A DNA stretch of 64,000 nt, from the NCBI RefSeq assembly GCF_900099925.1, contig NZ_FNDE01000001.1:124001-188000 (forward strand), given 5' to 3'. How positions within the stretch are numbered: position 1 is the stretch's first letter; the number at the start of each line of letters is the position of its first letter. Origin of the DNA: Aneurinibacillus thermoaerophilus. GTDB taxonomy: Bacteria; Bacillota; Bacilli; Aneurinibacillales; Aneurinibacillaceae. The position numbers were made by a program, and so were the translations under genes. Below are positions 1-64,000 of the stretch, piece after piece. The notes under the pieces are model-generated. The model was not told the DNA's origin. It saw only the letters and a program-made list of their open reading frames with translations, and did not search any database.

Positions 1-795
1 CATGAAACGGATGAGCAGTACAATCGACGTGAGTTGCAGGAAATGAAACATTCGCAGGAAAATGCGATGATCGTTGCGTTCCGCAAAGCGGGGCTGCCAG
101 TCAAAATCAATGAGCGTGGCGCGCTTGTCGTTTTTTTAATTCCGAATATGCCGGCAGAAAAATATTTGAAGATTGGTGATGTGATTATTGGGGTGGACGG
201 AAAGAACATCAAAAACGCTAAGCAATTGCTCACCTCCCTAAAAGGCAGACAGGCCGGGGAAAAAGTGAAGCTTACATATATCCGCGACGGACACGCGAAA
301 ACCGTAGAGATGACGTTAAAGGCATTGCCGCAGGCGCCAGGCGAAAAAATACGGGGCGGCATTGGCATCGCCTACCCTGACCCGGATGGCGCGGTAACAG
401 CCCGGGATGTAGAGTTGCCGAAAAGGGTAACCATTCAAACCGAGAATATTGGCGGCCCTTCTGCCGGCATGATGTTTACGCTGGAAATTATCAACCAGCT
501 TACGCCAGGTGATTTGACGAAAGGATACCGCATTGCCGGCACAGGAGAGATTCATGAGAATGGAACGGTAGGTCCGATCGGCGGGGTTGAGCACAAAGTG
601 CGGGCCGCCGACAAAATGAAAGCCGATATTTTCTTTGTGCCGGACAATCCGGTGCCACCGGGCAGCAAAGCGCGCTCCAATTATGCCGACGCGAAAGCGG
701 AAGCCGAAAAGCTTAACACCGGTATGAAAATCGTGCCCGTGCGCACGGTGGATGATGCTATCCGCTATTTAGAAAGCTTACCGCCTAAGCAATAA
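1..795 (+). CDS. ylbL: SepM/YlbL-type PDZ-Lon serine protease, 5' end missing
   Basis: The reading frame is open from the first base, so the N-terminus (expected to carry a membrane anchor) lies outside the window. What remains is a PDZ domain (the stretch around KYLKIGDVIIGVDGK) followed by a Lon-type proteolytic domain with the catalytic serine in GPSAGMM and the lysine in the HKVRAADK segment. Known members are membrane-anchored proteases of Bacillota; SepM of streptococci trims a competence pheromone and B. subtilis YlbL has been linked to degrading a DNA-damage cell-division inhibitor. The substrate here is unknown. The stop codon lies only 3 bp from the stop of the convergent tmcAL gene. 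Confidence 0.88.
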   Translation, partial: HETDEQYNRRELQEMKHSQENAMIVAFRKAGLPVKINERGALVVFLIPNMPAEKYLKIGDVIIGVDGKNIKNAKQLLTSLKGRQAGEKVKLTYIRDGHAKTVEMTLKALPQAPGEKIRGGIGIAYPDPDGAVTARDVELPKRVTIQTENIGGPSAGMMFTLEIINQLTPGDLTKGYRIAGTGEIHENGTVGPIGGVEHKVRAADKMKADIFFVPDNPVPPGSKARSNYADAKAEAEKLNTGMKIVPVRTVDDAIRYLESLPPKQ

Positions 796-798
796 AGA

Positions 799-2046
799 CT
801 AGACATGGTTTTCATACTGCAGTGGGGGTTGCCAGAATTCCCGCTGCATTTCTTTTTTTCTTATGCATTGAGGATAGCCGAGCGCGTAAATAGCGCCCGC
901 CTGTACATCAAGCGAAAGCATCGGATGCCTGTTTTTGGGAACACGGGTAATTACCGGCAAGGCGCTTACTTCTTTCATTTTTTTCAGCAGTTTTCGTCCT
1001 ATTTCGTTAAAGCCGAGAACACGAATATAGGTTGGGCCTGGTGCGCATTCCGCGCGCGCCATTTTTTCGCGCGTTAGGTTGAGCATACTATACAAAAGCA
1101 AGCGTTGCAGCCGATTCCATGTGTACCGCCTTGTTTTAAGCGCGTTCATGAGTTCGAAGAACGAATCGGTTCCGGGAAGAACCTGTAGCAGACGGCGTTC
1201 GATTCCTTCATTCATTTCATGAATGGTGGCCAGCTCTTCTGGCCAGCGAGTGAGCAACTGGTGTTGCAAGTAAGGGAAAAACCGTTCCCATGACATGGGG
1301 AAGCGTCCGGCTGCCTTTTCTTGCTTTAATACTTCAAGCGTACCTGCAGGCACGTATGGCAGAAGAACATCGAGTCCGACGTTTTCTCGTTCGAATATCA
1401 TACGCCGTAGCGCGGTAGCGCTGGCGATGTTTTTATCAGTGATGTCTGTCTGATGGTATCCGGCTTTTTGTCGTTTAATAGTAACGGCTTTCATCGGGCT
1501 TTGCAGACGGTGAAGCGCCAGGCAATAATTTAGACCAAGAATATTATTCGGCTCTGCTGCATGCCTGGTGTTTTCGGCTTCTTCGGTATCTGGTAACAGC
1601 ATTTTAATCGCCCGCCCATACGCAGCAGGATAGCTTTTTCCCTGTGACAGTTCTTGCTTAAGTGCCGTTTGAAAAGCGGATGGTTCTTCCGCGAGACGCG
1701 CCGCCAGCTCTTTCATCCAGCTAATTTCTCCGCTTTCGGAGCCGAAGCAGACGGCGTCCACGACTCCGGTGGCGTGCAACGTAGCAATGGACCCGAATGC
1801 GAATCGTTCAGCGTTTTGCGTCGCATAGACGAATGGAAGTTCTAGCACAAGATCGACGCCGAGCCGAAGCGCCATATTCGCGCGCGCCCATTTGTTTACG
1901 ATGGCCGGTTCGCCGCGTTGGAGAAAATGTCCGCTCATCACAGCTACGATTGCATCGGCGCCCGTCCGTTTTTTGGCTTCTACAAAATGGTATGCGTGAC
2001 CGTTATGTAACGGGTTGTATTCGACAACGATCCCTACCGTTTTCAT
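799..2046 (-). CDS. tmcAL: tRNA(Met) cytidine acetate ligase TmcAL
   Basis: About 415 residues, the usual length of the YlbM/TmcAL family. These enzymes use ATP and acetate to acetylate C34 in the anticodon of elongator tRNA-Met. The N-terminal nucleotidyltransferase fold shows the HIGH-like signature in VVEYNPLHNGHAYH, which binds ATP. The ATG at 2046 is preferred over a GTG nine bases upstream, because a GAAGGTG ribosome-binding sequence would overlap that GTG but is well spaced from the ATG. The gene is convergent with the PDZ-Lon protease and divergent from ylbN; the same trio order is seen in B. subtilis. Confidence 0.92.
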   Translation of the reverse strand: MKTVGIVVEYNPLHNGHAYHFVEAKKRTGADAIVAVMSGHFLQRGEPAIVNKWARANMALRLGVDLVLELPFVYATQNAERFAFGSIATLHATGVVDAVCFGSESGEISWMKELAARLAEEPSAFQTALKQELSQGKSYPAAYGRAIKMLLPDTEEAENTRHAAEPNNILGLNYCLALHRLQSPMKAVTIKRQKAGYHQTDITDKNIASATALRRMIFERENVGLDVLLPYVPAGTLEVLKQEKAAGRFPMSWERFFPYLQHQLLTRWPEELATIHEMNEGIERRLLQVLPGTDSFFELMNALKTRRYTWNRLQRLLLYSMLNLTREKMARAECAPGPTYIRVLGFNEIGRKLLKKMKEVSALPVITRVPKNRHPMLSLDVQAGAIYALGYPQCIRKKEMQREFWQPPLQYENHV

Positions 2047-2147
2047 GTCATTCACCTTCGTTTTTGTTTCAATATAAAGGATGAATCGTCCCTTGGCAAC
2101 GCTTCTTTCTTTCCTTGCTGGAGCGGCACCTGATAAGGGAGGAAGGT

Positions 2148-2169
2148 TGTCAAGATTGTTTCCTTGACA
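2148..2169. repeat. 7-bp inverted repeat over the ylbN -35 element
   Basis: TGTCAAG (2148-2154) and CTTGACA (2163-2169) form a perfect inverted repeat separated by 8 bases. The right arm contains the TTGACA -35 hexamer of the ylbN promoter. It may be chance or a binding site for a repressor; the sequence alone does not decide. Confidence 0.35.
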
Positions 2170-2193
2170 TAATAGTGAGAGGAAAGATATAAT
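2164..2193 (+). promoter_or_regulatory. SigA promoter of ylbN-rpmF
   Basis: TTGACA (2164-2169), an 18-base spacer and TATAAT (2188-2193) match both consensus hexamers exactly. The start codon of ylbN follows about 30 bases downstream. Confidence 0.8.
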
Positions 2194-2222
2194 AATTTTC
2201 GTTGCTCGAAATGAGGTGGCAA

Positions 2223-2744
2223 ATGGTGAAGTTTAGGAAAAATCAATTGCTTCAACTACGCGGTGGAAAGCTTCCCCTTGAAGAAACCGTCGATTTGCAT
2301 TTGAAGCGGAAGCACCCGCAAATTGTGGAGGCAAAGCCAGCACGTTTTATAGGAGAAGCGCATGCGACATCGGGGCTTTTCATTATCGAAGGACAAGTGT
2401 CCGGCGAGCTTACGATAGAATGTGCCCGGTGTTTAAAACGATTTCCTTACTCCTATAATGCAAGTAGTAAGGAAATGTTTATGGATGAAGATCAGATTGA
2501 ATTCGGAGTCGATGAAGAGATGGAAATTCATCCGCTTGAGAGTGATGAAATTGATGTGACACCATACCTAGAAGCAACGGTACTCTTGTCTTTACCGCAC
2601 ACGATTGTGTGCAGCGATGACTGCAAAGGCCTGTGCCCGGAATGCGGAGCGAATCGTAATGAAAAAGATTGTGGTTGCGTTGTGGAACGCATTGATCCAC
2701 GTTTGGCTGTGCTGGGTGAACTTTTTGGAAAGCAAGATAAATAA
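2223..2744 (+). CDS. ylbN: YceD/DUF177 family protein (YlbN)
   Basis: About 173 residues. The family is found immediately upstream of rpmF (ribosomal protein L32) across bacteria and is linked to large ribosomal RNA or ribosome accumulation, but its biochemical activity is not settled. The sequence shows a cysteine pair in ECARCLKRF and a cluster of five cysteines near the end (CSDDCKGLCPECG and a later CGC), suggesting metal binding, as in the Gram-positive branch. ATG 2223 is chosen because an AGGTGG sequence lies just before it; GTG 2226 and the upstream ATG 2211 are possible alternatives. It shares a promoter with rpmF. Confidence 0.85.
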   Translation: MVKFRKNQLLQLRGGKLPLEETVDLHLKRKHPQIVEAKPARFIGEAHATSGLFIIEGQVSGELTIECARCLKRFPYSYNASSKEMFMDEDQIEFGVDEEMEIHPLESDEIDVTPYLEATVLLSLPHTIVCSDDCKGLCPECGANRNEKDCGCVVERIDPRLAVLGELFGKQDK

Positions 2745-2748
2745 AAGC

Positions 2749-2777
2749 TTTTCATTTGTACAAAAATCAGGTATGAT
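2749..2777 (+). promoter_or_regulatory. possible weak internal promoter before rpmF
   Basis: TTTTCA (2749-2754), a 17-base spacer and TATGAT (2772-2777). The -10 is good and the -35 matches four of six positions. It could give extra rpmF transcript beyond the ylbN promoter. Confidence 0.35.
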
Positions 2778-2854
2778 AATTGTTGTGCTTTGATGGATAA
2801 CTTGTCCCATCAAATAGATGCTTTGATTGCGATCTTGTGAAGGGGGTGGGATTC

Positions 2855-3031
2855 ATGGCAGTACCTTTTAGACGGACTTCAAAAACTCGCAAAAGAAAGC
2901 GTCGGACTCACTTCAAACTGGAAGTGCCTGGCATGGTAAAATGCCCTGAGTGCGGCGAAATGAAGCTTGCTCACCGCGTATGCAAAAGCTGCGGAACTTA
3001 CAAAGGAACACAAGTTGTTAACAATGCTTAA
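2855..3031 (+). CDS. rpmF: 50S ribosomal protein L32
   Basis: 58 residues, beginning [17 protein letters not shown], the typical basic N-terminus of L32 in the large ribosomal subunit. It carries two intact cysteine pairs (CPECG and CKSCG), so it is the zinc-binding form rather than the cysteine-free paralogue induced under zinc shortage in some Bacillales. ATG 2855 follows an AAGGGGGTGG ribosome-binding site. It is the second gene of the ylbN-rpmF unit and is closed by a strong terminator. Confidence 0.97.
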
Positions 3032-3044
3032 TGGTTGACACATG

Positions 3045-3085
3045 GGAGGCAGAATAATACTTTACTCATTCTGCCTCCTTTATTT
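3045..3085 (+). terminator. rho-independent terminator of rpmF
   Basis: GGAGGCAGAAT (3045-3055) and ATTCTGCCTCC (3068-3078) form a perfect 11-bp stem with a 12-base loop, followed by TTTATTTG. Confidence 0.85.
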
Positions 3086-3127
3086 GTTGGATAGAAACAG
3101 GGCAGTTGATTATCTCTGGTTTGATTA

Positions 3128-3168
3128 ACTTTAAAAAATAAAGAACCCCTTAATAGCAAGGGGTTCCA
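3128..3168 (-). terminator. terminator of the SLH subtilase gene
   Basis: Arms GAACCCCT (3143-3150) and AGGGGTTC (3159-3166). Read on the minus strand the stem is followed by TTTATTTTTT, which suits termination of the subtilase transcript. It faces the rpmF terminator. Confidence 0.8.
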
Positions 3169-3191
3169 ATTGACACCGAATCGCTCTTTCT

Positions 3192-6100
3192 CTACTTTGT
3201 TTTATTTATTTTGTCCAGAGCCCGTTTCAGTAGCACCGCGCCTTCTGCACGGGTGGCATAAGCCTGTGGAGCGTATTCATCGCTTCTTCGTCCTGCCGCA
3301 ATGCCTGCTTTCACTGCTGCGGCCACATCTTTCTCTGCCCATAGAGAAATTTCTTTTCGATCCTTGAATTTGCGAAGCAATTCGCTCTTCTCATTCTCGC
3401 TTACTTCATTTTCCACTTGTTTATACTTTAGAGCACGGGCCATCAAAGCGGAAATTTCCTGACGGGTAATTTTCTGATCCGGATAGAAACGACCATCCTT
3501 ATAACCGCTGATTAATCCTGCTTTAGCTGCAGCCTGTACCGATTCGTAAGCCCAATGTTTAGGACTGAGATCTTTGAACGTTATCGCGCTGTCTTTATCT
3601 TCCTGCAATCCTAAGATGCGCGCCAGCATAGCCGTGAACTCGGCCCGGGTAATCGGGCTGTTCGGAGCAAACTTGCCACCCCCAATACCTTTCACGTATC
3701 CTTGACTGACCATAAACTGAATATCCTTTTCCGCCCAGTGACCTCTCAAATCGGTTAACTCAAATGTTTGCATAACCTCATCCGTAATCAACAGGGCAAA
3801 TCTGCCAAACTTGCCGGTGGTGAAGCTGATCGTACGAGTGGTAGGATTATACGTCCCTCCGATATAATCCCATCTCTTCGTATCCGGATTGAAACGGTGC
3901 GCATGAACCTGACCAGCCAGTGCAGCGGCATGCTCCTCCTTCGGAACGGGAAGATTTACCTGCAACTGCTCTGTAAATGTTTTGATACCTACAGCTTTAC
4001 CAGCTTTCGTAATCGCAGTCACTCGCAGCTCAAAAATGGTTCCGACGACTTTTTTCACCATCGCCGCATTTTCCGCTGCGTCTGTCACGTTTTTCGCATC
4101 TGCCTCGTTTAAAGCTGTAGCTGAGAATTCAATAGTGGCTGTATCCTTTATCGGCAATTCAGTAAGTACGGCAGAAGGAATTGTAAACGTAACATTATTG
4201 AATTTTATCTCCAACGCTTTTTTCGTGTCTTTAATTGTCTTAAGTTGATTAACTGTCAAGGAAATGGCCGCTGTTTTATCTGATTCGATACGAATGACAG
4301 ATGCATTGTTATCAAGCGCATTTTTCACCGCTTGATTTATCTGGTTATCGCTTACTGACTTCGTCTCCTCTTTAGCCGGAGTTGGCATCGGCTGCATGCT
4401 TCCACCGCCGCCACCTGCTCCGCCGCTGCCCGAGCCGCCGCTGCCTGATCCACCGCTGCCGCTACCTAGCACAGTAAATGTACCCTCTTGCAGTGTGGTA
4501 GTCACTGGTCCATTCGGCCCGGAAGCAAATGCCACCTCTACTCGGTAATTTCCTGGCTCAAGGTTTCCTAACGATTCGCTAAAGCCATTATAGTAAGCAG
4601 CCTTGCTCTCATTAAAAATTCTTGTTTCTTTTCCATCTGCTTGTTTCTTGTAGACACGAAGATATGGATAGATTTCCGTTACGGACGGGCCAGCGGGTTT
4701 CGTTTCCTCATGGTTGACGCTATATTCTACATCCTTACTGGCTTTGATCTGTCCATTTGCCTGCAAGCGGACAGCAAGTGAGCCTTGTTCCTCTGTCTCA
4801 CCTGCAGCGGCGCTCCAACTGCTATCTTCATCAATGAATGTGTAGACAACTTTGTTTCCATGTTTGTCCACAATTCCGGAACGTCCGGTCACCGCTTCTG
4901 TGCTTTTTATAGTCGTCTTATCGAGCAATAATTGCGGTACAAACTTACCGATCTGCCAGATTTTTTCTGCCCCGCGTGCAAATGACTGCTCTTTCGCTTC
5001 TTCCAAGAAATAATTCCATGTATACGCTGGATTCTCCTTATCTCCCAGCGTTAATTTCGTATCTAGATGATATGGAATATCTGCAGCTAAATAGAAAGTA
5101 TGACCTACGGTGTTGAGTTCATTCATTTCATGACGATATGGGTTAAACGGGAAAAGACTTACTCCCCTGAAATCATGATATCCCGCTGTATCAGGTTCAA
5201 AAGTGATTTTTGCTGTCTTGGTACCATCCAGCAATACTTTGTTTACCGCTCCTTCGCTACCGGAAACAACCGCATCTTTTTGGAACAGGTAATAATTCAC
5301 TTTCTTTCTTTCCCCAGTTTCAACAATGTAGTGACCGTCAAAGTGATACGTACCGGGCTCCAACCATACAACTTCTTTTTTATAGTCGTTGCCGGTAAAT
5401 TGATAGAAAGGAACTTTCTTTCCTTCAACCAGCCCTGGGAAAATAATGCCGCGGTCTCGGCGAATCGGAGTTTGAATTGCTTTTCCGTTTTGATCTTGCG
5501 CACTGATTTCAACCCGCTGCATATTCTCTAGCTTTATCTCTTTCAGTTCTTCAAGCGTTGTGAATTGGCGGAAAGCGAACAAATACTCGCCTTTATTGGC
5601 GGCCCCATATTCTTTGTCTGTTAGAATATAGATGATTTTTGCCAGATTTCCGTTCTCTTTACTCGATAGCTTAATGTTATCTTCAATGGCAAGCTCTCCT
5701 GTAGTGGCATTAGCTTTACCTGTGAACGACTTCTCCCATATCATTTCGCCGCCGTCTTCTACTGAATGATAAATAGTTACATTGGCTGCGAATGGCTTAC
5801 CATTCAATGTGGTTTTTATCGTTTTGTATTTCCGGTCATCTTTTACCGTATTCACCATATGAGCGGTTAGCTCTTTGCCGGCCAGCGGATTGTTCTGAAG
5901 CGTCAATTGAACATCATACTTACCCGGCGTAACGGTAGGCAGTACCACCGCCCAGAACGCCCAATAATAAAACTGGCGGAATTTGTTATTGTATATCGTA
6001 AAGTTATCCGCTTGACGCGTTACTTTAAAATTAGGGTAAATATTTCCAAAATAATATTCTTGCGTCTGCCAGCTATTACTTTGCTCATCAAGTCGGGAGA

Positions 6101-8933
6101 CGGTTGGATTCTCTCCGTTCATATTCTGTTTTTTCCACAGTCCACTGCCTTCTAGAGAGCCTCGATACATACCGACAAGAAGATTGCCGTATGCATCGGT
6201 GAATTTTTGCTTTGTAAAGAAATATTCGAAACTTTTTTGAACCGTAAATTCGTCTTCCTGTGGCACATACTCTTTTCCCGTCTTTTTCAGGTGATTTTTC
6301 AACTCTTCCAAATCCGGGGCAAATTCTGCAAGAGTAAGCGTTCCGCCTACAGGGATGGACACCTTGCCGTTTGCCGGAACTTCCACTAACTTCTCTCCGG
6401 TTTCACCGGTACCGAATACATAAATCCAGTTTTGCCCGCCTTCTGGGTCTTTGACCTCAACATCGACCCAAAAATCATAAGACCCAGGTGTAACCCGCAG
6501 CTTCCTGCCGACGAGAACTTCGTCATTAATCCCGATCGTTTCTTCCGTTCCTTCATTAAACATGTAAAGAATGCCATTCACAATTTTATTCTCATTATTG
6601 CCGGGCGCTAACCCGACTTCACCCGCTTTTGAACCGTCGAATACGATGGTCGTTGCTTGTGCGATTTGTTTTGCCCGTTCATGTAAGAAGTACGTAGCCT
6701 CCGCTGCTTTACTGTAGGCAAATAAATTATATTTTCCTTTATTCATGAAAACCGTTGAGATAGAAGAACCTTCTTCATTTAAAGCCGTAGTCGTTCCAAC
6801 GGTTATACCGTTATCATCGATGAGGGTTGCAAAATACTTTACGTTTTCCAGCTTCTTTTGATTTTCACCAAGCGTGTTAAGCGTAACCGGAACCGTTTCT
6901 TCTCCCCTGATCGTAAAGACTCCGGGGCCTTCTACTGTCTTATTATATAAAAATACGGTATTTCCTTCCGCAGCATCCGCATAATCAAACCCACCGTATA
7001 CGACGATCGATACAGTTGTTAAATCTGTCACAATCGTTCCCGGCACTCGCGCGACTCCTAAACTATCTGTACTGCCCGACCATAGTAACTTATATGTATA
7101 CGGAGCAGTGGCAGAAGAAGGGAACGGAGTCTCTTCCTGTGAAACAGGCGCTTTTGTATATATGCTTACTTTTGCTCCCGGCGCCTTGTTTCCCTCAGGG
7201 TCAAACACATTCAGCATAAGACCGTTTTTCGGATTGTTATTTACGATGACAGGTACGCTTGTACGCCCGATTTCCGCCTCTCCATTGTACGCAACCGCCC
7301 ATACCGTGTACGAACCGTCGGCAATTTTTTTCGTATCCCATTTCGTATTGTAAAGCGTCTGTTCCCCTTGCTTATTAACAAGTGAAATCAAATTCTCTTC
7401 TTTCACTTCATCGAGATAAAAACGTACCGAATTGATAGTTTCGTCGGAAACCCGCGCTTGAATGGATACTTCTCCCATAACATGGCTATCTTTTGTCGGC
7501 TCGAGAATTTGAATGGCGGGCCGCTGCTCGGGATCTGTGATCGGATCGAGTGTTTTCGCCGCATTCAGCTTACCGTACCCGTATGTGTTATCGCGTCCGG
7601 CGGTACCTAAATCGGTAGCTGCCGCCGTTATTGCGTAAGCGATATCTGAAGCGGCCGCTCCCGGGTTCTGTAGCTTATATAGCGCCGCTACCGCTGCTGC
7701 ATAAGGTGCAGCAAAAGATGTACCGCTTACTTTCACATAGTATCCTTTACTTTCATCACCCAGCGTCCCTTTTTCTTTTATCGTCGTAGTAATGATATCC
7801 ACTCCCGGTGCTACGACATCAAGGGTGCTTCCCTGGTTGGAAAAATCGGCGATTTTATCTTTATCCTGTGTGATGGCACCTACCGTTAACACATCGGGCA
7901 GAGCCGCCGGGTATACAGCATCTACATTGGTAGCCGCATTTCCCGCAGCAGCGACGACAAGTATTCCTTTGTTCTGGGCATACTTGACGGCCTGCTCAAT
8001 CGCTTTGCTATATTTGCCGCCCAAACTCAAATTGATAATATCGACACCTTGGTCGGCAGCGTACTGAATTCCGTTGGCAATATCAAAAGTACTTCCGGAT
8101 CCTTTATCATGCATAACTTTAACGGGATATATCTTAACATCAGCAGAACCAACAGCTCCCGCTATTCCTTTTTGATTATTATAGAGGGCACTAATGATAC
8201 CGGCTACCTGGGTACCGTGTCCGTGATCATCCTTACTGTCGCGATTCTCCGGATATAGCGTACCATCCGATTTTCTTTCAGCGAAGTTTTTTCCTTGCAA
8301 TACCCGGCCGACTAAATCCGGATGGCTATCGTCTACGCCTGTGTCAATGACTGCCACCTTAACAGTGCCCGATAGCCCTGCTGTTTTTTCCCAGGCTTCT
8401 TCTGCTTTTATGTTTTTCAGCGCCCACTGCTGCTCGAAATACTCATCTGTGATTGCCTCTTGACTGGATGCATCGGAAAACACCATATATTCCTGGTTAG
8501 GCTCCGCATATTCCACAGCAGGATTTTGTTCCAGTTCTTCTATTACTTGCGCCATATCTTCCCCTGGTTGCAGGGTATATAGAGTCATTCCATTGTCTGC
8601 TTGCTCTACTTCCTGTACTCCCATCGTGGCAAGGGCAGCTCTTGCTTGCCTTTCTTTTCCTTTTTTATATTTAACGATAATTTCACCTGGACGTTCTTCT
8701 TCTGAAGCAATAGTTCCAGCCCCAGGCTTTACTGGCTCTACGATAATGCTATCAGCGGAAGTCGTTTTTTCCCCGTTCGCAAGAGGATTATCTTCCTCGA
8801 AAGCTGCTGTTGTCTCCAAGGTATTCTCTGCCTCTAAGGCTAGCCCTGTTCCCATGGGAAAGAGCATGGTAAAAACAAAGACGAAACTCAACAGCGATCC
8901 AACAAACCTGTGCCATTTTCTCTTTTGCAACAT
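3192..8933 (-). CDS. giant secreted subtilisin-family (S8) protease with three SLH anchoring domains
   Basis: 1913 residues. A signal peptide (about 1-34, with hydrophobic run LLSFVFVFTMLF) precedes an I9 propeptide-like segment (about 82-150). The S8 domain spans about 170-450, with catalytic Asp197 (VIDTGVDDSHPDL), His239 (HGHGTQVAG), oxyanion Asn332 (AAAGN) and Ser406 (SGTSFAAP) all intact. An Ig-like segment follows (about 478-570), then some 900 residues without a family I can name. A Gly/Ser linker lies at about 1489-1512, then an unassigned domain, then three SLH repeats (about 1722-1913) that would tether it to pyruvylated wall polymer. ATG 8933 follows AGGAGAGGTG. It is a single-gene unit inserted between rpmF and fapR, two genes that are close neighbours in related genomes. 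The substrate is unknown. Confidence 0.93.
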   Translation of the reverse strand: MLQKRKWHRFVGSLLSFVFVFTMLFPMGTGLALEAENTLETTAAFEEDNPLANGEKTTSADSIIVEPVKPGAGTIASEEERPGEIIVKYKKGKERQARAALATMGVQEVEQADNGMTLYTLQPGEDMAQVIEELEQNPAVEYAEPNQEYMVFSDASSQEAITDEYFEQQWALKNIKAEEAWEKTAGLSGTVKVAVIDTGVDDSHPDLVGRVLQGKNFAERKSDGTLYPENRDSKDDHGHGTQVAGIISALYNNQKGIAGAVGSADVKIYPVKVMHDKGSGSTFDIANGIQYAADQGVDIINLSLGGKYSKAIEQAVKYAQNKGILVVAAAGNAATNVDAVYPAALPDVLTVGAITQDKDKIADFSNQGSTLDVVAPGVDIITTTIKEKGTLGDESKGYYVKVSGTSFAAPYAAAVAALYKLQNPGAAASDIAYAITAAATDLGTAGRDNTYGYGKLNAAKTLDPITDPEQRPAIQILEPTKDSHVMGEVSIQARVSDETINSVRFYLDEVKEENLISLVNKQGEQTLYNTKWDTKKIADGSYTVWAVAYNGEAEIGRTSVPVIVNNNPKNGLMLNVFDPEGNKAPGAKVSIYTKAPVSQEETPFPSSATAPYTYKLLWSGSTDSLGVARVPGTIVTDLTTVSIVVYGGFDYADAAEGNTVFLYNKTVEGPGVFTIRGEETVPVTLNTLGENQKKLENVKYFATLIDDNGITVGTTTALNEEGSSISTVFMNKGKYNLFAYSKAAEATYFLHERAKQIAQATTIVFDGSKAGEVGLAPGNNENKIVNGILYMFNEGTEETIGINDEVLVGRKLRVTPGSYDFWVDVEVKDPEGGQNWIYVFGTGETGEKLVEVPANGKVSIPVGGTLTLAEFAPDLEELKNHLKKTGKEYVPQEDEFTVQKSFEYFFTKQKFTDAYGNLLVGMYRGSLEGSGLWKKQNMNGENPTVSRLDEQSNSWQTQEYYFGNIYPNFKVTRQADNFTIYNNKFRQFYYWAFWAVVLPTVTPGKYDVQLTLQNNPLAGKELTAHMVNTVKDDRKYKTIKTTLNGKPFAANVTIYHSVEDGGEMIWEKSFTGKANATTGELAIEDNIKLSSKENGNLAKIIYILTDKEYGAANKGEYLFAFRQFTTLEELKEIKLENMQRVEISAQDQNGKAIQTPIRRDRGIIFPGLVEGKKVPFYQFTGNDYKKEVVWLEPGTYHFDGHYIVETGERKKVNYYLFQKDAVVSGSEGAVNKVLLDGTKTAKITFEPDTAGYHDFRGVSLFPFNPYRHEMNELNTVGHTFYLAADIPYHLDTKLTLGDKENPAYTWNYFLEEAKEQSFARGAEKIWQIGKFVPQLLLDKTTIKSTEAVTGRSGIVDKHGNKVVYTFIDEDSSWSAAAGETEEQGSLAVRLQANGQIKASKDVEYSVNHEETKPAGPSVTEIYPYLRVYKKQADGKETRIFNESKAAYYNGFSESLGNLEPGNYRVEVAFASGPNGPVTTTLQEGTFTVLGSGSGGSGSGGSGSGGAGGGGGSMQPMPTPAKEETKSVSDNQINQAVKNALDNNASVIRIESDKTAAISLTVNQLKTIKDTKKALEIKFNNVTFTIPSAVLTELPIKDTATIEFSATALNEADAKNVTDAAENAAMVKKVVGTIFELRVTAITKAGKAVGIKTFTEQLQVNLPVPKEEHAAALAGQVHAHRFNPDTKRWDYIGGTYNPTTRTISFTTGKFGRFALLITDEVMQTFELTDLRGHWAEKDIQFMVSQGYVKGIGGGKFAPNSPITRAEFTAMLARILGLQEDKDSAITFKDLSPKHWAYESVQAAAKAGLISGYKDGRFYPDQKITRQEISALMARALKYKQVENEVSENEKSELLRKFKDRKEISLWAEKDVAAAVKAGIAAGRRSDEYAPQAYATRAEGAVLLKRALDKINKTK

Positions 8934-8970
8934 AATACACCTCTCCTAGAAAAAGCGTAACTCCCTCTTT

Positions 8971-8998
8971 TTAATACAAAAAAGCCTTAATTCGCCAA
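8971..8998 (-). promoter_or_regulatory. possible promoter of the SLH subtilase
   Basis: On the minus strand TTGGCG, a 16-base spacer and TATTAA lie about 40 bases before the start codon. Each hexamer matches four of six consensus positions, so this is only a candidate. Confidence 0.4.
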
Positions 8999-9002
8999 AT
9001 CC

Positions 9003-9053
9003 ATTGTGTTGGAAAAGACTTTTGTACAATTATTCAACTTTTTCTAACACAAT
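9003..9053. repeat. 15/16-bp imperfect inverted repeat upstream of the subtilase
   Basis: ATTGTGTTGGAAAAG (9003-9017) and CTTTTTCTAACACAAT (9038-9053) are inverted copies with one mismatch and one extra base, separated by 20 bases. It sits directly upstream of the candidate subtilase -35. It is not followed by a T-run on either strand, so an operator or activator site is more likely than a terminator. Confidence 0.6.
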
Positions 9054-9108
9054 TTCATTTGTATCCATCCCTTTTTTCACCTCTACTTTGAATTTTGTAG
9101 GATTTAAA

Positions 9109-9129
9109 TGATTATGATAATCAATATCA
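9109..9129. promoter_or_regulatory. overlapping Fur box
   Basis: Two overlapping 7-1-7 sites: TGATTATGATAATCA (9109-9123) and TGATAATCAATATCA (9115-9129), 13/15 and 14/15 matches to the Bacillus Fur consensus TGATAATnATTATCA. Together the 21 bases match the overlapping-box consensus at 19 positions. The half-sites fit Fur better than PerR or Zur. The nearest downstream frame on the plus strand is only a gene fragment; the subtilase start is 176 bp away on the minus strand. Confidence 0.7.
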
Positions 9130-9206
9130 ATTTATATTTTTCTTATTTTTTTGTCAATATTTATTTAATTTGGAACGATAAACGGGACCAATTGATTTAT
9201 AATTTG

Positions 9207-9326
9207 TTTGGGGACCATGACTTTTGGAATCAAGCCGACAAGCAAACTTTCTTTGCCATTATGGATAAAGCGTTTGAGGCAGGCGCAAACTTCTTTGATA
9301 CGGCCGATGTATACCCGCCAGGCGGT
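9207..9326 (+). pseudogene. aldo/keto reductase N-terminal fragment
   Basis: About 40 codons encode a segment with GDHDFW, FAIMDKAFEAG and NFFDTADVYPPGG, typical of the region around the first strands and the catalytic Asp of aldo/keto reductases. The flanking sequence in the same frame loses all similarity: there is no glycine-rich start of the family before it, and the frame ends within 14 codons after it. No other reductase segment is visible in the region. It is read as the remains of a deleted gene, possibly once controlled by the Fur box about 80 bp upstream. Confidence 0.6.
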
Positions 9327-9455
9327 AAAAAACTCGCTAGCTATGCCCGTCGGTTTTTCTTTGTCTGATTTGCTCGATTTTTGACTACTTTTCTGATGAA
9401 GCAGGAATTTATGATCCACACGCGAAAATAAGTGGAAAAAATCATAAAAAGAACG

Positions 9456-9484
9456 TTGTTATTTTAGCGGTTTTTTTATATACT
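9456..9484 (+). promoter_or_regulatory. SigA promoter of fapR
   Basis: TTGTTA (9456-9461), a 17-base spacer and TATACT (9479-9484). Transcription would start within or next to the FapR-like operator that follows. Confidence 0.7.
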
Positions 9485-9488
9485 GCTA

Positions 9489-9505
9489 TTAGTAGCTGGT
9501 AATAA
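9489..9505. promoter_or_regulatory. FapR operator
   Basis: TTAGTAGCTGGTAATAA resembles the palindromic FapR site (TTAGTACC-T-GGTACTAA as I recall the consensus) at 15 of 17 positions. It lies just downstream of the -10 of fapR, where FapR binding blocks transcription in other Bacillota. Malonyl-CoA would release the repressor. Confidence 0.7.
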
Positions 9506-9547
9506 GAACGGCTGAGTATTGTGGAGCGACTTAGGTGGTGAAGCAAG

Positions 9548-10141
9548 ATGGCTCGCCTTGCGAAAAAAGTTCGCCAGGAGGCACTGCACAACTTGCTTGC
9601 GGAAAGTCCGTTTTATACGGACGAAGAACTTGCCGCACATTTTGGCGTGAGCATCCAGACGATCCGGCTTGACCGGCTGGAACTTGGCATTCCGGAAGTC
9701 CGGGAACGGATCAAAAACATGGCGAAAAAGAAACTGGATGAAGTAAAGTCTCTTCCGATTGAGGAGGTCGTCGGAGAGTTAATTCATATCGAGCTGGATC
9801 GCTCGGGTATTTCTTTGCTGGAGATTACAGAAGAACATATTTTTTCTCGGACACAAATTGCTCGTGGGCATCATATTTTTGCCCAAGCTAATTCACTGGC
9901 TGTCGCGGTTATTGATGCGGACGTTGTTTTAACTGCCGCGGCACGTATTCGCTATATTCGTCCTGTTCGCCTTGGCGAGAAGCTGGTCGCCAAAGCTACC
10001 GTACGCGAGACGAAAGGTGATCAGAGCAAAGTGCGAGTTGAGACGAGGGTACAGGATGAACTTGTATTTAGTGGAACGTTTCGCGTGTTCCGCATGCGGG
10101 ATTTTGACGCTATGGCCAGTCATAAACAGGAGGATGTATGA
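9548..10141 (+). CDS. fapR: fatty acid and phospholipid biosynthesis regulator FapR
   Basis: 197 residues. FapR represses fatty-acid and phospholipid genes and is released by malonyl-CoA, so it couples lipid synthesis to precursor supply. The N-terminal DeoR-like helix-turn-helix includes [18 protein letters not shown], and the C-terminal two-thirds is a hot-dog fold that binds malonyl-CoA (segment around [18 protein letters not shown]). ATG 9548 follows an AGGTGGTG site. Its stop codon overlaps the plsX start (ATGA), and a matching operator precedes the gene, so autoregulation is expected. Confidence 0.95.
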
Positions 10142-11142
10142 TTATTGCAATAGACGCGATGGGGGGAGATTTCGCTCCTACCTCGAATGTGGAAGGTGCC
10201 ATTCAGGCTGCACGGGAAATGCCGGACGTCCGCATCGTGCTTGTGGGTGATGAGGCACGGCTTGCCCCGATGCTATCCCAGGCGCCAAAAAATATTGAAA
10301 TTAGACATGCCAGCGAAATGATTGCGGCTGACGAGGAACCAGTGAAAGCGGTACGTCGCAAGCGTGACTCTTCGATGGTTGTTGGCGTAACGATGGTGAA
10401 GAATAAGGAAGCTGATGTGATCATTTCCGCTGGAAATACGGGCGCATTCATGACAGCGGCTTTGCTTATTACCGGACGTATTAAAGGGATTGATCGCCCG
10501 GCGCTCAGTCCGATTGTACCGACGGTGGATTCTGCGGGCGTGATGATTCTTGACGCGGGAGCCAACATGGATGCTCATCCGAAGCATTTGCTACAATATG
10601 CGATTATGGGCAACATTTACGCGGAAAAAGTAATGGGCGTGGAACGGCCACGCATTGGACTTCTTAACGTCGGTACCGAAGAGAAAAAAGGCAATGATTT
10701 AACGAAAGAAACTTACGGTTTGTTGAAAGAAAGTTCGCTGAATTTTATTGGCAATGTGGAAGCGCGGGACATTATGGAACACGTATGCGATGTTGTCGTT
10801 TGCGATGGTTTTTCCGGCAATATCTTGCTGAAAACGATGGAAGGCACGGCCAAAACGATGATGTCGGTCATGAGGGGAGAATTTACGCGTACCATTACCA
10901 GCCAGCTTGCCGCGATGATGCTTCGCCCAGGACTCAGGCGGATGAAAGCACAGATGGATTATTCAGAATATGGCGGAGCACTTTTGATGGGCGTGCAAGG
11001 GATTTGCATTAAAGCGCACGGCTCCTCCAACCCTCGCGCCATTCATATTGCGGTAAGACAGGCGAAGAAGTTTATTGAACAGGATATTAACGGATTGATT
11101 GCGAGAGAAATTCAAGAGGAAAGCGGGGATGGCAATGTTTAA
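10138..11142 (+). CDS. plsX: phosphate acyltransferase PlsX
   Basis: 334 residues, full length. PlsX turns acyl-ACP and phosphate into acyl-phosphate, the donor for PlsY in the first step of phosphatidic acid synthesis; it is a peripheral membrane enzyme. The N-terminus [14 protein letters not shown] and the internal SAGNTGAFM and [14 protein letters not shown] segments are family hallmarks. It overlaps fapR by four bases and is preceded by AGGAGG. It belongs to the FapR-controlled operon. Confidence 0.97.
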
Positions 11143-12157
11143 AGCAGTTCGGTCTGCAGGCATTTTAGCCACGGGCCGTTATTTGCCGGAGAAGGTATTA
11201 ACGAATGCGGACCTAGAGAAAATGGTAGATACGTCGGATGAATGGATTGTCACCCGGACAGGAATTAAGGAACGGCGCATCGCACGGGAGGATGAGACAT
11301 CTTCCGATATGGCGGTGGCGGCGGCTCGCCAGGCGCTTGACAAGGCGGGCATTGCTCCTGAAGAGATTGATCTGATTATCGTTGCGACGATTACGCCAGA
11401 TATGTTCTTTCCATCCACGGCTTGCCTTGTGCAGGAGCGATTGGGGGCGAAGCGTGCGGCGGCGTTTGATCTGTCGGCAGCATGTTCCGGTTTTTTGTAT
11501 GGCACATCGGTTGCCGCCCAATTTATCGCCAACGGTCTATATCGTTACGCGCTTGTTATTGGCGTAGAAAACCTGTCGAAAATCGTTGATTGGACAGATC
11601 GCAATACGTGCGTGTTGTTCGGCGACGGCGCAGGTGCGGCACTGCTCGGTCCGGTGGAAGACGGCATGGGATTTTTGTCGTTTGAACTTGGAGCTGATGG
11701 CGGTGGTGCGGAGCTGCTGAAGCTGGAAGCGGGCGGCTCCCGCATTCCGGTACCAAAGGTGAAGCCGGGTAGTCGTGAGAACTACATTTACATGGCTGGC
11801 AGCGAAGTATTCAAATTCGCCGTGCGTGCGATGAATACAGCGTCAGATCAGGTGCTTGAAAAAGCAGGCATTACCAAAAAGGATGTAGATTTTCTTGTTC
11901 CGCACCAGGCGAATCTTCGCATTATTGATTCGGCGGTTAAGCGTCTCGGTTTGCCTTATGACAAGGTGGTTGTGAACCTGAACCGGTACGGTAACATGTC
12001 GTCGGCCTCCATCCCGGTCGCATTGGATGAAGCGGTCAGCGAAGGGCGGATCAAAGAAGGCGATACCCTTGTGCTTGTAGGGTTCGGCGGCGGTTTAACA
12101 TGGGGAGCTTCCGTTATGAAATGGTGTACGACCGAGAAAAAGGAGGTTCAATCATGA
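11129..12157 (+). CDS. fabH: beta-ketoacyl-ACP synthase III
   Basis: 342 residues from ATG 11129 (the ATG at 11135 is an alternative; an AAGAGGAAAG site lies upstream). FabH condenses a short-chain acyl-CoA with malonyl-ACP to begin fatty-acid synthesis; in Bacillales it accepts branched primers. The triad is intact: Cys119 (LSAACSGF), His259 (VPHQANLR) and Asn289 ([10 protein letters not shown]). It overlaps plsX by 14 bases and touches fabD through ATGA. In B. subtilis the two fabH genes lie elsewhere, so its place inside the fapR operon is a lineage marker. Confidence 0.96.
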
Positions 12158-13095
12158 GTAAAACGGCGTTTATTTTTCCCGGTCAGGGCTCTCAGTTTGT
12201 TGGCATGGGAGTCGATCTGTATGAAAAGGAAAGTGCAGCAAAAGCCGTATTTGATGAAGCAGACCGGGCGCTTGGATTTTCCCTCTCCGCTCTTTGCTTT
12301 GAAGGGCCAGAAGAAAAGCTACGTTTGACGACCAATACTCAACCTGCTATTTTAACCACGAGCGTAGCTGTGTTACGCGTGCTGGAAGAGAAACTGAACG
12401 TTGTGCCGGATTATGTAGCCGGGCATAGCTTGGGGGAATACTCGGCGCTTGTAGCGGCAGGTGCGTTGTCGTTTGCTGACGCAGTGCAAATTGTGCGTGC
12501 GCGTGGTCAGTACATGGAAGAAGCTGTTCCTGCAGGTCAGGGCGCGATGGCGGCTGTCATGGGCATGGAACGCGAAATGCTCGCCGATGTATGCCGGAAG
12601 ATAACAGAGGAAGGCGCGCCTGTGCAGCTCGCTAACTTAAATTGCCCAGGACAAATTGTAATCTCCGGCAGCGCGCAGGGCGTAGCGAAAGCCGGTGAAG
12701 CGGCAAAAGCAGGCGGAGCGAAGCGCATAATACCGCTGAATGTTAGCGGCCCCTTCCATTCCATGCTAATGGAGCCGGCGACGGAAAAGCTTGCTCGCAA
12801 ACTTGATGATTATACAATCCAAGACGCAGCGGTGCCCGTTGTCGCCAACGTGTCCGCACGTCCGGTGCGGACGAAAGAGGACATCAAAGAATCATTGATT
12901 CAGCAGGTCGCATCGCCTGTACTCTGGGAAGACAGCGTACATTTTATGCTTGAAGAAGGCGTTGAGCTGTTCGTGGAACTCGGCCCGGGCACTGTGCTTT
13001 CAGGATTGGTGAAAAAAGTGAATCGCAAAGTAAAAACACTTGCCATTCAAGATATCACGACACTTGAAAAAGCGCTTGCAGAACTGCAGGCATAA
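12154..13095 (+). CDS. fabD: malonyl-CoA:ACP transacylase
   Basis: 313 residues. FabD moves malonyl groups from CoA to acyl carrier protein, making the extender for every elongation round. It starts [17 protein letters not shown], with catalytic Ser92 in [11 protein letters not shown] and His202 in GPFHSM. ATG 12154 overlaps the fabH stop and has a full AAGGAGG site eight bases upstream. It is followed 19 bp later by fabG. Confidence 0.97.
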
Positions 13096-13114
13096 AGATT
13101 AGGAGGCCAGAGGA

Positions 13115-13855
13115 ATGCTGAAAGGAAAAGTGGCGCTCGTTACAGGTGCATCCCGTGGCATTGGTCGTGCGATTGCGCTTGAACTAGCGCGTCAGGGGGC
13201 GGATGTGGCCGTCAATTATGCAGGAAACGAAGCCGCGGCGCGTGAAGTGGCCGATGAAATCGTGAAGTTGGGCCGCCGGGCGATCGTGGTGAAGGCGAAT
13301 GTGGCTAATGCGGGCGAAGTGGATGCGATGGTGAAGCGGACGTTGGACGAACTGGGGAAGCTGGACATTCTCGTCAATAACGCGGGCATCACGCGCGATA
13401 ATCTTTTGATGCGCATGAAGGAAGAGGAATTTGATGAAGTGATTGCCACCAATTTAAAAGGTGTGTTTAACTGCATGAAGGCGGTAACGCGACCGATGAT
13501 GAAAGCGCGGACGGGGCGCATTATTAATATCTCATCCGTTGTGGGGGTTATGGGCAACGCCGGCCAGGCGAATTATGTAGCCGCAAAAGCCGGGGTAATT
13601 GGCATGACTAAGTCGGCGGCGAGGGAGCTTGCGAGCCGTAATATTACAGTGAACGCGGTGGCTCCCGGTTTCATTGATACGGATATGACCGTAGTGCTTG
13701 GCGATGAAGCGAAACAAGCGCTCTTACATCAAATTCCGCTTAGCCGTCCTGGCAAGCCAGAAGATATCGCACACATTGTGGCGTTCATTGCGTCCGACAA
13801 AGCCGATTATATTACCGGTCAGGTTTTCCATGTTGATGGTGGCATGTACATGTAG
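13115..13855 (+). CDS. fabG: 3-oxoacyl-ACP reductase
   Basis: 246 residues, a classical short-chain dehydrogenase/reductase. FabG reduces beta-ketoacyl-ACP with NADPH in each elongation round. Seen are the nucleotide motif [16 protein letters not shown], and the active-site set Asn113, Ser141 (NISSVVG), Tyr154 and Lys158 ([10 protein letters not shown]). It starts at ATG 13115 behind AGGAGG, 19 bp after fabD and 50 bp before acpP. Confidence 0.97.
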
Positions 13856-13905
13856 GAAATCGTATAATAAACAAATGATCACCGCTTTGAGAGGAGGTGA
13901 AGGCT

Positions 13906-14139
13906 GTGGCAGATACGTTTGAGCGTGTGAAAAAGATCATCGTAGACCGACTCGGTGTTGATGAATCTGAAGTTAAAGAAGACGCTTCATTCAAAGACGA
14001 CCTTGGCGCTGATTCTCTTGATGTCGTCGAACTTGTAATGGAGCTTGAAGATGAATTCGACCTTGAAATCTCCGATGAAGATGCAGAAAAAATCACAACT
14101 GTGGGGGATGTAATTAAATACATAGAGTCCCACAAGTAG
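13906..14139 (+). CDS. acpP: acyl carrier protein
   Basis: 77 residues, strongly acidic. The phosphopantetheine attachment serine is Ser37 in [11 protein letters not shown]. The GTG at 13906 is chosen as start because GAGGAGGTG ends eight bases before it and the protein then begins [10 protein letters not shown], as in relatives. ACP carries the growing acyl chain between FabD, FabH/FabF and FabG and donates it to PlsX. A hairpin in the gap before fabF may lower downstream transcription. Confidence 0.97.
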
Positions 14140-14159
14140 TAGGTTTTGCTGCTTCAGGT

Positions 14160-14190
14160 AGAAGTCCCGTATGTGCATGCGGGACTTTCT
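14160..14190 (+). terminator. hairpin after acpP, possible attenuator
   Basis: AAGTCCCG (14162-14169) pairs with CGGGACTT (14180-14187), extended inward by ATG/CAT. Only TTTCTCC follows rather than a T-run, so read-through into fabF is likely. It would allow much more acpP than fabF mRNA. Confidence 0.5.
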
Positions 14191-14276
14191 CCTCATTATA
14201 AAGTAAGAATAAAGCGAGAGCGTAAATCGCCAGCACATATAAACATAAGGATATCTCTATAGCTTGAGGTGAAACG

Positions 14277-15518
14277 ATGAAAAATCGCGTAGTAGTAACA
14301 GGAGTAGGGGCGGTAACGCCGCTTGGCAATAACGCAAAAGCTTTTTGGGAAGGGCTTTTGGCTGGCAAATCTGGCGTTGATTACATTACCGCATTTGATA
14401 CGACAGAATATCCCGTTAAAATCGCGGCGGAAGTAAAAGATTTCAATCCGGAAGAATTTATAGACAAAAAAGAAATTAAGCGTACCGATCGCTTTGTGCA
14501 GTTTGCGATCGCCGCCGCGAAGATGGCTGTGAAGGATGCGGGGCTTGAGATTACAGAAGAAAACGCTGAAAATATAGGGGTATATATCGGCTCAGGCATT
14601 GGCGGACTGGCTACTTTAGAGGAACAGTGTACTCTTCTAATGGAGAAAGGCCCGCGCCGTGTCAGCCCGTTTTTCGTGCCGATGATGATCGCCAACATGG
14701 CGTCCGGTCAAGTCTCGATTACCCTTGGCGCCAAAGGCCCAAACAGCGCCGCCATTACCGCATGTGCCAGCGCAACACACTCTATCGGTGATGCATTCAA
14801 AATTATCGAGCGCGGATTCGCCGATGTTATGATTACCGGCGGCGCGGAAGCGCCGATTCGCCCGCTGGCAGTGGCCGGCTTTTCTAACATGAAAGCTCTT
14901 TCCACTCGCAACGACGAACCGCAGAAAGCAAGCCGTCCGTTTGACAAAGACCGTGACGGATTTGTTATGGGCGAAGGTGCGGGCGTTATTGTGCTTGAGT
15001 CGCTTGAACACGCCAAAAAGCGCGGCGCGACGATTCTTGCAGAAATCGTCGGATACGGTATGAGCGCGGATGCGTACCACTTAACACAACCGGCTCCGGA
15101 AGGGGAAGGTGCGGTGCGGGCGATGATCGCGGCGCTCAAAGACGCGGGGCTCAAGCCGGAAGAAGTAAGTTATATTAATGCGCACGGCACCTCTACCGAT
15201 TACAATGATAAATTTGAAACAATGGCGATTAAGAAAACGCTAGGAGATTATGCATACAAAGTGGCGATCAGTTCTACGAAATCGATGACAGGTCATTTGC
15301 TTGGGGCAGCGGGTGGCATCGAAGCGGTAGCGAGCGTACTAACGTTGCGCGATCAGATTGTACCACCGACGATCAACTATGAAACACCGGACCCGGAGTG
15401 CGATTTAGATTACGTGCCGAATGAAGCGAGAAAAATGGATGTAAATGTTGTGATATCAAATTCGCTCGGCTTCGGAGGACATAATGCGACCATTGTCTTT
15501 AAAAAGTATGTAGATTGA
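14277..15518 (+). CDS. fabF: beta-ketoacyl-ACP synthase II
   Basis: 413 residues. FabF extends acyl-ACP by two carbons with malonyl-ACP. The Cys-His-His triad is complete: Cys163 (TACASATHS), His303 ([10 protein letters not shown]) and His340 ([12 protein letters not shown]). The start [17 protein letters not shown] is typical and follows GAGGTG. The 137-bp gap from acpP contains only a hairpin. FabH is the condensing enzyme for initiation in the same cluster, so the operon holds both kinds of condensing enzyme. Confidence 0.97.
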
Positions 15519-15542
15519 TACCCATTTGGTGGTGAATAAGGA

Positions 15543-16232
15543 GTGGACTTTGAAGCTTTGCAAAAAGAGATTGGGGTGCGCTTTAAAAATGAAAAGCTGC
15601 TCCGTCAGGCGTTTACCCATTCTTCATATGTCAACGAGCACCGTGGCAAACTGTTCCAGGATAACGAACGCTTGGAGTTTCTCGGTGACGCGGTGCTGGA
15701 ACTAACCGTTTCTCAATTTTTGTATACTCATTTTCCGAAAATGACCGAAGGAGAATTGACCAAGCTGCGGGCGGCTATCGTTTGTGAACCTTCCCTTGTG
15801 TTGTTTGCTAATCAGCTAAAATTTGGCGATATGATTTTGCTGGGCAAGGGCGAAGAGATGACCGGAGGCAGATGCAGGCCAGCGCTCCTGGCGGATGTAT
15901 TTGAGGCGTTTATCGGTGCGCTTTATCTTGATCAGGGGCTTGACGCGGTGTTCCGCTTCCTTGAAAAATACGTCTATCCGCGGGTTAATAAAGGTGAGTT
16001 TACCCGTATCACAGATTACAAAAGCCAGCTCCAGGAGTTTGTACAGCGCGATGGTCTCGGTGAAATTCAATATCGTATCGTACAGGAGAGAGGCCCGGCA
16101 CACAGCCGCGAATTTGTGTCTGAAGTACTCTTGAACGGCACTGTACTGGGCCAGGGTACGGGTCGTTCGAAAAAAGAAGCGGAGCAGCATGCGGCGGCGA
16201 TGGCGCTGAAGCGTCTTGCTGTCAAGCAATGA
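15543..16232 (+). CDS. rnc: ribonuclease III
   Basis: 229 residues. RNase III cuts double-stranded RNA in rRNA precursors and, in Bacillota, the SRP scRNA. The signature [17 protein letters not shown] near residue 40 carries the metal-binding acidic residues, and a double-stranded-RNA-binding domain fills about 155-229 ([10 protein letters not shown] to the end). The GTG start at 15543 is placed by GGTGGTGA eight bases upstream. It links the fatty-acid operon to smc and ftsY, as in B. subtilis. Confidence 0.96.
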
Positions 16233-16245
16233 ATAAGAGGGGCAG

Positions 16246-17325
16246 ATGAGACGTATGAAACAGCATGTGAACATCGCATTGTTCGTCCCTCATCAAGGTT
16301 GCCCGAAAGATTGTGTGTTTTGCAACCAGTCGCGGATTACCGGACAGAAACGGGAGAACAGGCTGACAGAAGAGGCGGTGCGGCAGTCGATTGAACAACA
16401 ACTGTCAACTGTCAGCACGGAACAGAACGCAGAAATTGCGTTTTTTGGCGGCAGCTTTACCGGATTGCCTCGAAGCTATCAAACGATGCTTTTGACGATA
16501 GCAAAAGAATACGTGGATAGGGGACTCGTTCATGGTATTCGCCTTTCCACGCGCCCAGATTATATTGCCCCTCATATTATGGAGTATTTGCTTCCCTATG
16601 GAGTGACCACCATCGAGCTAGGTTGCCAGTCGCTCGATGACGAAGTGCTTGCGCTCTCCAAACGCGGGCATACGGCTGCTCAAGTAGCGAAAGCTGTGGA
16701 CATCATTCGGCGATATCCCTCTATACGGCTCGGCCTACAAATTTTGCCGGGCCTTCCGGGAGATACGCTTGCCAAAAGCGTGCGTACAGTAGAGGAGATT
16801 ATAAAGCTCAAACCGGATTTCGTGCGTATCTATCCAGCTTTGGTTATTGCAGGTACGGAACTGGAATGGCTGTATCTTACCCGCCAATATGAGCCGCTTT
16901 CGCTTGAAGAGGCGGTGCAATGGACGGCGGAAATGTGGCCTCCGCTGCTTCGAGCTGGCATTCCTGTTATCCGTATGGGCCTTCATTCTTCGGATGATTT
17001 GCGCAGCGAAGGCACCGTGCTGGCCGGTCCGTTCCATCCTTCGTTTCGCCAGCTAGTTGAAGAGGAATTATTTTTCCGTTTGCTGAAGCGAATGATGGAA
17101 AGGATCGTGCCAGATATGGGGCCGTCTGTGGAAGTTACGGTTCACCCGGCGGACGAGACGGCGCTACGCGGGCGCAAAGGGAGAAACTGGCGCACTTTTG
17201 TATCTTGCCTGAAAAAAAAGGAAAAGCAGGTTGTGCTGGTATTGGATAGGAATCGTCCGCGCTGGCAAATCAGCTGGAGAACAGGCGGAAACCACGAACA
17301 GCGCCTCTCTTTTTGCGAACTGTAG
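16246..17325 (+). CDS. radical SAM protein of the Elp3-like/Radical_SAM_C type
   Basis: 359 residues. The cluster motif CPKDCVFCNQ (CxxxCxxC) near residue 19 binds a 4Fe-4S cluster that cleaves S-adenosylmethionine. Later motifs include FFGGSFTGLP and LQILPGLPGDT, the layout of the Elp3-like radical SAM branch, but there is no acetyltransferase domain, so it is not a full Elp3. The substrate is unknown; an RNA target is an inference from the company of rnc and from the Elp3 relation. It begins 13 bp after rnc with a GAGGGG site and is about 190 bp upstream of smc. Confidence 0.85.
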   Translation: MRRMKQHVNIALFVPHQGCPKDCVFCNQSRITGQKRENRLTEEAVRQSIEQQLSTVSTEQNAEIAFFGGSFTGLPRSYQTMLLTIAKEYVDRGLVHGIRLSTRPDYIAPHIMEYLLPYGVTTIELGCQSLDDEVLALSKRGHTAAQVAKAVDIIRRYPSIRLGLQILPGLPGDTLAKSVRTVEEIIKLKPDFVRIYPALVIAGTELEWLYLTRQYEPLSLEEAVQWTAEMWPPLLRAGIPVIRMGLHSSDDLRSEGTVLAGPFHPSFRQLVEEELFFRLLKRMMERIVPDMGPSVEVTVHPADETALRGRKGRNWRTFVSCLKKKEKQVVLVLDRNRPRWQISWRTGGNHEQRLSFCEL

Positions 17326-17518
17326 CATGGCGGCTAGAAGACAAAGGGAAACGAATGGGGATGCAGAAGAGGTTGGATAGATGTTGGCTTGCGGCCGCTC
17401 TGCTTCCCCTCTTTTTTGCACGGAGTGACGACAGTGATACATGATGAAAAGAGAAAGCTGCACAGGATGGATACATTCGCGCTTTTGTGCGGCGCAAGGG
17501 AGGATGAGGAGCGAATTT

Positions 17519-20500
17519 ATGTATCTAAAGCGCCTCGAAATTACTGGATTCAAGTCGTTCGCCGATCGTACGGAGCTGGAGTTTGTACCTGGTATAACGG
17601 CCGTTGTCGGGCCTAATGGCAGCGGCAAGAGCAATATTTCCGACGCGATTCGCTGGGTGCTTGGCGAGCAGAGTGCTAAGTCGCTGCGCGGGGCAAAAAT
17701 GGAAGATATTATTTTTTCAGGTAGCGATTCGCGCAAGCCGCTGAATTTCTGCGAAGTATCGCTGACGCTTGACAATACTGATCAGCAGCTTAAAATTGAT
17801 TTTTCCGAGATTACCGTAACGCGGAGAGTATATCGCTCCGGTGAAAGCGAGTACTATATTAACCGGCAAAGTTGCCGTCTGCGTGACATCGTGGAATTAT
17901 TCATGGATACCGGTGTGGGCAAGGAAGCGTATTCTGTTATCGGACAGGGGAGAATCGAAGAAATACTAAGCACCCGCTCCGAAGACAGGCGGGGGCTTTT
18001 TGAAGAAGCGGCTGGCATTGTTAAATACAAAGCACGCAAAAAAGAGGCGGTAAAAAAACTTGATGAGACTGAACAAAATCTTGTGCGCGTGCAGGATATC
18101 ATGAAAGAACTCGAGGAGCAAATTCAGCCGCTCGCCAAACAGGCGGAGAAAGCGCGCGCCTATCTTTCGTTGAAGGAGACGCTGGCCCAGCATGAAATCG
18201 GATTATACGTAAAGCAATTTGATTTGCTGTATGCAGAGTGGGAAGAAGCAAAAGCGCGCATTGATAAGCTTGTGGGTGAACAGGTTGAGTGCGCTGCAAG
18301 CATCAATCGGATGGATGCCCAAACCGCTGATTTACGAGCATTTGTGGGCGAGCAGGATCAAGTGCTCGAAGAATTGCAGCAGCGTCTGCTTATGGTTACA
18401 GAAGAAGTTGAAAAAAAAGAGGGCGTCAGGGAAGTGCTGCGCGAACGTTTGCGCAACTATAGCAAAAATAAGCAGGATGCGCGCAATAAGGCTTTTGCTT
18501 TAACGGAAAAGCAGGATGCGTTGCGCGACCAAATCGCCGTGGCGAAACAGCAGCTGGAAGCGGCGGGTAAAGAAGTAACGGCGCTTGAAAAAGAGCTTGC
18601 GCTTGAACAGAGGCGCTATATGAATTTTGCCGCGTTTTCCGACGGGGACGTAGAACGCCTGAAAGCCGATTACTTTGAAATTTTGAACCAAATGGCGTCG
18701 ATGCGTAACGAAATTCGCCACTGGCAACAGTCGATTGAAGCGAACAAGCAGAAATGGGAGCGGCTTGAGGCAAGCAACCGGCAGCTAATTGACCAGAAAG
18801 AAAGCTTGAATGCACGCAGGGAGGAACTTGAACAGGAGCTGGCCGATATTTCCGCGCGTCTTGCCGCAAGCATTGAAGCGTTCAAAAAAGAGGCGGCCGC
18901 GCAAAAAGAACGGACCGACAGAAAATCCCATTGGCTGGAAGCGTTGCGTGAAGGTGAACATAAATTGAATGCATTGTTGTCACGGCGCGATACGATGAAA
19001 GAGATGCAGGCCGATTTCTCCGGTTTTATGCAGGGAGTAAGAGAAATTCTAAAGGCGCGCCAGCAAGGGTTCAAAGGGATTGAAGGCGCGGTGGCGGAGC
19101 TGATCTCGACGGATAAGCAGTACGAAACCGCAATTGAAGTCGCGCTCGGCGGCGCTCTGCAACATGTCGTTGTTACGGACGAGGCGGTGGGACGGCAAGC
19201 CATTGCGCTTTTAAAAAATAGACGAGCCGGGCGTGCCACGTTCCTTCCGCTTGACGTTATTCGGCCGCGCCAGCTTCCGGCTGCTGAGCGCACCCGCGTT
19301 ATGGAAATGGACGGCGTGATCGGCGTGGCGGCCGAGCTTGTTAGTTGCGCGGAACGCTATGAACATATTGTTTATAATTTGCTCGGCAATGTTGTAGTAA
19401 CAAAAACGCTTGAACAGGCGAATGCCGTAGCCCGAACGCTAGGGTACCGCTACCGGGTCGTGACGCTGGAAGGCGATGTGGTGAATCCGGGTGGTTCTAT
19501 GAGCGGCGGCGCCATCCAGCAGAAGTCAAATCATCTTCTGGGGCGCCAGCGCCAACTTGAACAACTTGAGGAAGAAATCGTCCGTCAGAAGCGGATAAAC
19601 GAGGAGCTATACGCCCGGCTCGAAGCGGCAAAAGCCGACGAAGAAGCATGGATGCAAAAGCAAGAGCAGATACGGGCTGAAGGCGAACGTCTGCGCTTAA
19701 GGGAACAGGAAATAAAGGGCCTTCTGCGCGAACTGGAAGCGTCCGAGAAAAACATTGCCGAACGTTGGGAGTTTTTCCAGCAGGATCAGGCATTGCTGGA
19801 AAAAGAGTATAAGCAGGCAAAACATCGTATCGCTGTATTGGAAGAAGAGCTGGAGGAAATGGCGATCGCTGAGCAGGAAAAGCAGCAGGAAATTGAGGCG
19901 GCTGAACGTAACAAAAAAGAAAAAGAGACAAATAAGGAGACGCTTAGCGCACGCATTACCGAATTGAAAGTGCAGGTTGCAACCCGCAAGGAGCAGTATG
20001 AGGCACGTCTTTCCGAATATAATCGGCTGGAAAAGGAGTATAAAGAGGTTAGCACGGAATTAGAGGCGACGTCCAAGACACTATTGCTGCTTGATTCCGA
20101 TAGCGCGACTAGCGACGAAGAAGAAGAAAGGCTGGAGCGGGAAATTCGCGCCTTAAGGACGGAAAAAGAACAATACAGCATGCACATTCAGGAGCAACGA
20201 AAAAAACGTCAGGAAGTGCAGGCACAGCTTGCGGAGCAGGAAGCTGAAATCAAAGAAAAACGTCGCCAGTTGAAAGAAATTGAAGAAAATTTGCATAAGC
20301 ATGAAGTAAAAGTGGAACGCATGGACGTGGAGCTTGATAACCTGCTACAAAAATTGCGTGAAGAATATGAGTTAAGTTATGAAATGGCAAAGGCAAAATA
20401 TCCGCTACCAGACGATGTCGGTGAAGCGGCCAAGCTTGTGAACAGCATTAAGCAGCAAATCGCTGCGCTTGGCACGGTCAATCTCGGCTCCATTCAAGAA

Positions 20501-21079
20501 TATGAGCGGCTGCGCGAGCGGCAGGAGTTCCTGCTTTTACAGCACCGCGATTTGAGCGAAGCGAAAGCGACGCTTTATCAGGTCATCGCCGATATTGAAG
20601 CGGAAATGTCCCGCCGTTTTAAAGAAACGTTCGAAGCGATCCGCGAACAGTTCCAACTGGTGTTTACGCAGCTGTTCGGCGGCGGGCGTGCAGACCTACA
20701 GCTGTCAGATCCGGACAACCTGCTGGAGACAGGTATCGAGATTGTGGCGCAACCTCCGGGTAAAAAGTTGCAGTATCTGGCGCTTTTGTCCGGCGGAGAA
20801 AAAGCATTAACAGCTATCGCGCTTCTGTTTTCCATTTTGCGGGTTAAGCCGGTCCCATTTTGCGTGCTGGATGAGGTGGAAGCAGCGCTTGATGAAGCGA
20901 ACGTAACCCGTTTTGCACAGTATTTGCGAGAGTTTTGCGAAAAAACGCAGTTCATCGTCGTAACTCACCGGCGCGGCACAATGGAAGGCGCTGACGTTCT
21001 ATACGGTGTTACCATGCAGGAGTCCGGCGTATCTAAGCTCGTATCCGTTCGTCTTGAAGACGAGACGATGGTATCGTAA
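17519..21079 (+). CDS. smc: chromosome segregation ATPase SMC
   Basis: 1186 residues. SMC forms a ring with ScpA and ScpB that organises and separates chromosomes. The N-terminal head has Walker A in GPNGSGKSN, the C-terminal head has the signature LSGGEKALTAIALLF and Walker B in FCVLDEVEAALDEAN. Two long coiled coils flank a hinge at about residues 500-660 (region with GALQHVVV and NPGGSMSGG). The ATG at 17519 is chosen because the protein then begins MYLKRLEITGFKSFADRT and AGGAG precedes it. Confidence 0.97.
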   Translation: MYLKRLEITGFKSFADRTELEFVPGITAVVGPNGSGKSNISDAIRWVLGEQSAKSLRGAKMEDIIFSGSDSRKPLNFCEVSLTLDNTDQQLKIDFSEITVTRRVYRSGESEYYINRQSCRLRDIVELFMDTGVGKEAYSVIGQGRIEEILSTRSEDRRGLFEEAAGIVKYKARKKEAVKKLDETEQNLVRVQDIMKELEEQIQPLAKQAEKARAYLSLKETLAQHEIGLYVKQFDLLYAEWEEAKARIDKLVGEQVECAASINRMDAQTADLRAFVGEQDQVLEELQQRLLMVTEEVEKKEGVREVLRERLRNYSKNKQDARNKAFALTEKQDALRDQIAVAKQQLEAAGKEVTALEKELALEQRRYMNFAAFSDGDVERLKADYFEILNQMASMRNEIRHWQQSIEANKQKWERLEASNRQLIDQKESLNARREELEQELADISARLAASIEAFKKEAAAQKERTDRKSHWLEALREGEHKLNALLSRRDTMKEMQADFSGFMQGVREILKARQQGFKGIEGAVAELISTDKQYETAIEVALGGALQHVVVTDEAVGRQAIALLKNRRAGRATFLPLDVIRPRQLPAAERTRVMEMDGVIGVAAELVSCAERYEHIVYNLLGNVVVTKTLEQANAVARTLGYRYRVVTLEGDVVNPGGSMSGGAIQQKSNHLLGRQRQLEQLEEEIVRQKRINEELYARLEAAKADEEAWMQKQEQIRAEGERLRLREQEIKGLLRELEASEKNIAERWEFFQQDQALLEKEYKQAKHRIAVLEEELEEMAIAEQEKQQEIEAAERNKKEKETNKETLSARITELKVQVATRKEQYEARLSEYNRLEKEYKEVSTELEATSKTLLLLDSDSATSDEEEERLEREIRALRTEKEQYSMHIQEQRKKRQEVQAQLAEQEAEIKEKRRQLKEIEENLHKHEVKVERMDVELDNLLQKLREEYELSYEMAKAKYPLPDDVGEAAKLVNSIKQQIAALGTVNLGSIQEYERLRERQEFLLLQHRDLSEAKATLYQVIADIEAEMSRRFKETFEAIREQFQLVFTQLFGGGRADLQLSDPDNLLETGIEIVAQPPGKKLQYLALLSGGEKALTAIALLFSILRVKPVPFCVLDEVEAALDEANVTRFAQYLREFCEKTQFIVVTHRRGTMEGADVLYGVTMQESGVSKLVSVRLEDETMVS

Positions 21080-21104
21080 ATTACAGGAAGAAAGGAAGCA
21101 CGCC

Positions 21105-22106
21105 ATGAGTTTTTTTAAAAAGCTGAAGGAAAAAATCTCCGGCCAGGCCGAGACGATTACAAACAAGTTTAAGGAAGGTTTGACGAAAACGCGCAGCGCG
21201 TTTGAAAAATTGGAAGACCTCGTACGTCGCTACAAGCGGATTGATGAAGAATTCTATGAAGAACTAGAAGAAATCTTAATTTCCGCTGACGTCGGCGTCA
21301 GCACGGTTATGGAACTTGTGGATGAGTTGCGAAGCGAGGCGCGCAAGCGGAAAATTGAAAATGCGCACGATTTGCAGCCGATCCTGTCGGAAAAACTGGT
21401 GAATTTGTTGCAGGACAAAGATGAGGATACGTCTTTAAACGTTGAAGATGGACGATTGAACATTATTTTATTTGTTGGCGTCAACGGCGTTGGGAAAACG
21501 ACAACTATCGGTAAAATGGCGCATATGTTTAAAAGTCGAGGCAAAAAAGTGCTCCTAGCGGCGGGCGACACGTTCCGGGCGGGAGCGATTGACCAGCTTG
21601 AAGTATGGGGGGAACGCGTTGGTGTAGAAGTCGTAAAGCAGCAGCAAGGTTCCGATCCGGCCGCGGTCATTTATGACAGCATCCACACGGCACGGGCCCG
21701 CGAAGCTGATGTTCTGCTGTGCGACACGGCAGGCCGCTTGCAGAACAAGGTGAATCTAATGGAAGAGCTTGCGAAAATTAAACGCGTGATTCAGCGCGAA
21801 GTGCCGGGGGCTCCGCATGAAACGCTGCTCGTACTCGACGCTACGACCGGGCAAAATGCCTTGAGTCAGGCGAAAGCATTTAGCCAGGCTGCTGAGTTGT
21901 CAGGTATCGTTCTTACCAAATTGGATGGTACGGCAAAAGGCGGCATCGTCGTTGCGATTCGTAACGAGCTGAATGTACCCGTGAAATTTGTCGGTCTGGG
22001 CGAGAAAATGGATGACTTGCAGCCATTTGACGCGGAGCAATTTGTGCACGCGCTGTTCGCGACATCCATCGAAAAAGAAATCGCTGACGAAAAAGAAGAA
22101 GAGTAA
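21105..22106 (+). CDS. ftsY: signal recognition particle receptor FtsY
   Basis: 333 residues. FtsY is the membrane-associated GTPase that docks the SRP-ribosome complex at the translocon. The NG domain shows the G1 motif [18 protein letters not shown], and [10 protein letters not shown]. The N-terminal A domain is short, as in Gram-positive FtsY. ATG 21105 follows AAAGGAAG, 25 bp after smc. Its partner Ffh is two genes downstream and has its own promoter with ylxM. Confidence 0.97.
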
Positions 22107-22117
22107 AGAGAAAATAC

Positions 22118-22146
22118 TTGACAGAGAGAGCGAGCTTTTGTATGAT
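22118..22146 (+). promoter_or_regulatory. SigA promoter of ylxM-ffh
   Basis: TTGACA (22118-22123), a 17-base spacer and TATGAT (22141-22146). It lies in the 115-bp gap after ftsY and would start transcription at about 22153. Confidence 0.8.
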
Positions 22147-22152
22147 TATTTC

Positions 22153-22176
22153 CTGTAAAGGATACAGGCTTTACAG
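22153..22176 (+). promoter_or_regulatory. 8-bp inverted repeat at the ylxM-ffh transcription start
   Basis: CTGTAAAG (22153-22160) and CTTTACAG (22169-22176) are perfect inverted copies with an 8-base gap. The left arm coincides with the expected transcription start. It could be an operator or a 5' mRNA-protecting stem-loop. Confidence 0.5.
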
Positions 22177-22221
22177 TTTGTGTTTATTCGCATGAATTTC
22201 CGTACACGGGGGACGGGTCCC

Positions 22222-22566
22222 ATGCTGGAGGAAACTACGCGTCTGCATTTATTGTACGACTTTTACGGCAAGCTTTTGAAAGAAAGGCAGCGCAAATATT
22301 TTGATATGTATTACCGCGAAGATCTGTCGCTTGGCGAGATTGCCGAGCTTGAGAACATTAGTCGCCAGGCGGTGTTCGAACAGGTGAAGCGGATCGCCAG
22401 GACGATGGAAGATTACGAGAGCAAGCTCGGTCTTCTGGCTCGTTACGAGAGGCGGCGCGCCTTGCTTGAAGAGCTGGAGAGGGAATTGTCGGAGAAAGCG
22501 TGGCAACATTCGCGGGCGCTTCAGCTTACGCGTCAGCTGCTCGCGTTAGAAATGGAGATAGATTAG
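22222..22566 (+). CDS. ylxM: SRP-associated DNA-binding-like protein YlxM
   Basis: 114 residues from ATG 22222 (the protein then begins MLEETTRLHLLYDFYG like its relatives; an ATG at 22192 is less likely). A helix-turn-helix resembling sigma region 4 is seen in LSLGEIAELENISRQAVFEQVKR. YlxM is encoded next to ffh throughout Bacillota, and the streptococcal protein has been reported to act on the SRP pathway by modulating Ffh/FtsY GTPase activity. It ends 10 bp before ffh and shares its promoter. Confidence 0.9.
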   Translation: MLEETTRLHLLYDFYGKLLKERQRKYFDMYYREDLSLGEIAELENISRQAVFEQVKRIARTMEDYESKLGLLARYERRRALLEELERELSEKAWQHSRALQLTRQLLALEMEID

Positions 22567-22576
22567 GAGGCGGACC

Positions 22577-23929
22577 ATGGCGTTTGAAAGCTTAGCCAGC
22601 CGACTGCAAGCCACATTTGACAAGCTTCGTGGCAAAGGGAAAGTGACGGAAGAAGACGTAACCAAAGCGATGCGCGAGGTTCGTTTGGCTCTGCTCGAAG
22701 CGGACGTTAACTTCAAAGTTGTGAAAGATTTTGTAGCCCGTGTCAAAGAGCGCGCCGTAGGTCAGGAAGTGCTCAAGAGCCTGACGCCTGGCCAGCAGGT
22801 CATTAAGGTTGTGAACGATGAATTGACCGAGTTGATGGGCGGCGGTCAGAGCAAAATCGCGGTGGCGAATCGGCCACCGACCGTTGTGATGATGGTCGGT
22901 TTACAGGGAGCGGGAAAAACGACGACCACCGGAAAATTAGCTAATTATCTGCGCGGCAAGCTGAATCGCAACCCATTGCTTGTCGCCTGCGACATATACC
23001 GTCCGGCCGCGATTAAGCAGCTTGAGGTGCTTGGCAAACAACTGAACATCCCGGTGTTTTCCATGGGTGAGCAGGTAAGCCCGGTGGAGATTGCACAGGC
23101 CGCAATTGCGCATGCGAAAGAGCAGCATCTTGATTATGTGCTGATCGATACGGCGGGCCGTCTGCACATTGACGAAGCGCTCATGGGTGAACTGCGGGAA
23201 ATGAAAGAAATAACGAAGCCGCATGAAATTTTGCTTGTCGTGGACGCGATGACCGGCCAGGATGCCGTCAATGTGGCGGAAAGCTTCAACGATCAATTGT
23301 CGATTACCGGTGTGGTGTTAACGAAGCTAGATGGCGATACGAAAGGCGGCGCGGCTCTTTCCGTTAAAGCCGTTACTGGCACTCCGATTAAGTTCGTCGG
23401 TATGGGAGAAAAAATGGATGCCCTTGAGCCCTTTCATCCGGATCGCATGGCCAGCCGTATTCTCGGTATGGGAGATGTGTTGACACTCATTGAGAAGGCG
23501 CAGATGGAAGTGGACGAAGCAAAAGCGAAAGAACTTGAACGCAAAATGCGCCATGCCGAATTTACGTTTGAGGATTTTCTGGAGCAGATGGCTCATGTTC
23601 GCAAAATGGGACCGCTTGAAGAATTGTTGGGCTTAATGCCGGGTATGAACAAAATGAAAGGCATGAAAGATTTGAAAATCGATGAGCGGGCGTTGAACCG
23701 GGTAGAGGCGATCGTCCGGTCGATGACAACGGAAGAGAAGCGGCATCCAGAGATTATTAATTCAAGTCGCCGTAAGCGAATTGCCAAGGGCAGCGGCACG
23801 ACCGTTCAAGAAGTGAACCGCTTGATTAAACAATTTGAAGATATGCGCAAAATGATGAAGCAATTTACGAAAATGGCGGATAAAGCAAAGAAGAAAGGCG
23901 GGGGCTTCAAGTTTCCGTTCTTTAGCTAA
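22577..23929 (+). CDS. ffh: signal recognition particle protein Ffh
   Basis: 450 residues. Ffh binds signal peptides and SRP RNA and hands ribosomes to FtsY. The G domain has GLQGAGKTTTTGKLA, DTAGRLH and TKLDGDTKGG; the C-terminal M domain is methionine-rich (GLMPGMNKMKGMKDLK and KMMKQFTKMADK). The start MAFESLASRLQATFDKL follows AGGAGG. It is 10 bp downstream of ylxM; rpsP follows with a further promoter. Confidence 0.97.
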   Translation: MAFESLASRLQATFDKLRGKGKVTEEDVTKAMREVRLALLEADVNFKVVKDFVARVKERAVGQEVLKSLTPGQQVIKVVNDELTELMGGGQSKIAVANRPPTVVMMVGLQGAGKTTTTGKLANYLRGKLNRNPLLVACDIYRPAAIKQLEVLGKQLNIPVFSMGEQVSPVEIAQAAIAHAKEQHLDYVLIDTAGRLHIDEALMGELREMKEITKPHEILLVVDAMTGQDAVNVAESFNDQLSITGVVLTKLDGDTKGGAALSVKAVTGTPIKFVGMGEKMDALEPFHPDRMASRILGMGDVLTLIEKAQMEVDEAKAKELERKMRHAEFTFEDFLEQMAHVRKMGPLEELLGLMPGMNKMKGMKDLKIDERALNRVEAIVRSMTTEEKRHPEIINSSRRKRIAKGSGTTVQEVNRLIKQFEDMRKMMKQFTKMADKAKKKGGGFKFPFFS

Positions 23930-23974
23930 CAGGTTATATTTTTAAAACTAAGTCTTTTCTTATATGAATGACTT

Positions 23975-23983
23975 TGTTATAAT
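23975..23983 (+). promoter_or_regulatory. extended -10 promoter before rpsP
   Basis: TGTTATAAT gives a perfect -10 (TATAAT at 23978-23983) with the TGn extension. No good -35 is present (TTTTCT at 23955-23960), which extended -10 promoters can tolerate. It lies 42 bp before the rpsP start. Confidence 0.6.
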
Positions 23984-24025
23984 AATAAATTAGTGTGTAA
24001 ATCACAACATGGAGGGAATGAACAA

Positions 24026-24301
24026 ATGGCAGTAAAAATTCGTTTAAAGCGTATGGGTCAAAAGAAAGCTCCGTTTTACCGTGTGGTAGTGGCGGATTCC
24101 CGCGCTCCGCGTGACGGCCGCTTTATCGAAGAAATCGGAACGTATAACCCGGTAGCGCAACCGGCGCAAGTTAACATTGATGAAGAAAAAGCGCTGAAAT
24201 GGCTAACTACAGGCGCACAGCCGACAGACACGGTTCGCAGCCTGTTCCGCAAACAAGGTCTATTACAGAAGTTCCACGAAATGCGCAATAGCAAGAAGTA
24301 A
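24026..24301 (+). CDS. rpsP: 30S ribosomal protein S16
   Basis: 91 residues, standard length. S16 helps fold the 5' and central domains of 16S rRNA in the small subunit. The start [26 protein letters not shown] is typical; ATG 24026 follows GGAGGG. It leads the rpsP-khpA-ylqD-rimM-trmD-rplS string, a widespread ribosome and tRNA maturation cluster. Confidence 0.98.
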
Positions 24302-24333
24302 GGCAATGAATATTGCAGCGGGAGGACTAGCGG

Positions 24334-24561
24334 GTGAAATCATTAATTGAAGTGATTGCCAGAGCTCTTGTCGATCATCCAGATTCCGTTTCGGTCGAAG
24401 AGGTGACACAAGAGCAAAGCACCATATACCGCTTGTCCGTTCATCCGGACGATATGGGAAAGGTGATCGGAAAGCAGGGTCGTATTGCTAAGTCTCTTCG
24501 CACCGTAGTCAATGCGATGGCAGCAAAAGAAAACCAGCGCGTGACCATTGAAATTGTATAA
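24334..24561 (+). CDS. khpA: KH-domain RNA-binding protein KhpA (YlqC)
   Basis: 75 residues, a single KH domain with the GKQGR loop that contacts RNA. KhpA pairs with KhpB (Jag/EloR) in other Bacillota and affects cell elongation and small-RNA behaviour. It starts with GTG at 24334 behind GGGAGG and lies 32 bp after rpsP. A strong terminator follows, so it is the last gene of the short rpsP transcript unless read-through occurs. Confidence 0.93.
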   Translation: MKSLIEVIARALVDHPDSVSVEEVTQEQSTIYRLSVHPDDMGKVIGKQGRIAKSLRTVVNAMAAKENQRVTIEIV

Positions 24562-24570
24562 TCAAACAAA

Positions 24571-24605
24571 GAAGAAAGCTGGGGCCCTCTCCCAGCTTTT
24601 TCTTC
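24571..24605 (+). terminator. terminator after khpA
   Basis: AAAGCTGGG (24575-24583) pairs with CCCAGCTTT (24591-24599); flanking GAAG and CTTC can extend the stem. TTCTTCC follows. Confidence 0.75.
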
Positions 24606-24668
24606 CATTTATCCGGTCTTTATGCGATAAATTGTATACATAGTCCGCAAATAAGGAGGAAATGCGGC

Positions 24669-25085
24669 ATGCTCATTGTCAAGCGTAAAGTGAAGGTCAT
24701 GATGGTTATTACTGAAGCGTCACGCTGCAAAATGCGGGATGAGTTTGTATCGATGCGAAAACGGTATGAACTAGAGCTGGAGCAACTAAATTTCCAGGCG
24801 AAGAAGCTGCTTCAGGAGGCGCAACGTAAAGGAAGAGAAGCGCTTGATATCGTTCAGCGCAGGCTTGCGAAGGAACGGCAGGTGCGTGAGGAAAAGCTTT
24901 CGCAAATTTCGTTTCAGCTTGAGCAGTTGGAAAACCTTCCGCTCGGCAGTGAGATTCATTATACGACGGTGGAAAGTGATGTGGAAGTAAAAGTCGGCGA
25001 CGATTGGGGTAAGGTAATGACAGGAACGGAAATCGTGCTTAAGGACGGGATTGTAAAAGAAATTCGCGAAAGGAGCCTGGATTAA
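24669..25085 (+). CDS. ylqD: YlqD family protein
   Basis: 138 residues of unknown function, matching YlqD in length, position and layout: a short N-terminal strand, a charged coiled coil (about 25-90, rich in E, R, Q and K), then a small C-terminal beta region with SDVEVKVGDDWGKV. It ends at the base before the GTG of rimM, so the two are very likely translationally linked. The conserved position between khpA and rimM suggests a ribosome-linked role, which is inference only. Confidence 0.85.
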   Translation: MLIVKRKVKVMMVITEASRCKMRDEFVSMRKRYELELEQLNFQAKKLLQEAQRKGREALDIVQRRLAKERQVREEKLSQISFQLEQLENLPLGSEIHYTTVESDVEVKVGDDWGKVMTGTEIVLKDGIVKEIRERSLD

Positions 25086-25604
25086 GTGATCGAGGAATTT
25101 TTTACCGTAGGTAAGCTGGTAAATACGCACGGCATCCGCGGTGAAGTTCGCGTTGTCTCAGAAACCGATTTTCCGGAAGATCGGTATAAAAAAGGCAGTG
25201 TGCTGTATTTGTTTCATCCGGCAATGAAAGACCCGGTGCCGCTGACGGTTATGTCCGCGCGCCAGCATAAAAACTTTTATTTGTTGACATTTAAAGATCA
25301 TCCTTCCATTCAGCATGTGGAAAAATATAAGGGCGGGCTGCTTAAGGTGAAGGCAGAAGACAGGAAGCCGCTTTCAGAAGGTGAATTTTATTTCCAGGAT
25401 ATCCTCGGCAGCGAAGTGTTTACGGAGGAAGGAAGACGCCTCGGCGTGGTCAAGGAGATTTTGCAGCCTGGAGCCAATGACGTTTGGGTAGTAAAGCAAG
25501 ATAAAGGAAAAGATATTTTGCTTCCGTATATTGATGACGTGGTGAAACAAGTAGATGTAAACAATAAGAAGATTACCGTTCATCTCCTTGAAGGGCTTGT
25601 CTAG
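25086..25604 (+). CDS. rimM: ribosome maturation factor RimM
   Basis: 172 residues. RimM helps assemble the head of the 30S subunit by binding S19. It has the N-terminal RimM barrel ([18 protein letters not shown]) and a C-terminal PRC barrel ending in [14 protein letters not shown]. The GTG start at 25086 directly abuts the ylqD stop, and trmD starts 10 bp after its end, as in most bacteria. Confidence 0.96.
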
Positions 25605-25613
25605 GAGGATAGG

Positions 25614-26372
25614 ATGCAAATTGACATTTTAACGCTGTTTCCGGAGATGTTCGAAGGTGTGCTCGGAGCGAGCATTGTCGGTAAAGCCGCACAAAAAGGG
25701 ATTGTATCGTTTCGTGTCATCAATTTTCGTGAATTTTCAGATAATAAGCACGGACAAGTGGACGACATGCCGTATGGTGGCGGAGGCGGTATGGTACTCA
25801 AGCCGGAGCCGATTTTCCGGGCGGTAGAATCGCTGACTGGATCGCTGGAAGAAGGCGCGGAGCATTCTGTGGGTGGCAAGCCGCGCGTTATTTTACTGTG
25901 CCCACAGGGGAAGCGATATAATCAAGCAATGGCGGAGGAGCTAGCGGAAGAGAAACATTTGATTTTTATTTGCGGTCATTATGAAGGCTACGACGAACGC
26001 ATCCGCGAGCACCTGGTGACCGACGAGATTTCTATCGGCGATTATGTGTTAACAGGGGGCGAACTTCCTGCCATGGTTATTATTGATAGTGTGGTACGTT
26101 TGCAGGAAGGAGCGCTCGGAAATGCGCAATCAGCGGTTGCTGATTCATACAGTATGGGCCTGCTGGAGCATCCGCATTATACGCGCCCGGCCGAATTTCG
26201 CGGCTGGCGAGTACCGGATGTGCTATTATCTGGCCATCACGAAAACATCGAAAGATGGCGGCTCAAAGAATCGCTTCGTCGCACACTTATGCGCCGGCCG
26301 GATCTGTTGGAAACGATCGAGATGACACCGAAAATAAAAAAATTGCTTGAAGAGATAAAACGGGAGTTGTAA
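25614..26372 (+). CDS. trmD: tRNA (guanine-37-N1)-methyltransferase
   Basis: 252 residues. TrmD methylates G37 next to the anticodon and prevents +1 frameshifting. It is a SPOUT enzyme with a trefoil-knot SAM site seen in [15 protein letters not shown] and the [11 protein letters not shown] loop. The start [17 protein letters not shown] is typical, with AGGAGG ahead of it. It is followed by the rplS leader region. Confidence 0.97.
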
Positions 26373-26394
26373 CCAGTTTTCGGTTATGGTATGA

Positions 26395-26510
26395 TAAATC
26401 TTGTGAGCCATTTTGGTTCGGATTAAGATGGTCCTCTTCCTATCGGGAGGTTCGCAGACTCGAACATAGCCGCTTACTTCTCATATGGAATGAACATCTG
26501 TTGGAAGGAG
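26395..26510 (+). promoter_or_regulatory. structured leader of rplS, possible L19 leader RNA
   Basis: The 146-bp gap between trmD and rplS holds several small stems: GAGCCA/TGGTTC, CCTC/GAGG, and GTTCG/CGAAC. GGTTCG occurs twice, so the CGAAC segment could pair with either copy, giving alternative folds. Rfam describes an L19 leader in this position in Bacillota; I cannot align to it here. Confidence 0.42.
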
Positions 26511-26518
26511 GAAAACTC

Positions 26519-26866
26519 ATGCATCATATTATTCGTGAAATTACGCAAGCGAACATGAAACAAGATATTCCTAGCTTCCGCCCCGGTGACACTGTACGTG
26601 TGCATTTGAAAGTAATTGAGGGGCAACGCGAACGTATTCAGGTGTTCGAAGGCGTTGTAATTAAGCGCCGCGGAGGTGGCATCAGCGAGACTTTCACGGT
26701 TCGTAAAGTTTCTTATGGTGTCGGTGTTGAGCGTACACTGCCGCTCCATTCTCCGAAAATCGAAAAAATCGAAGTAGTACGTCAAGGTAAAGTTCGTCGT
26801 GCGAAGCTCTATTATCTGCGCGATCGTGTGGGTAAAGCGGCACGTATTAAAGAAATTCACCGTTAA
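26519..26866 (+). CDS. rplS: 50S ribosomal protein L19
   Basis: 115 residues. L19 lies at the interface of the two ribosomal subunits. Typical segments are [13 protein letters not shown] and [16 protein letters not shown] 26519 follows AAGGAGGAAAA. A long perfect hairpin with a T-run ends the cluster. Confidence 0.98.
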
Positions 26867-26872
26867 TACGGG

Positions 26873-26903
26873 AAAAAGGAGCTTGGTAACAAGCTCCTTT
26901 TTT
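26873..26903 (+). terminator. terminator of rplS
   Basis: AAAAAGGAGCTTG (26873-26885), a GTAA loop, and CAAGCTCCTTTTTT (26890-26903): a perfect stem followed by a T-run. Confidence 0.92.
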
Positions 26904-27041
26904 AGCGATTCGGAAATGAGTAACCAGAGTTAGGGGTTCAGAAATCCGCCCCTTCTTCCTGCGCTCGTGTTACGTTTCGGTGAATGAATAGCCGTGGATA
27001 GGAAAAAAGGCCGAATTTACGGCACGTAAGGAGGATTCGTG

Positions 27042-27611
27042 ATGGTTGAAGAGACCTCCTCTGAGTCAACCAAAAAAAGAAAGGGAAAAAGCGAAGCATG
27101 GGAGTGGCTGAAAGCGCTTGGTGTTGCCGTCGTGCTTGCGCTTTTCATCCGTACGTTTTTGTTTGCTCCGTTTCTTGTTGATGGTTCTTCGATGATGCCG
27201 ACATTAGAAAATGGGGAGCGTTTGATCGTAAATAAATTAATTTATTATATTCAAGACCCGAAACCGGGCGATATTGTTGTCTTCCATGCAACCCGGGAGA
27301 AAGATTATATTAAACGGGTCATTGCCACGGAAGGGCAGACCGTGGAAGTAAGGAACGATCAGCTTTACATAGATGGAAAGCCGGTCGATGAATCGTATTT
27401 AAAACAGTATAAAGAAGAGGCGAGAGCGGCAGGCTATGTGTTGACGGAAGATTTCGGACCGGAGAAAGTGCCGCCGGGCCATATTTTCGTCATGGGTGAC
27501 AATCGCCGCAACAGTACGGATAGCCGTGTTATTGGGCCCGTGCCTGTGAAAAGCGTAGTGGGTCGTTCAGAGCTGATAATCTGGCCGCTTGATAAGATTC
27601 GTTTGAACTAA
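27042..27611 (+). CDS. sipS: type I signal peptidase
   Basis: 189 residues. It removes signal peptides from exported proteins at the outer face of the membrane. One N-terminal membrane helix (about 24-44) is followed by the catalytic Ser50 in DGSSMMPTL and the general base Lys91 in DYIKRVIA; a third conserved box, GHIFVMGDNRRNSTDSR, is present. ATG 27042 sits seven bases after AAGGAGG. It lies between rplS and rbgA. The secreted subtilase in this window would need such an enzyme. The Sip paralogue letter is not certain. Confidence 0.93.
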   Translation: MVEETSSESTKKRKGKSEAWEWLKALGVAVVLALFIRTFLFAPFLVDGSSMMPTLENGERLIVNKLIYYIQDPKPGDIVVFHATREKDYIKRVIATEGQTVEVRNDQLYIDGKPVDESYLKQYKEEARAAGYVLTEDFGPEKVPPGHIFVMGDNRRNSTDSRVIGPVPVKSVVGRSELIIWPLDKIRLN

Positions 27612-27633
27612 CAAGAAATGCAGGTGAAGGCAT

Positions 27634-28533
27634 ATGACGATTCAATGGTTTCCGGGTCATATGGCTAAAGCGCGCCGACAAGTGACGGAGAAGTTGAAGC
27701 TGATTGATGTCGTGATCGAACTTCTGGATGCACGTCTTCCTTTATCGAGCCGCAATCCGATGATCGATGAGATTGTTTCTGGAAAACCGCGTTTAATTTT
27801 ATTGAACAAATCCGATCTGGCGGCTGAAGAGATAACGAAGGCGTGGGTACGGCATTTTGCTGAAAACGGCATTAAGGCAATTCCGATTGACGCTCTTTCC
27901 GGCCGCGGCGTGAGTAAATTGCCACAGGAATGCGAAGTGCTCGTTGAGGAAACGATGCAGAAGCGACGTGCTAAAGGGATGCAGGATCGGGCGATTCGTG
28001 CCATGATTCTTGGAATCCCGAACGTCGGCAAGTCATCGCTAATGAATCGGCTGGCTGGCCGCAAAGTGGCGCAAACAGGGGATCGTCCGGCGGTTACGAA
28101 GGCCCAGCAATGGGTGAAAGTCGGCAAGGTGCTAGAGCTATTGGACACACCGGGAATTTTATGGCCCAAATTTGAAGATCCGCTCGTGGGGCTTAGGCTT
28201 GCTGCCAGCGGCGCCATTAAAGATGAAATTATAGATTTTCAGGAAGTGGCGCTGTTTGTTGTTGCGTACTTGCGAATGTACTACAGCAACGCGCTCAAAG
28301 AGCGCTACCAGCTTGCCGAACTGCCCGAAAGTAAACTGGAGATTTTGACGGAAATCGGTCGTAAACGTGGCTGTCTGGTGAGTGGCGGCCATATTGATTA
28401 TGATAAAGTAGCCGAACTGATTCTGCGTGAATTGCGCGGCGGTAAGATTGGTCGGATTTCGCTGGAGCGCCCGGATGACGAGTTTACGCTTGAAATGGCA
28501 CGTGTGAGCATGGATGAGCTTACGCCCTATTGA
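27634..28533 (+). CDS. rbgA: ribosome biogenesis GTPase RbgA (YlqF)
   Basis: 299 residues. RbgA drives a late step of 50S assembly. It is a circularly permuted GTPase: the G4 motif LLNKSDLA comes before G1 ([14 protein letters not shown]) and G3 (DTPGILWPK), and a C-terminal ANTAR-like region binds rRNA. The start [16 protein letters not shown] is the family signature. A UUCG-capped terminator follows. Confidence 0.96.
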
Positions 28534-28568
28534 TGAATTGCCTGTTTTATATTTTGTAGAAGAAAATA

Positions 28569-28595
28569 AACGTGTGGCTTCGGCTACACGTTTTT
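28569..28595 (+). terminator. terminator of rbgA
   Basis: AACGTGTGGC, a TTCG tetraloop, then GCTACACGTT with TTTTC: eight or more pairs with one G-U, then a T-run. Confidence 0.85.
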
Positions 28596-28644
28596 CTTAT
28601 GGCGTTAACACAAGAAATATTGATAAAAAAGGAGCGAAATCTCA

Positions 28645-29418
28645 TTGAATATCGCCGACATGACGATAAAAGAAATAAAGGAATGGCTAGAGACTTGCAA
28701 GGAGTTGCCGGCAGAAGTGCAGGCTCTGTTTATGGCTGATGCGCGAAGCGGTGTGCAAGCGGTATATAGAAGGTGGCAGCGAAACCAGGAGAAGGCACGA
28801 AAACAGCAGGAACGTTGGCTTGAGATGAGCCGATACGAACGCGAATTATGGAAAAGGGGGTACAGGCATATCGCAGGTGTGGACGAAGTGGGCCGCGGCC
28901 CGCTTGCAGGGCCTGTCGTTACTGCCGCCGTTATTTTGCCGCAAGATTTTTATTTGCCGGGACTAAACGATTCTAAAAAAGTGTCTCCTGCTCAACGGGA
29001 AGTTATGTACGAACGGATTATGGAAGGGGCTGTTGCGGTGTCAATCGCGATGAGCGACGCGCCCCTTATCGACGAAATGAACATTTTTCAGGCGACGCTT
29101 CGCGCCATGCACGAAGCGGTACGCGGTTTGCAAGTTGTGCCGGATATTACGCTAAATGATGCAGTCACAATTCCACAGCTTTCCTTGGAGCAGAGACCGC
29201 TTATCGGCGGGGATGGAAAAAGTATTTCCATTGCCGCTGCCTCTATTGTTGCAAAAGTGGAACGCGACCGGCTTATGAAAGAATATGACAGGCAATATCC
29301 GGGATACGGGTTTGCTTCCAACATGGGGTACGGTACGGCGGAGCATCTCGCCGCATTGCGAGAGAAGGGACCATGTCCGATTCATAGACGTAGCTTCGGT
29401 GGCGTACTTCAGTCATAG
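28645..29418 (+). CDS. rnhB: ribonuclease HII
   Basis: 257 residues. RNase HII removes RNA from RNA-DNA hybrids and single ribonucleotides from DNA. The catalytic block DEVGRGPLAGP starts at Asp80, after an N-terminal extension of about 70 residues typical of the Gram-positive RnhB. The TTG at 28645 is the best start; GGAG lies about 12 bases upstream. The C-terminus ends in the IHRRSFGGV box. ylqG follows 38 bp later. Confidence 0.95.
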   Translation: MNIADMTIKEIKEWLETCKELPAEVQALFMADARSGVQAVYRRWQRNQEKARKQQERWLEMSRYERELWKRGYRHIAGVDEVGRGPLAGPVVTAAVILPQDFYLPGLNDSKKVSPAQREVMYERIMEGAVAVSIAMSDAPLIDEMNIFQATLRAMHEAVRGLQVVPDITLNDAVTIPQLSLEQRPLIGGDGKSISIAAASIVAKVERDRLMKEYDRQYPGYGFASNMGYGTAEHLAALREKGPCPIHRRSFGGVLQS

Positions 29419-29456
29419 CGTCTTTTTGTATGCATTTCAGGGCAAGGAGGGAGAGG

Positions 29457-30929
29457 ATGATACAGAGCTTTGTGCTGAACCATGTATTTCAGCAAATGCA
29501 ACGGACGCAATTATCCGCGGTAGAACTTGTTCCAGGGCAAGTGTTTCAGGGGAAAGTAGTAAAGCTATTTCCAAATAATATGGCGATGGTGCAACTGGGG
29601 GGCATGACGGTTACGGCGCGTCTGGAAACGCCGTTAGAATTGGGGCAGCGTACATGGCTGCAAGTACAGCCAGGCGGGGGGCCGATTTCACTGAAAGTGA
29701 TTAGCCAGCCGGAAAAGCAGAATCAGGCTACGGAAGCAAGCATGGAAGGCTTGGCGAAAGGACTCGGAGTTCCGCTAACAAAAGAATGGCTCGCCTTTTT
29801 GCAAAAAGCGCTTGACGCTCGCATTCCTCTATCCGGTGGCTCGCTGCGTGCTGTGATGCAAGCGATACGGGAGGTGGGTGGTGGTACGACTGCGGAAGAC
29901 GCGGCTTTGTTTGCCATGCAAAAAGCGCTTCCAATTACCAAGGAAACCATATTGGCGTTACGGTCATTTGCAGGAAACAGCAATTTGGAAGCAGGAATGA
30001 AAAATCTTCTTCAGAATATGCATGACTTGCTTACACGCCCGGAATCGATTGCAGCAGGCATAAAGGAGCCGCTTCAACAGGCGGCCGGACAGCTTGCGGC
30101 TGCGCGGGTGATTCTTGCCCAGGTACAGGAAAAGCTTGTTTCATCGCCGACAAAATTCGAGGGGCAGGTACAACGAACAATTTCTTCTATAGAGCAACCG
30201 GCTTTGTTGTTGCAGGAATCTGGGGACGAAAGTGTTTCTAAGGCCCCTTTAGCCGCTTCTACCCAAGGAGGGATCAAGCGGTTAATGATAGAGTTGTTTG
30301 AGCGTCTTGGCTTTTTCCATGAACGCGCCCTGGCGCAAGCGATAGATAGGGAAGCGCAGGATTGGGGGAAGCAGGCAGGAAGCGTGAAAGGCTCGCTGCT
30401 TCAACTTTTACAGCACCCGGAAGCGAAAGCATTACCCGCTCCGTTGCGGGAGCAAATGCAGCAGCTCGTCCAGCAACTTACCGGTCAACAGCTAATGATG
30501 GCCGGAGTACAGGAAGACGTCTCGTTTGTTCAGGTAGCCCTTCAGTTGCCACTGCCCGGAGGCAAGCATGAGGAAAATGCGCTGATCCAGATTGAATCAC
30601 GCAAAAAAGGCCCGGGACAGCTCGATCCAGAAAATTGCCGTCTATTTTTTTATTTGACCATGCAAAATATTGGGGAGACGACGCTTGACGTTTCCGTCGT
30701 AAACAAAATTGTATCGATTTATCTATACAATAACCGGAAAGAGCTTCCCGCGCTAGTGAATGTGTTGCGTGATTCGCTGGAGAAAAATCTTGCCGCTCAA
30801 GGGTACAGACTGTCATTGTTGCGAGTTATGACGTTGCCTGAGCGGCAAAACGATCGGAGCCAATCAGCAGCGCATGGTTTTCTTTCTTCAAATCTTACCC
30901 ATTATCAGGGGGTGGATGTACGCGTATGA
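29457..30929 (+). CDS. ylqG: YlqG-like protein with a FliK-like C-terminus
   Basis: 490 residues from ATG 29457, which follows AAGGAGG by six bases. The N-terminal 80 residues form a small beta region (GQVFQGKVVKLFPNNMAMVQLGG), the middle is Q/A-rich and probably helical, and the last 140 residues resemble the C-terminal domain of hook-length control proteins: beta strands, then a helix (LVNVLRDSLEKNLAAQGYRLSLLRV). It occupies the ylqG position between rnhB and ylqH. No signal peptide is seen. Function is unknown. It overlaps ylqH by four bases, so the two probably act together. Confidence 0.75.
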   Translation: MIQSFVLNHVFQQMQRTQLSAVELVPGQVFQGKVVKLFPNNMAMVQLGGMTVTARLETPLELGQRTWLQVQPGGGPISLKVISQPEKQNQATEASMEGLAKGLGVPLTKEWLAFLQKALDARIPLSGGSLRAVMQAIREVGGGTTAEDAALFAMQKALPITKETILALRSFAGNSNLEAGMKNLLQNMHDLLTRPESIAAGIKEPLQQAAGQLAAARVILAQVQEKLVSSPTKFEGQVQRTISSIEQPALLLQESGDESVSKAPLAASTQGGIKRLMIELFERLGFFHERALAQAIDREAQDWGKQAGSVKGSLLQLLQHPEAKALPAPLREQMQQLVQQLTGQQLMMAGVQEDVSFVQVALQLPLPGGKHEENALIQIESRKKGPGQLDPENCRLFFYLTMQNIGETTLDVSVVNKIVSIYLYNNRKELPALVNVLRDSLEKNLAAQGYRLSLLRVMTLPERQNDRSQSAAHGFLSSNLTHYQGVDVRV

Positions 30930-31204
30930 AAGCAAAATATACACGAAAAAGCGCGGTTGCCTTAGGCTATAATCCTGCCGAAGCTGATGCGCCCCGCGTG
31001 ATTGCCAAAGGAAAAGGAAGGATCGCCGAAAAAATTCTAGAGCAGGCGAAAGAACATGGGGTGCCGATTCAGGAGGACCCTTCTTTGGTGGAAGTGTTAG
31101 CTACTCTTGAGTTAAACGAACAGATTCCTGTTGAACTTTATCAGGTAGTGGCTGAAATCTTAGCGTTTGTCTATGAGACAGACAGACGGAGCGAATGCCG
31201 ATGA
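30926..31204 (+). CDS. ylqH: YlqH: free-standing FlhB cytoplasmic-domain homologue
   Basis: 92 residues. It aligns with the part of FlhB that lies after the NPTH autocleavage site: AVALGYNPAEADAPRVIAKGKG here against AVALKYDGTTMQAPTVVAKGQD in the FlhB of this window, and LNEQIPVELYQVVAEILAFVY against INQQIPEELFQAVAEILAYVY. The membrane part and the NPTH motif are absent. In FlhB this fragment switches export from rod/hook to filament substrates through contact with FliK. YlqH overlaps the FliK-like ylqG (ATGA). Whether it acts in flagella or elsewhere is not known. Confidence 0.85.
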   Translation: MKAKYTRKSAVALGYNPAEADAPRVIAKGKGRIAEKILEQAKEHGVPIQEDPSLVEVLATLELNEQIPVELYQVVAEILAFVYETDRRSECR

Positions 31205-31572
31205 CCCCGAAAAAAATGAACCGGCAGCGCGGTGCTGAGGGAGAAGAATGGGCTCGCCGATATCTTGAAGGGAAAGGGTTTGTGTTTGAACGGCGCAATT
31301 TCCGCACACGTGACGGGGAAATTGATTTGATTATGCGCGAAGGAGATACTCTTGTATTTGTCGAGGTAAAACTGCGCACGACAGTTCGTTTTGGACATGG
31401 CAGTGAAGCGGTGACACCGGCAAAACAGCGAACAATTCGCAAGGTAGCAACGGCGTATTTACAGCGGTACGGTTATGTAGCCAGCGCGCCTTCTGTTCGT
31501 TTTGACGTCATTTCAATTGTTTGCTATAGGGACAAAACGTATAAAGTTACTCATATTCCTCATGCCTTTTGA
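31201..31572 (+). CDS. YraN/UPF0102 family protein
   Basis: About 123 residues with the restriction-endonuclease-like core of UPF0102: GAEGEEWARRYLEGKG, then DGEIDLIM and VFVEVKLRT, which supply the E...D...ExK residues of a nuclease fold. Biological function is not established in Bacillales. ATG 31201 is preferred (GGAG nine bases before, and ATGA overlap with ylqH); ATG 31195 is the alternative. It closes the rnhB-ylqG-ylqH run. Confidence 0.85.
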   Translation: MTPKKMNRQRGAEGEEWARRYLEGKGFVFERRNFRTRDGEIDLIMREGDTLVFVEVKLRTTVRFGHGSEAVTPAKQRTIRKVATAYLQRYGYVASAPSVRFDVISIVCYRDKTYKVTHIPHAF

Positions 31573-31665
31573 AAAATAGGCAAAGAAAAGAAATTTCTTC
31601 CGCGGCACCTGTCCACATGCTTGTGCAGTTTTGCGCATATAGTAATAGTGTACTCGACGTGTAAC

Positions 31666-31768
31666 ACCTCCTTTTTTGTACCTGAGCGGCTGGATGTCGT
31701 TCAGGTTTTTTTGCGTTTTCTCTTTTTTTCTTTGTCATTATATGGTAATTTTTTACAAAAGAGGAGGT
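31666..31768 (+). promoter_or_regulatory. comM leader: 15-bp long-range pairing that covers the ribosome-binding site
   Basis: ACCTCCTTTTTTGTA (31666-31680) is complementary to TACAAAAGAGGAGGT (31754-31768) over 15 bases with a single G-U pair. The second arm contains the comM ribosome-binding site GAGGAGG. A separate hairpin (31680-31712) lies between the arms. The RNA could therefore fold into a structure that hides the site from ribosomes. Confidence 0.6.
31680..31712 (+). terminator. terminator-like hairpin in the comM leader
   Basis: ACCTGAGCG (31680-31688) pairs with CGTTCAGGT (31698-31706) apart from one mismatch, followed by a T-run to 31712. It could end the yraN-side transcript or attenuate comM, whose start codon is 65 bp downstream. 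Confidence 0.65.
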
Positions 31769-31776
31769 TGGTTACT

Positions 31777-33324
31777 TTGTTTACCCGTGTACATAGCGCT
31801 ACTGTATTAGGGATTCAGGGAATCGGAGTTGAAGTGGAGGTCGATATTTCGAACGGGTTGCCTTATTTTGAAATCGGCGGGCTGGCCGCTTCTTCTGTTC
31901 GCGAGGCCCGCAACCGTGTCAAGTCTGCTATTAAAAATAGCGGTTTTACCTTTCCTGTGCAGCGCATTACGGTAAATCTTGCGCCAGCTGATGTAAGAAA
32001 GGCTGGCTCCATGCTTGATTTGGCGATCGCCGTGGGAATTTTGTTAGGAAGCGGCCAGGTCGAGGTTCGTAACAAACTGGAGCGCTGGCTATTTCTCGGT
32101 GAACTTTCGTTGGAAGGAACGTTACGCCCGATTCATGGCCTGTTTCCGATGCTTCTTGCCGCCAAGCAAGCGGGATTTTCCGGCGTGGTTATTCCGGCGG
32201 CGTGTGAAGAAGATGTGAAACGGGTCAAGGTTCCTGTTCTTCGTGTGCACACGCTTGCGGAATGCATGGCTTGCTTTGGATGGTCGGATGAAACACTGAG
32301 AAAGGAAGCAGGAAAAAGCATGTTATCCAGCGATCCGGTATCGATTCGCGCGGAGATAAACTGTTTCAGCGATGTAAAGGGACAGCGGCACGTTAAGCGA
32401 GCCATGGAGGTAGCGGCAGCCGGGTTTCATCATTTGGCGATGATAGGGCCACCGGGCACCGGAAAAACGATGTTGGCTAGGCGATTTCCTTCGATTTTGC
32501 CCCCTTTGGATGAAGAAGAGTCTCTTGTTGTGGATACGATTTACAGCGCCTGCGGTTTGCTTACAGAGCGCTTGAAGCAGGCGCCTTATCCGCCTTTCCG
32601 CGCCCCACATGCTTCCATTACCCCTGTCGGGATGCTAGGGGGCGGCATGTATCCGCAACCGGGCGAGATGAGTCTTTCGCATTGCGGCGTTTTGTTTTTA
32701 GATGAGTGGACCGAATTTTCACGTGCGGTGCTCGAAGCGATGCGTCAGCCGCTTGAGGATGGACAGATTACTATTATCCGCCATGGAGCGAAGCTCGTCT
32801 TTCCTTGTCGTTTTTTACTTATTTCTTCCTTTAATCCCTGCTTTTGCGGTTTTTACAGATTTGAAAGTGATTATCAATACTGTACATGTACAGCGCGGGA
32901 AATTAAGAGATATTGGAAAAAGCTCTCCGGACCGATGCTGGACAGAATGGATATTCAAGTGGAAGTTCCGCGTGTTCGTATTGATGAAATGGGGCGGGAT
33001 AAATCATTAACATCTGCTGAAATGCGTGGGAGGGTCATGGTGGCGCGGGAACGGCAGCGACACCGTTACCGTGATACCGGATTTCAATTTAATTCTCAGC
33101 TGTTCGGCAGATGGGTTGAAAAGTACGTATCGCTTTCTGTTTCCGCGCAACGCTGGTTTTCTGTTCTTTATCAAACGAGCGGCATTAGCAACCGCTCATA
33201 CGACAAAATCCTTAAAGTTGCGCGTACGATCGCGGATCTGGAAGACAGCGAACAGGTGTTAGAAGCACATGTGGCTGAAGCATTTCAGTATCGTACGCTG
33301 GATCAAAAGCAGTGGAAAGGGTAA
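31777..33324 (+). CDS. comM: ComM/YifB family magnesium-chelatase-like AAA+ ATPase
   Basis: 515 residues from the TTG at 31777, nine bases after GAGGAGG. An N-terminal Lon-like (ChlI) domain (about 20-150, start LFTRVHSATVLGIQGIGVEV) is followed by an AAA+ core with Walker A GPPGTGKTMLARR and Walker B VLFLDEWTEF. The C-terminal domain carries FNPCFCGF and a Mg-chelatase helical region. In Vibrio and Haemophilus, ComM is a hexameric helicase that drives branch migration during natural transformation. dprA lies 2.8 kb downstream, but the gene is widespread in non-competent bacteria too. Confidence 0.9.
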   Translation: MFTRVHSATVLGIQGIGVEVEVDISNGLPYFEIGGLAASSVREARNRVKSAIKNSGFTFPVQRITVNLAPADVRKAGSMLDLAIAVGILLGSGQVEVRNKLERWLFLGELSLEGTLRPIHGLFPMLLAAKQAGFSGVVIPAACEEDVKRVKVPVLRVHTLAECMACFGWSDETLRKEAGKSMLSSDPVSIRAEINCFSDVKGQRHVKRAMEVAAAGFHHLAMIGPPGTGKTMLARRFPSILPPLDEEESLVVDTIYSACGLLTERLKQAPYPPFRAPHASITPVGMLGGGMYPQPGEMSLSHCGVLFLDEWTEFSRAVLEAMRQPLEDGQITIIRHGAKLVFPCRFLLISSFNPCFCGFYRFESDYQYCTCTAREIKRYWKKLSGPMLDRMDIQVEVPRVRIDEMGRDKSLTSAEMRGRVMVARERQRHRYRDTGFQFNSQLFGRWVEKYVSLSVSAQRWFSVLYQTSGISNRSYDKILKVARTIADLEDSEQVLEAHVAEAFQYRTLDQKQWKG

Positions 33325-33353
33325 GCTGGAAAAAATTTTTCGACATAAATTTC

Positions 33354-33442
33354 TGTGGATAACTATATCTACAGAAAGAAATAAAGTTTTACAACCATTT
33401 TGAATTCTTGTACACAACTTATTCACAGAACCTTGTGGATAA
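33354..33442. promoter_or_regulatory. cluster of four DnaA boxes upstream of sda
   Basis: TGTGGATAA at 33354-33362 and again at 33434-33442 (perfect boxes on the minus strand), TTATTCACA at 33419-33427 (consensus TTATnCACA), and TTGTACACA at 33408-33416 (one mismatch). The last box ends nine bases before the sda -35. DnaA controls sda transcription in B. subtilis, so the arrangement fits. Confidence 0.8.
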
Positions 33443-33450
33443 TGGAATGC

Positions 33451-33480
33451 TTGTTCTAAAAAAAGGGTCGATGTTACAAT
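33451..33480 (+). promoter_or_regulatory. promoter of sda
   Basis: TTGTTC (33451-33456), an 18-base spacer and TACAAT (33475-33480). It lies immediately downstream of the DnaA boxes and 33 bp before the start codon. Confidence 0.6.
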
Positions 33481-33512
33481 ATGGAAAATAGAAGATGAGG
33501 GGGGAGTTATTC

Positions 33513-33644
33513 ATGCACCTACTTTCAGACGAAGCATTGCTTGACGCTTATCTAAAAGCAGTCCATTTGGGTCTGGAACAGGAATTTATTCAGCTTTTAA
33601 TCGAGGAAATCAATAAAAGAGAATTGCCGTTACCTTCCCATTAA
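33513..33644 (+). CDS. sda: sporulation histidine kinase inhibitor Sda
   Basis: 43 residues, beginning MHLLSDEALLDAYLKA and containing EFIQLLIEEINKREL. Length and pattern match Sda (B. subtilis begins MRKLSDELLIESYFKA), a helical hairpin that binds the dimerisation domain of KinA/KinB and blocks phosphorelay signalling when replication is disturbed or newly started. ATG 33513 follows AGGGGGGAG. It is a single-gene unit with its own promoter, DnaA boxes and terminator. In B. subtilis sda is not next to sucC, so its place here is a rearrangement. Confidence 0.88.
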   Translation: MHLLSDEALLDAYLKAVHLGLEQEFIQLLIEEINKRELPLPSH

Positions 33645-33680
33645 GAAGCAGATGCTAGGCGTCTGCTTCTTTCATTTTTT
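33643..33680 (+). terminator. terminator of sda
   Basis: AAGAAGCAGA (33643-33652) pairs with TCTGCTTCTT (33662-33671), followed by TCATTTTTT. The stem begins in the sda stop codon. Confidence 0.85.
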
Positions 33681-33784
33681 CTTCATGAGTAAACAAGGAA
33701 ACACTCGCAAGTTTTTCTCATTTCCCACAAAAAGTAAAACGGTAGTTGAAAAACGTCAGAAAAGCGCGAAAAGAAAGCAGGGAT

Positions 33785-33813
33785 TTGCCGAATGATGACG
33801 AATAAGCTATACT
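33785..33813 (+). promoter_or_regulatory. promoter of sucCD
   Basis: TTGCCG (33785-33790), a 17-base spacer and TATACT (33808-33813), 77 bp before the sucC start. Confidence 0.6.
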
Positions 33814-33848
33814 GTATGCGCAGACAGGCTTACACAAGGAGAAGCTTG

Positions 33849-33872
33849 ATGCGTTTATTTTATGTAAAATGA
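33849..33872 (+). CDS. possible 7-codon leader peptide before sucC
   Basis: ATG 33849 opens a frame MRLFYVK ending in TGA at 33870-33872. It is preceded by AAGGAG at seven bases, as strong a site as that of sucC, and its stop lies 17 bp before the sucC ATG. It may couple translation into sucC. No homologue can be recognised at this length. Confidence 0.35.
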
Positions 33873-33889
33873 GGTTAGGAGGATGGAGA

Positions 33890-35050
33890 ATGAATATCCA
33901 TGAGTATCAAGGAAAAGAGATACTTAAGCAGTACGGCGTTGCCGTGCCGAACGGAAAAGTAGCGTTCACGGTAGACGAAGCGGTAGAGGCAGCGAAGGCT
34001 CTTAACTCGAACGTATATGTAGTTAAGGCGCAAATTCACGCTGGCGGCCGCGGCAAAGCAGGTGGTGTCAAAATCGCGAAAAGCTTGGATGAAGTTCGTA
34101 CATATGCGCAGGAGCTTCTCGGTAAAGTGCTTGTTACGCATCAGACAGGCCCTGAAGGGAAAGAAGTAAAGCGTTTGCTCATTGAAGAAGGCTGCGATAT
34201 CAAAAAAGAATACTACGTAGGTCTTGTAGTTGACCGCAAAACGAGTCGCGTCGTTATGATGGCGTCTGAAGAAGGCGGTACGGAAATCGAGGAAGTAGCG
34301 GCAAAAACGCCGGAAAAAATCTTTAAAGCAGTCATCGATCCGGCTGTAGGTCTGCTTCCGTTCCAGGCGCGCAAGCTTGCGTTTTCCATCAACATTCCGA
34401 AAGAATTGGTAAACAAAGCCGTGAAATTCATGATGGGCTTGTATCAAGCTTTTGTTGATAAAGATTGCTCCATTGCAGAAATCAATCCGCTTGTCGTAAC
34501 AGGCGACGGCAATGTAATGGCGCTTGACGCGAAGCTGAATTTCGATTCCAACGCGCTTTATCGTCATAAAGACGTTTTGGAGCTGCGTGACCTGGATGAG
34601 GAAGATCCGAAAGAAATCGAAGCTTCCAAGTATGATTTGAACTACATTGCGCTTGATGGTAACATCGGTTGCATGGTTAATGGTGCGGGTCTTGCGATGG
34701 CAACTATGGACATTATCAAGTTTTATGGCGGCGAGCCTGCGAACTTCCTTGATGTTGGCGGCGGCGCGACAACCGAGAAAGTTACAGCAGCATTCAAGTT
34801 AATTCTTTCTGATGAGAATGTAAAAGGCATTTTCGTTAATATTTTTGGTGGTATTATGAAGTGCGATGTTATCGCTGAAGGTGTTGTAGAGGCAGCGAAA
34901 GAAGTGGGTCTAGATCGTCCGCTTGTTGTGCGTCTCGAAGGTACAAACGTAGAGCTTGGTAAGAAAATCCTGAATGAATCCGGCCTTAACATTGTAGCAG
35001 CAGAATCGATGGCAGACGGCGCGGAAAAAATCGTTTCCTTGGTAAAATAA
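33890..35050 (+). CDS. sucC: succinyl-CoA synthetase beta subunit
   Basis: 386 residues. With SucD it converts succinyl-CoA to succinate while making ATP or GTP in the citric acid cycle. The ATP-grasp N-terminus [17 protein letters not shown] and the C-terminal CoA-ligase segment with [13 protein letters not shown] and [10 protein letters not shown] are typical. ATG 33890 is chosen over an upstream ATG because the family starts here and TTAGGAGGATGG precedes it. sucD follows 22 bp later. Confidence 0.97.
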
Positions 35051-35072
35051 GAAAGGTGGGGGCTTACGAGTC

Positions 35073-35978
35073 ATGAGTATTCTTATCAATAAAGATACAA
35101 AAGTAATCACCCAGGGTATCACTGGTGCTACTGGTTTATTCCATGCGAAGGGTTGCCGTGAATACGGTACGCAAATGGTTGGAGGTACTTCACCTGGAAA
35201 AGGCGGTACAGAAGTTGACGGTTTCCCCGTTTTTGATACAGTTGCTGAAGCAGTAAGAGAAACAGGAGCGAATGCATCTGTTATTTATGTTGCGGCGCCT
35301 TTTGCGGCAGACGCCATTATGGAAGCGGTAGACGCTGAGCTAGACCTTGTTATTTGTATTACAGAAGGTATCCCAGTACTTGATATGGTAAAAGTAAAAC
35401 GCTACATGGAAGGTAGCAAAACCCGTTTGATTGGACCGAACTGCCCTGGTGTTATTACTCCTGGTGAGTGCAAAATCGGTATCATGCCGGGATATATCCA
35501 TGCGCCTGGTAAAGTTGGCATCGTATCCCGCTCCGGAACGCTTACATACGAAGCGGTACATCAATTGACAACGAACGGTGTTGGCCAGTCTACGGCGGTA
35601 GGTATTGGTGGCGACCCGGTAAACGGCACGAACTTCATCGATTGCTTGAAACTGTTCAATGAAGATCCGGATACAGAAGCGGTGATCATGATCGGTGAAA
35701 TCGGCGGTACAGCCGAAGAAGAGGCTGCTGAGTGGGTGAAGGCGAACATGAAGAAGCCGGTAGTAGGCTTTATTGGAGGCCAAACTGCGCCTCCAGGAAA
35801 GCGTATGGGTCATGCGGGAGCCATTATCTCCGGCGGCAAAGGAACCGCTGCTGAGAAAATCAAGACAATGGAAGCGTGCGGCATCCGTGTAGCAAGAACG
35901 CCGGCTGAAATCGGTCAAACGATGATTGATGTCTTAAAAGAACGTGGCTTGTTGGAAGCATGCATGACAGTTAAATAA
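35073..35978 (+). CDS. sucD: succinyl-CoA synthetase alpha subunit
   Basis: 301 residues. The alpha subunit binds CoA in a Rossmann domain ([16 protein letters not shown]) and carries the phosphorylated histidine in [17 protein letters not shown]. It forms an operon with sucC and is followed by a strong terminator. Confidence 0.97.
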
Positions 35979-35996
35979 TACGCGTGAGGCGTACAG

Positions 35997-36026
35997 AAAA
36001 AAGGAGTGCTGATTCGGCGCTCCTTT
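35997..36026 (+). terminator. terminator of sucCD
   Basis: AAAAAAGGAGTGC and GCGCTCCTTTTTT pair with one G-U; the right arm runs into a T-run. Confidence 0.88.
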
Positions 36027-36133
36027 TTTATCAGGTAAGAACATACAAAAATGTAGGATCAAAAGTCGAATTAGAAGGATTTCCATTTATTTCCTCGAAA
36101 TAAAAAGGAAAGAAAATGCGAGGTGAGGAAAAG

Positions 36134-37237
36134 ATGGAAGAAAGAGAATACATACTGCTTGCTTTATCAAATATTCGTGGAGTGGGACGGAATGTGGTGC
36201 GTCGTGCTCGCAAGCTCACAGAGGCGCTGGATTTTGCGGCGCACTCCGTCACGGATATCAGGGAATTGCTTGGAATTTCTACCAAAAAAGCGGAGCTAAT
36301 TAAAGCGGAATTTGACATGGAGAAAACGATGGATTATGTTAGACGTTGGTGTGACCATGGAATTACGGTGTTGACCTGGTTGAATCCGCTATATCCTGCG
36401 TTGTTGAGAGAAATTCCTGATCCTCCCGAGGTCTTATACATAACCGGAAACAAGGAACTTCTGTCCTATCCCGCACTTGCTATCGTCGGGACGCGCACGC
36501 CAACAGTATATGGTAAGAACGCGGCGCGCCAGTTTGCTAGAGACTTAGCGGCGAAAGGATTTTGCATTGTTTCAGGGCTTGCACGCGGTGTTGACAGCGA
36601 AGCTCACCGCGGCGCATTGGAAGCTGGAGGAGCTACCATCGCTATACTGGGATGTGGCATTGATATTGTTTACCCAAACGAAAATCGAAAGCTGGCCGCT
36701 GAACTTCGGCGGCAGGGTCTTATTATTTCAGAATATCCGCCCGGTGTAGAACCGCGACGGAGGTTTTTTCCGGAGCGAAATCGCCTTATTAGCGGGCTTG
36801 CGAGGGGAGTGCTTGTCATTGAGGCGGCGGCGCGCAGCGGTTCGCTTATTACGGCCGATTTGGCCGCGGAGCAGGGACGGGATGTGTACGCTTTGCCAGG
36901 TTCAGTTTATTCTCCGAAAAGTGTTGGTTGCCACTGGCTGATCCAACAGGGGGCAAAATTGGTGCACAATGTTTATGATATTGTAAGTGAATACCCTTGG
37001 ATGGTTTCGGATACAAATGAAAATACAACCGATCACACGTTATCATCCTCAATAAAGCTGAGCGAAGAAGAGAAAATCGTACTCGAGCTTATAGGGGGGG
37101 AATCCGTATCGTATGAAGAGATTTTATGTCGAACGGCGTTTTCCTCTAGCCATTTGCATTATCTTCTGCTATCTTTGCAAGTAAAACAGAAAATTGAGCA
37201 ATTGCCCGGACCGGCTTTTATCCGGATGAAAGAATAA
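36134..37237 (+). CDS. dprA: DNA-processing protein DprA
   Basis: 367 residues from ATG 36134 (AGGTGAGG five bases before; ATG 36116 is an alternative). DprA protects incoming single-stranded DNA and loads RecA in transformation. A SAM/helix-hairpin-helix-like N-terminus precedes the Rossmann domain with VGTRTPTVYG, SGLARGVDSEAHRGAL and the ERNRLISGL box. A winged-helix C-terminal domain ends the protein. It lies between sucD and topA as in B. subtilis (smf). Confidence 0.95.
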   Translation: MEEREYILLALSNIRGVGRNVVRRARKLTEALDFAAHSVTDIRELLGISTKKAELIKAEFDMEKTMDYVRRWCDHGITVLTWLNPLYPALLREIPDPPEVLYITGNKELLSYPALAIVGTRTPTVYGKNAARQFARDLAAKGFCIVSGLARGVDSEAHRGALEAGGATIAILGCGIDIVYPNENRKLAAELRRQGLIISEYPPGVEPRRRFFPERNRLISGLARGVLVIEAAARSGSLITADLAAEQGRDVYALPGSVYSPKSVGCHWLIQQGAKLVHNVYDIVSEYPWMVSDTNENTTDHTLSSSIKLSEEEKIVLELIGGESVSYEEILCRTAFSSSHLHYLLLSLQVKQKIEQLPGPAFIRMKE

Positions 37238-37242
37238 TACGT

Positions 37243-37271
37243 TTGACAAATGCAAGTTTTGTAATTAATAA
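37243..37271 (+). promoter_or_regulatory. promoter of topA
   Basis: TTGACA (37243-37248), a 17-base spacer and TAATAA (37266-37271). It would give an unusually long 5' leader of about 130 bases before the topA start. Confidence 0.55.
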
Positions 37272-37298
37272 TAGGAGGAATTCTTTTCACTTGTTCAC

Positions 37299-37325
37299 GA
37301 ATAAGAACGCATGTGTTCTTACATT
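37299..37325 (+). promoter_or_regulatory. stem-loop in the topA leader
   Basis: TAAGAAC (37302-37308) and GTTCTTA (37315-37321) pair perfectly around a six-base loop; GAAT and ATTC on the flanks can lengthen the stem with a small bulge. No T-run follows. Confidence 0.45.
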
Positions 37326-37411
37326 CGTATACATGTAAAGCGAAGAAGGCAGCGCTTATGCCAAATCGGCTGCGCACGCCAAGTTTTCTGTAGCAAAAGG
37401 GGGAAACATGC

Positions 37412-39493
37412 TTGGCAGATTCACTGGTGATAGTGGAGTCTCCCGCAAAGGCGAAGACAATTGGAAAATATCTTGGGAAGAAATATATTGTCAAAGCATC
37501 GATGGGCCATGTGAGAGACTTACCGAAAAGTCAAATGGGAGTCGATATTAAAAAAGGGTTTGAGCCGAAGTACATTACGATTCGCGGCAAAGGGGACGTG
37601 CTAAAGGAGTTGCGTGATGCATCCAGAAAGGTGAAGCATGTGTATCTTGCGGCGGACCCCGATCGCGAAGGCGAAGCGATCGCCTGGCATTTGGCCCACA
37701 GTTTGAACATAGATCAGGATCAGCCTTGTCGTGTTGTCTTTAACGAGATTACCAAGCAAGCGGTCAAGGAGGCGTTCAAACATCCACGCAAAATCGACAT
37801 GGACTTGGTAAACGCCCAGCAGACGCGCCGGATTCTTGACAGGCTGGTAGGGTATAACATTTCTCCGCTGTTGTGGAAGAAAGTCAAAAAGGGGCTTAGT
37901 GCTGGGCGGGTGCAATCCGTAGCCGTAAAGCTTATTATTGACAGGGAAAAGGAAATCAACTCGTTTGTACCGGAAGAATACTGGTCGGTTACCGCACACC
38001 TAAAAGCCGGAAAAGAAACGTTTGAAGCCAAATTTTACGGATACGGCACAGAAAAAGTCGAGCTGAAATCCGAAGCGGAAGTCAAAGAATTACTGCAGAG
38101 GATTGAAGGGAAGCCGTATGTCGTTGCTGAGATCAAGAAGCGGGAGCGCAAGCGGAACCCTGCCGCGCCGTTTACGACAAGCTCCTTGCAGCAGGAAGCG
38201 GCGCGCAAGCTGAATTTCCGCGCTGCAAAAACGATGATGATCGCACAGCAGCTATATGAAGGGATTGACATCGGCGAAGAAGGCACGGTCGGCCTGATTA
38301 CGTACATGCGTACCGATTCGACGCGGGTTTCGCCTGTGGCGCAGGAGGAAGCGAAAAAATATATTACCGAGGAATACGGCGTAGAGTACGCCCTTGCTAA
38401 ACCGCGTCAGTTCGGGAAAAAAGAAGGGGCACAGGATGCACATGAAGCGATTCGTCCGACGCTCATCCATAAAGACCCGGCCTCGCTCAAAGCGTATTTA
38501 TCGCGCGACCAGCTAAAGCTGTATCGTTTGATATGGGAACGCTTCATCGCCAGCCAGATGGCCCCGGCGGTGCTCGATACGGTAACGGCGGACATCGTTG
38601 CTGGAGACGCTGTGTTCCGTGCCAGCGGTTCGCAGGTGAAGTTTCCGGGTTTTATGAAAGTGTATGTAGAAGGAACGGATGACGTTCAGAAAGAAGAAGA
38701 CAAGATGCTGCCGCCGCTTGAAGCAAAACAGGAGCTTGCGCTGGAAGAGATAGAGCCAAAACAGCATTTCACTCAGCCACCGCCGCGTTACTCCGAGGCG
38801 AGGCTTGTTAAAACGCTCGAAGAGTTGGGGATCGGACGTCCGAGCACGTACGCACCGACGCTTGAAACGATTCAGAAACGTGGGTACGTAGCATTACAGG
38901 ATCGCCGCTTTGTTCCGACCGAGCTTGGAGAAATTGTGCTTGAATTAATGGAAGAATTCTTTCCGGAAATTCTCGATACGAAGTTTACCGCCAAAATGGA
39001 GGATGAACTTGATCATATTGAAGAAGGAAAAGTGCAGTGGGATAAGGTGTTGGAAGAGTTCTATGAAGGATTCTCCAAACGCCTGGAAGTTGCGGAAAAA
39101 TATATGCGGGAAGTAGAGATTAAAGACGAAGTGGCGGACATCATGTGCGATAAATGCGGCAGCCCAATGGTGTATAAGGTTGGGCGCTACGGCAAGTTTC
39201 TCGCATGCTCTGCGTTTCCGGAGTGTCGCAATACAATGCCGATCGTCAAAGAAATCGGCGTAAATTGCCCGAAATGTGAAACCGGACAAATTGTGGAGCG
39301 TAAAAGTAAGAAGAACCGAATTTTCTACGGTTGCACAAATTATCCGAATTGTGACTTTGTTTCATGGGATAAGCCATTACCACGTGCATGTCCAAAGTGC
39401 GGCAACATGCTTGTCGAGAAAAAGGGCAAAGGCAAAAATAAAGGGCCGACTGTTCAATGCTTGGCCTGCGACTACCAAGAAGAAACATCATAA
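37412..39493 (+). CDS. topA: DNA topoisomerase I
   Basis: 693 residues. TopA relaxes negative supercoils by passing a strand through a transient single-strand break. The Toprim domain starts [20 protein letters not shown] and contains [12 protein letters not shown]; the nucleophilic tyrosine is in [10 protein letters not shown]. Three C-terminal zinc ribbons follow (CDKCG...C...C, CPKCETG...C...C, CPKCGN...C...C). The start is TTG 37412, eight bases after AAAAGGGGG. A near ATG at 37408 is out of frame. Confidence 0.97.
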
Positions 39494-39515
39494 AAATAAG
39501 GAGTTTTACGGAGCG

Positions 39516-40835
39516 ATGGAAAAAGTAAAAGTCATCGGAGCTGGGTTGGCAGGCAGCGAAGCGGCCTGGCAAATCGCCGAACAGGGTGTTGATGTCATTC
39601 TGTATGAAATGCGCCCTGTGCGCCAAACTCCGGCCCATCACACCGATAAATTCGCGGAGCTGGTGTGCAGTAACTCACTGCGCGCCAATTCGTTGACCAA
39701 TGCTGTGGGCATTTTAAAAGAAGAGATGCGCCGCCTTTCGTCCGTTATTATTCGTTCGGCCGACAATTGTTCTGTGCCGGCTGGAGGAGCGCTTGCAGTG
39801 GACAGACACGAATTTGCCGATGCCGTAACAAGAAGCGTGCGCAATCATCCACGCATCGAGGTGTGCAATAAAGAGATCACGGAGATTCCAGATGGGATTG
39901 TCGTTATTGCTACCGGTCCGCTAACATCACCTGATTTGTCCAAGAAACTGCAAGAGTTGACGGGCGAAGAGTATTTGTATTTCTATGATGCGGCGGCGCC
40001 GATCATTGACAAAGAAACGATCGATATGAACAAAGTGTTTTTGGCTTCCCGTTATGGTAAGGGAGAAGCAGCTTATCTTAATTGTCCGATGACGGAAGAA
40101 GAATTTGACGCATTTTATGAGGCACTGATTACAGCAGAAGAAGTGCCGCTTAAAGAATTTGAAGAGCAGATTTTCTTCGAAGGGTGCATGCCGATTGAAG
40201 TAATGGCCAAGCGCGGTAAACAGACGATGTTATTCGGGCCGCTGAAGCCGGTCGGGCTCATTGATCCGCGCACCGGAAAACAGCCGTACGCGGTCGTGCA
40301 GTTACGCCAGGACAATAGTGCCGGCACATTATACAATATTGTCGGTTTCCAGACGCACCTTAAGTGGCCGGAACAAAAGCGGGTATTTCGGATGATACCC
40401 GGGCTTGAAAATGCGGAAATCGTGCGTTATGGCGTGATTCACCGTAATACGTTTATCAATTCTCCACGTTTGTTAAAGCCGACATACCAATATAAAGACA
40501 GAGATACCTTGTTTTTCGCTGGACAGATGACTGGTGTGGAAGGATATGTAGAGTCCGCCGCTTCCGGATTGATTGCAGGTATTAACGCCGCGCGTCTTGC
40601 GCGCGGGCTTGAGCCCCTGGTATTTCCGCCGGAGACGGCGATGGGCAGTATGGCGCATTATATCACAACGGCAAACCCGGACAATTTCCAGCCTATGAAC
40701 GCAAATTTTGGCTTATTTCCGCCGCTTGAAAGCAACATCCGCAACAAAAAAGAACGGTATGAACAGTATGCGAAGCGGGCGTTAGATAAAATTCAGAATT
40801 TTTCTCGAAGCGTTCACAATTTAAGTTGCAGCTAG
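39516..40835 (+). CDS. trmFO: methylenetetrahydrofolate-tRNA-(uracil-5-)-methyltransferase TrmFO
   Basis: 439 residues. TrmFO uses folate and FADH2 to make ribothymidine at position 54 of tRNA in Gram-positive bacteria. The FAD-binding N-terminus reads [16 protein letters not shown]; other hallmarks are [15 protein letters not shown] and [19 protein letters not shown] 39516 is placed by homology; AAGGAG lies 12 bases upstream, a rather long spacing. The gene is 22 bp after topA. Confidence 0.96.
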
Positions 40836-40855
40836 CGATGGGGTTATGTTATACT
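40826..40855 (+). promoter_or_regulatory. promoter of xerC-clpQY-codY
   Basis: TTGCAG (40826-40831), an 18-base spacer and TATACT (40850-40855) with a TGn extension (TGTTATACT). A leader of about 110 bases follows, with a 7-bp stem TACGGGA/TCCCGTA (40913-40919 and 40935-40941). Confidence 0.65.
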
Positions 40856-40971
40856 AACGACGGTTAAAAGCTGGATTCTCCCTGTGGGGAAAGTATTTTT
40901 GGAAATGATGTGTACGGGATGCGGCGTTGCTGCGTCCCGTATGCATTGTTGCTCGGGTAGGAGGTACACAA

Positions 40972-41874
40972 ATGGAAGCCTTGGAGTCTGATCGCCTGCT
41001 TTTGCTGTTTAAACAGTACTTGCAGATTGAAAAAAACGCTTCGCCTCTGACGATTGCGAACTATGAGAAAGACATCCGGGCTTTTGCGGCGTTTATGAAG
41101 CAGCATGACGTAACAGCATATGCTGCTGTTTCTTATGTTCATGTTCGCAGTTATTTGACGGAATTGCACAGGCAAAACTACGCTCGTCGCTCAATTGCGC
41201 GAAAATTATCAAGCCTGCGAAGTTTTTACCGTTTTTTACTACGTGAAGAACTGGTGGGGCACAATCCGTTCGCGATGACCGCAACGCCAAAGCTGGAAAA
41301 GAAGCTTCCGAATTTTTTATTTCCGAAAGAAGTTGAAGCGATTTTGCAGTTGCCGGATACAAAGACACCGCTCGGGCTAAGGGATCGAGCCATACTCGAG
41401 ATGCTATACGCCAGTGGAATGCGCGTGTCGGAGCTTGTTGGCTTGACCATCCGTTCCGTTGATACACTTGCAGGTACGGCTCTCGTATTCGGAAAGGGCG
41501 CAAAAGAAAGATATGTTCCGCTCGGGCAACACGCGCTTGTTGCCTATAAACAATACATACAGCGCGGTCGCCCGTTCTTATGCAAACAGATGAAAAACGA
41601 TGCTTTGTTTGTTAACGTTCGGGGGGAGCCGCTCACAGACCGCAGCGTGCGCCGCATAATTAACAAATATGTGAAACAAACAAGCGAGCTTTTAAAAGTA
41701 AGTCCGCATACGTTTCGCCATACGTTTGCTACCCACTTGCTGGAGAATGGTGCGGATTTGCGAAGCGTGCAAGAAATGCTTGGACATGCAAGCATTTCTT
41801 CAACGCAAATTTACACGCACGTAACGCGGGAGAGGATGCGATTTGTTTACAATCAGGCTCATCCGCGGGCGTAA
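40972..41874 (+). CDS. xerC: tyrosine recombinase XerC
   Basis: 300 residues. XerC (CodV) acts with XerD at dif to resolve chromosome dimers. The N-terminal SAM-like domain ([23 protein letters not shown]) is followed by a catalytic domain with [11 protein letters not shown] (Arg), [13 protein letters not shown] (His and Arg), [15 protein letters not shown] (His and Tyr). ATG 40972 lies behind GTAGGAGGT. First gene of the codV-clpQ-clpY-codY operon of Bacillales. Not a phage integrase: no phage genes or att sites are near. Confidence 0.95.
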
Positions 41875-41900
41875 AACCAATAGATTATGGAGGGAAGTCA

Positions 41901-42449
41901 ATGGATATGACTTTTCACGCCACCACCATTTTTGCCGTGCGTCATAACGGAGGAGCAGCGATGGCTGGCGACGGGCAAGTAACGATGGGCAACGCTGTGG
42001 TTATGAAACAAACGGCCAAAAAAGTGCGGCGCCTTTATCATGGTCAAGTTGTGGCTGGATTTGCCGGTTCTGTTGCTGACGCGATTACGCTTTTTGAGAA
42101 GTTTGAGGCCAAACTCGATGAACACCACGGCAATTTGCCGCGGGCGGCGGTGGAGCTTGCGAAGGACTGGCGGCTTGACAAAGTGTTGCGCAAGCTGGAA
42201 GCGCTCATGATTGTGATGGATAAGGAACATATGCTTTTAATCTCGGGAACTGGAGAAATCATTGAACCAGATGACGGGATTCTGGCTATCGGCTCGGGAG
42301 GCAATTACGCGCTTGCGGCAGGCCGCGCGCTGAAAAAGCACGCTCCGAATTTAACCGCACGAGAGATTGCAACAGCGGCATTGACGGCGGCAGCTGATAT
42401 TTGCGTCTATACAAATCATAACCTTGTTGTGGAAGAAATTCATGAATGA
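41901..42449 (+). CDS. hslV: ATP-dependent protease peptidase subunit HslV (ClpQ)
   Basis: 182 residues from ATG 41901. HslV forms the two-ring peptidase that works with HslU. The core [11 protein letters not shown]...[10 protein letters not shown] and [15 protein letters not shown] is typical. The N-terminus reads MDMTFHATT: the ATG at 41907 would expose Thr after Met removal, matching the N-terminal nucleophile of the family, but GGAGGG is spaced better for 41901 (6 bases against 12). B. subtilis ClpQ has MSSFHATT with a serine nucleophile. It is 26 bp after xerC and its stop precedes hslU by 16 bp. Confidence 0.95.
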
Positions 42450-42465
42450 CGAGGAGGCTGTGCCC

Positions 42466-43866
42466 TTGAAAAACCCTGAACGTTTAACCCCGAAACAAAT
42501 TGTTGAACAGCTTGATCATTTCATTGTGGGACAAAAGCAAGCGAAACGCTCGGTGGCGATCGCTTTAAGGAACCGGTACCGCCGCAGTTTGCTTCCGGAA
42601 GAAATCCGCGACGAAATCGTGCCGAAAAACATTCTGATGATCGGTCCGACCGGGGTGGGTAAAACGGAGATTGCAAGACGTCTTGCCAAGTTAACCGGAG
42701 CGCCGTTTATTAAAGTGGAAGCCACAAAGTTTACGGAAGTAGGCTATGTGGGGCGCGATGTCGAGTCAATGGTGCGAGATTTGGTAGAGACAGCTATACG
42801 CATGGTCAAAGCGGAGAAAACCGAACAGGTGAAAGATAAAGCAGAAGCGATGGCGAACGAACGGATTGTGCATATTCTCGTTCCAGGCAAGCACGCCAAT
42901 AAATCTTTTAAAAACCCGTTGGAGATGTTATTCGGGGGAAACCAGAATACGTACCAATCTGCAACTGGCGATGCGGATGATCTTTCAGTATCTCAACAGC
43001 GGCGCCAAGTAGCCCATCAACTGGCGATGGGACAGCTGGAGGACACCGTCATAGAAATTGAAGTAGAAGATACGGCGCCGACGATGTTTGATATGTTTTC
43101 AGGCTCAGGAATGGATCAAATGGGTATCAATATGCAGGAGATGCTAGGAAGCCTCTTGCCCAAAAGAATGAAAAAGCGAAAACTCCCCATAAGGGAAGCA
43201 CGTAAAGTGCTGATCATGCAGGAGGCACAAAAATTGATTGATATGGATGAAGTCATCCAAGAATCAATCGAACGCGCGGAACAGAGCGGGATCATCTTTA
43301 TTGATGAGATAGACAAAATTGCCGGTAAAGAGACCAACTCTGCCCAGGTTTCGCGTGAAGGCGTACAGCGCGATATCCTGCCGATTGTGGAAGGTTCGAC
43401 GGTAATGACGAAATATGGTCCGGTGAAAACCGACTACATTTTATTTATTGCCGCCGGTGCGTTTCATATGGCGAAGCCGTCTGACTTGATTCCGGAGCTT
43501 CAGGGACGGTTCCCGATTCGTGTGGAATTAGATAGCCTGCGGGTAGAAGATTTTGTCCAGATTTTAACCGAACCGAAAAACGCTTTGATAAAACAATATG
43601 TCTCTTTATTGGAAACAGAAGGAATAAAAGTTGAATTTTCTGACGAAGCTATTAAAGAGATTGCTAAACTCGCAGCCGAGGTGAATCAAAACACAGATAA
43701 TATCGGGGCTAGACGACTGCATACGATCATGGAAAAGTTATTAGAGGATTTATCATTTGAAGCTTCTGATATTACGCTAGAGAAAGTTGTGATTACCCCG
43801 GAATATGTGAGAGAAAAATTGAAAGACATCGTAGAAGATCGAGACTTAAGTCGCTATATTCTGTAA
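42466..43866 (+). CDS. hslU: ATP-dependent protease ATPase subunit HslU (ClpY)
   Basis: 466 residues from the TTG at 42466, which gives [17 protein letters not shown] as in relatives and follows GAGGAGG by nine bases. HslU is a hexameric AAA+ unfoldase. Walker A is [13 protein letters not shown], Walker [10 protein letters not shown], and the pore/sensor region follows [14 protein letters not shown]. The insertion (I) domain lies at about 110-230. The C-terminus ends SRYIL, the hydrophobic tail that docks into HslV. codY is 23 bp downstream. Confidence 0.96.
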
Positions 43867-43889
43867 AATTTGAAGGAGGAAGTATAATA

Positions 43890-44669
43890 ATGGATTTGTT
43901 ATCAAAAATTCGTCGCATTAATCGTTTGTTACAAAAAACGGCAGGACATCCGGTAAACTTTATGGAAATGGCAGAGGTCATGAGCGAGATTATCGGAGCA
44001 AACATTTTCGTTCTTAGCCGTAAAGGAAAAATTCTTGGTTATGCTATCGCGCAGGAAGTAGACAATGACCGTATCCGCAAAATGCTTGAAGAACGTCGTT
44101 TCCCAGGTGATTACAGCACACAGCTGCTGCGCCTTGACGAAACGTCGGCTAACCTTGACATCGATAGTCCGTATACTGCATTTCCGGTAGAAATGAAAGA
44201 TTTATTTAAGAAAGGGTTAACAACCATCGTTCCGGTTATCGGCGGGGGGGATCGCCTCGGAACGCTTGTTCTGGCACGCTTGAACGAGAAATTTACGGAT
44301 GACGATCTTGTGCTGGCCGAAGTGGGTGCGACTGTAGTAGGCATGGAAATTTTGCGGGAGCGTGCTGAAGAAATCGAGCAGGAAGCTCGAAGCAAGGCGG
44401 TTGTGCAAATGGCTATCGGCTCTCTATCTTACAGTGAGCTAGAAGCGGTGGAGCATATCTTTGAGGAATTGGATGCAAAAGAAGGATTGCTGGTTGCAAG
44501 TAAAATTGCCGATCGTGTAGGCATTACACGCTCCGTTATCGTAAACGCGTTGCGCAAATTGGAAAGCGCCGGCGTTATCGAATCACGTTCCCTCGGTATG
44601 AAAGGTACCTATATTAAAATCTTAAATGAAAAGCTTTTACCTGAACTTGAAAAATTAAAAACTTCGTAA
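43890..44669 (+). CDS. codY: GTP-sensing transcriptional repressor CodY
   Basis: 259 residues. CodY represses stationary-phase, amino-acid and motility genes when GTP and branched-chain amino acids are plentiful. The N-terminal GAF domain (about 1-150) binds isoleucine and valine; the C-terminal winged helix contains [32 protein letters not shown]. It ends the xerC operon at a strong terminator, directly upstream of the flagellar operon that CodY represses in B. subtilis. Confidence 0.98.
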
Positions 44670-44693
44670 AACAGATAAGACTTTCGTCTGGTA

Positions 44694-44725
44694 AAAAGGC
44701 CCTATCTTTCGGATAGGGCCTTGTT
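44694..44725 (+). terminator. terminator of codY
   Basis: AAGGCCCTATC (44696-44706), a TTTCG loop, and GATAGGGCCTT (44712-44722), followed by GTTCATTTT. Confidence 0.85.
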
Positions 44726-44784
44726 CATTTTAGACAATCTGCTAATATTAAAGTTGTTACCTGTATATGTTATATTTTGTCGAA

Positions 44785-44813
44785 TTGGCAATATTTTTAT
44801 CCTTTTCTATAGA
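44785..44813 (+). promoter_or_regulatory. SigA-type promoter of the fla/che operon
   Basis: TTGGCA (44785-44790), a 17-base spacer and TATAGA (44808-44813), 52 bp before flgB. No convincing SigD-type promoter or CodY box was found in the gap by eye. Confidence 0.6.
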
Positions 44814-44865
44814 ATATTACGGGGGATATTTGACCCAATTTATGGCAAGAGGGAGGGGAAGAAAG

Positions 44866-45276
44866 ATGCTTATGACACAGACATTGACAATTTTGGAAAA
44901 AGCACTGGACGCTGCGACCATGCGTCAAAAGGCCATTAGTAACAATATTGCGAACGTGGATACTCCTTATTATAAATCACAGTCAGTGACCTTTGAAAGT
45001 GAGCTGCAAAGGGCGCTTTCAAGAACGGAGACTACTTTTTCTGCATACAGGACGGATAAAAAACATATTGCTTTTGGCACATCTTCTTTGATGGACGTTC
45101 GCCCCCGACTTCAAATCGACTCTTCTATTGGACCTATGCAAAATACAGCGAATAATGTCGATTTGGACTTTGAAATGACGAATTTGGCGAAAAACCAGCT
45201 TTGGTATAACGCCTTAGTCCAACAGACTGCTGGACAGTTTACAAAACTGAGAGCGGTAATAGGAGGGAAGGCATAG
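44866..45276 (+). CDS. flgB: flagellar basal body rod protein FlgB
   Basis: 136 residues from ATG 44866, seven bases after GGGAGGGG. FlgB is a proximal rod subunit exported by the flagellar type III system. The rod-family motif is seen in MRQKAISNNIANVDTPYYK. It is the first gene of the fla/che operon; the last base of its stop codon is the first base of the flgC start. Confidence 0.96.
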   Translation: MLMTQTLTILEKALDAATMRQKAISNNIANVDTPYYKSQSVTFESELQRALSRTETTFSAYRTDKKHIAFGTSSLMDVRPRLQIDSSIGPMQNTANNVDLDFEMTNLAKNQLWYNALVQQTAGQFTKLRAVIGGKA

Positions 45277-45737
45277 TGACACTATTTGGCAGTTTTGATA
45301 CGAGCGCTTCCGCATTAACGGCAAACCGTCTGAGAATGGATATCATATCCAGCAACATTGCGAACGCGAATACGACGCGCGGAGAATACGTAAATGGACG
45401 GTGGGAGCCCTACAAAAGAAAAATGGCTATTATCGAACCAAAAACAGGCGCTTCTAGTTTCGAAAATTTTTTGCAAGCGGCTGTGGGACGGACCGGGCCG
45501 ATGCCGATAAACGGTGTGCGGGTTACACGCATCGTAGAGGATCGAACGCCTCCGAAAATGATGTATGATCCGACCCATCCGGATGCGGATGAAAGAGGAT
45601 ATGTGGCGCTTCCAAATGTGGATATGTTAAAAGAGATGATCGATTTGATGTCTACGACAAGGGCGTATGAATCAAATGTAACCGCGATTAACGCCGCGAA
45701 AGCGATGGCGATGAAAGCACTGGAGATTAGTAAGTAA
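45276..45737 (+). CDS. flgC: flagellar basal body rod protein FlgC
   Basis: 153 residues, GTG start overlapping the flgB stop by one base. FlgC is a proximal rod subunit; it shows LTANRLRMDIISSNIANANTT near the N-terminus and the C-terminal coiled segment with MLKEMIDLMSTTRAYESNVTA that packs in the rod. Confidence 0.97.
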   Translation: MTLFGSFDTSASALTANRLRMDIISSNIANANTTRGEYVNGRWEPYKRKMAIIEPKTGASSFENFLQAAVGRTGPMPINGVRVTRIVEDRTPPKMMYDPTHPDADERGYVALPNVDMLKEMIDLMSTTRAYESNVTAINAAKAMAMKALEISK

Positions 45738-45748
45738 GGAGAGGGAAT

Positions 45749-46054
45749 ATGGTAGAGAGAATTGGAGCAGAGCTGCCGTCAATTTCCGTTCAAGATAAAG
45801 TGCCAACAGGTGCCCCTACGCCTTATGAAGTCACAACATCGTTTGCTTCTTATTTGAAAAATGCGCTCCATGAAGTGAATGCACTTCAGAAAGCAAGCGA
45901 GAAAATGAACCAAGGGCTGGCCGCAGGGCAGATCCAAGATTTACACCAGGTCATGATCGCCTCGCAAAAGTCAGGCATCGCACTTGAACTGACGATGCAG
46001 CTTCGTAACAAAGTGGTAGAAGCCTACCAGGAAATAATGAGAATGCAAATCTAG
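45749..46054 (+). CDS. fliE: flagellar hook-basal body protein FliE
   Basis: 101 residues. FliE joins the MS ring to the rod. The C-terminal half is typical: QDLHQVMIASQKSGIALELTMQLRNKVVEAYQEIMRMQI. ATG 45749 follows AAGGAGAGGG, 11 bp after flgC. Confidence 0.96.
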   Translation: MVERIGAELPSISVQDKVPTGAPTPYEVTTSFASYLKNALHEVNALQKASEKMNQGLAAGQIQDLHQVMIASQKSGIALELTMQLRNKVVEAYQEIMRMQI

Positions 46055-46095
46055 CACTAGTTAGTAATTTATGAAGGTAATTGGCGGGGTGGAGG

Positions 46096-47679
46096 ATGAA
46101 CGAGAAATTGCAGCAATGGCGGGAGAAAATCATAGAGTTTTCAGGCCGCCTTTCAAAGAAACAAAAAATAATGCTAGGCGCAATTACCGCTTTTCTTATT
46201 ATATCGGCAACGTTAGCAATTTATATAGCCTCCAGACCGAATTATGTGCCGCTGTTCGGCGGAAACTTGACGGAAGTGGACGTGGCGCAGATCAAGACGG
46301 AACTGGATGCGATGGGATACAGCGGTAAATATAAAATTGAAGGCAATCGTGTGCTTGTCCCTGAAAAAGACAAATACAATCTGGCGGCTGATTTGACGGC
46401 CAAAGGGGTTCCGAAAGGCGAAGGAGTCCGGCTTGATATTTTTAGCCAGAATATTGGCATGGGAATGACCGATCGCCAATTCGATGTTGTAGAGCGCGAC
46501 GCGATGCAAAACCAGCTTGCGGATTTGTTGAAAACGGTCGACGGTGTGAGCGATGCCAAAGTCATTTTGACGATGCCGGAAGAAACGGTGTTTGTCCGCG
46601 AAGACGGGGCTAAAGCGACCGCTTCTATCGTGGTTCAGGTAGAACCGGGCAAATCGCTTACGCAGCCGCAGATTAACGCGTTGTATAATCTTGTTTCTAA
46701 AAGCGTGCCGAATCTACCAAAAGAAAATATCGTCATTATGAACCAGTATAGCGAAATGCTAGAGATGATGGAAGATGAAGGCGATGCGTTTGCTCTTACC
46801 CAGTATGAGCAACAGCGCAAAATCAAAAAGGATATTGAAAATGATATCCAGAAAAACTTACAAAATATGTTAGGCACCATTCTTGGGCGCGATAAAGTAT
46901 TTGTATATACATATGTAAAGTTGAATTTTGATAAGATACAGCGCGAAGAACAATTGGTGGAGCCTGTGGACAAGGAAAACAATGAAGGAATTATTATTAG
47001 TGCAGAAAAAATCCAGGAAACGTACTCGGGTAAAGGTGTCCCGGCCGGAGGTACCGCCGGAACCGGAGAGACACAGATTCCGGGTTATGCAGGAGCCACA
47101 GGTGGAGAAGGCAGCGAATATGAAAAGATGGAAGAACGTGTAAACCGGGAAGTCAACCGGATTAAGCAAAATATTGTTGGTCAGCCGTATAAAATTGAAG
47201 ACATTTCCATTAGTGTCGGAGTAGAGCCCCCAAATCCAAACGACCCGGCGAGTTTAACGCCGCAGGTGCAGGAGGAAATTCAACAAATTATTGGGAATGT
47301 CGTACGTGCTTCTCTATCGTCTCAGGGCACTCAGCTTACGCAGGAGCAGATTGATCAACGGGTGAAAGTGTTTGCCCAGGCGTTTAACGGTAAGCCGGAA
47401 GTGGCGTCAGAGAAAAATAATTGGCTCACCATTTTGCTTGCAAGCGGCATTGGGCTTTTGGTAATAGGAGCTGTCGTGGTATTCATAGTCATGCGCAGAC
47501 GAAGAAACGCGGCTGCAGTGGAAGCAGAGGAATTAGAGCAACGATCGTTTGAAATTCCGGATCTGCAGCAGGCCGAAGATGGGGAGGACGTGATTGTGCG
47601 CAAGCAGCTTGAAAAGCTTGCCAAAGAGAAGCCGGAAGAGTTTGTTAATTTGTTGCGCACTTGGTTAGTAGAGGAATAG
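46096..47679 (+). CDS. fliF: flagellar MS-ring protein FliF
   Basis: 527 residues. FliF builds the MS ring in the membrane. It has a membrane helix near residues 25-45 (AITAFLIISATLAIYIA), YscJ-like ring domains, and a second helix near 445-465 (LTILLASGIGLLVIGAVVVFIV) before the cytoplasmic tail that binds FliG. ATG 46096 is chosen by homology; the ribosome-binding bases GGGGTGGAGG are very close to it, and TTG 46081 is a possible alternative. Confidence 0.96.
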   Translation: MNEKLQQWREKIIEFSGRLSKKQKIMLGAITAFLIISATLAIYIASRPNYVPLFGGNLTEVDVAQIKTELDAMGYSGKYKIEGNRVLVPEKDKYNLAADLTAKGVPKGEGVRLDIFSQNIGMGMTDRQFDVVERDAMQNQLADLLKTVDGVSDAKVILTMPEETVFVREDGAKATASIVVQVEPGKSLTQPQINALYNLVSKSVPNLPKENIVIMNQYSEMLEMMEDEGDAFALTQYEQQRKIKKDIENDIQKNLQNMLGTILGRDKVFVYTYVKLNFDKIQREEQLVEPVDKENNEGIIISAEKIQETYSGKGVPAGGTAGTGETQIPGYAGATGGEGSEYEKMEERVNREVNRIKQNIVGQPYKIEDISISVGVEPPNPNDPASLTPQVQEEIQQIIGNVVRASLSSQGTQLTQEQIDQRVKVFAQAFNGKPEVASEKNNWLTILLASGIGLLVIGAVVVFIVMRRRRNAAAVEAEELEQRSFEIPDLQQAEDGEDVIVRKQLEKLAKEKPEEFVNLLRTWLVEE

Positions 47680-47694
47680 GAGTGAGGGATGTAA

Positions 47695-48708
47695 ATGGCA
47701 CGTGCGCCGAGAGAATGGAGCGGGAGACAGAAAGCGGCTATCCTTTTGATATCGCTTGGGCCTGAAGTTTCCGCTCAGGTTTTTAAACATTTGCGTGAAG
47801 AGGAGATTGAACAATTAACTCTTGAAATTGCAAACGTGCGAAAAGTGGACAGCTCGGAGAAAGAATCGGTGTTAACAGAATTTCATCAGATTTGTGTAGC
47901 TCAAGAATACATCTCTCAGGGTGGTATTAGTTACGCGAAAGAAATTCTGGAAAAAGCGTTAGGTCAGCAAAAAGCGCACGATATTATTCAACGGTTGACA
48001 GCGCATTTGCAAATTCGTCCCTTTGATTTTGCGCGTAAAGCCGACCCTGCGCAAATTTTGAATTTTATTCAAAATGAACATCCGCAAACCATTGCGCTTA
48101 TTCTTTCCTATCTTGAACCTGAACAGTCTGCTGCTATTCTTTCCGCGTTGTCGCAGGAGATGCAAGCGGAAGTGGCGCGGCGGATTGCGCTTATGGAAAG
48201 TACATCTCCCGAAGTGATTAGTCAGGTAGAAAGCGTGCTGGAGCAGAAGTTGTCCTCTACGGTTGTGCAGGACTATACGCAGGCAGGAGGTATTGAATCT
48301 GTGGTCAATATGCTGAACAATGTGGATCGCAGTACGGAACGCATCATTTTGGATGCATTGGAAATTCAAGACCCGGAGCTTGCAGAAGAAATCAAAAAGA
48401 GAATGTTCGTATTCGAAGATATTGTTTCGCTTGATGACCGTTCCATTCAGCGCGTCATTCATGATGTGGATAATTCCGATCTTATGCTTGCGCTTAAAGT
48501 TGCAAATGAGGAAGTGCGGAACGTCGTATTTCGCAATATGTCCAAGCGAATGGCGGATACGTTCAAAGAAGAGATGGAATATATGGGGCCTGTTCGCTTG
48601 CGTGATGTGGAGGAAGCGCAGACGCGTATTGTGGCAATCATTCGTCGCTTAGAAGAAGCCGGCGAAATTATCATCGCCCGCGGCGGAGGAGATGAGATTA
48701 TTGTCTAG
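47695..48708 (+). CDS. fliG: flagellar motor switch protein FliG
   Basis: 337 residues. FliG is the rotor protein that meets the stator. The N-terminal part binds FliF, the middle has the EHPQTIALILSYL motif, and the C-terminal domain carries the charged helix with DRSIQRVIHDVDNSDLMLALK. It begins 15 bp after fliF and overlaps fliH. Confidence 0.97.
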   Translation: MARAPREWSGRQKAAILLISLGPEVSAQVFKHLREEEIEQLTLEIANVRKVDSSEKESVLTEFHQICVAQEYISQGGISYAKEILEKALGQQKAHDIIQRLTAHLQIRPFDFARKADPAQILNFIQNEHPQTIALILSYLEPEQSAAILSALSQEMQAEVARRIALMESTSPEVISQVESVLEQKLSSTVVQDYTQAGGIESVVNMLNNVDRSTERIILDALEIQDPELAEEIKKRMFVFEDIVSLDDRSIQRVIHDVDNSDLMLALKVANEEVRNVVFRNMSKRMADTFKEEMEYMGPVRLRDVEEAQTRIVAIIRRLEEAGEIIIARGGGDEIIV

Positions 48709-49498
48709 AGTAATAAAATCTTCTTTCTACCTTACTGCCGAAAATAAGAAAGTAATTGAGTTGCCGTACCGGAAAGAAAACAAACCGCACCATGATTCAG
48801 CCGTTACAATTCAAGAATATTCAACCCCGCAGGGGGACGAAATCGTAAGAGAAGCGGAAGCAAAGGCAACTTGCATCATTAAAGAAGCGAAGCAACAGGC
48901 AAAGGAGCTCATAGAGGAAGCCCGGCGAGACATTGATGCATGGTGGGCCGCCAAACGGCAGGAAGATGAAGAAATTCGCACACATATTCAGCAAGAAGGT
49001 TTTGCACAGGGAATTGAGCTAGGCAAAGAAGAAGGCCGTCGCCTTATTTACGAGGAATATGCGGAAATGCTTCGGCGAGCAGCCGCAATTCTTGAAGAGG
49101 CGCCTGCTGTTAAGCGAAAAATGATAGCGGAAGCTGAACCTTTTGTGCTTAATTTGACGCTGGCCATTGCCCGGAAAGTGATCGGGGAGCATCTTGAGAT
49201 GGATAAGGATAATGTACTCGCTCTTATTCACAAGGCACTATCCCATACCAAAGAGTACAAATCAATGGTTGTGGCGGTAAGCCCGGATGTTTACCCGTAC
49301 GTTCAGGAAAATCGTGCAAAGCTGCTTGAGGTTTTGGACAGCCAAGTAGAAGTAACCATCGTGCCTGATGGGTCAATCTCCGACGGTGGAGCAGTGATTC
49401 GGACTACAATGGGAAGTGTGGATGCGCGGGTGGACACGCAATTAGAAGAAATAAAAAAAGCGCTCCTAGAAACGATCGGAAATGAAAGCGAGTCGTAA
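48701..49498 (+). CDS. fliH: flagellar assembly protein FliH
   Basis: 265 residues. FliH holds the export ATPase FliI at the switch complex. A long charged helical region (about 45-120, EAEAKATCIIKEAKQQAKEL) precedes a C-terminal V-ATPase E-subunit-like domain (LTLAIARKVIGEHLEMD). The TTG at 48701 is preferred (GGAGG 11 bases before); ATG 48692 has the same site only two bases away. Both overlap the end of fliG. Confidence 0.9.
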   Translation: MSRVIKSSFYLTAENKKVIELPYRKENKPHHDSAVTIQEYSTPQGDEIVREAEAKATCIIKEAKQQAKELIEEARRDIDAWWAAKRQEDEEIRTHIQQEGFAQGIELGKEEGRRLIYEEYAEMLRRAAAILEEAPAVKRKMIAEAEPFVLNLTLAIARKVIGEHLEMDKDNVLALIHKALSHTKEYKSMVVAVSPDVYPYVQENRAKLLEVLDSQVEVTIVPDGSISDGGAVIRTTMGSVDARVDTQLEEIKKALLETIGNESES

Positions 49499-49500
49499 TC

Positions 49501-50814
49501 ATGCTGCAGCTTAACAAGTATTTGGATGTGTTACAGAGAGTAAATCCGATTCGTGTTAACGGAAAAGTTTCACAAGTGATCGGTTTGACGGTAGAGTCTA
49601 TGGGGCCAAATGTAAAAATAGGGGAAATATGCAATATTTATCCTGAATCTTCTCCGGCCCCTGTTCCTGCTGAGGTTGTCGGATTTAAAGATAATAAAGT
49701 ATTGCTCATGCCATTGGGAGAATTAGGGGCGATTGGCCCTGGATGCGATGTTGTGGCTACCGGAAAGCCGTTAACGGTTCGAGTAGGTATGGAATTGCTC
49801 GGGCAAGTGCTGGATGGGACAGGCAAGTTAATGAATGGAGGACAACTGTCCAATGCGATGGTCGAATACCCGGTTGACAATCAGCCGCCCAATCCGCTTT
49901 CGCGCCCACGGATTTGCGAACCCCTTTCGGTAGGGGTACGAGCTATTGATGGCTTACTGACAGTTGGTAAAGGGCAACGTATTGGTATTTTCGCGGGGAG
50001 CGGCGTTGGAAAAAGTACGCTTCTTAGCATGATTGCGAGAAATACGGAAGCGGATGTAAGCGTAATTGGATTGATCGGTGAGCGGGGACGTGAGGTGGCG
50101 GATTTTATTGAACGCGATTTGGGAAAAGAGGGATTAAAACGTTCAGTCGTCGTGGTCGCCACATCCGACCAACCAGCGCTTATCCGCATTAAAGGGGCTT
50201 TGCTGACGACAGCAATTGCCGAATATTTTCGGGATCAGGGATTAAATGTCATGATGATGATGGATTCGGTGACGCGGTTCGCGATGGCGCAACGCGAAGT
50301 AGGACTGGCGATTGGAGAACCTCCGACAACAAAGGGATATACGCCGTCGGTTTTTGCTTTGTTGCCGCGCTTGTTAGAGCGGGCAGGCACATCAGATAAA
50401 GGTTCGATTACGGCCTTTTATACCGTACTTGTAGAGGGCGACGACATGAATGATCCGATTGCCGATTCTACGCGGGGGATTCTCGATGGTCATATCGTTT
50501 TAAGCCGCCGTATTGCTCATACTGGTCATTATCCTGCGATTGATGTGTTGGCGAGCGTAAGCCGGGTGATGAAAGAAATTGTCACGCCTGAACACTACGC
50601 TGCAGCCAATGAATTGAAACGCTTATTGGCAGTATATCGAGACGCCGAAGATTTAATTAATATTGGCGCATACAAAAGCGGTGCGAACAGGGACATTGAT
50701 CAGGCCATCCGTTATAAAGACGCAATTATGCGGTATACCGGACAAGGTATAGAAGAACATTCGAATTTGGAGGAAGCGATTCGTCAGCTGATGACTGACT
50801 TTATTCCAAAGTAA
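49501..50814 (+). CDS. fliI: flagellum-specific export ATPase FliI
   Basis: 437 residues. FliI is the F1-beta-like ATPase of the flagellar export system. The P-loop is FAGSGVGKSTLLSMIAR, with the partner segments GERGREVADFIERDL and MMMDSVTRFAMAQRE. It begins 2 bp after fliH. FliJ follows 13 bp downstream. Confidence 0.97.
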   Translation: MLQLNKYLDVLQRVNPIRVNGKVSQVIGLTVESMGPNVKIGEICNIYPESSPAPVPAEVVGFKDNKVLLMPLGELGAIGPGCDVVATGKPLTVRVGMELLGQVLDGTGKLMNGGQLSNAMVEYPVDNQPPNPLSRPRICEPLSVGVRAIDGLLTVGKGQRIGIFAGSGVGKSTLLSMIARNTEADVSVIGLIGERGREVADFIERDLGKEGLKRSVVVVATSDQPALIRIKGALLTTAIAEYFRDQGLNVMMMMDSVTRFAMAQREVGLAIGEPPTTKGYTPSVFALLPRLLERAGTSDKGSITAFYTVLVEGDDMNDPIADSTRGILDGHIVLSRRIAHTGHYPAIDVLASVSRVMKEIVTPEHYAAANELKRLLAVYRDAEDLINIGAYKSGANRDIDQAIRYKDAIMRYTGQGIEEHSNLEEAIRQLMTDFIPK

Positions 50815-50827
50815 GCGGGTGGTTATC

Positions 50828-51277
50828 ATGGCGTTTACTTATACATTTCAAAAAATCCTGAATATGAAAGAAAAGGAGAAGGAACAAGCGCAGATGGATT
50901 ACAGTAAATCTGTGCAACTGTTACAAAAAGAGCAGCAGCGCCTTGTTTCTCTTGAAAAAAACAAACAGGAGATGGAACGACGTATAATGCAGCAGGGCAA
51001 AAACATATCTCTTGCGGAATTGAAAATAAATTATGAGTATATTGGGCACTTGCAGCGTCTCATTATACAGGCAAATGAGTCAAAGGCACAGGCGGAAAAA
51101 GAAGTGGAAGCAAAACAGTTTATTCTGTCTGAGCGGGCGATAGAGCATAAAGTATGGGAAAAACTGAAAGATCATGTTTTCGAAAGATATAAAGCGGAGA
51201 CGCGGCAGGCGGAGCAAAAAGAGTTAGATGAAATGGCGGTCGCTCGTTATTATAGGCAAAAAGTGAATCCGCGCTAG
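50828..51277 (+). CDS. fliJ: flagellar export protein FliJ
   Basis: 149 residues, almost entirely a charged coiled coil (KEKEKEQAQMDYSKSVQLLQKEQ onwards). FliJ sits in the FliI ring and passes chaperones to the gate. ATG 50828 follows GGGTGG; ATG 50819 is a less well placed alternative. Confidence 0.92.
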   Translation: MAFTYTFQKILNMKEKEKEQAQMDYSKSVQLLQKEQQRLVSLEKNKQEMERRIMQQGKNISLAELKINYEYIGHLQRLIIQANESKAQAEKEVEAKQFILSERAIEHKVWEKLKDHVFERYKAETRQAEQKELDEMAVARYYRQKVNPR

Positions 51278-51287
51278 GGGTGTTTTT

Positions 51288-52175
51288 ATGGAAGAAATGG
51301 CAGAAGAACGGAAATATAGCAAACTGGAATGGTTTTTTTACATTATTTTTATTCCGCTATTATTTACTCTTGTGCTTTCGGCTGTGATTGCCCAGATGTT
51401 TGGTTATAACGTTATGGGCATACTGGCGAAAGAGTTGAACAAAGTTCCCGTTCTGGAAAAAGTGATCCCTGATGCTGCCGTTGATTCATCTGCCCCAGCA
51501 GAAGACGGGAATAAAGCGGATGAAAAAGATAGCAAAATTAGCGAACTGGAAATTAAACTTGAGGCGAAAGAAAGAGAAATTGCAGACTTAAAAAGAAAAG
51601 CTGAATTAGAGAAGCAAAAAATGGACCAGGTGCTGCAGCAAGCGCAGAAGCACCAAGAGGCGACGAAAGCGGCAGAAAAAAAAGCGACTGAAGAAGAGCA
51701 AAAGAAAATAAAGAATCTCGCCAAGATTTATACGTCAATGTCTGCGGGAAAAGCAGCGCCGATACTAGAAAAAATGGCGCCGGAGGAGGCGGCCCAACTT
51801 CTTTTGACCATGAAGGCGGAAGAACGTTCAGCCATTATGGCGAAGATGGATCCGAAAAAAGCAGCCGACTTATCATTGTTGCTAAAAGAAGCATCACCTG
51901 AGGACTTGGCTGAACCGAGTGCCATACAACAGCAGCTTTTGGAACTTAAATATAACGCTTCTGTGCGTGAATTGGCTTCTTCTATTTCAAGCATGCAACC
52001 GGCAAGCGCAGCTGATTTAGTAGAAAAGCTGTTTAAAGCGGATGAAAAAAGAGCGGTGCTCGTTTTGAGCCAGATGAATGCCGAGCAGCGCGGCCAAATT
52101 TTATCAAAGCTGGCAGAGAATCCGAACGGTGCAGCCGTGGCCGCAAAAATTAGTCAAAAGCTGTTGACATATTGA
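51288..52175 (+). CDS. ylxF: MotE/YlxF family flagellar protein with MgtE-N-like domain
   Basis: 295 residues. One membrane helix (about 15-40, WFFYIIFIPLLFTLVLSAVIAQMFG), a coiled coil (about 80-145, KISELEIKLEAKEREIADL), then an MgtE N-domain-like helical repeat (about 145-290, IYTSMSAGKAAPILEKMAPEEAAQLL). This matches YlxF of Bacillus, which lies at the same place between fliJ and fliK; relatives (MotE, FlbB) act near the motor as chaperones or stator partners. The role in Bacillales is not proven. Confidence 0.88.
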   Translation: MEEMAEERKYSKLEWFFYIIFIPLLFTLVLSAVIAQMFGYNVMGILAKELNKVPVLEKVIPDAAVDSSAPAEDGNKADEKDSKISELEIKLEAKEREIADLKRKAELEKQKMDQVLQQAQKHQEATKAAEKKATEEEQKKIKNLAKIYTSMSAGKAAPILEKMAPEEAAQLLLTMKAEERSAIMAKMDPKKAADLSLLLKEASPEDLAEPSAIQQQLLELKYNASVRELASSISSMQPASAADLVEKLFKADEKRAVLVLSQMNAEQRGQILSKLAENPNGAAVAAKISQKLLTY

Positions 52176-52237
52176 TAGTAAAGAAGAAATACATCTGAAT
52201 ACATGTATTTTTGCTAGAAAGGGGGTGAATGAAATAA

Positions 52238-53581
52238 ATGGATGATATTCTAATAAATAGAATTAGCTTTTTTACTAAAAACGTGCCGAGCGCTGCTAAA
52301 ACAAACAATATGGGCAGTGTTTCCGGTTTATTTGCGAGCGAAATGCAAACAGCGTTAAGCGCGCTCTTTTTGCAACCTTTATCAGATGGTGCAGAAGAAA
52401 AGCAAAATGCGGTGTCGGAAGTAGTTGCGCAAATTGAAAAGCTGGTAACCGTTATTGAAGAGCAGGTTCAAAAGACAAAAGAAACGGACAGCAGTGAAGC
52501 AACACAGGAAATATTCGCGGCGTTGCAGCAGCTTTATGTATTATTGCAGCAATTGCAGCAGATAACCGGACAAACGCAGCGCCGAAGCGATCTGCTTGGT
52601 GTCGCGCAAGCTGAAGCAGCCTGGAAACAATTTCCTAATCTCATTCCATTCGGAAGCAGAGAGAAGGTTCAGGAGCTTTCTTTGATGGTACAAAAAACAC
52701 AGAATGTACTTGATGGAATAGGAGAGACAAAAGGGAATGTTTTACCGCCAGAACTGATAACCAGACTAAAAGCAGCGCTTTTGTTTCTGAAAGAACAAAG
52801 CGGTGAAGTTGCGACGGTACGTTCTGGAAACATGAATGGAATAGGGGCGTTGAATGCTGGAAGCGATAGCGGGCAAAAAGTGGCGAGCATGTTGAATGCT
52901 GGAAGCAGTAGTGAGCAGAAAGTGGCGGGCATGTTGAATGCTGGAAGCAATAGTGAGCAAAACGTGCCAGGTACGGGAATACAATCGGAGGCTGGTTCCG
53001 GTAAACGGGAGTCTGGATTTGCGCTGGAAGAAGGCACGCTTACGAAAGCTATGCACCACCAAATGCAGGGAACAGCTGCAGCAGGAAAAGCAGAAGCAAG
53101 CGTTGTTTTTAGCAACCGAAATGCGCATGTGCCACTTGTTCCTGCAAGATTTTTCGCGAATGAGATGGAAGTGTATATCGTGAAGCATATGCGGTTGAAC
53201 CAGGGTACGGGCGCGATGGAAACGACGCTTCGTCTCTTCCCTGAAAATTTGGGCCGAGTTGACGTGAAGATTACGGCATTAAATGGCGCAATTACCGCAC
53301 AATTTACGGCTGCTACTTCCGCCGGCAAAGAAGCGATTGAACAGCAGCTGCACCAGTTGCGACAGGCGCTCATTCAGCAGGGGCTTCAGGTGGAAAAAAT
53401 AGAGGTCAATCATGTTTCGGTCACATCAAGCGAATCAGATAACCGTACGTTAGATCAGGAAAAAGAAGGGGGTTCCGGGCGCCAGGAACATGAGCAGCCA
53501 AAGGAAGAAACGTCTGACGAAGCTGTTTTTAACTTAGAAGAACTGCTAGAAGAACGAGCGGAGATGTTGACTGAAGCGTAG
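52238..53581 (+). CDS. fliK: flagellar hook-length control protein FliK
   Basis: 447 residues. FliK measures the hook and signals FlhB to switch export. The C-terminal domain (about 310-400) has TTLRLFPENLGRVDVKITALNG and LRQALIQQGLQVEKIEV. The middle is Q/E/S-rich and contains three 14-residue tandem repeats beginning LNAGS (DNA 52850-52975). The tail is highly acidic. AAAGGGGGTGA precedes ATG 52238, 62 bp after ylxF. Confidence 0.93.
   Translation: MDDILINRISFFTKNVPSAAKTNNMGSVSGLFASEMQTALSALFLQPLSDGAEEKQNAVSEVVAQIEKLVTVIEEQVQKTKETDSSEATQEIFAALQQLYVLLQQLQQITGQTQRRSDLLGVAQAEAAWKQFPNLIPFGSREKVQELSLMVQKTQNVLDGIGETKGNVLPPELITRLKAALLFLKEQSGEVATVRSGNMNGIGALNAGSDSGQKVASMLNAGSSSEQKVAGMLNAGSNSEQNVPGTGIQSEAGSGKRESGFALEEGTLTKAMHHQMQGTAAAGKAEASVVFSNRNAHVPLVPARFFANEMEVYIVKHMRLNQGTGAMETTLRLFPENLGRVDVKITALNGAITAQFTAATSAGKEAIEQQLHQLRQALIQQGLQVEKIEVNHVSVTSSESDNRTLDQEKEGGSGRQEHEQPKEETSDEAVFNLEELLEERAEMLTEA
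52850..52975 (+). repeat. three 42-bp tandem repeats inside fliK
   Basis: Units begin TTGAATGCTGGAAGC at 52850, 52892 and 52934, exactly 42 bp apart. They encode LNAGSDSGQKVASM, LNAGSSSEQKVAGM and LNAGSNSEQNVPGT. Being a multiple of three they change protein length without shifting frame. Confidence 0.92.
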
Positions 53582-53609
53582 TGAAACGCACAAGAAGGGA
53601 GGGAAAAAG

Positions 53610-54194
53610 ATGACGGTTATCGATGCCACTCATTACCGTACTTCATATGGAGCGAAACCAAAAACATTCGAGGAACAATCATCGCTGGGAAAAGAAGATT
53701 TCTTGCGTTTGCTGGTTACCCAGTTGACGCATCAGGACCCGACCCAACCGTTGCAGGACAGAGAGTTTATCGCACAGATGGCCCAATTCAGTATGCTGGA
53801 ACAGATGGTCAATCTGAACGATATGTTTACAAGGTTCATGGAAGTGCAAAGTTTGAATGGTTTGTCCAGTATGATTGGCAAGAAAGTCACGTGGACAGAA
53901 CACGTAAAGGAATCGGACGAAAATGGCAATGAAGTAATAAAAGAAACGCCGAAAGAAGGCACTGTCAAGGCGATTAGTTTCAAGGATGGCAAAGTGCAGC
54001 TCGTATTGGCGGACGGCTCAAAAATTGATGTTGGTGTGGTAGAGACGGTGGAGATGCAAGCCGCCCCGGCCGCAGAACAGGAGTCGCAACGTTTGTCTGA
54101 GGGTTCAGGTGGCCAAAATGAAAGCCGGACCAAAGAGACAGAAGGAAATGGCAGCGGAGAACAGCGGCAAACGAATGAAGGTGCAGGACGATGA
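53610..54194 (+). CDS. flgD: flagellar hook capping protein FlgD
   Basis: 194 residues. FlgD caps the growing hook. The conserved N-terminal block is LGKEDFLRLLVTQLTHQDPTQPLQDREFIAQMAQFSMLEQM split across residues 25-70. The C-terminal 40 residues are a low-complexity E/G/Q/S tail. It starts 28 bp after fliK behind GGGAGGG and overlaps the next gene by four bases. Confidence 0.95.
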   Translation: MTVIDATHYRTSYGAKPKTFEEQSSLGKEDFLRLLVTQLTHQDPTQPLQDREFIAQMAQFSMLEQMVNLNDMFTRFMEVQSLNGLSSMIGKKVTWTEHVKESDENGNEVIKETPKEGTVKAISFKDGKVQLVLADGSKIDVGVVETVEMQAAPAAEQESQRLSEGSGGQNESRTKETEGNGSGEQRQTNEGAGR

Positions 54195-54574
54195 ACAGGA
54201 TTAAAGCCGGGCACATCTTTTATCCGCAGCCGTTTACGCATGCTGTTGCAAAACCGAAACAGTCGAACACCGGGACTTCGTTTGATGCGGTTATGCAGCA
54301 GAAGCTGACGGAAGCAACAGCCGAGATCGATTTTTCGAATCATGCGCGCAAGCGACTGGAGGAGCGCGGAATTACGCTGAGCGGCGAAGAAATCGCCAGA
54401 CTGGCAGGCGCGGTAGAAAAGGCGCAGAACAAAGGGGCAAAAGAGTCGCTCGTACTGATGAACAATGTGGCATACATTGTAAGTGTTCCACACAAAAAAG
54501 TAATCACGGCGGTTGACGGGGACTCGATGCAGGAAAGCGTGTTTACCAACATTGACAGCGCAATTATTTTATAA
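54191..54574 (+). CDS. TIGR02530-type flagellar operon protein
   Basis: 127 residues. The core IDFSNHARKRLEERGITLSGEEIARL and the end SVPHKKVITAVDGDSMQESVFTNIDSAI match a small conserved family found between flgD and flgE/G in Bacillota flagellar operons. Function unknown. It overlaps flgD (ATGA), and a GC-rich hairpin follows before flgE. Confidence 0.82.
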   Translation: MNRIKAGHIFYPQPFTHAVAKPKQSNTGTSFDAVMQQKLTEATAEIDFSNHARKRLEERGITLSGEEIARLAGAVEKAQNKGAKESLVLMNNVAYIVSVPHKKVITAVDGDSMQESVFTNIDSAIIL

Positions 54575-54610
54575 AAATGATAAAGGGCCGGACCTTTAGT
54601 GGGAAGCCCT

Positions 54611-54636
54611 GCGCCGCCGAGCGATTGACGCGGCGC
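54611..54636 (+). promoter_or_regulatory. GC-rich hairpin ahead of flgE/flgG
   Basis: GCGCCGC (54611-54617) and GCGGCGC (54630-54636) pair perfectly around a 12-base loop. No T-run follows and the flgE ribosome-binding site AAGGAGG comes 9 bases later. It could protect or process the mRNA inside the operon. Confidence 0.5.
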
Positions 54637-54659
54637 ACGAAATAAAGGAGGTAAAAGAC

Positions 54660-55544
54660 ATGTTACGTTCCATGTATTCGGGTATTAGCGGGATGCGCAA
54701 TTTCCAAAATAAGCTGGATGTTATCGGAAATAATGTTTCCAATGTAAACACTGTAGGTTTTAAAAAGAGCCGTGTAATGTTTCAGGATATTTTGAGCCAA
54801 ACGTTAGCAGGTGGAACAGCACCTAATCCTTCTGGAACACCGCCTGTAGGAGGGGTAAATCCAAAACAAATCGGGCTGGGCGCTACCATATCTTCAATCG
54901 ATGTACTTCATACGCAAGGTGCACCTATGACCACAGGATTGCCTTCGGATATTGCTATTCAAGGAAACGGCTTTTTTGTGGTAGGAACAGGAACGAATGA
55001 TTTCAATTTTACGCGTGCCGGAAACTTTATCGTTGATGCAAAAGGTGATTTAGTTACAACAAACGGACAGTACGTTTTAAGTAAGAGTGGAAGCAAGATT
55101 AATCTTTATGATATAGGTAGAGGAACGGCAGGTACCGACAATATCAAATCTTATTCGATTGGTCAGGATGGTACGATAACGGTTTCTATTCAAAAATCAG
55201 ACGGAACCACTATAACGAATTCGAGTTCTGATCATGAAAAACCTGATGATAAAAAAATAGGAATTGCTTATATCACAAACCCTAGCGGCCTTGAAAAAAT
55301 CGGGAATTCAATGTATAAGTGGGCGCCGGCAGCAGATACCAAAAAGAATTTTACTGATTTGGTAGGTTTGCCGGGAACATCAGGGCGTGGAGTTTTAATT
55401 GCTGGCCAACTTGAAATGTCCAACGTTGACTTGGCCGAGGAATTCACCGAGATGATCGTGGCACAGCGTGGCTTCCAGTCGAACTCCCGAATCATTACTA
55501 CGTCAGATTCGATCTTGGAAGAACTCGTAAATTTAAAACGATAA
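54660..55544 (+). CDS. flgE: flagellar hook/basal-body protein, FlgE/FlgG type
   Basis: 294 residues. The N-terminal rod-hook motif MLRSMYSGISGMRNFQNKLDVIGNNVSNVNTVGFK spans residues 1-35 and the C-terminal LAEEFTEMIVAQRGFQSNSRIITTSDSILEEL forms the matching helix. Position after flgD and before swrD corresponds to the hook gene of Bacillus (annotated flgG or flgE). At 294 residues it is short for a hook protein, so a rod-type FlgG name cannot be excluded. AAAGGAGGT precedes it. Confidence 0.9.
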   Translation: MLRSMYSGISGMRNFQNKLDVIGNNVSNVNTVGFKKSRVMFQDILSQTLAGGTAPNPSGTPPVGGVNPKQIGLGATISSIDVLHTQGAPMTTGLPSDIAIQGNGFFVVGTGTNDFNFTRAGNFIVDAKGDLVTTNGQYVLSKSGSKINLYDIGRGTAGTDNIKSYSIGQDGTITVSIQKSDGTTITNSSSDHEKPDDKKIGIAYITNPSGLEKIGNSMYKWAPAADTKKNFTDLVGLPGTSGRGVLIAGQLEMSNVDLAEEFTEMIVAQRGFQSNSRIITTSDSILEELVNLKR

Positions 55545-55604
55545 AACGACGATGATGCAGCAGGGGAGGGCCGCTCCTCCCCTGTTTTATGTGGAGGGAG
55601 CGAT

Positions 55605-55844
55605 ATGATTCGTTTGACCCGGTTAAACGGAAAAGAGTATGTGCTCAATGCTTTGCTTATTGAAAGTTTGGAAGCGACGCCGGACACAATGATCACGCTT
55701 ATCAATGGCAAAAAGTTCGTGATTAGAGAGTCGATTCCTGAGGTCATTCACACTCTTAAAGAATTTTACAGAGACATCAATGCCATAAAAGCAAGCATCA
55801 TACAGCATACAGAAATCGAAAAAGGGGGGATGGAGAATGGCTAA
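55605..55844 (+). CDS. swrD: FlbD/SwrD family flagellar protein
   Basis: 79 residues, start MIRLTRLNGKEYVLNALLIESLEATPDTMI. The family (FlbD, SwrD/YlzI in B. subtilis) increases motor power and is needed for swarming. It overlaps fliL by eight bases, so translation is probably coupled. Confidence 0.9.
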   Translation: MIRLTRLNGKEYVLNALLIESLEATPDTMITLINGKKFVIRESIPEVIHTLKEFYRDINAIKASIIQHTEIEKGGMENG

Positions 55845-56289
55845 CAGCAGACTGCTGAGTATAACGCTAATTATTTTGATGTCGATCACACTTATCGTTG
55901 TCGTCAGCTTTATCCTGTGGCAGACTTACAAAAAACCTGAATCGGCTATGCAGATTCAGCAGGTTGAAGCAAAAGTTAGCGCTGAGGAATTCGAGAAAGC
56001 CACGCTGGAAACGGAAGAAATCCGTACGAACCTGCTCACAGGTGACTTAATTCTCGCGAAATTTGCCATCCAGGCGCAAAATGAAAAAACGAAGCATGAA
56101 CTGGAGCTTCGTAAGCCGCAGGTAATACATATCATTTTAAAAACCCTTTCCTCCATGAAGCCGGAAGAAATTCAGGGGCCGGCCGGAATGAAGAAAGTGG
56201 AAGAGGCTATTAAGAAAGAACTGAATCAGCTTTTGGAGGAAGGAAAAGTAGTCAATGTAATAACCACTCATCGAATTGTTGATGTATAA
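55837..56289 (+). CDS. fliL: flagellar basal body-associated protein FliL
   Basis: 150 residues. One membrane helix (about 8-30, ITLIILMSITLIVVVSFILW) and an extracytoplasmic domain. FliL surrounds the stators. ATG 55837 lies inside the end of swrD behind GGGGGATGG. Confidence 0.93.
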   Translation: MANSRLLSITLIILMSITLIVVVSFILWQTYKKPESAMQIQQVEAKVSAEEFEKATLETEEIRTNLLTGDLILAKFAIQAQNEKTKHELELRKPQVIHIILKTLSSMKPEEIQGPAGMKKVEEAIKKELNQLLEEGKVVNVITTHRIVDV

Positions 56290-56357
56290 AATGTATATAA
56301 CGATGATTTATACTATTCGTTTCGTGCCTACCAGATGAGGAGAAGGGGGTGACACTT

Positions 56358-57353
56358 ATGACAGAGGTATTGTCCCAGGCAGAGATAGATGCTTTGCTCG
56401 CAGCGATTTCTTCCGGAGAAATGAACGCGGAAGATCTAAAAAAAGAAGAAGCGGAGCGAAAAATAAAATCGTATGATTTTAAACGTGCGCTTCGCTTTTC
56501 AAAAGATCAGATCCGCACGTTGACACGCATTCATGAAAACTATGCCAGACTGCTTACCACTTATTTTTCGGCACAGCTGCGAACATTTGTCCAAATAAGT
56601 GTTGCGTCTGTTGACCAGCTTCCTTATGAAGAATTCATTCGTTCCATTCCGAAAATGACGATTCTGAATATCTTTGAAGCTGAACCGTTAGAGGGACGAA
56701 TGGTCATGGAAGTAAATCCGAATATCGCCTATGCTATGCTGGAACGCCTGCTGGGCGGTCAGGGAGCGGCTCCTAATAAGCTCGGCGCGCTGACCGAAAT
56801 CGAGACCATTATTATGGAGCGGATGTTTAGTCGGGCGCTATGTAATTTTGCGGAAGCATGGAAAGATGTGATTGAACTTGAACCGGAATTGGAGTTTCTT
56901 GAAATGAATCCGCAGTTCATGCAAATTGTTTCTCCAAACGAAACGGTGGCCGTCATTTCTTTTAGCACGAAGATTGGGGAAACGACGGGGATGATTAACC
57001 TTTGTTTGCCGCATGTCGTGCTTGAACCGTTGATGGTCAAGCTTTCGGCCCATTACTGGCTGTCCACGCAGAAAAAAGCGCGCAATGAAGTCGAAAAACA
57101 AGTTCTTGAAGAAAGAGTGCGGAAAGCGAAACTTCCTCTTATCGCAGAACTTGGAACTTCCGTCATTTCCGTGGGTGAATTTTTGAATTTAGCAATTGGG
57201 GATGTCATTCAGTTGGAACAACGTACGGAAGATAAAATTAGAGTTCGGATCGGGCAGAAGGTAAAATATCTCGCGCGACCGGGAACATCGAGAGGCCGCG
57301 TGGCGGTAATGATTGAAAACGTGTTGGAGGAAGAGGTGGAAGACGATGAGTAG
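56358..57353 (+). CDS. fliM: flagellar motor switch protein FliM
   Basis: 331 residues from ATG 56358, behind AAGGGGGTGA. FliM forms the C ring and binds phospho-CheY with its N-terminal EVLSQAEIDALLAAI motif. The CheC-like middle domain and the SpoA (FliN-like) C-terminal domain are present. It overlaps fliY by eight bases. Confidence 0.96.
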   Translation: MTEVLSQAEIDALLAAISSGEMNAEDLKKEEAERKIKSYDFKRALRFSKDQIRTLTRIHENYARLLTTYFSAQLRTFVQISVASVDQLPYEEFIRSIPKMTILNIFEAEPLEGRMVMEVNPNIAYAMLERLLGGQGAAPNKLGALTEIETIIMERMFSRALCNFAEAWKDVIELEPELEFLEMNPQFMQIVSPNETVAVISFSTKIGETTGMINLCLPHVVLEPLMVKLSAHYWLSTQKKARNEVEKQVLEERVRKAKLPLIAELGTSVISVGEFLNLAIGDVIQLEQRTEDKIRVRIGQKVKYLARPGTSRGRVAVMIENVLEEEVEDDE

Positions 57354-58605
57354 GGAAATGTTATCTCAGGAGGAGATTGACGCCTTGCTGCGGCAGAATC
57401 ATTTAGAAGATGAAATGGATGATGACAACGAGAGCGATGCGTTGGATATTAATGAAGTTTTGACACCGTTAGAACAGGACGCTCTCGGTGAGATAGGAAA
57501 TATCACGTTTGGTAGCGCCGCCACCGCCCTGTCCAATTTGCTCGGGCAGGTGACAGACATTACGACCCCAAGAGTCGACATTATCCGGCGCGATGAAATT
57601 CAGACGGAGTTTCCGCGACCTTATGTGGCTGTACATGTTGAATATACAGAAGGGTTTCAAGGGATTAACTTGCTTGTGATCCGTACGGAAGACGCGAAAG
57701 TGATCGCTGATTTGATGATGGGCGGAGATGGAAGTTCCCCGCCAGAGGAATTGTCGGACATTCATTTGAGCGCTGTACAAGAAGCGATGAACCAGATGAT
57801 GGGTTCAGCTGCTACGTCCATGTCGACGGTTTTTAATAAGCTTGTAAACATCTCCCCGCCGGGCATTGATATGATGGATTTGCCGCGCGGCAAGGGAGTG
57901 GAAAATGTTCCTGATGATGATATTCTCATAAAAGTTTCTTTTCGGCTAAAAGTCGGGCAATTAATTGATTCGAATATTATGCAGTTGATTCCTGTTCCGT
58001 TTGCCCGTTCTCTTGTCTCGACGTTGCTGGGCAATATGGGGAACGAAACAACGACAGCGGCATCGGAATCGGCGCCAGAAAGCCAGCAGCCGACTTCTTC
58101 GCCGGCGTCGGCATACGCCGAAACGACCGCTCAAGCTTCAGGAGGTTATGGAATGAATACCCCTTATCCACCACAGCCCCCTGCTTCAGCGCAAAGCCGT
58201 CCGGGAGGAATGCCTTATCCGCAGCAACCTGGGTATCAACAGCCGCCACAACAGCCGGCTTATGGAGGAAAGCAGACGCCGCCGGCGAATGTGCAACCGG
58301 TACAGTTTGCTTCGTTTGACACAGGATTCTCCCAGCAGGGAAATCCACAAAATCTAGGAATACTTATGGATGTTCCGCTTAAAGTTACAGTGGAGTTAGG
58401 AAGAACGAAAAAACAGATTAGGGAGATTTTAGATTTGTCGCCTGGTTCGATTATTGAATTAGATAAGCTTGCCGGAGAACCGGTGGACATTCTTGTAAAT
58501 AACAAGCTGATCGCTAAGGGCGAAGTTGTTGTAATTGATGAGAATTTTGGTGTGCGCGTGACCGATATTATCAGCCAGTGGGATCGTATTCAAAACTTGC
58601 AATAA
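57346..58605 (+). CDS. fliY: flagellar motor switch phosphatase FliY
   Basis: 419 residues. FliY replaces FliN in Bacillota and also dephosphorylates CheY. An N-terminal CheY-binding motif (EMLSQEEIDALLRQ) is followed by a CheC-like domain with two phosphatase helices (DALGEIGNITFGSAATALSN and AVQEAMNQMMGSAATSMS). A linker of about 95 residues rich in P, Q, G, Y and A follows (DNA about 58042-58325), then the C-terminal FliN/SpoA domain. ATG 57346 overlaps fliM. Confidence 0.96.
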   Translation: MSREMLSQEEIDALLRQNHLEDEMDDDNESDALDINEVLTPLEQDALGEIGNITFGSAATALSNLLGQVTDITTPRVDIIRRDEIQTEFPRPYVAVHVEYTEGFQGINLLVIRTEDAKVIADLMMGGDGSSPPEELSDIHLSAVQEAMNQMMGSAATSMSTVFNKLVNISPPGIDMMDLPRGKGVENVPDDDILIKVSFRLKVGQLIDSNIMQLIPVPFARSLVSTLLGNMGNETTTAASESAPESQQPTSSPASAYAETTAQASGGYGMNTPYPPQPPASAQSRPGGMPYPQQPGYQQPPQQPAYGGKQTPPANVQPVQFASFDTGFSQQGNPQNLGILMDVPLKVTVELGRTKKQIREILDLSPGSIIELDKLAGEPVDILVNNKLIAKGEVVVIDENFGVRVTDIISQWDRIQNLQ

Positions 58606-58635
58606 AAATCTATATTTTAAGGAGGAAATTACATT

Positions 58636-59001
58636 ATGAGCAATCGTATACTCATTGTGGATGACGCAGCTTTTATGCGCATGATGATCAAGGAGATTTT
58701 GACGAAGAACGGGTACGACGTGGTGGGGGAAGCAAGCGATGGTGCACAGGCCGTTGAAAAGTACAAAGAATTATCTCCTGATCTCGTAACGATGGATATT
58801 ACCATGCCGGAGATGGATGGAATTACAGCGCTTAAAGAAATTAAGAAAATCAATCCGGATGCTAAAGTGATTATGTGTTCAGCAATGGGGCAGCAGGCTA
58901 TGGTTATTGACGCGATTCAATCTGGGGCCAAAGACTTTATCGTAAAGCCGTTTCAGGCGGATCGCGTCATTGAGGCAATTAAGAAAACGTTGGGATCATA
59001 G
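58636..59001 (+). CDS. cheY: chemotaxis response regulator CheY
   Basis: 121 residues, a lone receiver domain. The acidic pocket is Asp9-Asp10, the phosphorylated residue Asp54 (VTMDITMPEMDG) and Lys104 (FIVKPF). Phospho-CheY binds FliM and FliY to change rotation. It lies directly after fliY with AAGGAGG ahead of it. Confidence 0.97.
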   Translation: MSNRILIVDDAAFMRMMIKEILTKNGYDVVGEASDGAQAVEKYKELSPDLVTMDITMPEMDGITALKEIKKINPDAKVIMCSAMGQQAMVIDAIQSGAKDFIVKPFQADRVIEAIKKTLGS

Positions 59002-59043
59002 ATGATGTTGAAGAAGTGTTTCTAAAGGGAAAGGATACGACCA

Positions 59044-59556
59044 ATGAAACTGGATGAAATGGGGACGACGGCGCAGGAGTCGACTTCGATGTTTGCTTTG
59101 TTGCTGCAAACGATCATTGCACTGGCGTTAATCATTGCGGTTATTTATTTTTTGCTTCGCTTTGTTAGCAAGCGTTCAAACGCTTTGTTTGGAAGAACGG
59201 GAATTCGCATGCTGGGCGGCTGTTTGCTTGGGTCGCAGAAGTCGCTGCAAATTGTGCAAATAGGGACGACGCTTTATATCGTAGGCGTGGGAGAAAACGT
59301 TCATTTGCTGCGCTATATCGATGACCCTGATGAAGTGAATGAACTTCTTGATCTTCTGGAAGTGCGGGGAGCATCGGCATCGAACCCTGTATTTATGGGA
59401 GAGCTGGTGAATCGATGGTTCAGAAAGAAGGCTGGCACAGGAGAAGCCTTTGAAAGTATGTTTCAAATGAAGGTAAAAGAGGCAAGACAGCGGCGGGAAT
59501 CTATGGAAAAAGAATTGTTCAATAATGGGGAGAAGGAAAAGGGAGAAGAGAAATGA
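59044..59556 (+). CDS. fliO: flagellar biosynthetic protein FliO/FliZ
   Basis: 170 residues. One membrane helix (about 16-40, MFALLLQTIIALALIIAVIYFLL) and a cytoplasmic tail ending in a charged coil. FliO helps assemble FliP in the export gate. No signal peptide is evident, unlike the longer B. subtilis FliZ. It overlaps the fliP start by four bases. Confidence 0.9.
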   Translation: MKLDEMGTTAQESTSMFALLLQTIIALALIIAVIYFLLRFVSKRSNALFGRTGIRMLGGCLLGSQKSLQIVQIGTTLYIVGVGENVHLLRYIDDPDEVNELLDLLEVRGASASNPVFMGELVNRWFRKKAGTGEAFESMFQMKVKEARQRRESMEKELFNNGEKEKGEEK

Positions 59557-60308
59557 AAAGAATGGGTATATTTGTGAGTCTGGCTACGCTCTTTATATTT
59601 TTTCTTCCCGAACATAGCGCCGCCGCTCAGGTATCGATTCCCGGGCTGGATATTAAGATAGGAGCATCTGACAAACCGGAAGATGTATCGCTGACATTGC
59701 AAATTCTCTTATTATTTACTGTTCTGTCGATCGCTCCTTCTATTCTTGTCATGATGACTTGCTTTACGAGAATCGTGATCGTGCTTTCCTTTACTAGAAC
59801 GGCGCTGTCCACGCAGCAGGCGCCACCGACACAAGTATTAATTGGGCTTGCTCTGTTTTTAACGTTTTTTATTATGGCGCCGACGTTTTCCCAGGTGAAT
59901 AGCCAGGCGTTGCAACCATATTTCAAAAAGCAAATTACTCAGGAGCAGGCGATTGAACGGGCGGTACTTCCCTTTAAAAATTTTATGGTGAAACATACAA
60001 GAGAAAAAGATTTAAAGCTTTTTCTTGATTATGTGAAGTCCCCAAAGCCAAAAACGGTAAAAGACATTCCTTTAACTGCTCTGGTGCCGGCCTATGCGAT
60101 TAGCGAATTGAAAACCGCGATGCAAATGGGATTTATGATATTCATCCCATTTCTCGTGATCGACATGGTTGTAGCGAGCGTATTGATGGCCATGGGAATG
60201 ATGATGCTTCCACCAGTTATGATTTCACTTCCTTTTAAAATTCTATTGTTTATTTTGGTCGACGGTTGGTACCTTGTCGTAAAATCGCTGTTACTAAGTT
60301 TTCAATGA
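59553..60308 (+). CDS. fliP: flagellar export gate protein FliP
   Basis: 251 residues. An N-terminal signal peptide (about 1-26) precedes the FliP core of the export gate: MTCFTRIVIVLSFTRTALSTQQAPP and IFIPFLVIDMVVASVLMAMGMMMLPP are the family signatures. It starts inside fliO. FliQ and FliR follow. Confidence 0.97.
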   Translation: MKRMGIFVSLATLFIFFLPEHSAAAQVSIPGLDIKIGASDKPEDVSLTLQILLLFTVLSIAPSILVMMTCFTRIVIVLSFTRTALSTQQAPPTQVLIGLALFLTFFIMAPTFSQVNSQALQPYFKKQITQEQAIERAVLPFKNFMVKHTREKDLKLFLDYVKSPKPKTVKDIPLTALVPAYAISELKTAMQMGFMIFIPFLVIDMVVASVLMAMGMMMLPPVMISLPFKILLFILVDGWYLVVKSLLLSFQ

Positions 60309-60324
60309 GGTGAAGGGATAGGAT

Positions 60325-60594
60325 ATGTCACAGGAGTTTATTATTTCACTTGCGCAAAAAGCTGTATTTACGGTTCTGCTAACAAGTGCGCCTCTTGTAG
60401 GTGTGGCGCTGATTGCCGGGCTCATTATTAGCATATTCCAGGCTACAACATCCATTCAGGAAGCGACGCTGGCATTCGCCCCGAAAATTGTCGCTACACT
60501 CATTGCACTCGTTATTTTTGGACCGTGGATACTGAGTCATATTCTGGAATTCACCTCAAATATACTATCGAACCTCTACAAATTTATAGGATAA
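60325..60594 (+). CDS. fliQ: flagellar export gate protein FliQ
   Basis: 89 residues with two membrane helices around the ISIFQATTSIQEATLAFAPKI loop. FliQ is a gate subunit in the FliPQR complex. It is 16 bp after fliP. Confidence 0.97.
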   Translation: MSQEFIISLAQKAVFTVLLTSAPLVGVALIAGLIISIFQATTSIQEATLAFAPKIVATLIALVIFGPWILSHILEFTSNILSNLYKFIG

Positions 60595-60601
60595 CGAAAG
60601 T

Positions 60602-61381
60602 ATGCAATTGCTAGAGTTGTTGCCTGCGTTTTTGCTTGTATTCGTTCGGCTTACTGCTTTCTTTGTAACAGCACCTATTTTTTCGACAAGAAGCATTCCG
60701 GCCGTATTCAAAATTGGTCTTTCTTTTTTTATTGCTTTTATCGCTTTTCCGCTTGTGAAAGCGAATCATGTGATTCCGGTTGACTGGACTTATGTATATC
60801 TTGTTATAAAAGAAGTGCTAACCGGCCTATTGCTTGGATTTCTTGCAGCCTTGTTTCTGGCTGCCGTCCAGGTAGCGGGTTCCATTATTGATATGATGCT
60901 GGGATTGGCAATGGCGTCGGTCGTTGATCCGCTAACGGGAACACAAGCACCATTGATGGGAAACTTTAAGTACATTCTTACGATGTTATTTATTTTATCG
61001 GCAAATGGTCACCATTTATTAATTCAAGGTGTACTGTCAAGCTATCAAGTTGTGCCGCTGGATCGTTGGTTTAGCGGGATGAGTGATGGGACATTGTCCA
61101 CGTTTTTGATCGAGAAGTTTTCATATATGTTCATGTCGGGAATGTTGCTGGCCGCACCGTTGGTAAGCTCTTTGTTTGTCATTGATCTTGCGCTTGGCAT
61201 CATGGCGAAAACGGTGCCGCAAATGAATATTTTTGTAGTGGGGATGCCGGTCAAAATTCTCGCAGGCTTTCTGATTCTGGTTGTTGTTTTTCCGGGTTAC
61301 TTTTTTGTTATGACCCGCCTTCTGGAAGTATTGTTTTCCGCAATGGCACGCATGATCGAAATAATGGGGGCAGTTCCATGA
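60602..61381 (+). CDS. fliR: flagellar export gate protein FliR
   Basis: 259 residues with about six membrane helices. FliR completes the FliP-FliQ-FliR gate. Typical segments are FVRLTAFFVTAPIFSTRSIP and GLAMASVVDPLTGTQAP. It overlaps flhB by four bases. Confidence 0.97.
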   Translation: MQLLELLPAFLLVFVRLTAFFVTAPIFSTRSIPAVFKIGLSFFIAFIAFPLVKANHVIPVDWTYVYLVIKEVLTGLLLGFLAALFLAAVQVAGSIIDMMLGLAMASVVDPLTGTQAPLMGNFKYILTMLFILSANGHHLLIQGVLSSYQVVPLDRWFSGMSDGTLSTFLIEKFSYMFMSGMLLAAPLVSSLFVIDLALGIMAKTVPQMNIFVVGMPVKILAGFLILVVVFPGYFFVMTRLLEVLFSAMARMIEIMGAVP

Positions 61382-62466
61382 ACACGATTCGCTTTCAGGT
61401 AGACTTGCAGTTTTTTTCAGGGGAAAAAACCGAGAAAGCAACGCCGCATAGACGGAAGAAAGCGAGAGAAGAAGGACAGGTTGCCAAAAGTCAGGAAGTG
61501 CCTGCCGCCCTTGTTCTGTTCAGTTTGTTTTTGTTTTTACTCTTTATGGGCAAGAGCATGGGAGATAGAATCTATCAATTTTTTCAAGCTTTTTTTAATA
61601 GGTATTTGTTATTTGAACTTACTGAAGAAACAACGGAAAAATTAATGACGGAGATGGTATACCAAGCTGCGCTGATGGTCTGGCCGATTTTTTTGATTTC
61701 CATGGCCATTGCTTTTTTTGCGAATTATCTTCAGTTTGGTTTATTGTTTACCACAAAGCCTTTGCAACTGAAGCTGGATAAGCTTGACCCGATTAAAGGA
61801 GCAAAAAGAATTTTTTCGTTGCAGGCTCTGGTTAATTTAATCAAATCCATTCTAAAGGTCGTGTTTGTTGGAATAGCAGTATGGCTGGTACTGTGGGCTG
61901 GCAAAGAGGAATTATTGACGCTGGCGACTAAATCCGTAGGGGACATGCTGACCGTTGTAGGAAAGCTTACACTGCAGATGGGATTTATGGTCGCCGGGTT
62001 GCTCGTTGTTTTATCCATCCTTGATTATATGTATCAAAAATTCCAATACGAAAAGCAGCTTCGCATGTCCAAGCAGGATATTAAAGATGAGCACAAAATG
62101 ATAGAAGGCGACCCGCAAATTAAAGGAAAGATTAAACAGAAGCAACGTGAAATGGCTATGCGGCGCATGATGCAGGAGGTGCCAAACGCTGACGTCGTAA
62201 TCACGAACCCGACGCACTTTGCAGTGGCGCTTAAGTATGATGGAACCACAATGCAGGCGCCGACTGTGGTGGCGAAAGGACAGGATTTTGTTGCGTTGCG
62301 AATAAAAGAGATTGCTGAACGGCACGAAGTTGTGACAATAGAAAACAAGCCGCTTGCGCGCGCATTGTACGCGCAAGTAGAAATCAACCAGCAAATTCCT
62401 GAAGAATTGTTTCAGGCGGTAGCTGAGATTTTGGCTTACGTCTACAGAGTAAAAGGAAAAATTTAA
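61378..62466 (+). CDS. flhB: flagellar export switch protein FlhB
   Basis: 362 residues. Four membrane helices precede a cytoplasmic domain with the self-cleaving NPTH motif (VITNPTHFAVALKYD). FlhB decides which substrates are exported and responds to FliK. It overlaps fliR (ATGA). Its last 85 residues are closely similar to the stand-alone YlqH of this window. Confidence 0.97.
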   Translation: MNTIRFQVDLQFFSGEKTEKATPHRRKKAREEGQVAKSQEVPAALVLFSLFLFLLFMGKSMGDRIYQFFQAFFNRYLLFELTEETTEKLMTEMVYQAALMVWPIFLISMAIAFFANYLQFGLLFTTKPLQLKLDKLDPIKGAKRIFSLQALVNLIKSILKVVFVGIAVWLVLWAGKEELLTLATKSVGDMLTVVGKLTLQMGFMVAGLLVVLSILDYMYQKFQYEKQLRMSKQDIKDEHKMIEGDPQIKGKIKQKQREMAMRRMMQEVPNADVVITNPTHFAVALKYDGTTMQAPTVVAKGQDFVALRIKEIAERHEVVTIENKPLARALYAQVEINQQIPEELFQAVAEILAYVYRVKGKI

Positions 62467-62488
62467 GGAATGAAAGGGGGAGAAAAAG

Positions 62489-64000
62489 ATGAATCGCAAG
62501 GATTTACTTGTTATGGGATTTGTTATCTGCGTCGTTATTATGCTTGTTATTCCCATGCCGAATCCTCTCCTCGACTTTCTTTTAATCATTAATCTTTCAT
62601 TGTCTCTAACGATTCTTTTGGTGGCAATGAACACTAATGAGCCCGTTCAATTTTCGATCTTCCCGTCCTTGTTGCTGATTACGACGATTTTTCGTTTGGC
62701 GTTAAACGTTTCGTCAACGCGTAACATCTTATCGCTAGGGGAAGCGGGAAATGTCATTGAGGCTTTCGGCTCGTTTGTGATCAGCGGGAATGCAATTGTC
62801 GGCTTTGTCGTTTTCTTAATTTTAACATTGATTAATTTCATGGTTATCACGAAGGGCTCGGAGCGTGTCGCTGAAGTGGCGGCCCGTTTTACGCTTGACG
62901 CGATGCCCGGAAAACAGATGGCCATTGACGCTGACTTGAACGCTGGTGCGATATCGGACGCGGAAGCGCAGGCGAGACGGAAGAAAATCAGTCAGGAGTC
63001 CGAATTTTTCGGCGCGATGGACGGTGCGACCAAATTTGTCAAAGGTGATGCGATTGCCGGCATTGTTATTTTTATTATCAATATTATCGGCGGACTTGTC
63101 ATAGGGATGGTTATTCATGGGATGGATTTTGCCGAAGCAGCCAAAACCTTTACCTTGCTTTCGGTTGGTGACGGCTTGGTGAGTCAAATCCCCGCTTTGC
63201 TGTTATCCACCGCGACAGGGATTATCGTAACCCGTGCGGCATCGGAGGATAATATCGGCGATGATCTAATGAAGCAAATGCTTTCTTATCCGCGATTATT
63301 GTATGTGGTAGCGGCCACTGTCGCTTTGATGGGAATCTTTACACCGATTGGCGTGTTGCGCACGTTTCCGGTGGCAGGGGTGCTTGCATTTGGCGGATTT
63401 CGCCTGCAAAAAAGCATAAGAGCAAAAGAAATCGAACTCGAGTCTGTGCCGGAAGAGGCGGATATGGAAGATGTGCGCAGTCCGGAAAGCGTGGTGAGCC
63501 TGCTCTATATCGACCCGATTGAGTTTGAATTTGGTTACGGGCTGATTCCGCTTGCTGATGCGAATCAGGGAGGGGATTTGCTTGACCGGGTCATTATGAT
63601 TCGCCGGCAATGTGCGCTTGAACTCGGTCTTGTCGTGCCTGTTATTCGCATTCGCGACAATATCCAGCTACGCCCGAACGAGTATGTGATTAAGATAAAG
63701 GGGAATCAGGTAGCACGCGGCGAGATTATGCTTGACCACTATTTGGCAATGAGCCCTGGGATTGATGACGAATCCGTTGTCGGAATTGAAACGGTTGAGC
63801 CAGCCTTTGGATTGCCGGCTCTTTGGGTAACGGAAGAAGTAAAAGAGCGCGCGGAAATGGCCGGTTATACGGTGGTTGATCCACCTTCTGTAGTAGCTAC
63901 GCATCTTACCGAGATCATTAAGCGGTATGCGCACGAACTGCTGAACCGTCAGGAAACGAAGGCGTTAATTGACAATGTGCGTGAGACCGCCCCTGCTTTG
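62489..64000 (+). CDS. flhA: flagellar export protein FlhA, 3' end missing
   Basis: 504 codons are present and the frame is still open at the window end; full FlhA has about 680. The N-terminal part has eight membrane helices, and the conserved cytoplasmic loop GDAIAGIVIFIIN preceded by DAMPGKQMAIDADLNAGAI is clear. The start MNRKDLLVMGF at ATG 62489 follows AAAGGGGGAG. FlhA forms the nonameric ring of the export gate. flhF would be expected next. Confidence 0.95.
   Translation, partial: MNRKDLLVMGFVICVVIMLVIPMPNPLLDFLLIINLSLSLTILLVAMNTNEPVQFSIFPSLLLITTIFRLALNVSSTRNILSLGEAGNVIEAFGSFVISGNAIVGFVVFLILTLINFMVITKGSERVAEVAARFTLDAMPGKQMAIDADLNAGAISDAEAQARRKKISQESEFFGAMDGATKFVKGDAIAGIVIFIINIIGGLVIGMVIHGMDFAEAAKTFTLLSVGDGLVSQIPALLLSTATGIIVTRAASEDNIGDDLMKQMLSYPRLLYVVAATVALMGIFTPIGVLRTFPVAGVLAFGGFRLQKSIRAKEIELESVPEEADMEDVRSPESVVSLLYIDPIEFEFGYGLIPLADANQGGDLLDRVIMIRRQCALELGLVVPVIRIRDNIQLRPNEYVIKIKGNQVARGEIMLDHYLAMSPGIDDESVVGIETVEPAFGLPALWVTEEVKERAEMAGYTVVDPPSVVATHLTEIIKRYAHELLNRQETKALIDNVRETAPAL

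Follow-up and report, generated by a model that had tools for sequence, protein, structure and literature searches.

Why should a flagellated bacterium keep, apart from its flagellar operon, a soluble counterpart of the C-terminal domain of FlhB next to a gene whose product ends like FliK? The question is raised by ylqG and ylqH, found in a window of Aneurinibacillus thermoaerophilus DNA (the whole stretch that was analysed, 64,000 nucleotides). A first-pass annotation had recognized the two as an overlapping pair and suggested that they could tune the flagellar export switch or serve another process.

Organization of the ylqG-ylqH locus

The overlap is confirmed: ylqG and ylqH share four bases (ATGA), and the upstream product does carry a FliK/PscP-type switch domain. 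The ylqG start at ATG 29457 is nearly invariant among the 60 Bacilli orthologues compared and corresponds to M10 of a 499-aa ORF opening at 29430; YlqG residues are numbered here from this in-frame ATG 29430 (499 aa) and not from ATG 29457 (490 aa). Upstream, 38 bases separate the end of rnhB from the start of ylqG, and a terminator-consensus scan found no terminator-like site between the two genes. The order rnhB-ylqG-ylqH-yraN is thus a putative transcription unit whose cotranscription is plausible from the sequence, and its edges are marked by terminator-like hairpins of a kind that is barely over chance in the region (9 seen, 7.4 expected). As for the claim that the pair lies far from the fla/che operon, its location is indeed separate, but only about 13.6 kb lie between it and the fla/che genes, which begin near 44767. 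The features of the locus and its canonical counterparts are the following:

28568-28603, + strand, terminator-like hairpin between ylqF and rnhB, 5' edge of the putative unit (consensus match, weak alone)
28645-29418, + strand, rnhB, ribonuclease HII (ORF and profile matches)
29444-29456, + strand, Shine-Dalgarno-like AAGGAGG and spacer ahead of the ylqG ATG (read from the sequence)
29457-30929, + strand, ylqG, 490 aa: OB-like barrel, helical region, FliK-type switch domain and free C-terminal tail
30926-31204, + strand, ylqH, 92 aa, stand-alone FlhB C-terminal (CC) domain of the FlhX type (profile, PDB alignment and model)
31195-31572, + strand, yraN (UPF0102), overlapping the end of ylqH (ORF and profile matches)
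31680-31716, + strand, terminator-like hairpin and T run beyond yraN, 3' edge of the putative unit
52238-53581, + strand, canonical fliK within the fla/che operon, ending EMLTEA, without tail
61378-62466, + strand, canonical flhB with NPTH

YlqH, a stand-alone FlhB-CC domain

YlqH had been read as the FlhB fragment beyond the NPTH cleavage, with no membrane part, and this reading holds. The protein matches Pfam Bac_export_2 at positions 262-335 only, the last 74 of the FlhB profile (E 2.1e-22), and its closest PDB sequences are FlhB cytoplasmic domains. Against NCBIfam TIGR00789 (flhB_rel) it reaches 109 bits (E 9.9e-32), below the curated cut-off of 117.35, a very strict value that is passed by just 2 of 299 genomes. 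Its AlphaFold2 model (pLDDT 84.8, pTM 0.69) has the fold of cleaved FlhB, as manifested by the comparison with the CC chains of Aquifex FlhB (3b1s_B; Z 14.2, 84 residues, 1.5 A) and Salmonella FlhB (3b0z_B; Z 13.4). No membrane segments are present (best 19-residue hydropathy 1.1, versus 2.3 in FlhB), and NPTH is absent from all 158 YlqH-type proteins. YlqH is therefore a stand-alone FlhB-CC domain of the FlhX type. It shares fold and substrate pocket with the CC domain of FlhB (SctU family), whereas it lacks the membrane part, the autocleavage motif and beta strand 1, which in FlhB is contributed from the CN side.

The early-substrate pocket of Salmonella FlhB is formed by A286, P287, A341 and L344, according to the available part of PMC9307174. 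In the alignment with 3b0z_B these residues correspond to YlqH A22, P23, A76 and L79, placed on the DNA as follows:

30989-30994, + strand, Ala22 and Pro23 of YlqH, the counterparts of A286 and P287 in the Salmonella FlhB pocket for early substrates (3b0z_B alignment and conservation)
31151-31162, + strand, YlqH Ala76 to Leu79, A76 and L79 being equivalent to Salmonella FlhB A341 and L344 (3b0z_B alignment and conservation)

Across 158 YlqHs, the A286 position is Ala in 144, the P287 position Pro in 157, the A341 position Ala in 146 and Ser in 12, and the L344 position Leu in 121 and Phe in 35; Phe is not among the residues favoured there in Salmonella FlhB (PMC9307174). In a tree of 61 proteins, midpoint-rooted and built on few columns, the split between 12 FlhB CC domains and 49 YlqHs is supported at 100/100, and 13 YlqHs from filament loci (see below) form one group, also at 100/100.

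YlqH is a known kind of protein. FlhX-type proteins have already been described (PMC9321776 and PMC10746217, both in part), HP1575 has been considered an FlhB-CC 'spare part' (Wand et al. 2006, as cited in an excerpt of PMC3040844), and a flhX-fliK gene pair is mentioned for Nitratiruptor in the accessible text of PMC9321776. Like YlqH, the FlhX/HP1575 proteins of Campylobacterota and those of TIGR00789 are soluble FlhB-CC homologues of about 90 aa devoid of TM segments and NPTH. Unlike them, YlqH is paired with a FliK-like protein of distinct architecture, encoded in addition to the canonical FliK, and two such pairs occur in this genome, one of them inside a filament cluster.

YlqG, a sister architecture to FliK

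The AlphaFold2 model of YlqG, built from 60 sequences (pLDDT 81.1, pTM 0.80), is laid out as an OB-like barrel at about 31-103, helices at 105-357, a beta-rich domain at 366-467 and a disordered tail at 474-499. Its parts lie on the DNA as follows:

29520-29738, + strand, N-terminal OB-like beta barrel, residues 31-103 (AlphaFold2 pLDDT mostly 83-96)
29742-30149, + strand, helical middle region, residues 105-240, common to the filament-locus paralogue (model and HMM)
30525-30839, + strand, FliK/PscP-type substrate-switch domain, residues 366-470 (Flg_hook profile, model and structure matches)
30909-30926, + strand, C-terminal tail GVDVRV at the extreme end (strict tail pattern)

The FliK-like end proposed for YlqG found its counterpart in solved structures. 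Although a Foldseek search with the entire model returned nothing at E<=0.001, the model was paired with the PscP switch domain (5cuk) and FliK-C (2rrl) at probability 1.00 each, with a low whole-model TM as only a single domain matches. VIA-align superposed YlqG on 2rrl with Z 6.1 over 79 residues at 4.1 A, a modest score given the large model. At the sequence level, residues 404-468 match Flg_hook with 19.4 bits, under the 29.8 cut-off, and a phmmer search of the PDB sequences with YlqG turned up no true match; among the C-termini of YlqH partners, 82 of 99 match Flg_hook at E<=0.01.

The front of this FliK-like protein is an OB-like (S1/IF1/RecO-like) barrel, which compares with the OB folds of S1, RecO and CusF at Z about 6. 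HMMs of the barrel and the helical region were built from Bacilli YlqGs, and the Bacilli rows (20/20 and 19/20, respectively) overlap this training set. Outside Bacilli the barrel HMM matches 33 and the helical-region HMM 41 of 67 partners, and among filament-type proteins they match 6 and 11 of 12, versus 0 of 56 canonical FliKs for each. Because neither HMM matches any canonical FliK, YlqG is a sister architecture to FliK and no simple copy of it. With FliK/PscP (SctP) it shares the switch domain, and with FliK the C-terminal tail as well; in contrast to them it has a folded OB-like barrel and a helical middle region and no ruler, and ylqG lies outside the fla operon of a genome where canonical FliK is present too. 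The folded N-terminal barrel of the model is unlike a secreted ruler, so that the analogy with FliK may be limited to the C-terminal part. The open-licence literature searched yielded no work on what YlqG or YlqH does and no description of the YlqG architecture, its conserved tail or the filament-linked pair.

The C-terminal tail was scored with a strict pattern (hydrophobic, D/N, hydrophobic, any residue, V/I/A/L/G, placed at the C-terminal end), which is found in 87 of 99 partner proteins versus 0 of 416 other neighbour ORFs. Of the 58 rows from named-genome loci that have an upstream ORF, 49 show it, and five of the nine misses are rows with full-length flhB rather than ylqH. The end of E. 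coli FliK, GVDIFA, is of the same type. It has been proposed that the final five residues of FliK act on FlhB-CC (available part of PMC13344023, a 2026 mBio article). The canonical FliK of this genome (52238-53581) and those of many Bacilli are without the switch tail present in most other FliKs.

When the tail profile was run along 12 FlhBs, the beta-1 pentamer (ADVVI and variants) ranked 2nd-8th of about 358 positions and VALRI-type stretches elsewhere in FlhBs outscored it, so that a mimicry of FlhB beta-1 by the tail is suggestive only. Covariation between the YlqG tail and YlqH is uninformative, given that its top APC z in 145 pairs (3.9) falls below that of an RnhB control in 84 loci (5.0). 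The ylqG P457Q change in evolved B. subtilis clones of a swarming study (PMC11523185, in part) was left unused, being confounded by further mutations.

Association of the pair with flagella

The flagellar link of the pair is well supported by its distribution. In the order sample, FlhB is present in 14 of 15 genomes and 13 of these 14 carry a stand-alone copy; one family member (G010) is without FlhB, FlhA and ylqH. Among Bacilli, the stand-alone copy occurs in 41 of 49 genomes with FlhB versus 0 of 12 without it (Fisher p 7e-8, treating genomes as independent, an independence that is overstated as the profile includes related genomes). On a wider scale, 252 of 299 Bacillota genomes match PF01312 and 250 match TIGR00789, 189 of the latter with two or more matches, while none of the 47 genomes without a PF01312 match has TIGR00789. 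A short-frame stand-alone copy is found in at least 139 Bacillota genomes, and among the matches listed G036 is the sole genome without a full-length-scale FlhB score. FlhA is missing in 32 of the 34 FlhB-less or doubtful genomes, with fragments in the other two (G215 and G340). The profile that had been called for thus places ylqH in flagellated and not mainly in unflagellated genomes, and the wider Bacillota agree except for G036. This genome (loci L081 and L323) retains ylqGH intact, while its flhB is truncated and FlhA gave no match, which may reflect a gap in the assembly, flagella that were lost recently or a use of the pair outside flagella. The pair is evolutionarily dispensable: of 49 Bacilli with FlhB, 8 are without it, as are 60 of the 250 Bacillota genomes that match TIGR00789.

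The two genes travel as a unit. A partner ORF, defined as at least 150 aa, on the same strand and ending from 150 bases inside to 200 bases ahead of the ylqH start, lies directly upstream of 150 of 156 ylqH copies in the loci examined (counts that leave out L073, one of 100 loci, whose ylqH was missed by phmmer, and five full-length flhB rows). In the Bacilli group, 67 of 69 pairs keep the 4-base overlap and 66 of 71 loci have RnhB nearby; for the filament type the corresponding counts are 11 of 11 pairs and 0 of 11 loci, and for the others 8 of 70 pairs and 23 of 72 loci. Two or more Flg_hook proteins are encoded by 46 of 55 genomes with YlqH versus 0 of 67 FlhB-bearing genomes without it, 61 of which have one. 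YlqH and its partner are gained and lost together. In a Thalassolituus MAG (L238), a 98-aa YlqH and an overlapping 582-aa partner ending LVDVRT are encoded, a sequence arrangement by which the ylqGH type of pair seems to reach a gammaproteobacterium.

The same genome harbors a second pair on another contig (C97, L009, 4957-7757), consisting of an 803-aa FliK-like protein ending GVDISV and a 130-aa YlqH2, again with an ATGA overlap. The gene order in L009 is flaG 2042, fliD 2441, fliS 4009, FliK-like gene 4957-7368, ylqH2 7365-7757, second fliS 7827 and flagellin 8366, and two further flagellins are located elsewhere in the genome. Filament-type pairs occur in 11 other genomes, two of the loci (L112 and L119) being outside Bacilli, with a flagellin close by in 11 of 11. 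L009 has three sigma-D-like boxes on the + strand, one each for flaG, the FliK-like gene and the second fliS and all of them 25-55 bases upstream; at least as many boxes occur in 5 of 200 shuffles. A strict sigma-D box precedes the FliK-like ORF in 1 of 12 filament-type loci, that of this genome; a stricter version of the pattern used on L009 gave no match in the 64-kb window, and no sigma-D-like box lies near the main ylqGH pair, which sits in a housekeeping unit. The FliK-like proteins of filament loci (L129, L131, L133, L135, L137, L139, L141, L143, L112, L119 and L145) range from 691 to 1936 aa, and within one family the span is 784-1936 aa, much wider than for YlqG or FliK; the internal repeats that such a span suggests were sought in these proteins and none was found. 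In one filament cluster (G012, contig C3 27921-30556, L145), two stand-alone FlhB-CC genes lie about 2.4 kb apart.

We regard a function in the flagellum as very likely for ylqGH and as nearly certain for the filament-linked pair. The other possibility raised by the first-pass annotation, that the genes serve another process, is now unlikely because a paralogous pair sits within a filament gene cluster.

A proposed model for YlqG-YlqH function

In the available part of PMC13344023, Salmonella FlhB-CC is lost upon hook completion in a FliK-dependent manner, and cells without FlhB-CC do not export early substrates, the docking pocket being gone. We favor, as a reasonably probable reading, that ylqGH is an accessory of the flagellar type III exporter in which YlqH takes the place of the ejected FlhB-CC at the export gate, and the YlqG tail either retains YlqH or takes it away. 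YlqG would be its dedicated FliK-like partner, probably located in the cytoplasm, and would clasp YlqH with its switch domain and free GVDVRV tail in the way that FliK-C clasps FlhB-CC. Because the early-substrate pocket is kept, YlqH could serve as an exchangeable or spare CC domain that docks onto the bare FlhB core, and once docked it would keep the exporter in the early (rod/hook) state or return it to that state; YlqG would stabilize YlqH, deliver it or strip it off. The filament-cluster pair would do likewise late, during cap and flagellin export. We infer the grip of the tail on YlqH and the replacement of FlhB-CC by YlqH from homology, the Salmonella work and the 'spare part' precedent in H. 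pylori; that YlqG and YlqH bind, that YlqH docks on FlhB and which way the effect goes are also inferred. Several observations weigh against the model: tail-YlqH covariation no higher than in the RnhB control, the dispensability of the pair, its intact presence in G036, the housekeeping setting of the main pair away from any sigma-D-like box, the single filament-type locus with a strict box, the barrel that does not look like a ruler, and the Phe at the L344 position in 35 of 158 YlqHs.

A soluble FlhB-CC-like protein could also work outside the exporter, as a decoy: cytoplasmic YlqH would bind FliK or YlqG tails, which are of one type and coexist in many genomes, and would delay the switch until hooks are long enough, with YlqG as its antagonist. 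This is unlikely, as the early-substrate pocket is conserved though a decoy does not need it, and the FliK of this genome and many Bacilli FliKs have no tail to be bound. The missing tail invites a second alternative, in which YlqG of many Bacilli has taken over the switch tail from the ruler FliK and would act in trans on FlhB-CC with YlqH as its holder. The strict tail is missing in 19 of 35 canonical FliKs of pair-bearing Bacilli (present in 16), while it is present in 16 of 19 from other Bacillota with the pair and in 23 of 30 from genomes without the pair, the seven misses of the last group being two truncated reading frames and five near-matches by eye. Nevertheless, tail loss is confined to Bacilli, nearly all of which have the pair, so that phylogeny alone is sufficient to explain it, and we rejected this confounded pattern as proof. 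Furthermore, a B. subtilis fliK mutant is reportedly switch-defective and FliK itself must therefore act, which leaves such a division of labour improbable.

A non-flagellar process tied to rnhB and yraN, in RNA or DNA metabolism and reusing the FliK and FlhB-CC folds, would account for the proximity to rnhB in 66 of 71 Bacilli loci, the OB-like N-terminus of YlqG and the G036 pair without FlhA. It is very improbable in view of the absence of the pair from unflagellated genomes, the location of most other Bacillota pairs away from rnhB and the paralogue in the filament cluster. Finally, the pair might be what is left of an flhB/fliK duplication that has decayed and retains little function. This view, for which the 'spare part' precedent and the patchy losses could be invoked, is disfavoured to the point of being scarcely credible by its conservation across Bacillota, with overlap, tail and pocket maintained, and by the grouping of YlqH apart from FlhB at 100/100.

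The exporter-accessory reading admits a more far-reaching version, which we advance tentatively as possible: the switch may be reversible or proceed in several steps, so that after ejection of FlhB-CC by FliK, YlqG-borne YlqH would re-occupy the gate, and rod/hook export would resume or filament-stage export would be gated. In this version the GVDxRV tail would perhaps replace the missing first beta strand of FlhB-CC (ADVVI, of similar sequence), and the filament-linked pair would come into play late, the housekeeping pair being constitutive.

In the usual description, the export switch is irreversible and involves FliK acting alone on membrane-bound FlhB. If the proposed model is true, this switch would have an unrecognised layer, made up of a soluble, conserved FlhB-CC and the FliK-like partner that belongs to it, which most flagellated Bacillota sampled possess. 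The ylqGH pair would offer a natural system for seeing a FliK-type tail meet a free CC domain, and its role is directly testable in laboratory Bacillus.
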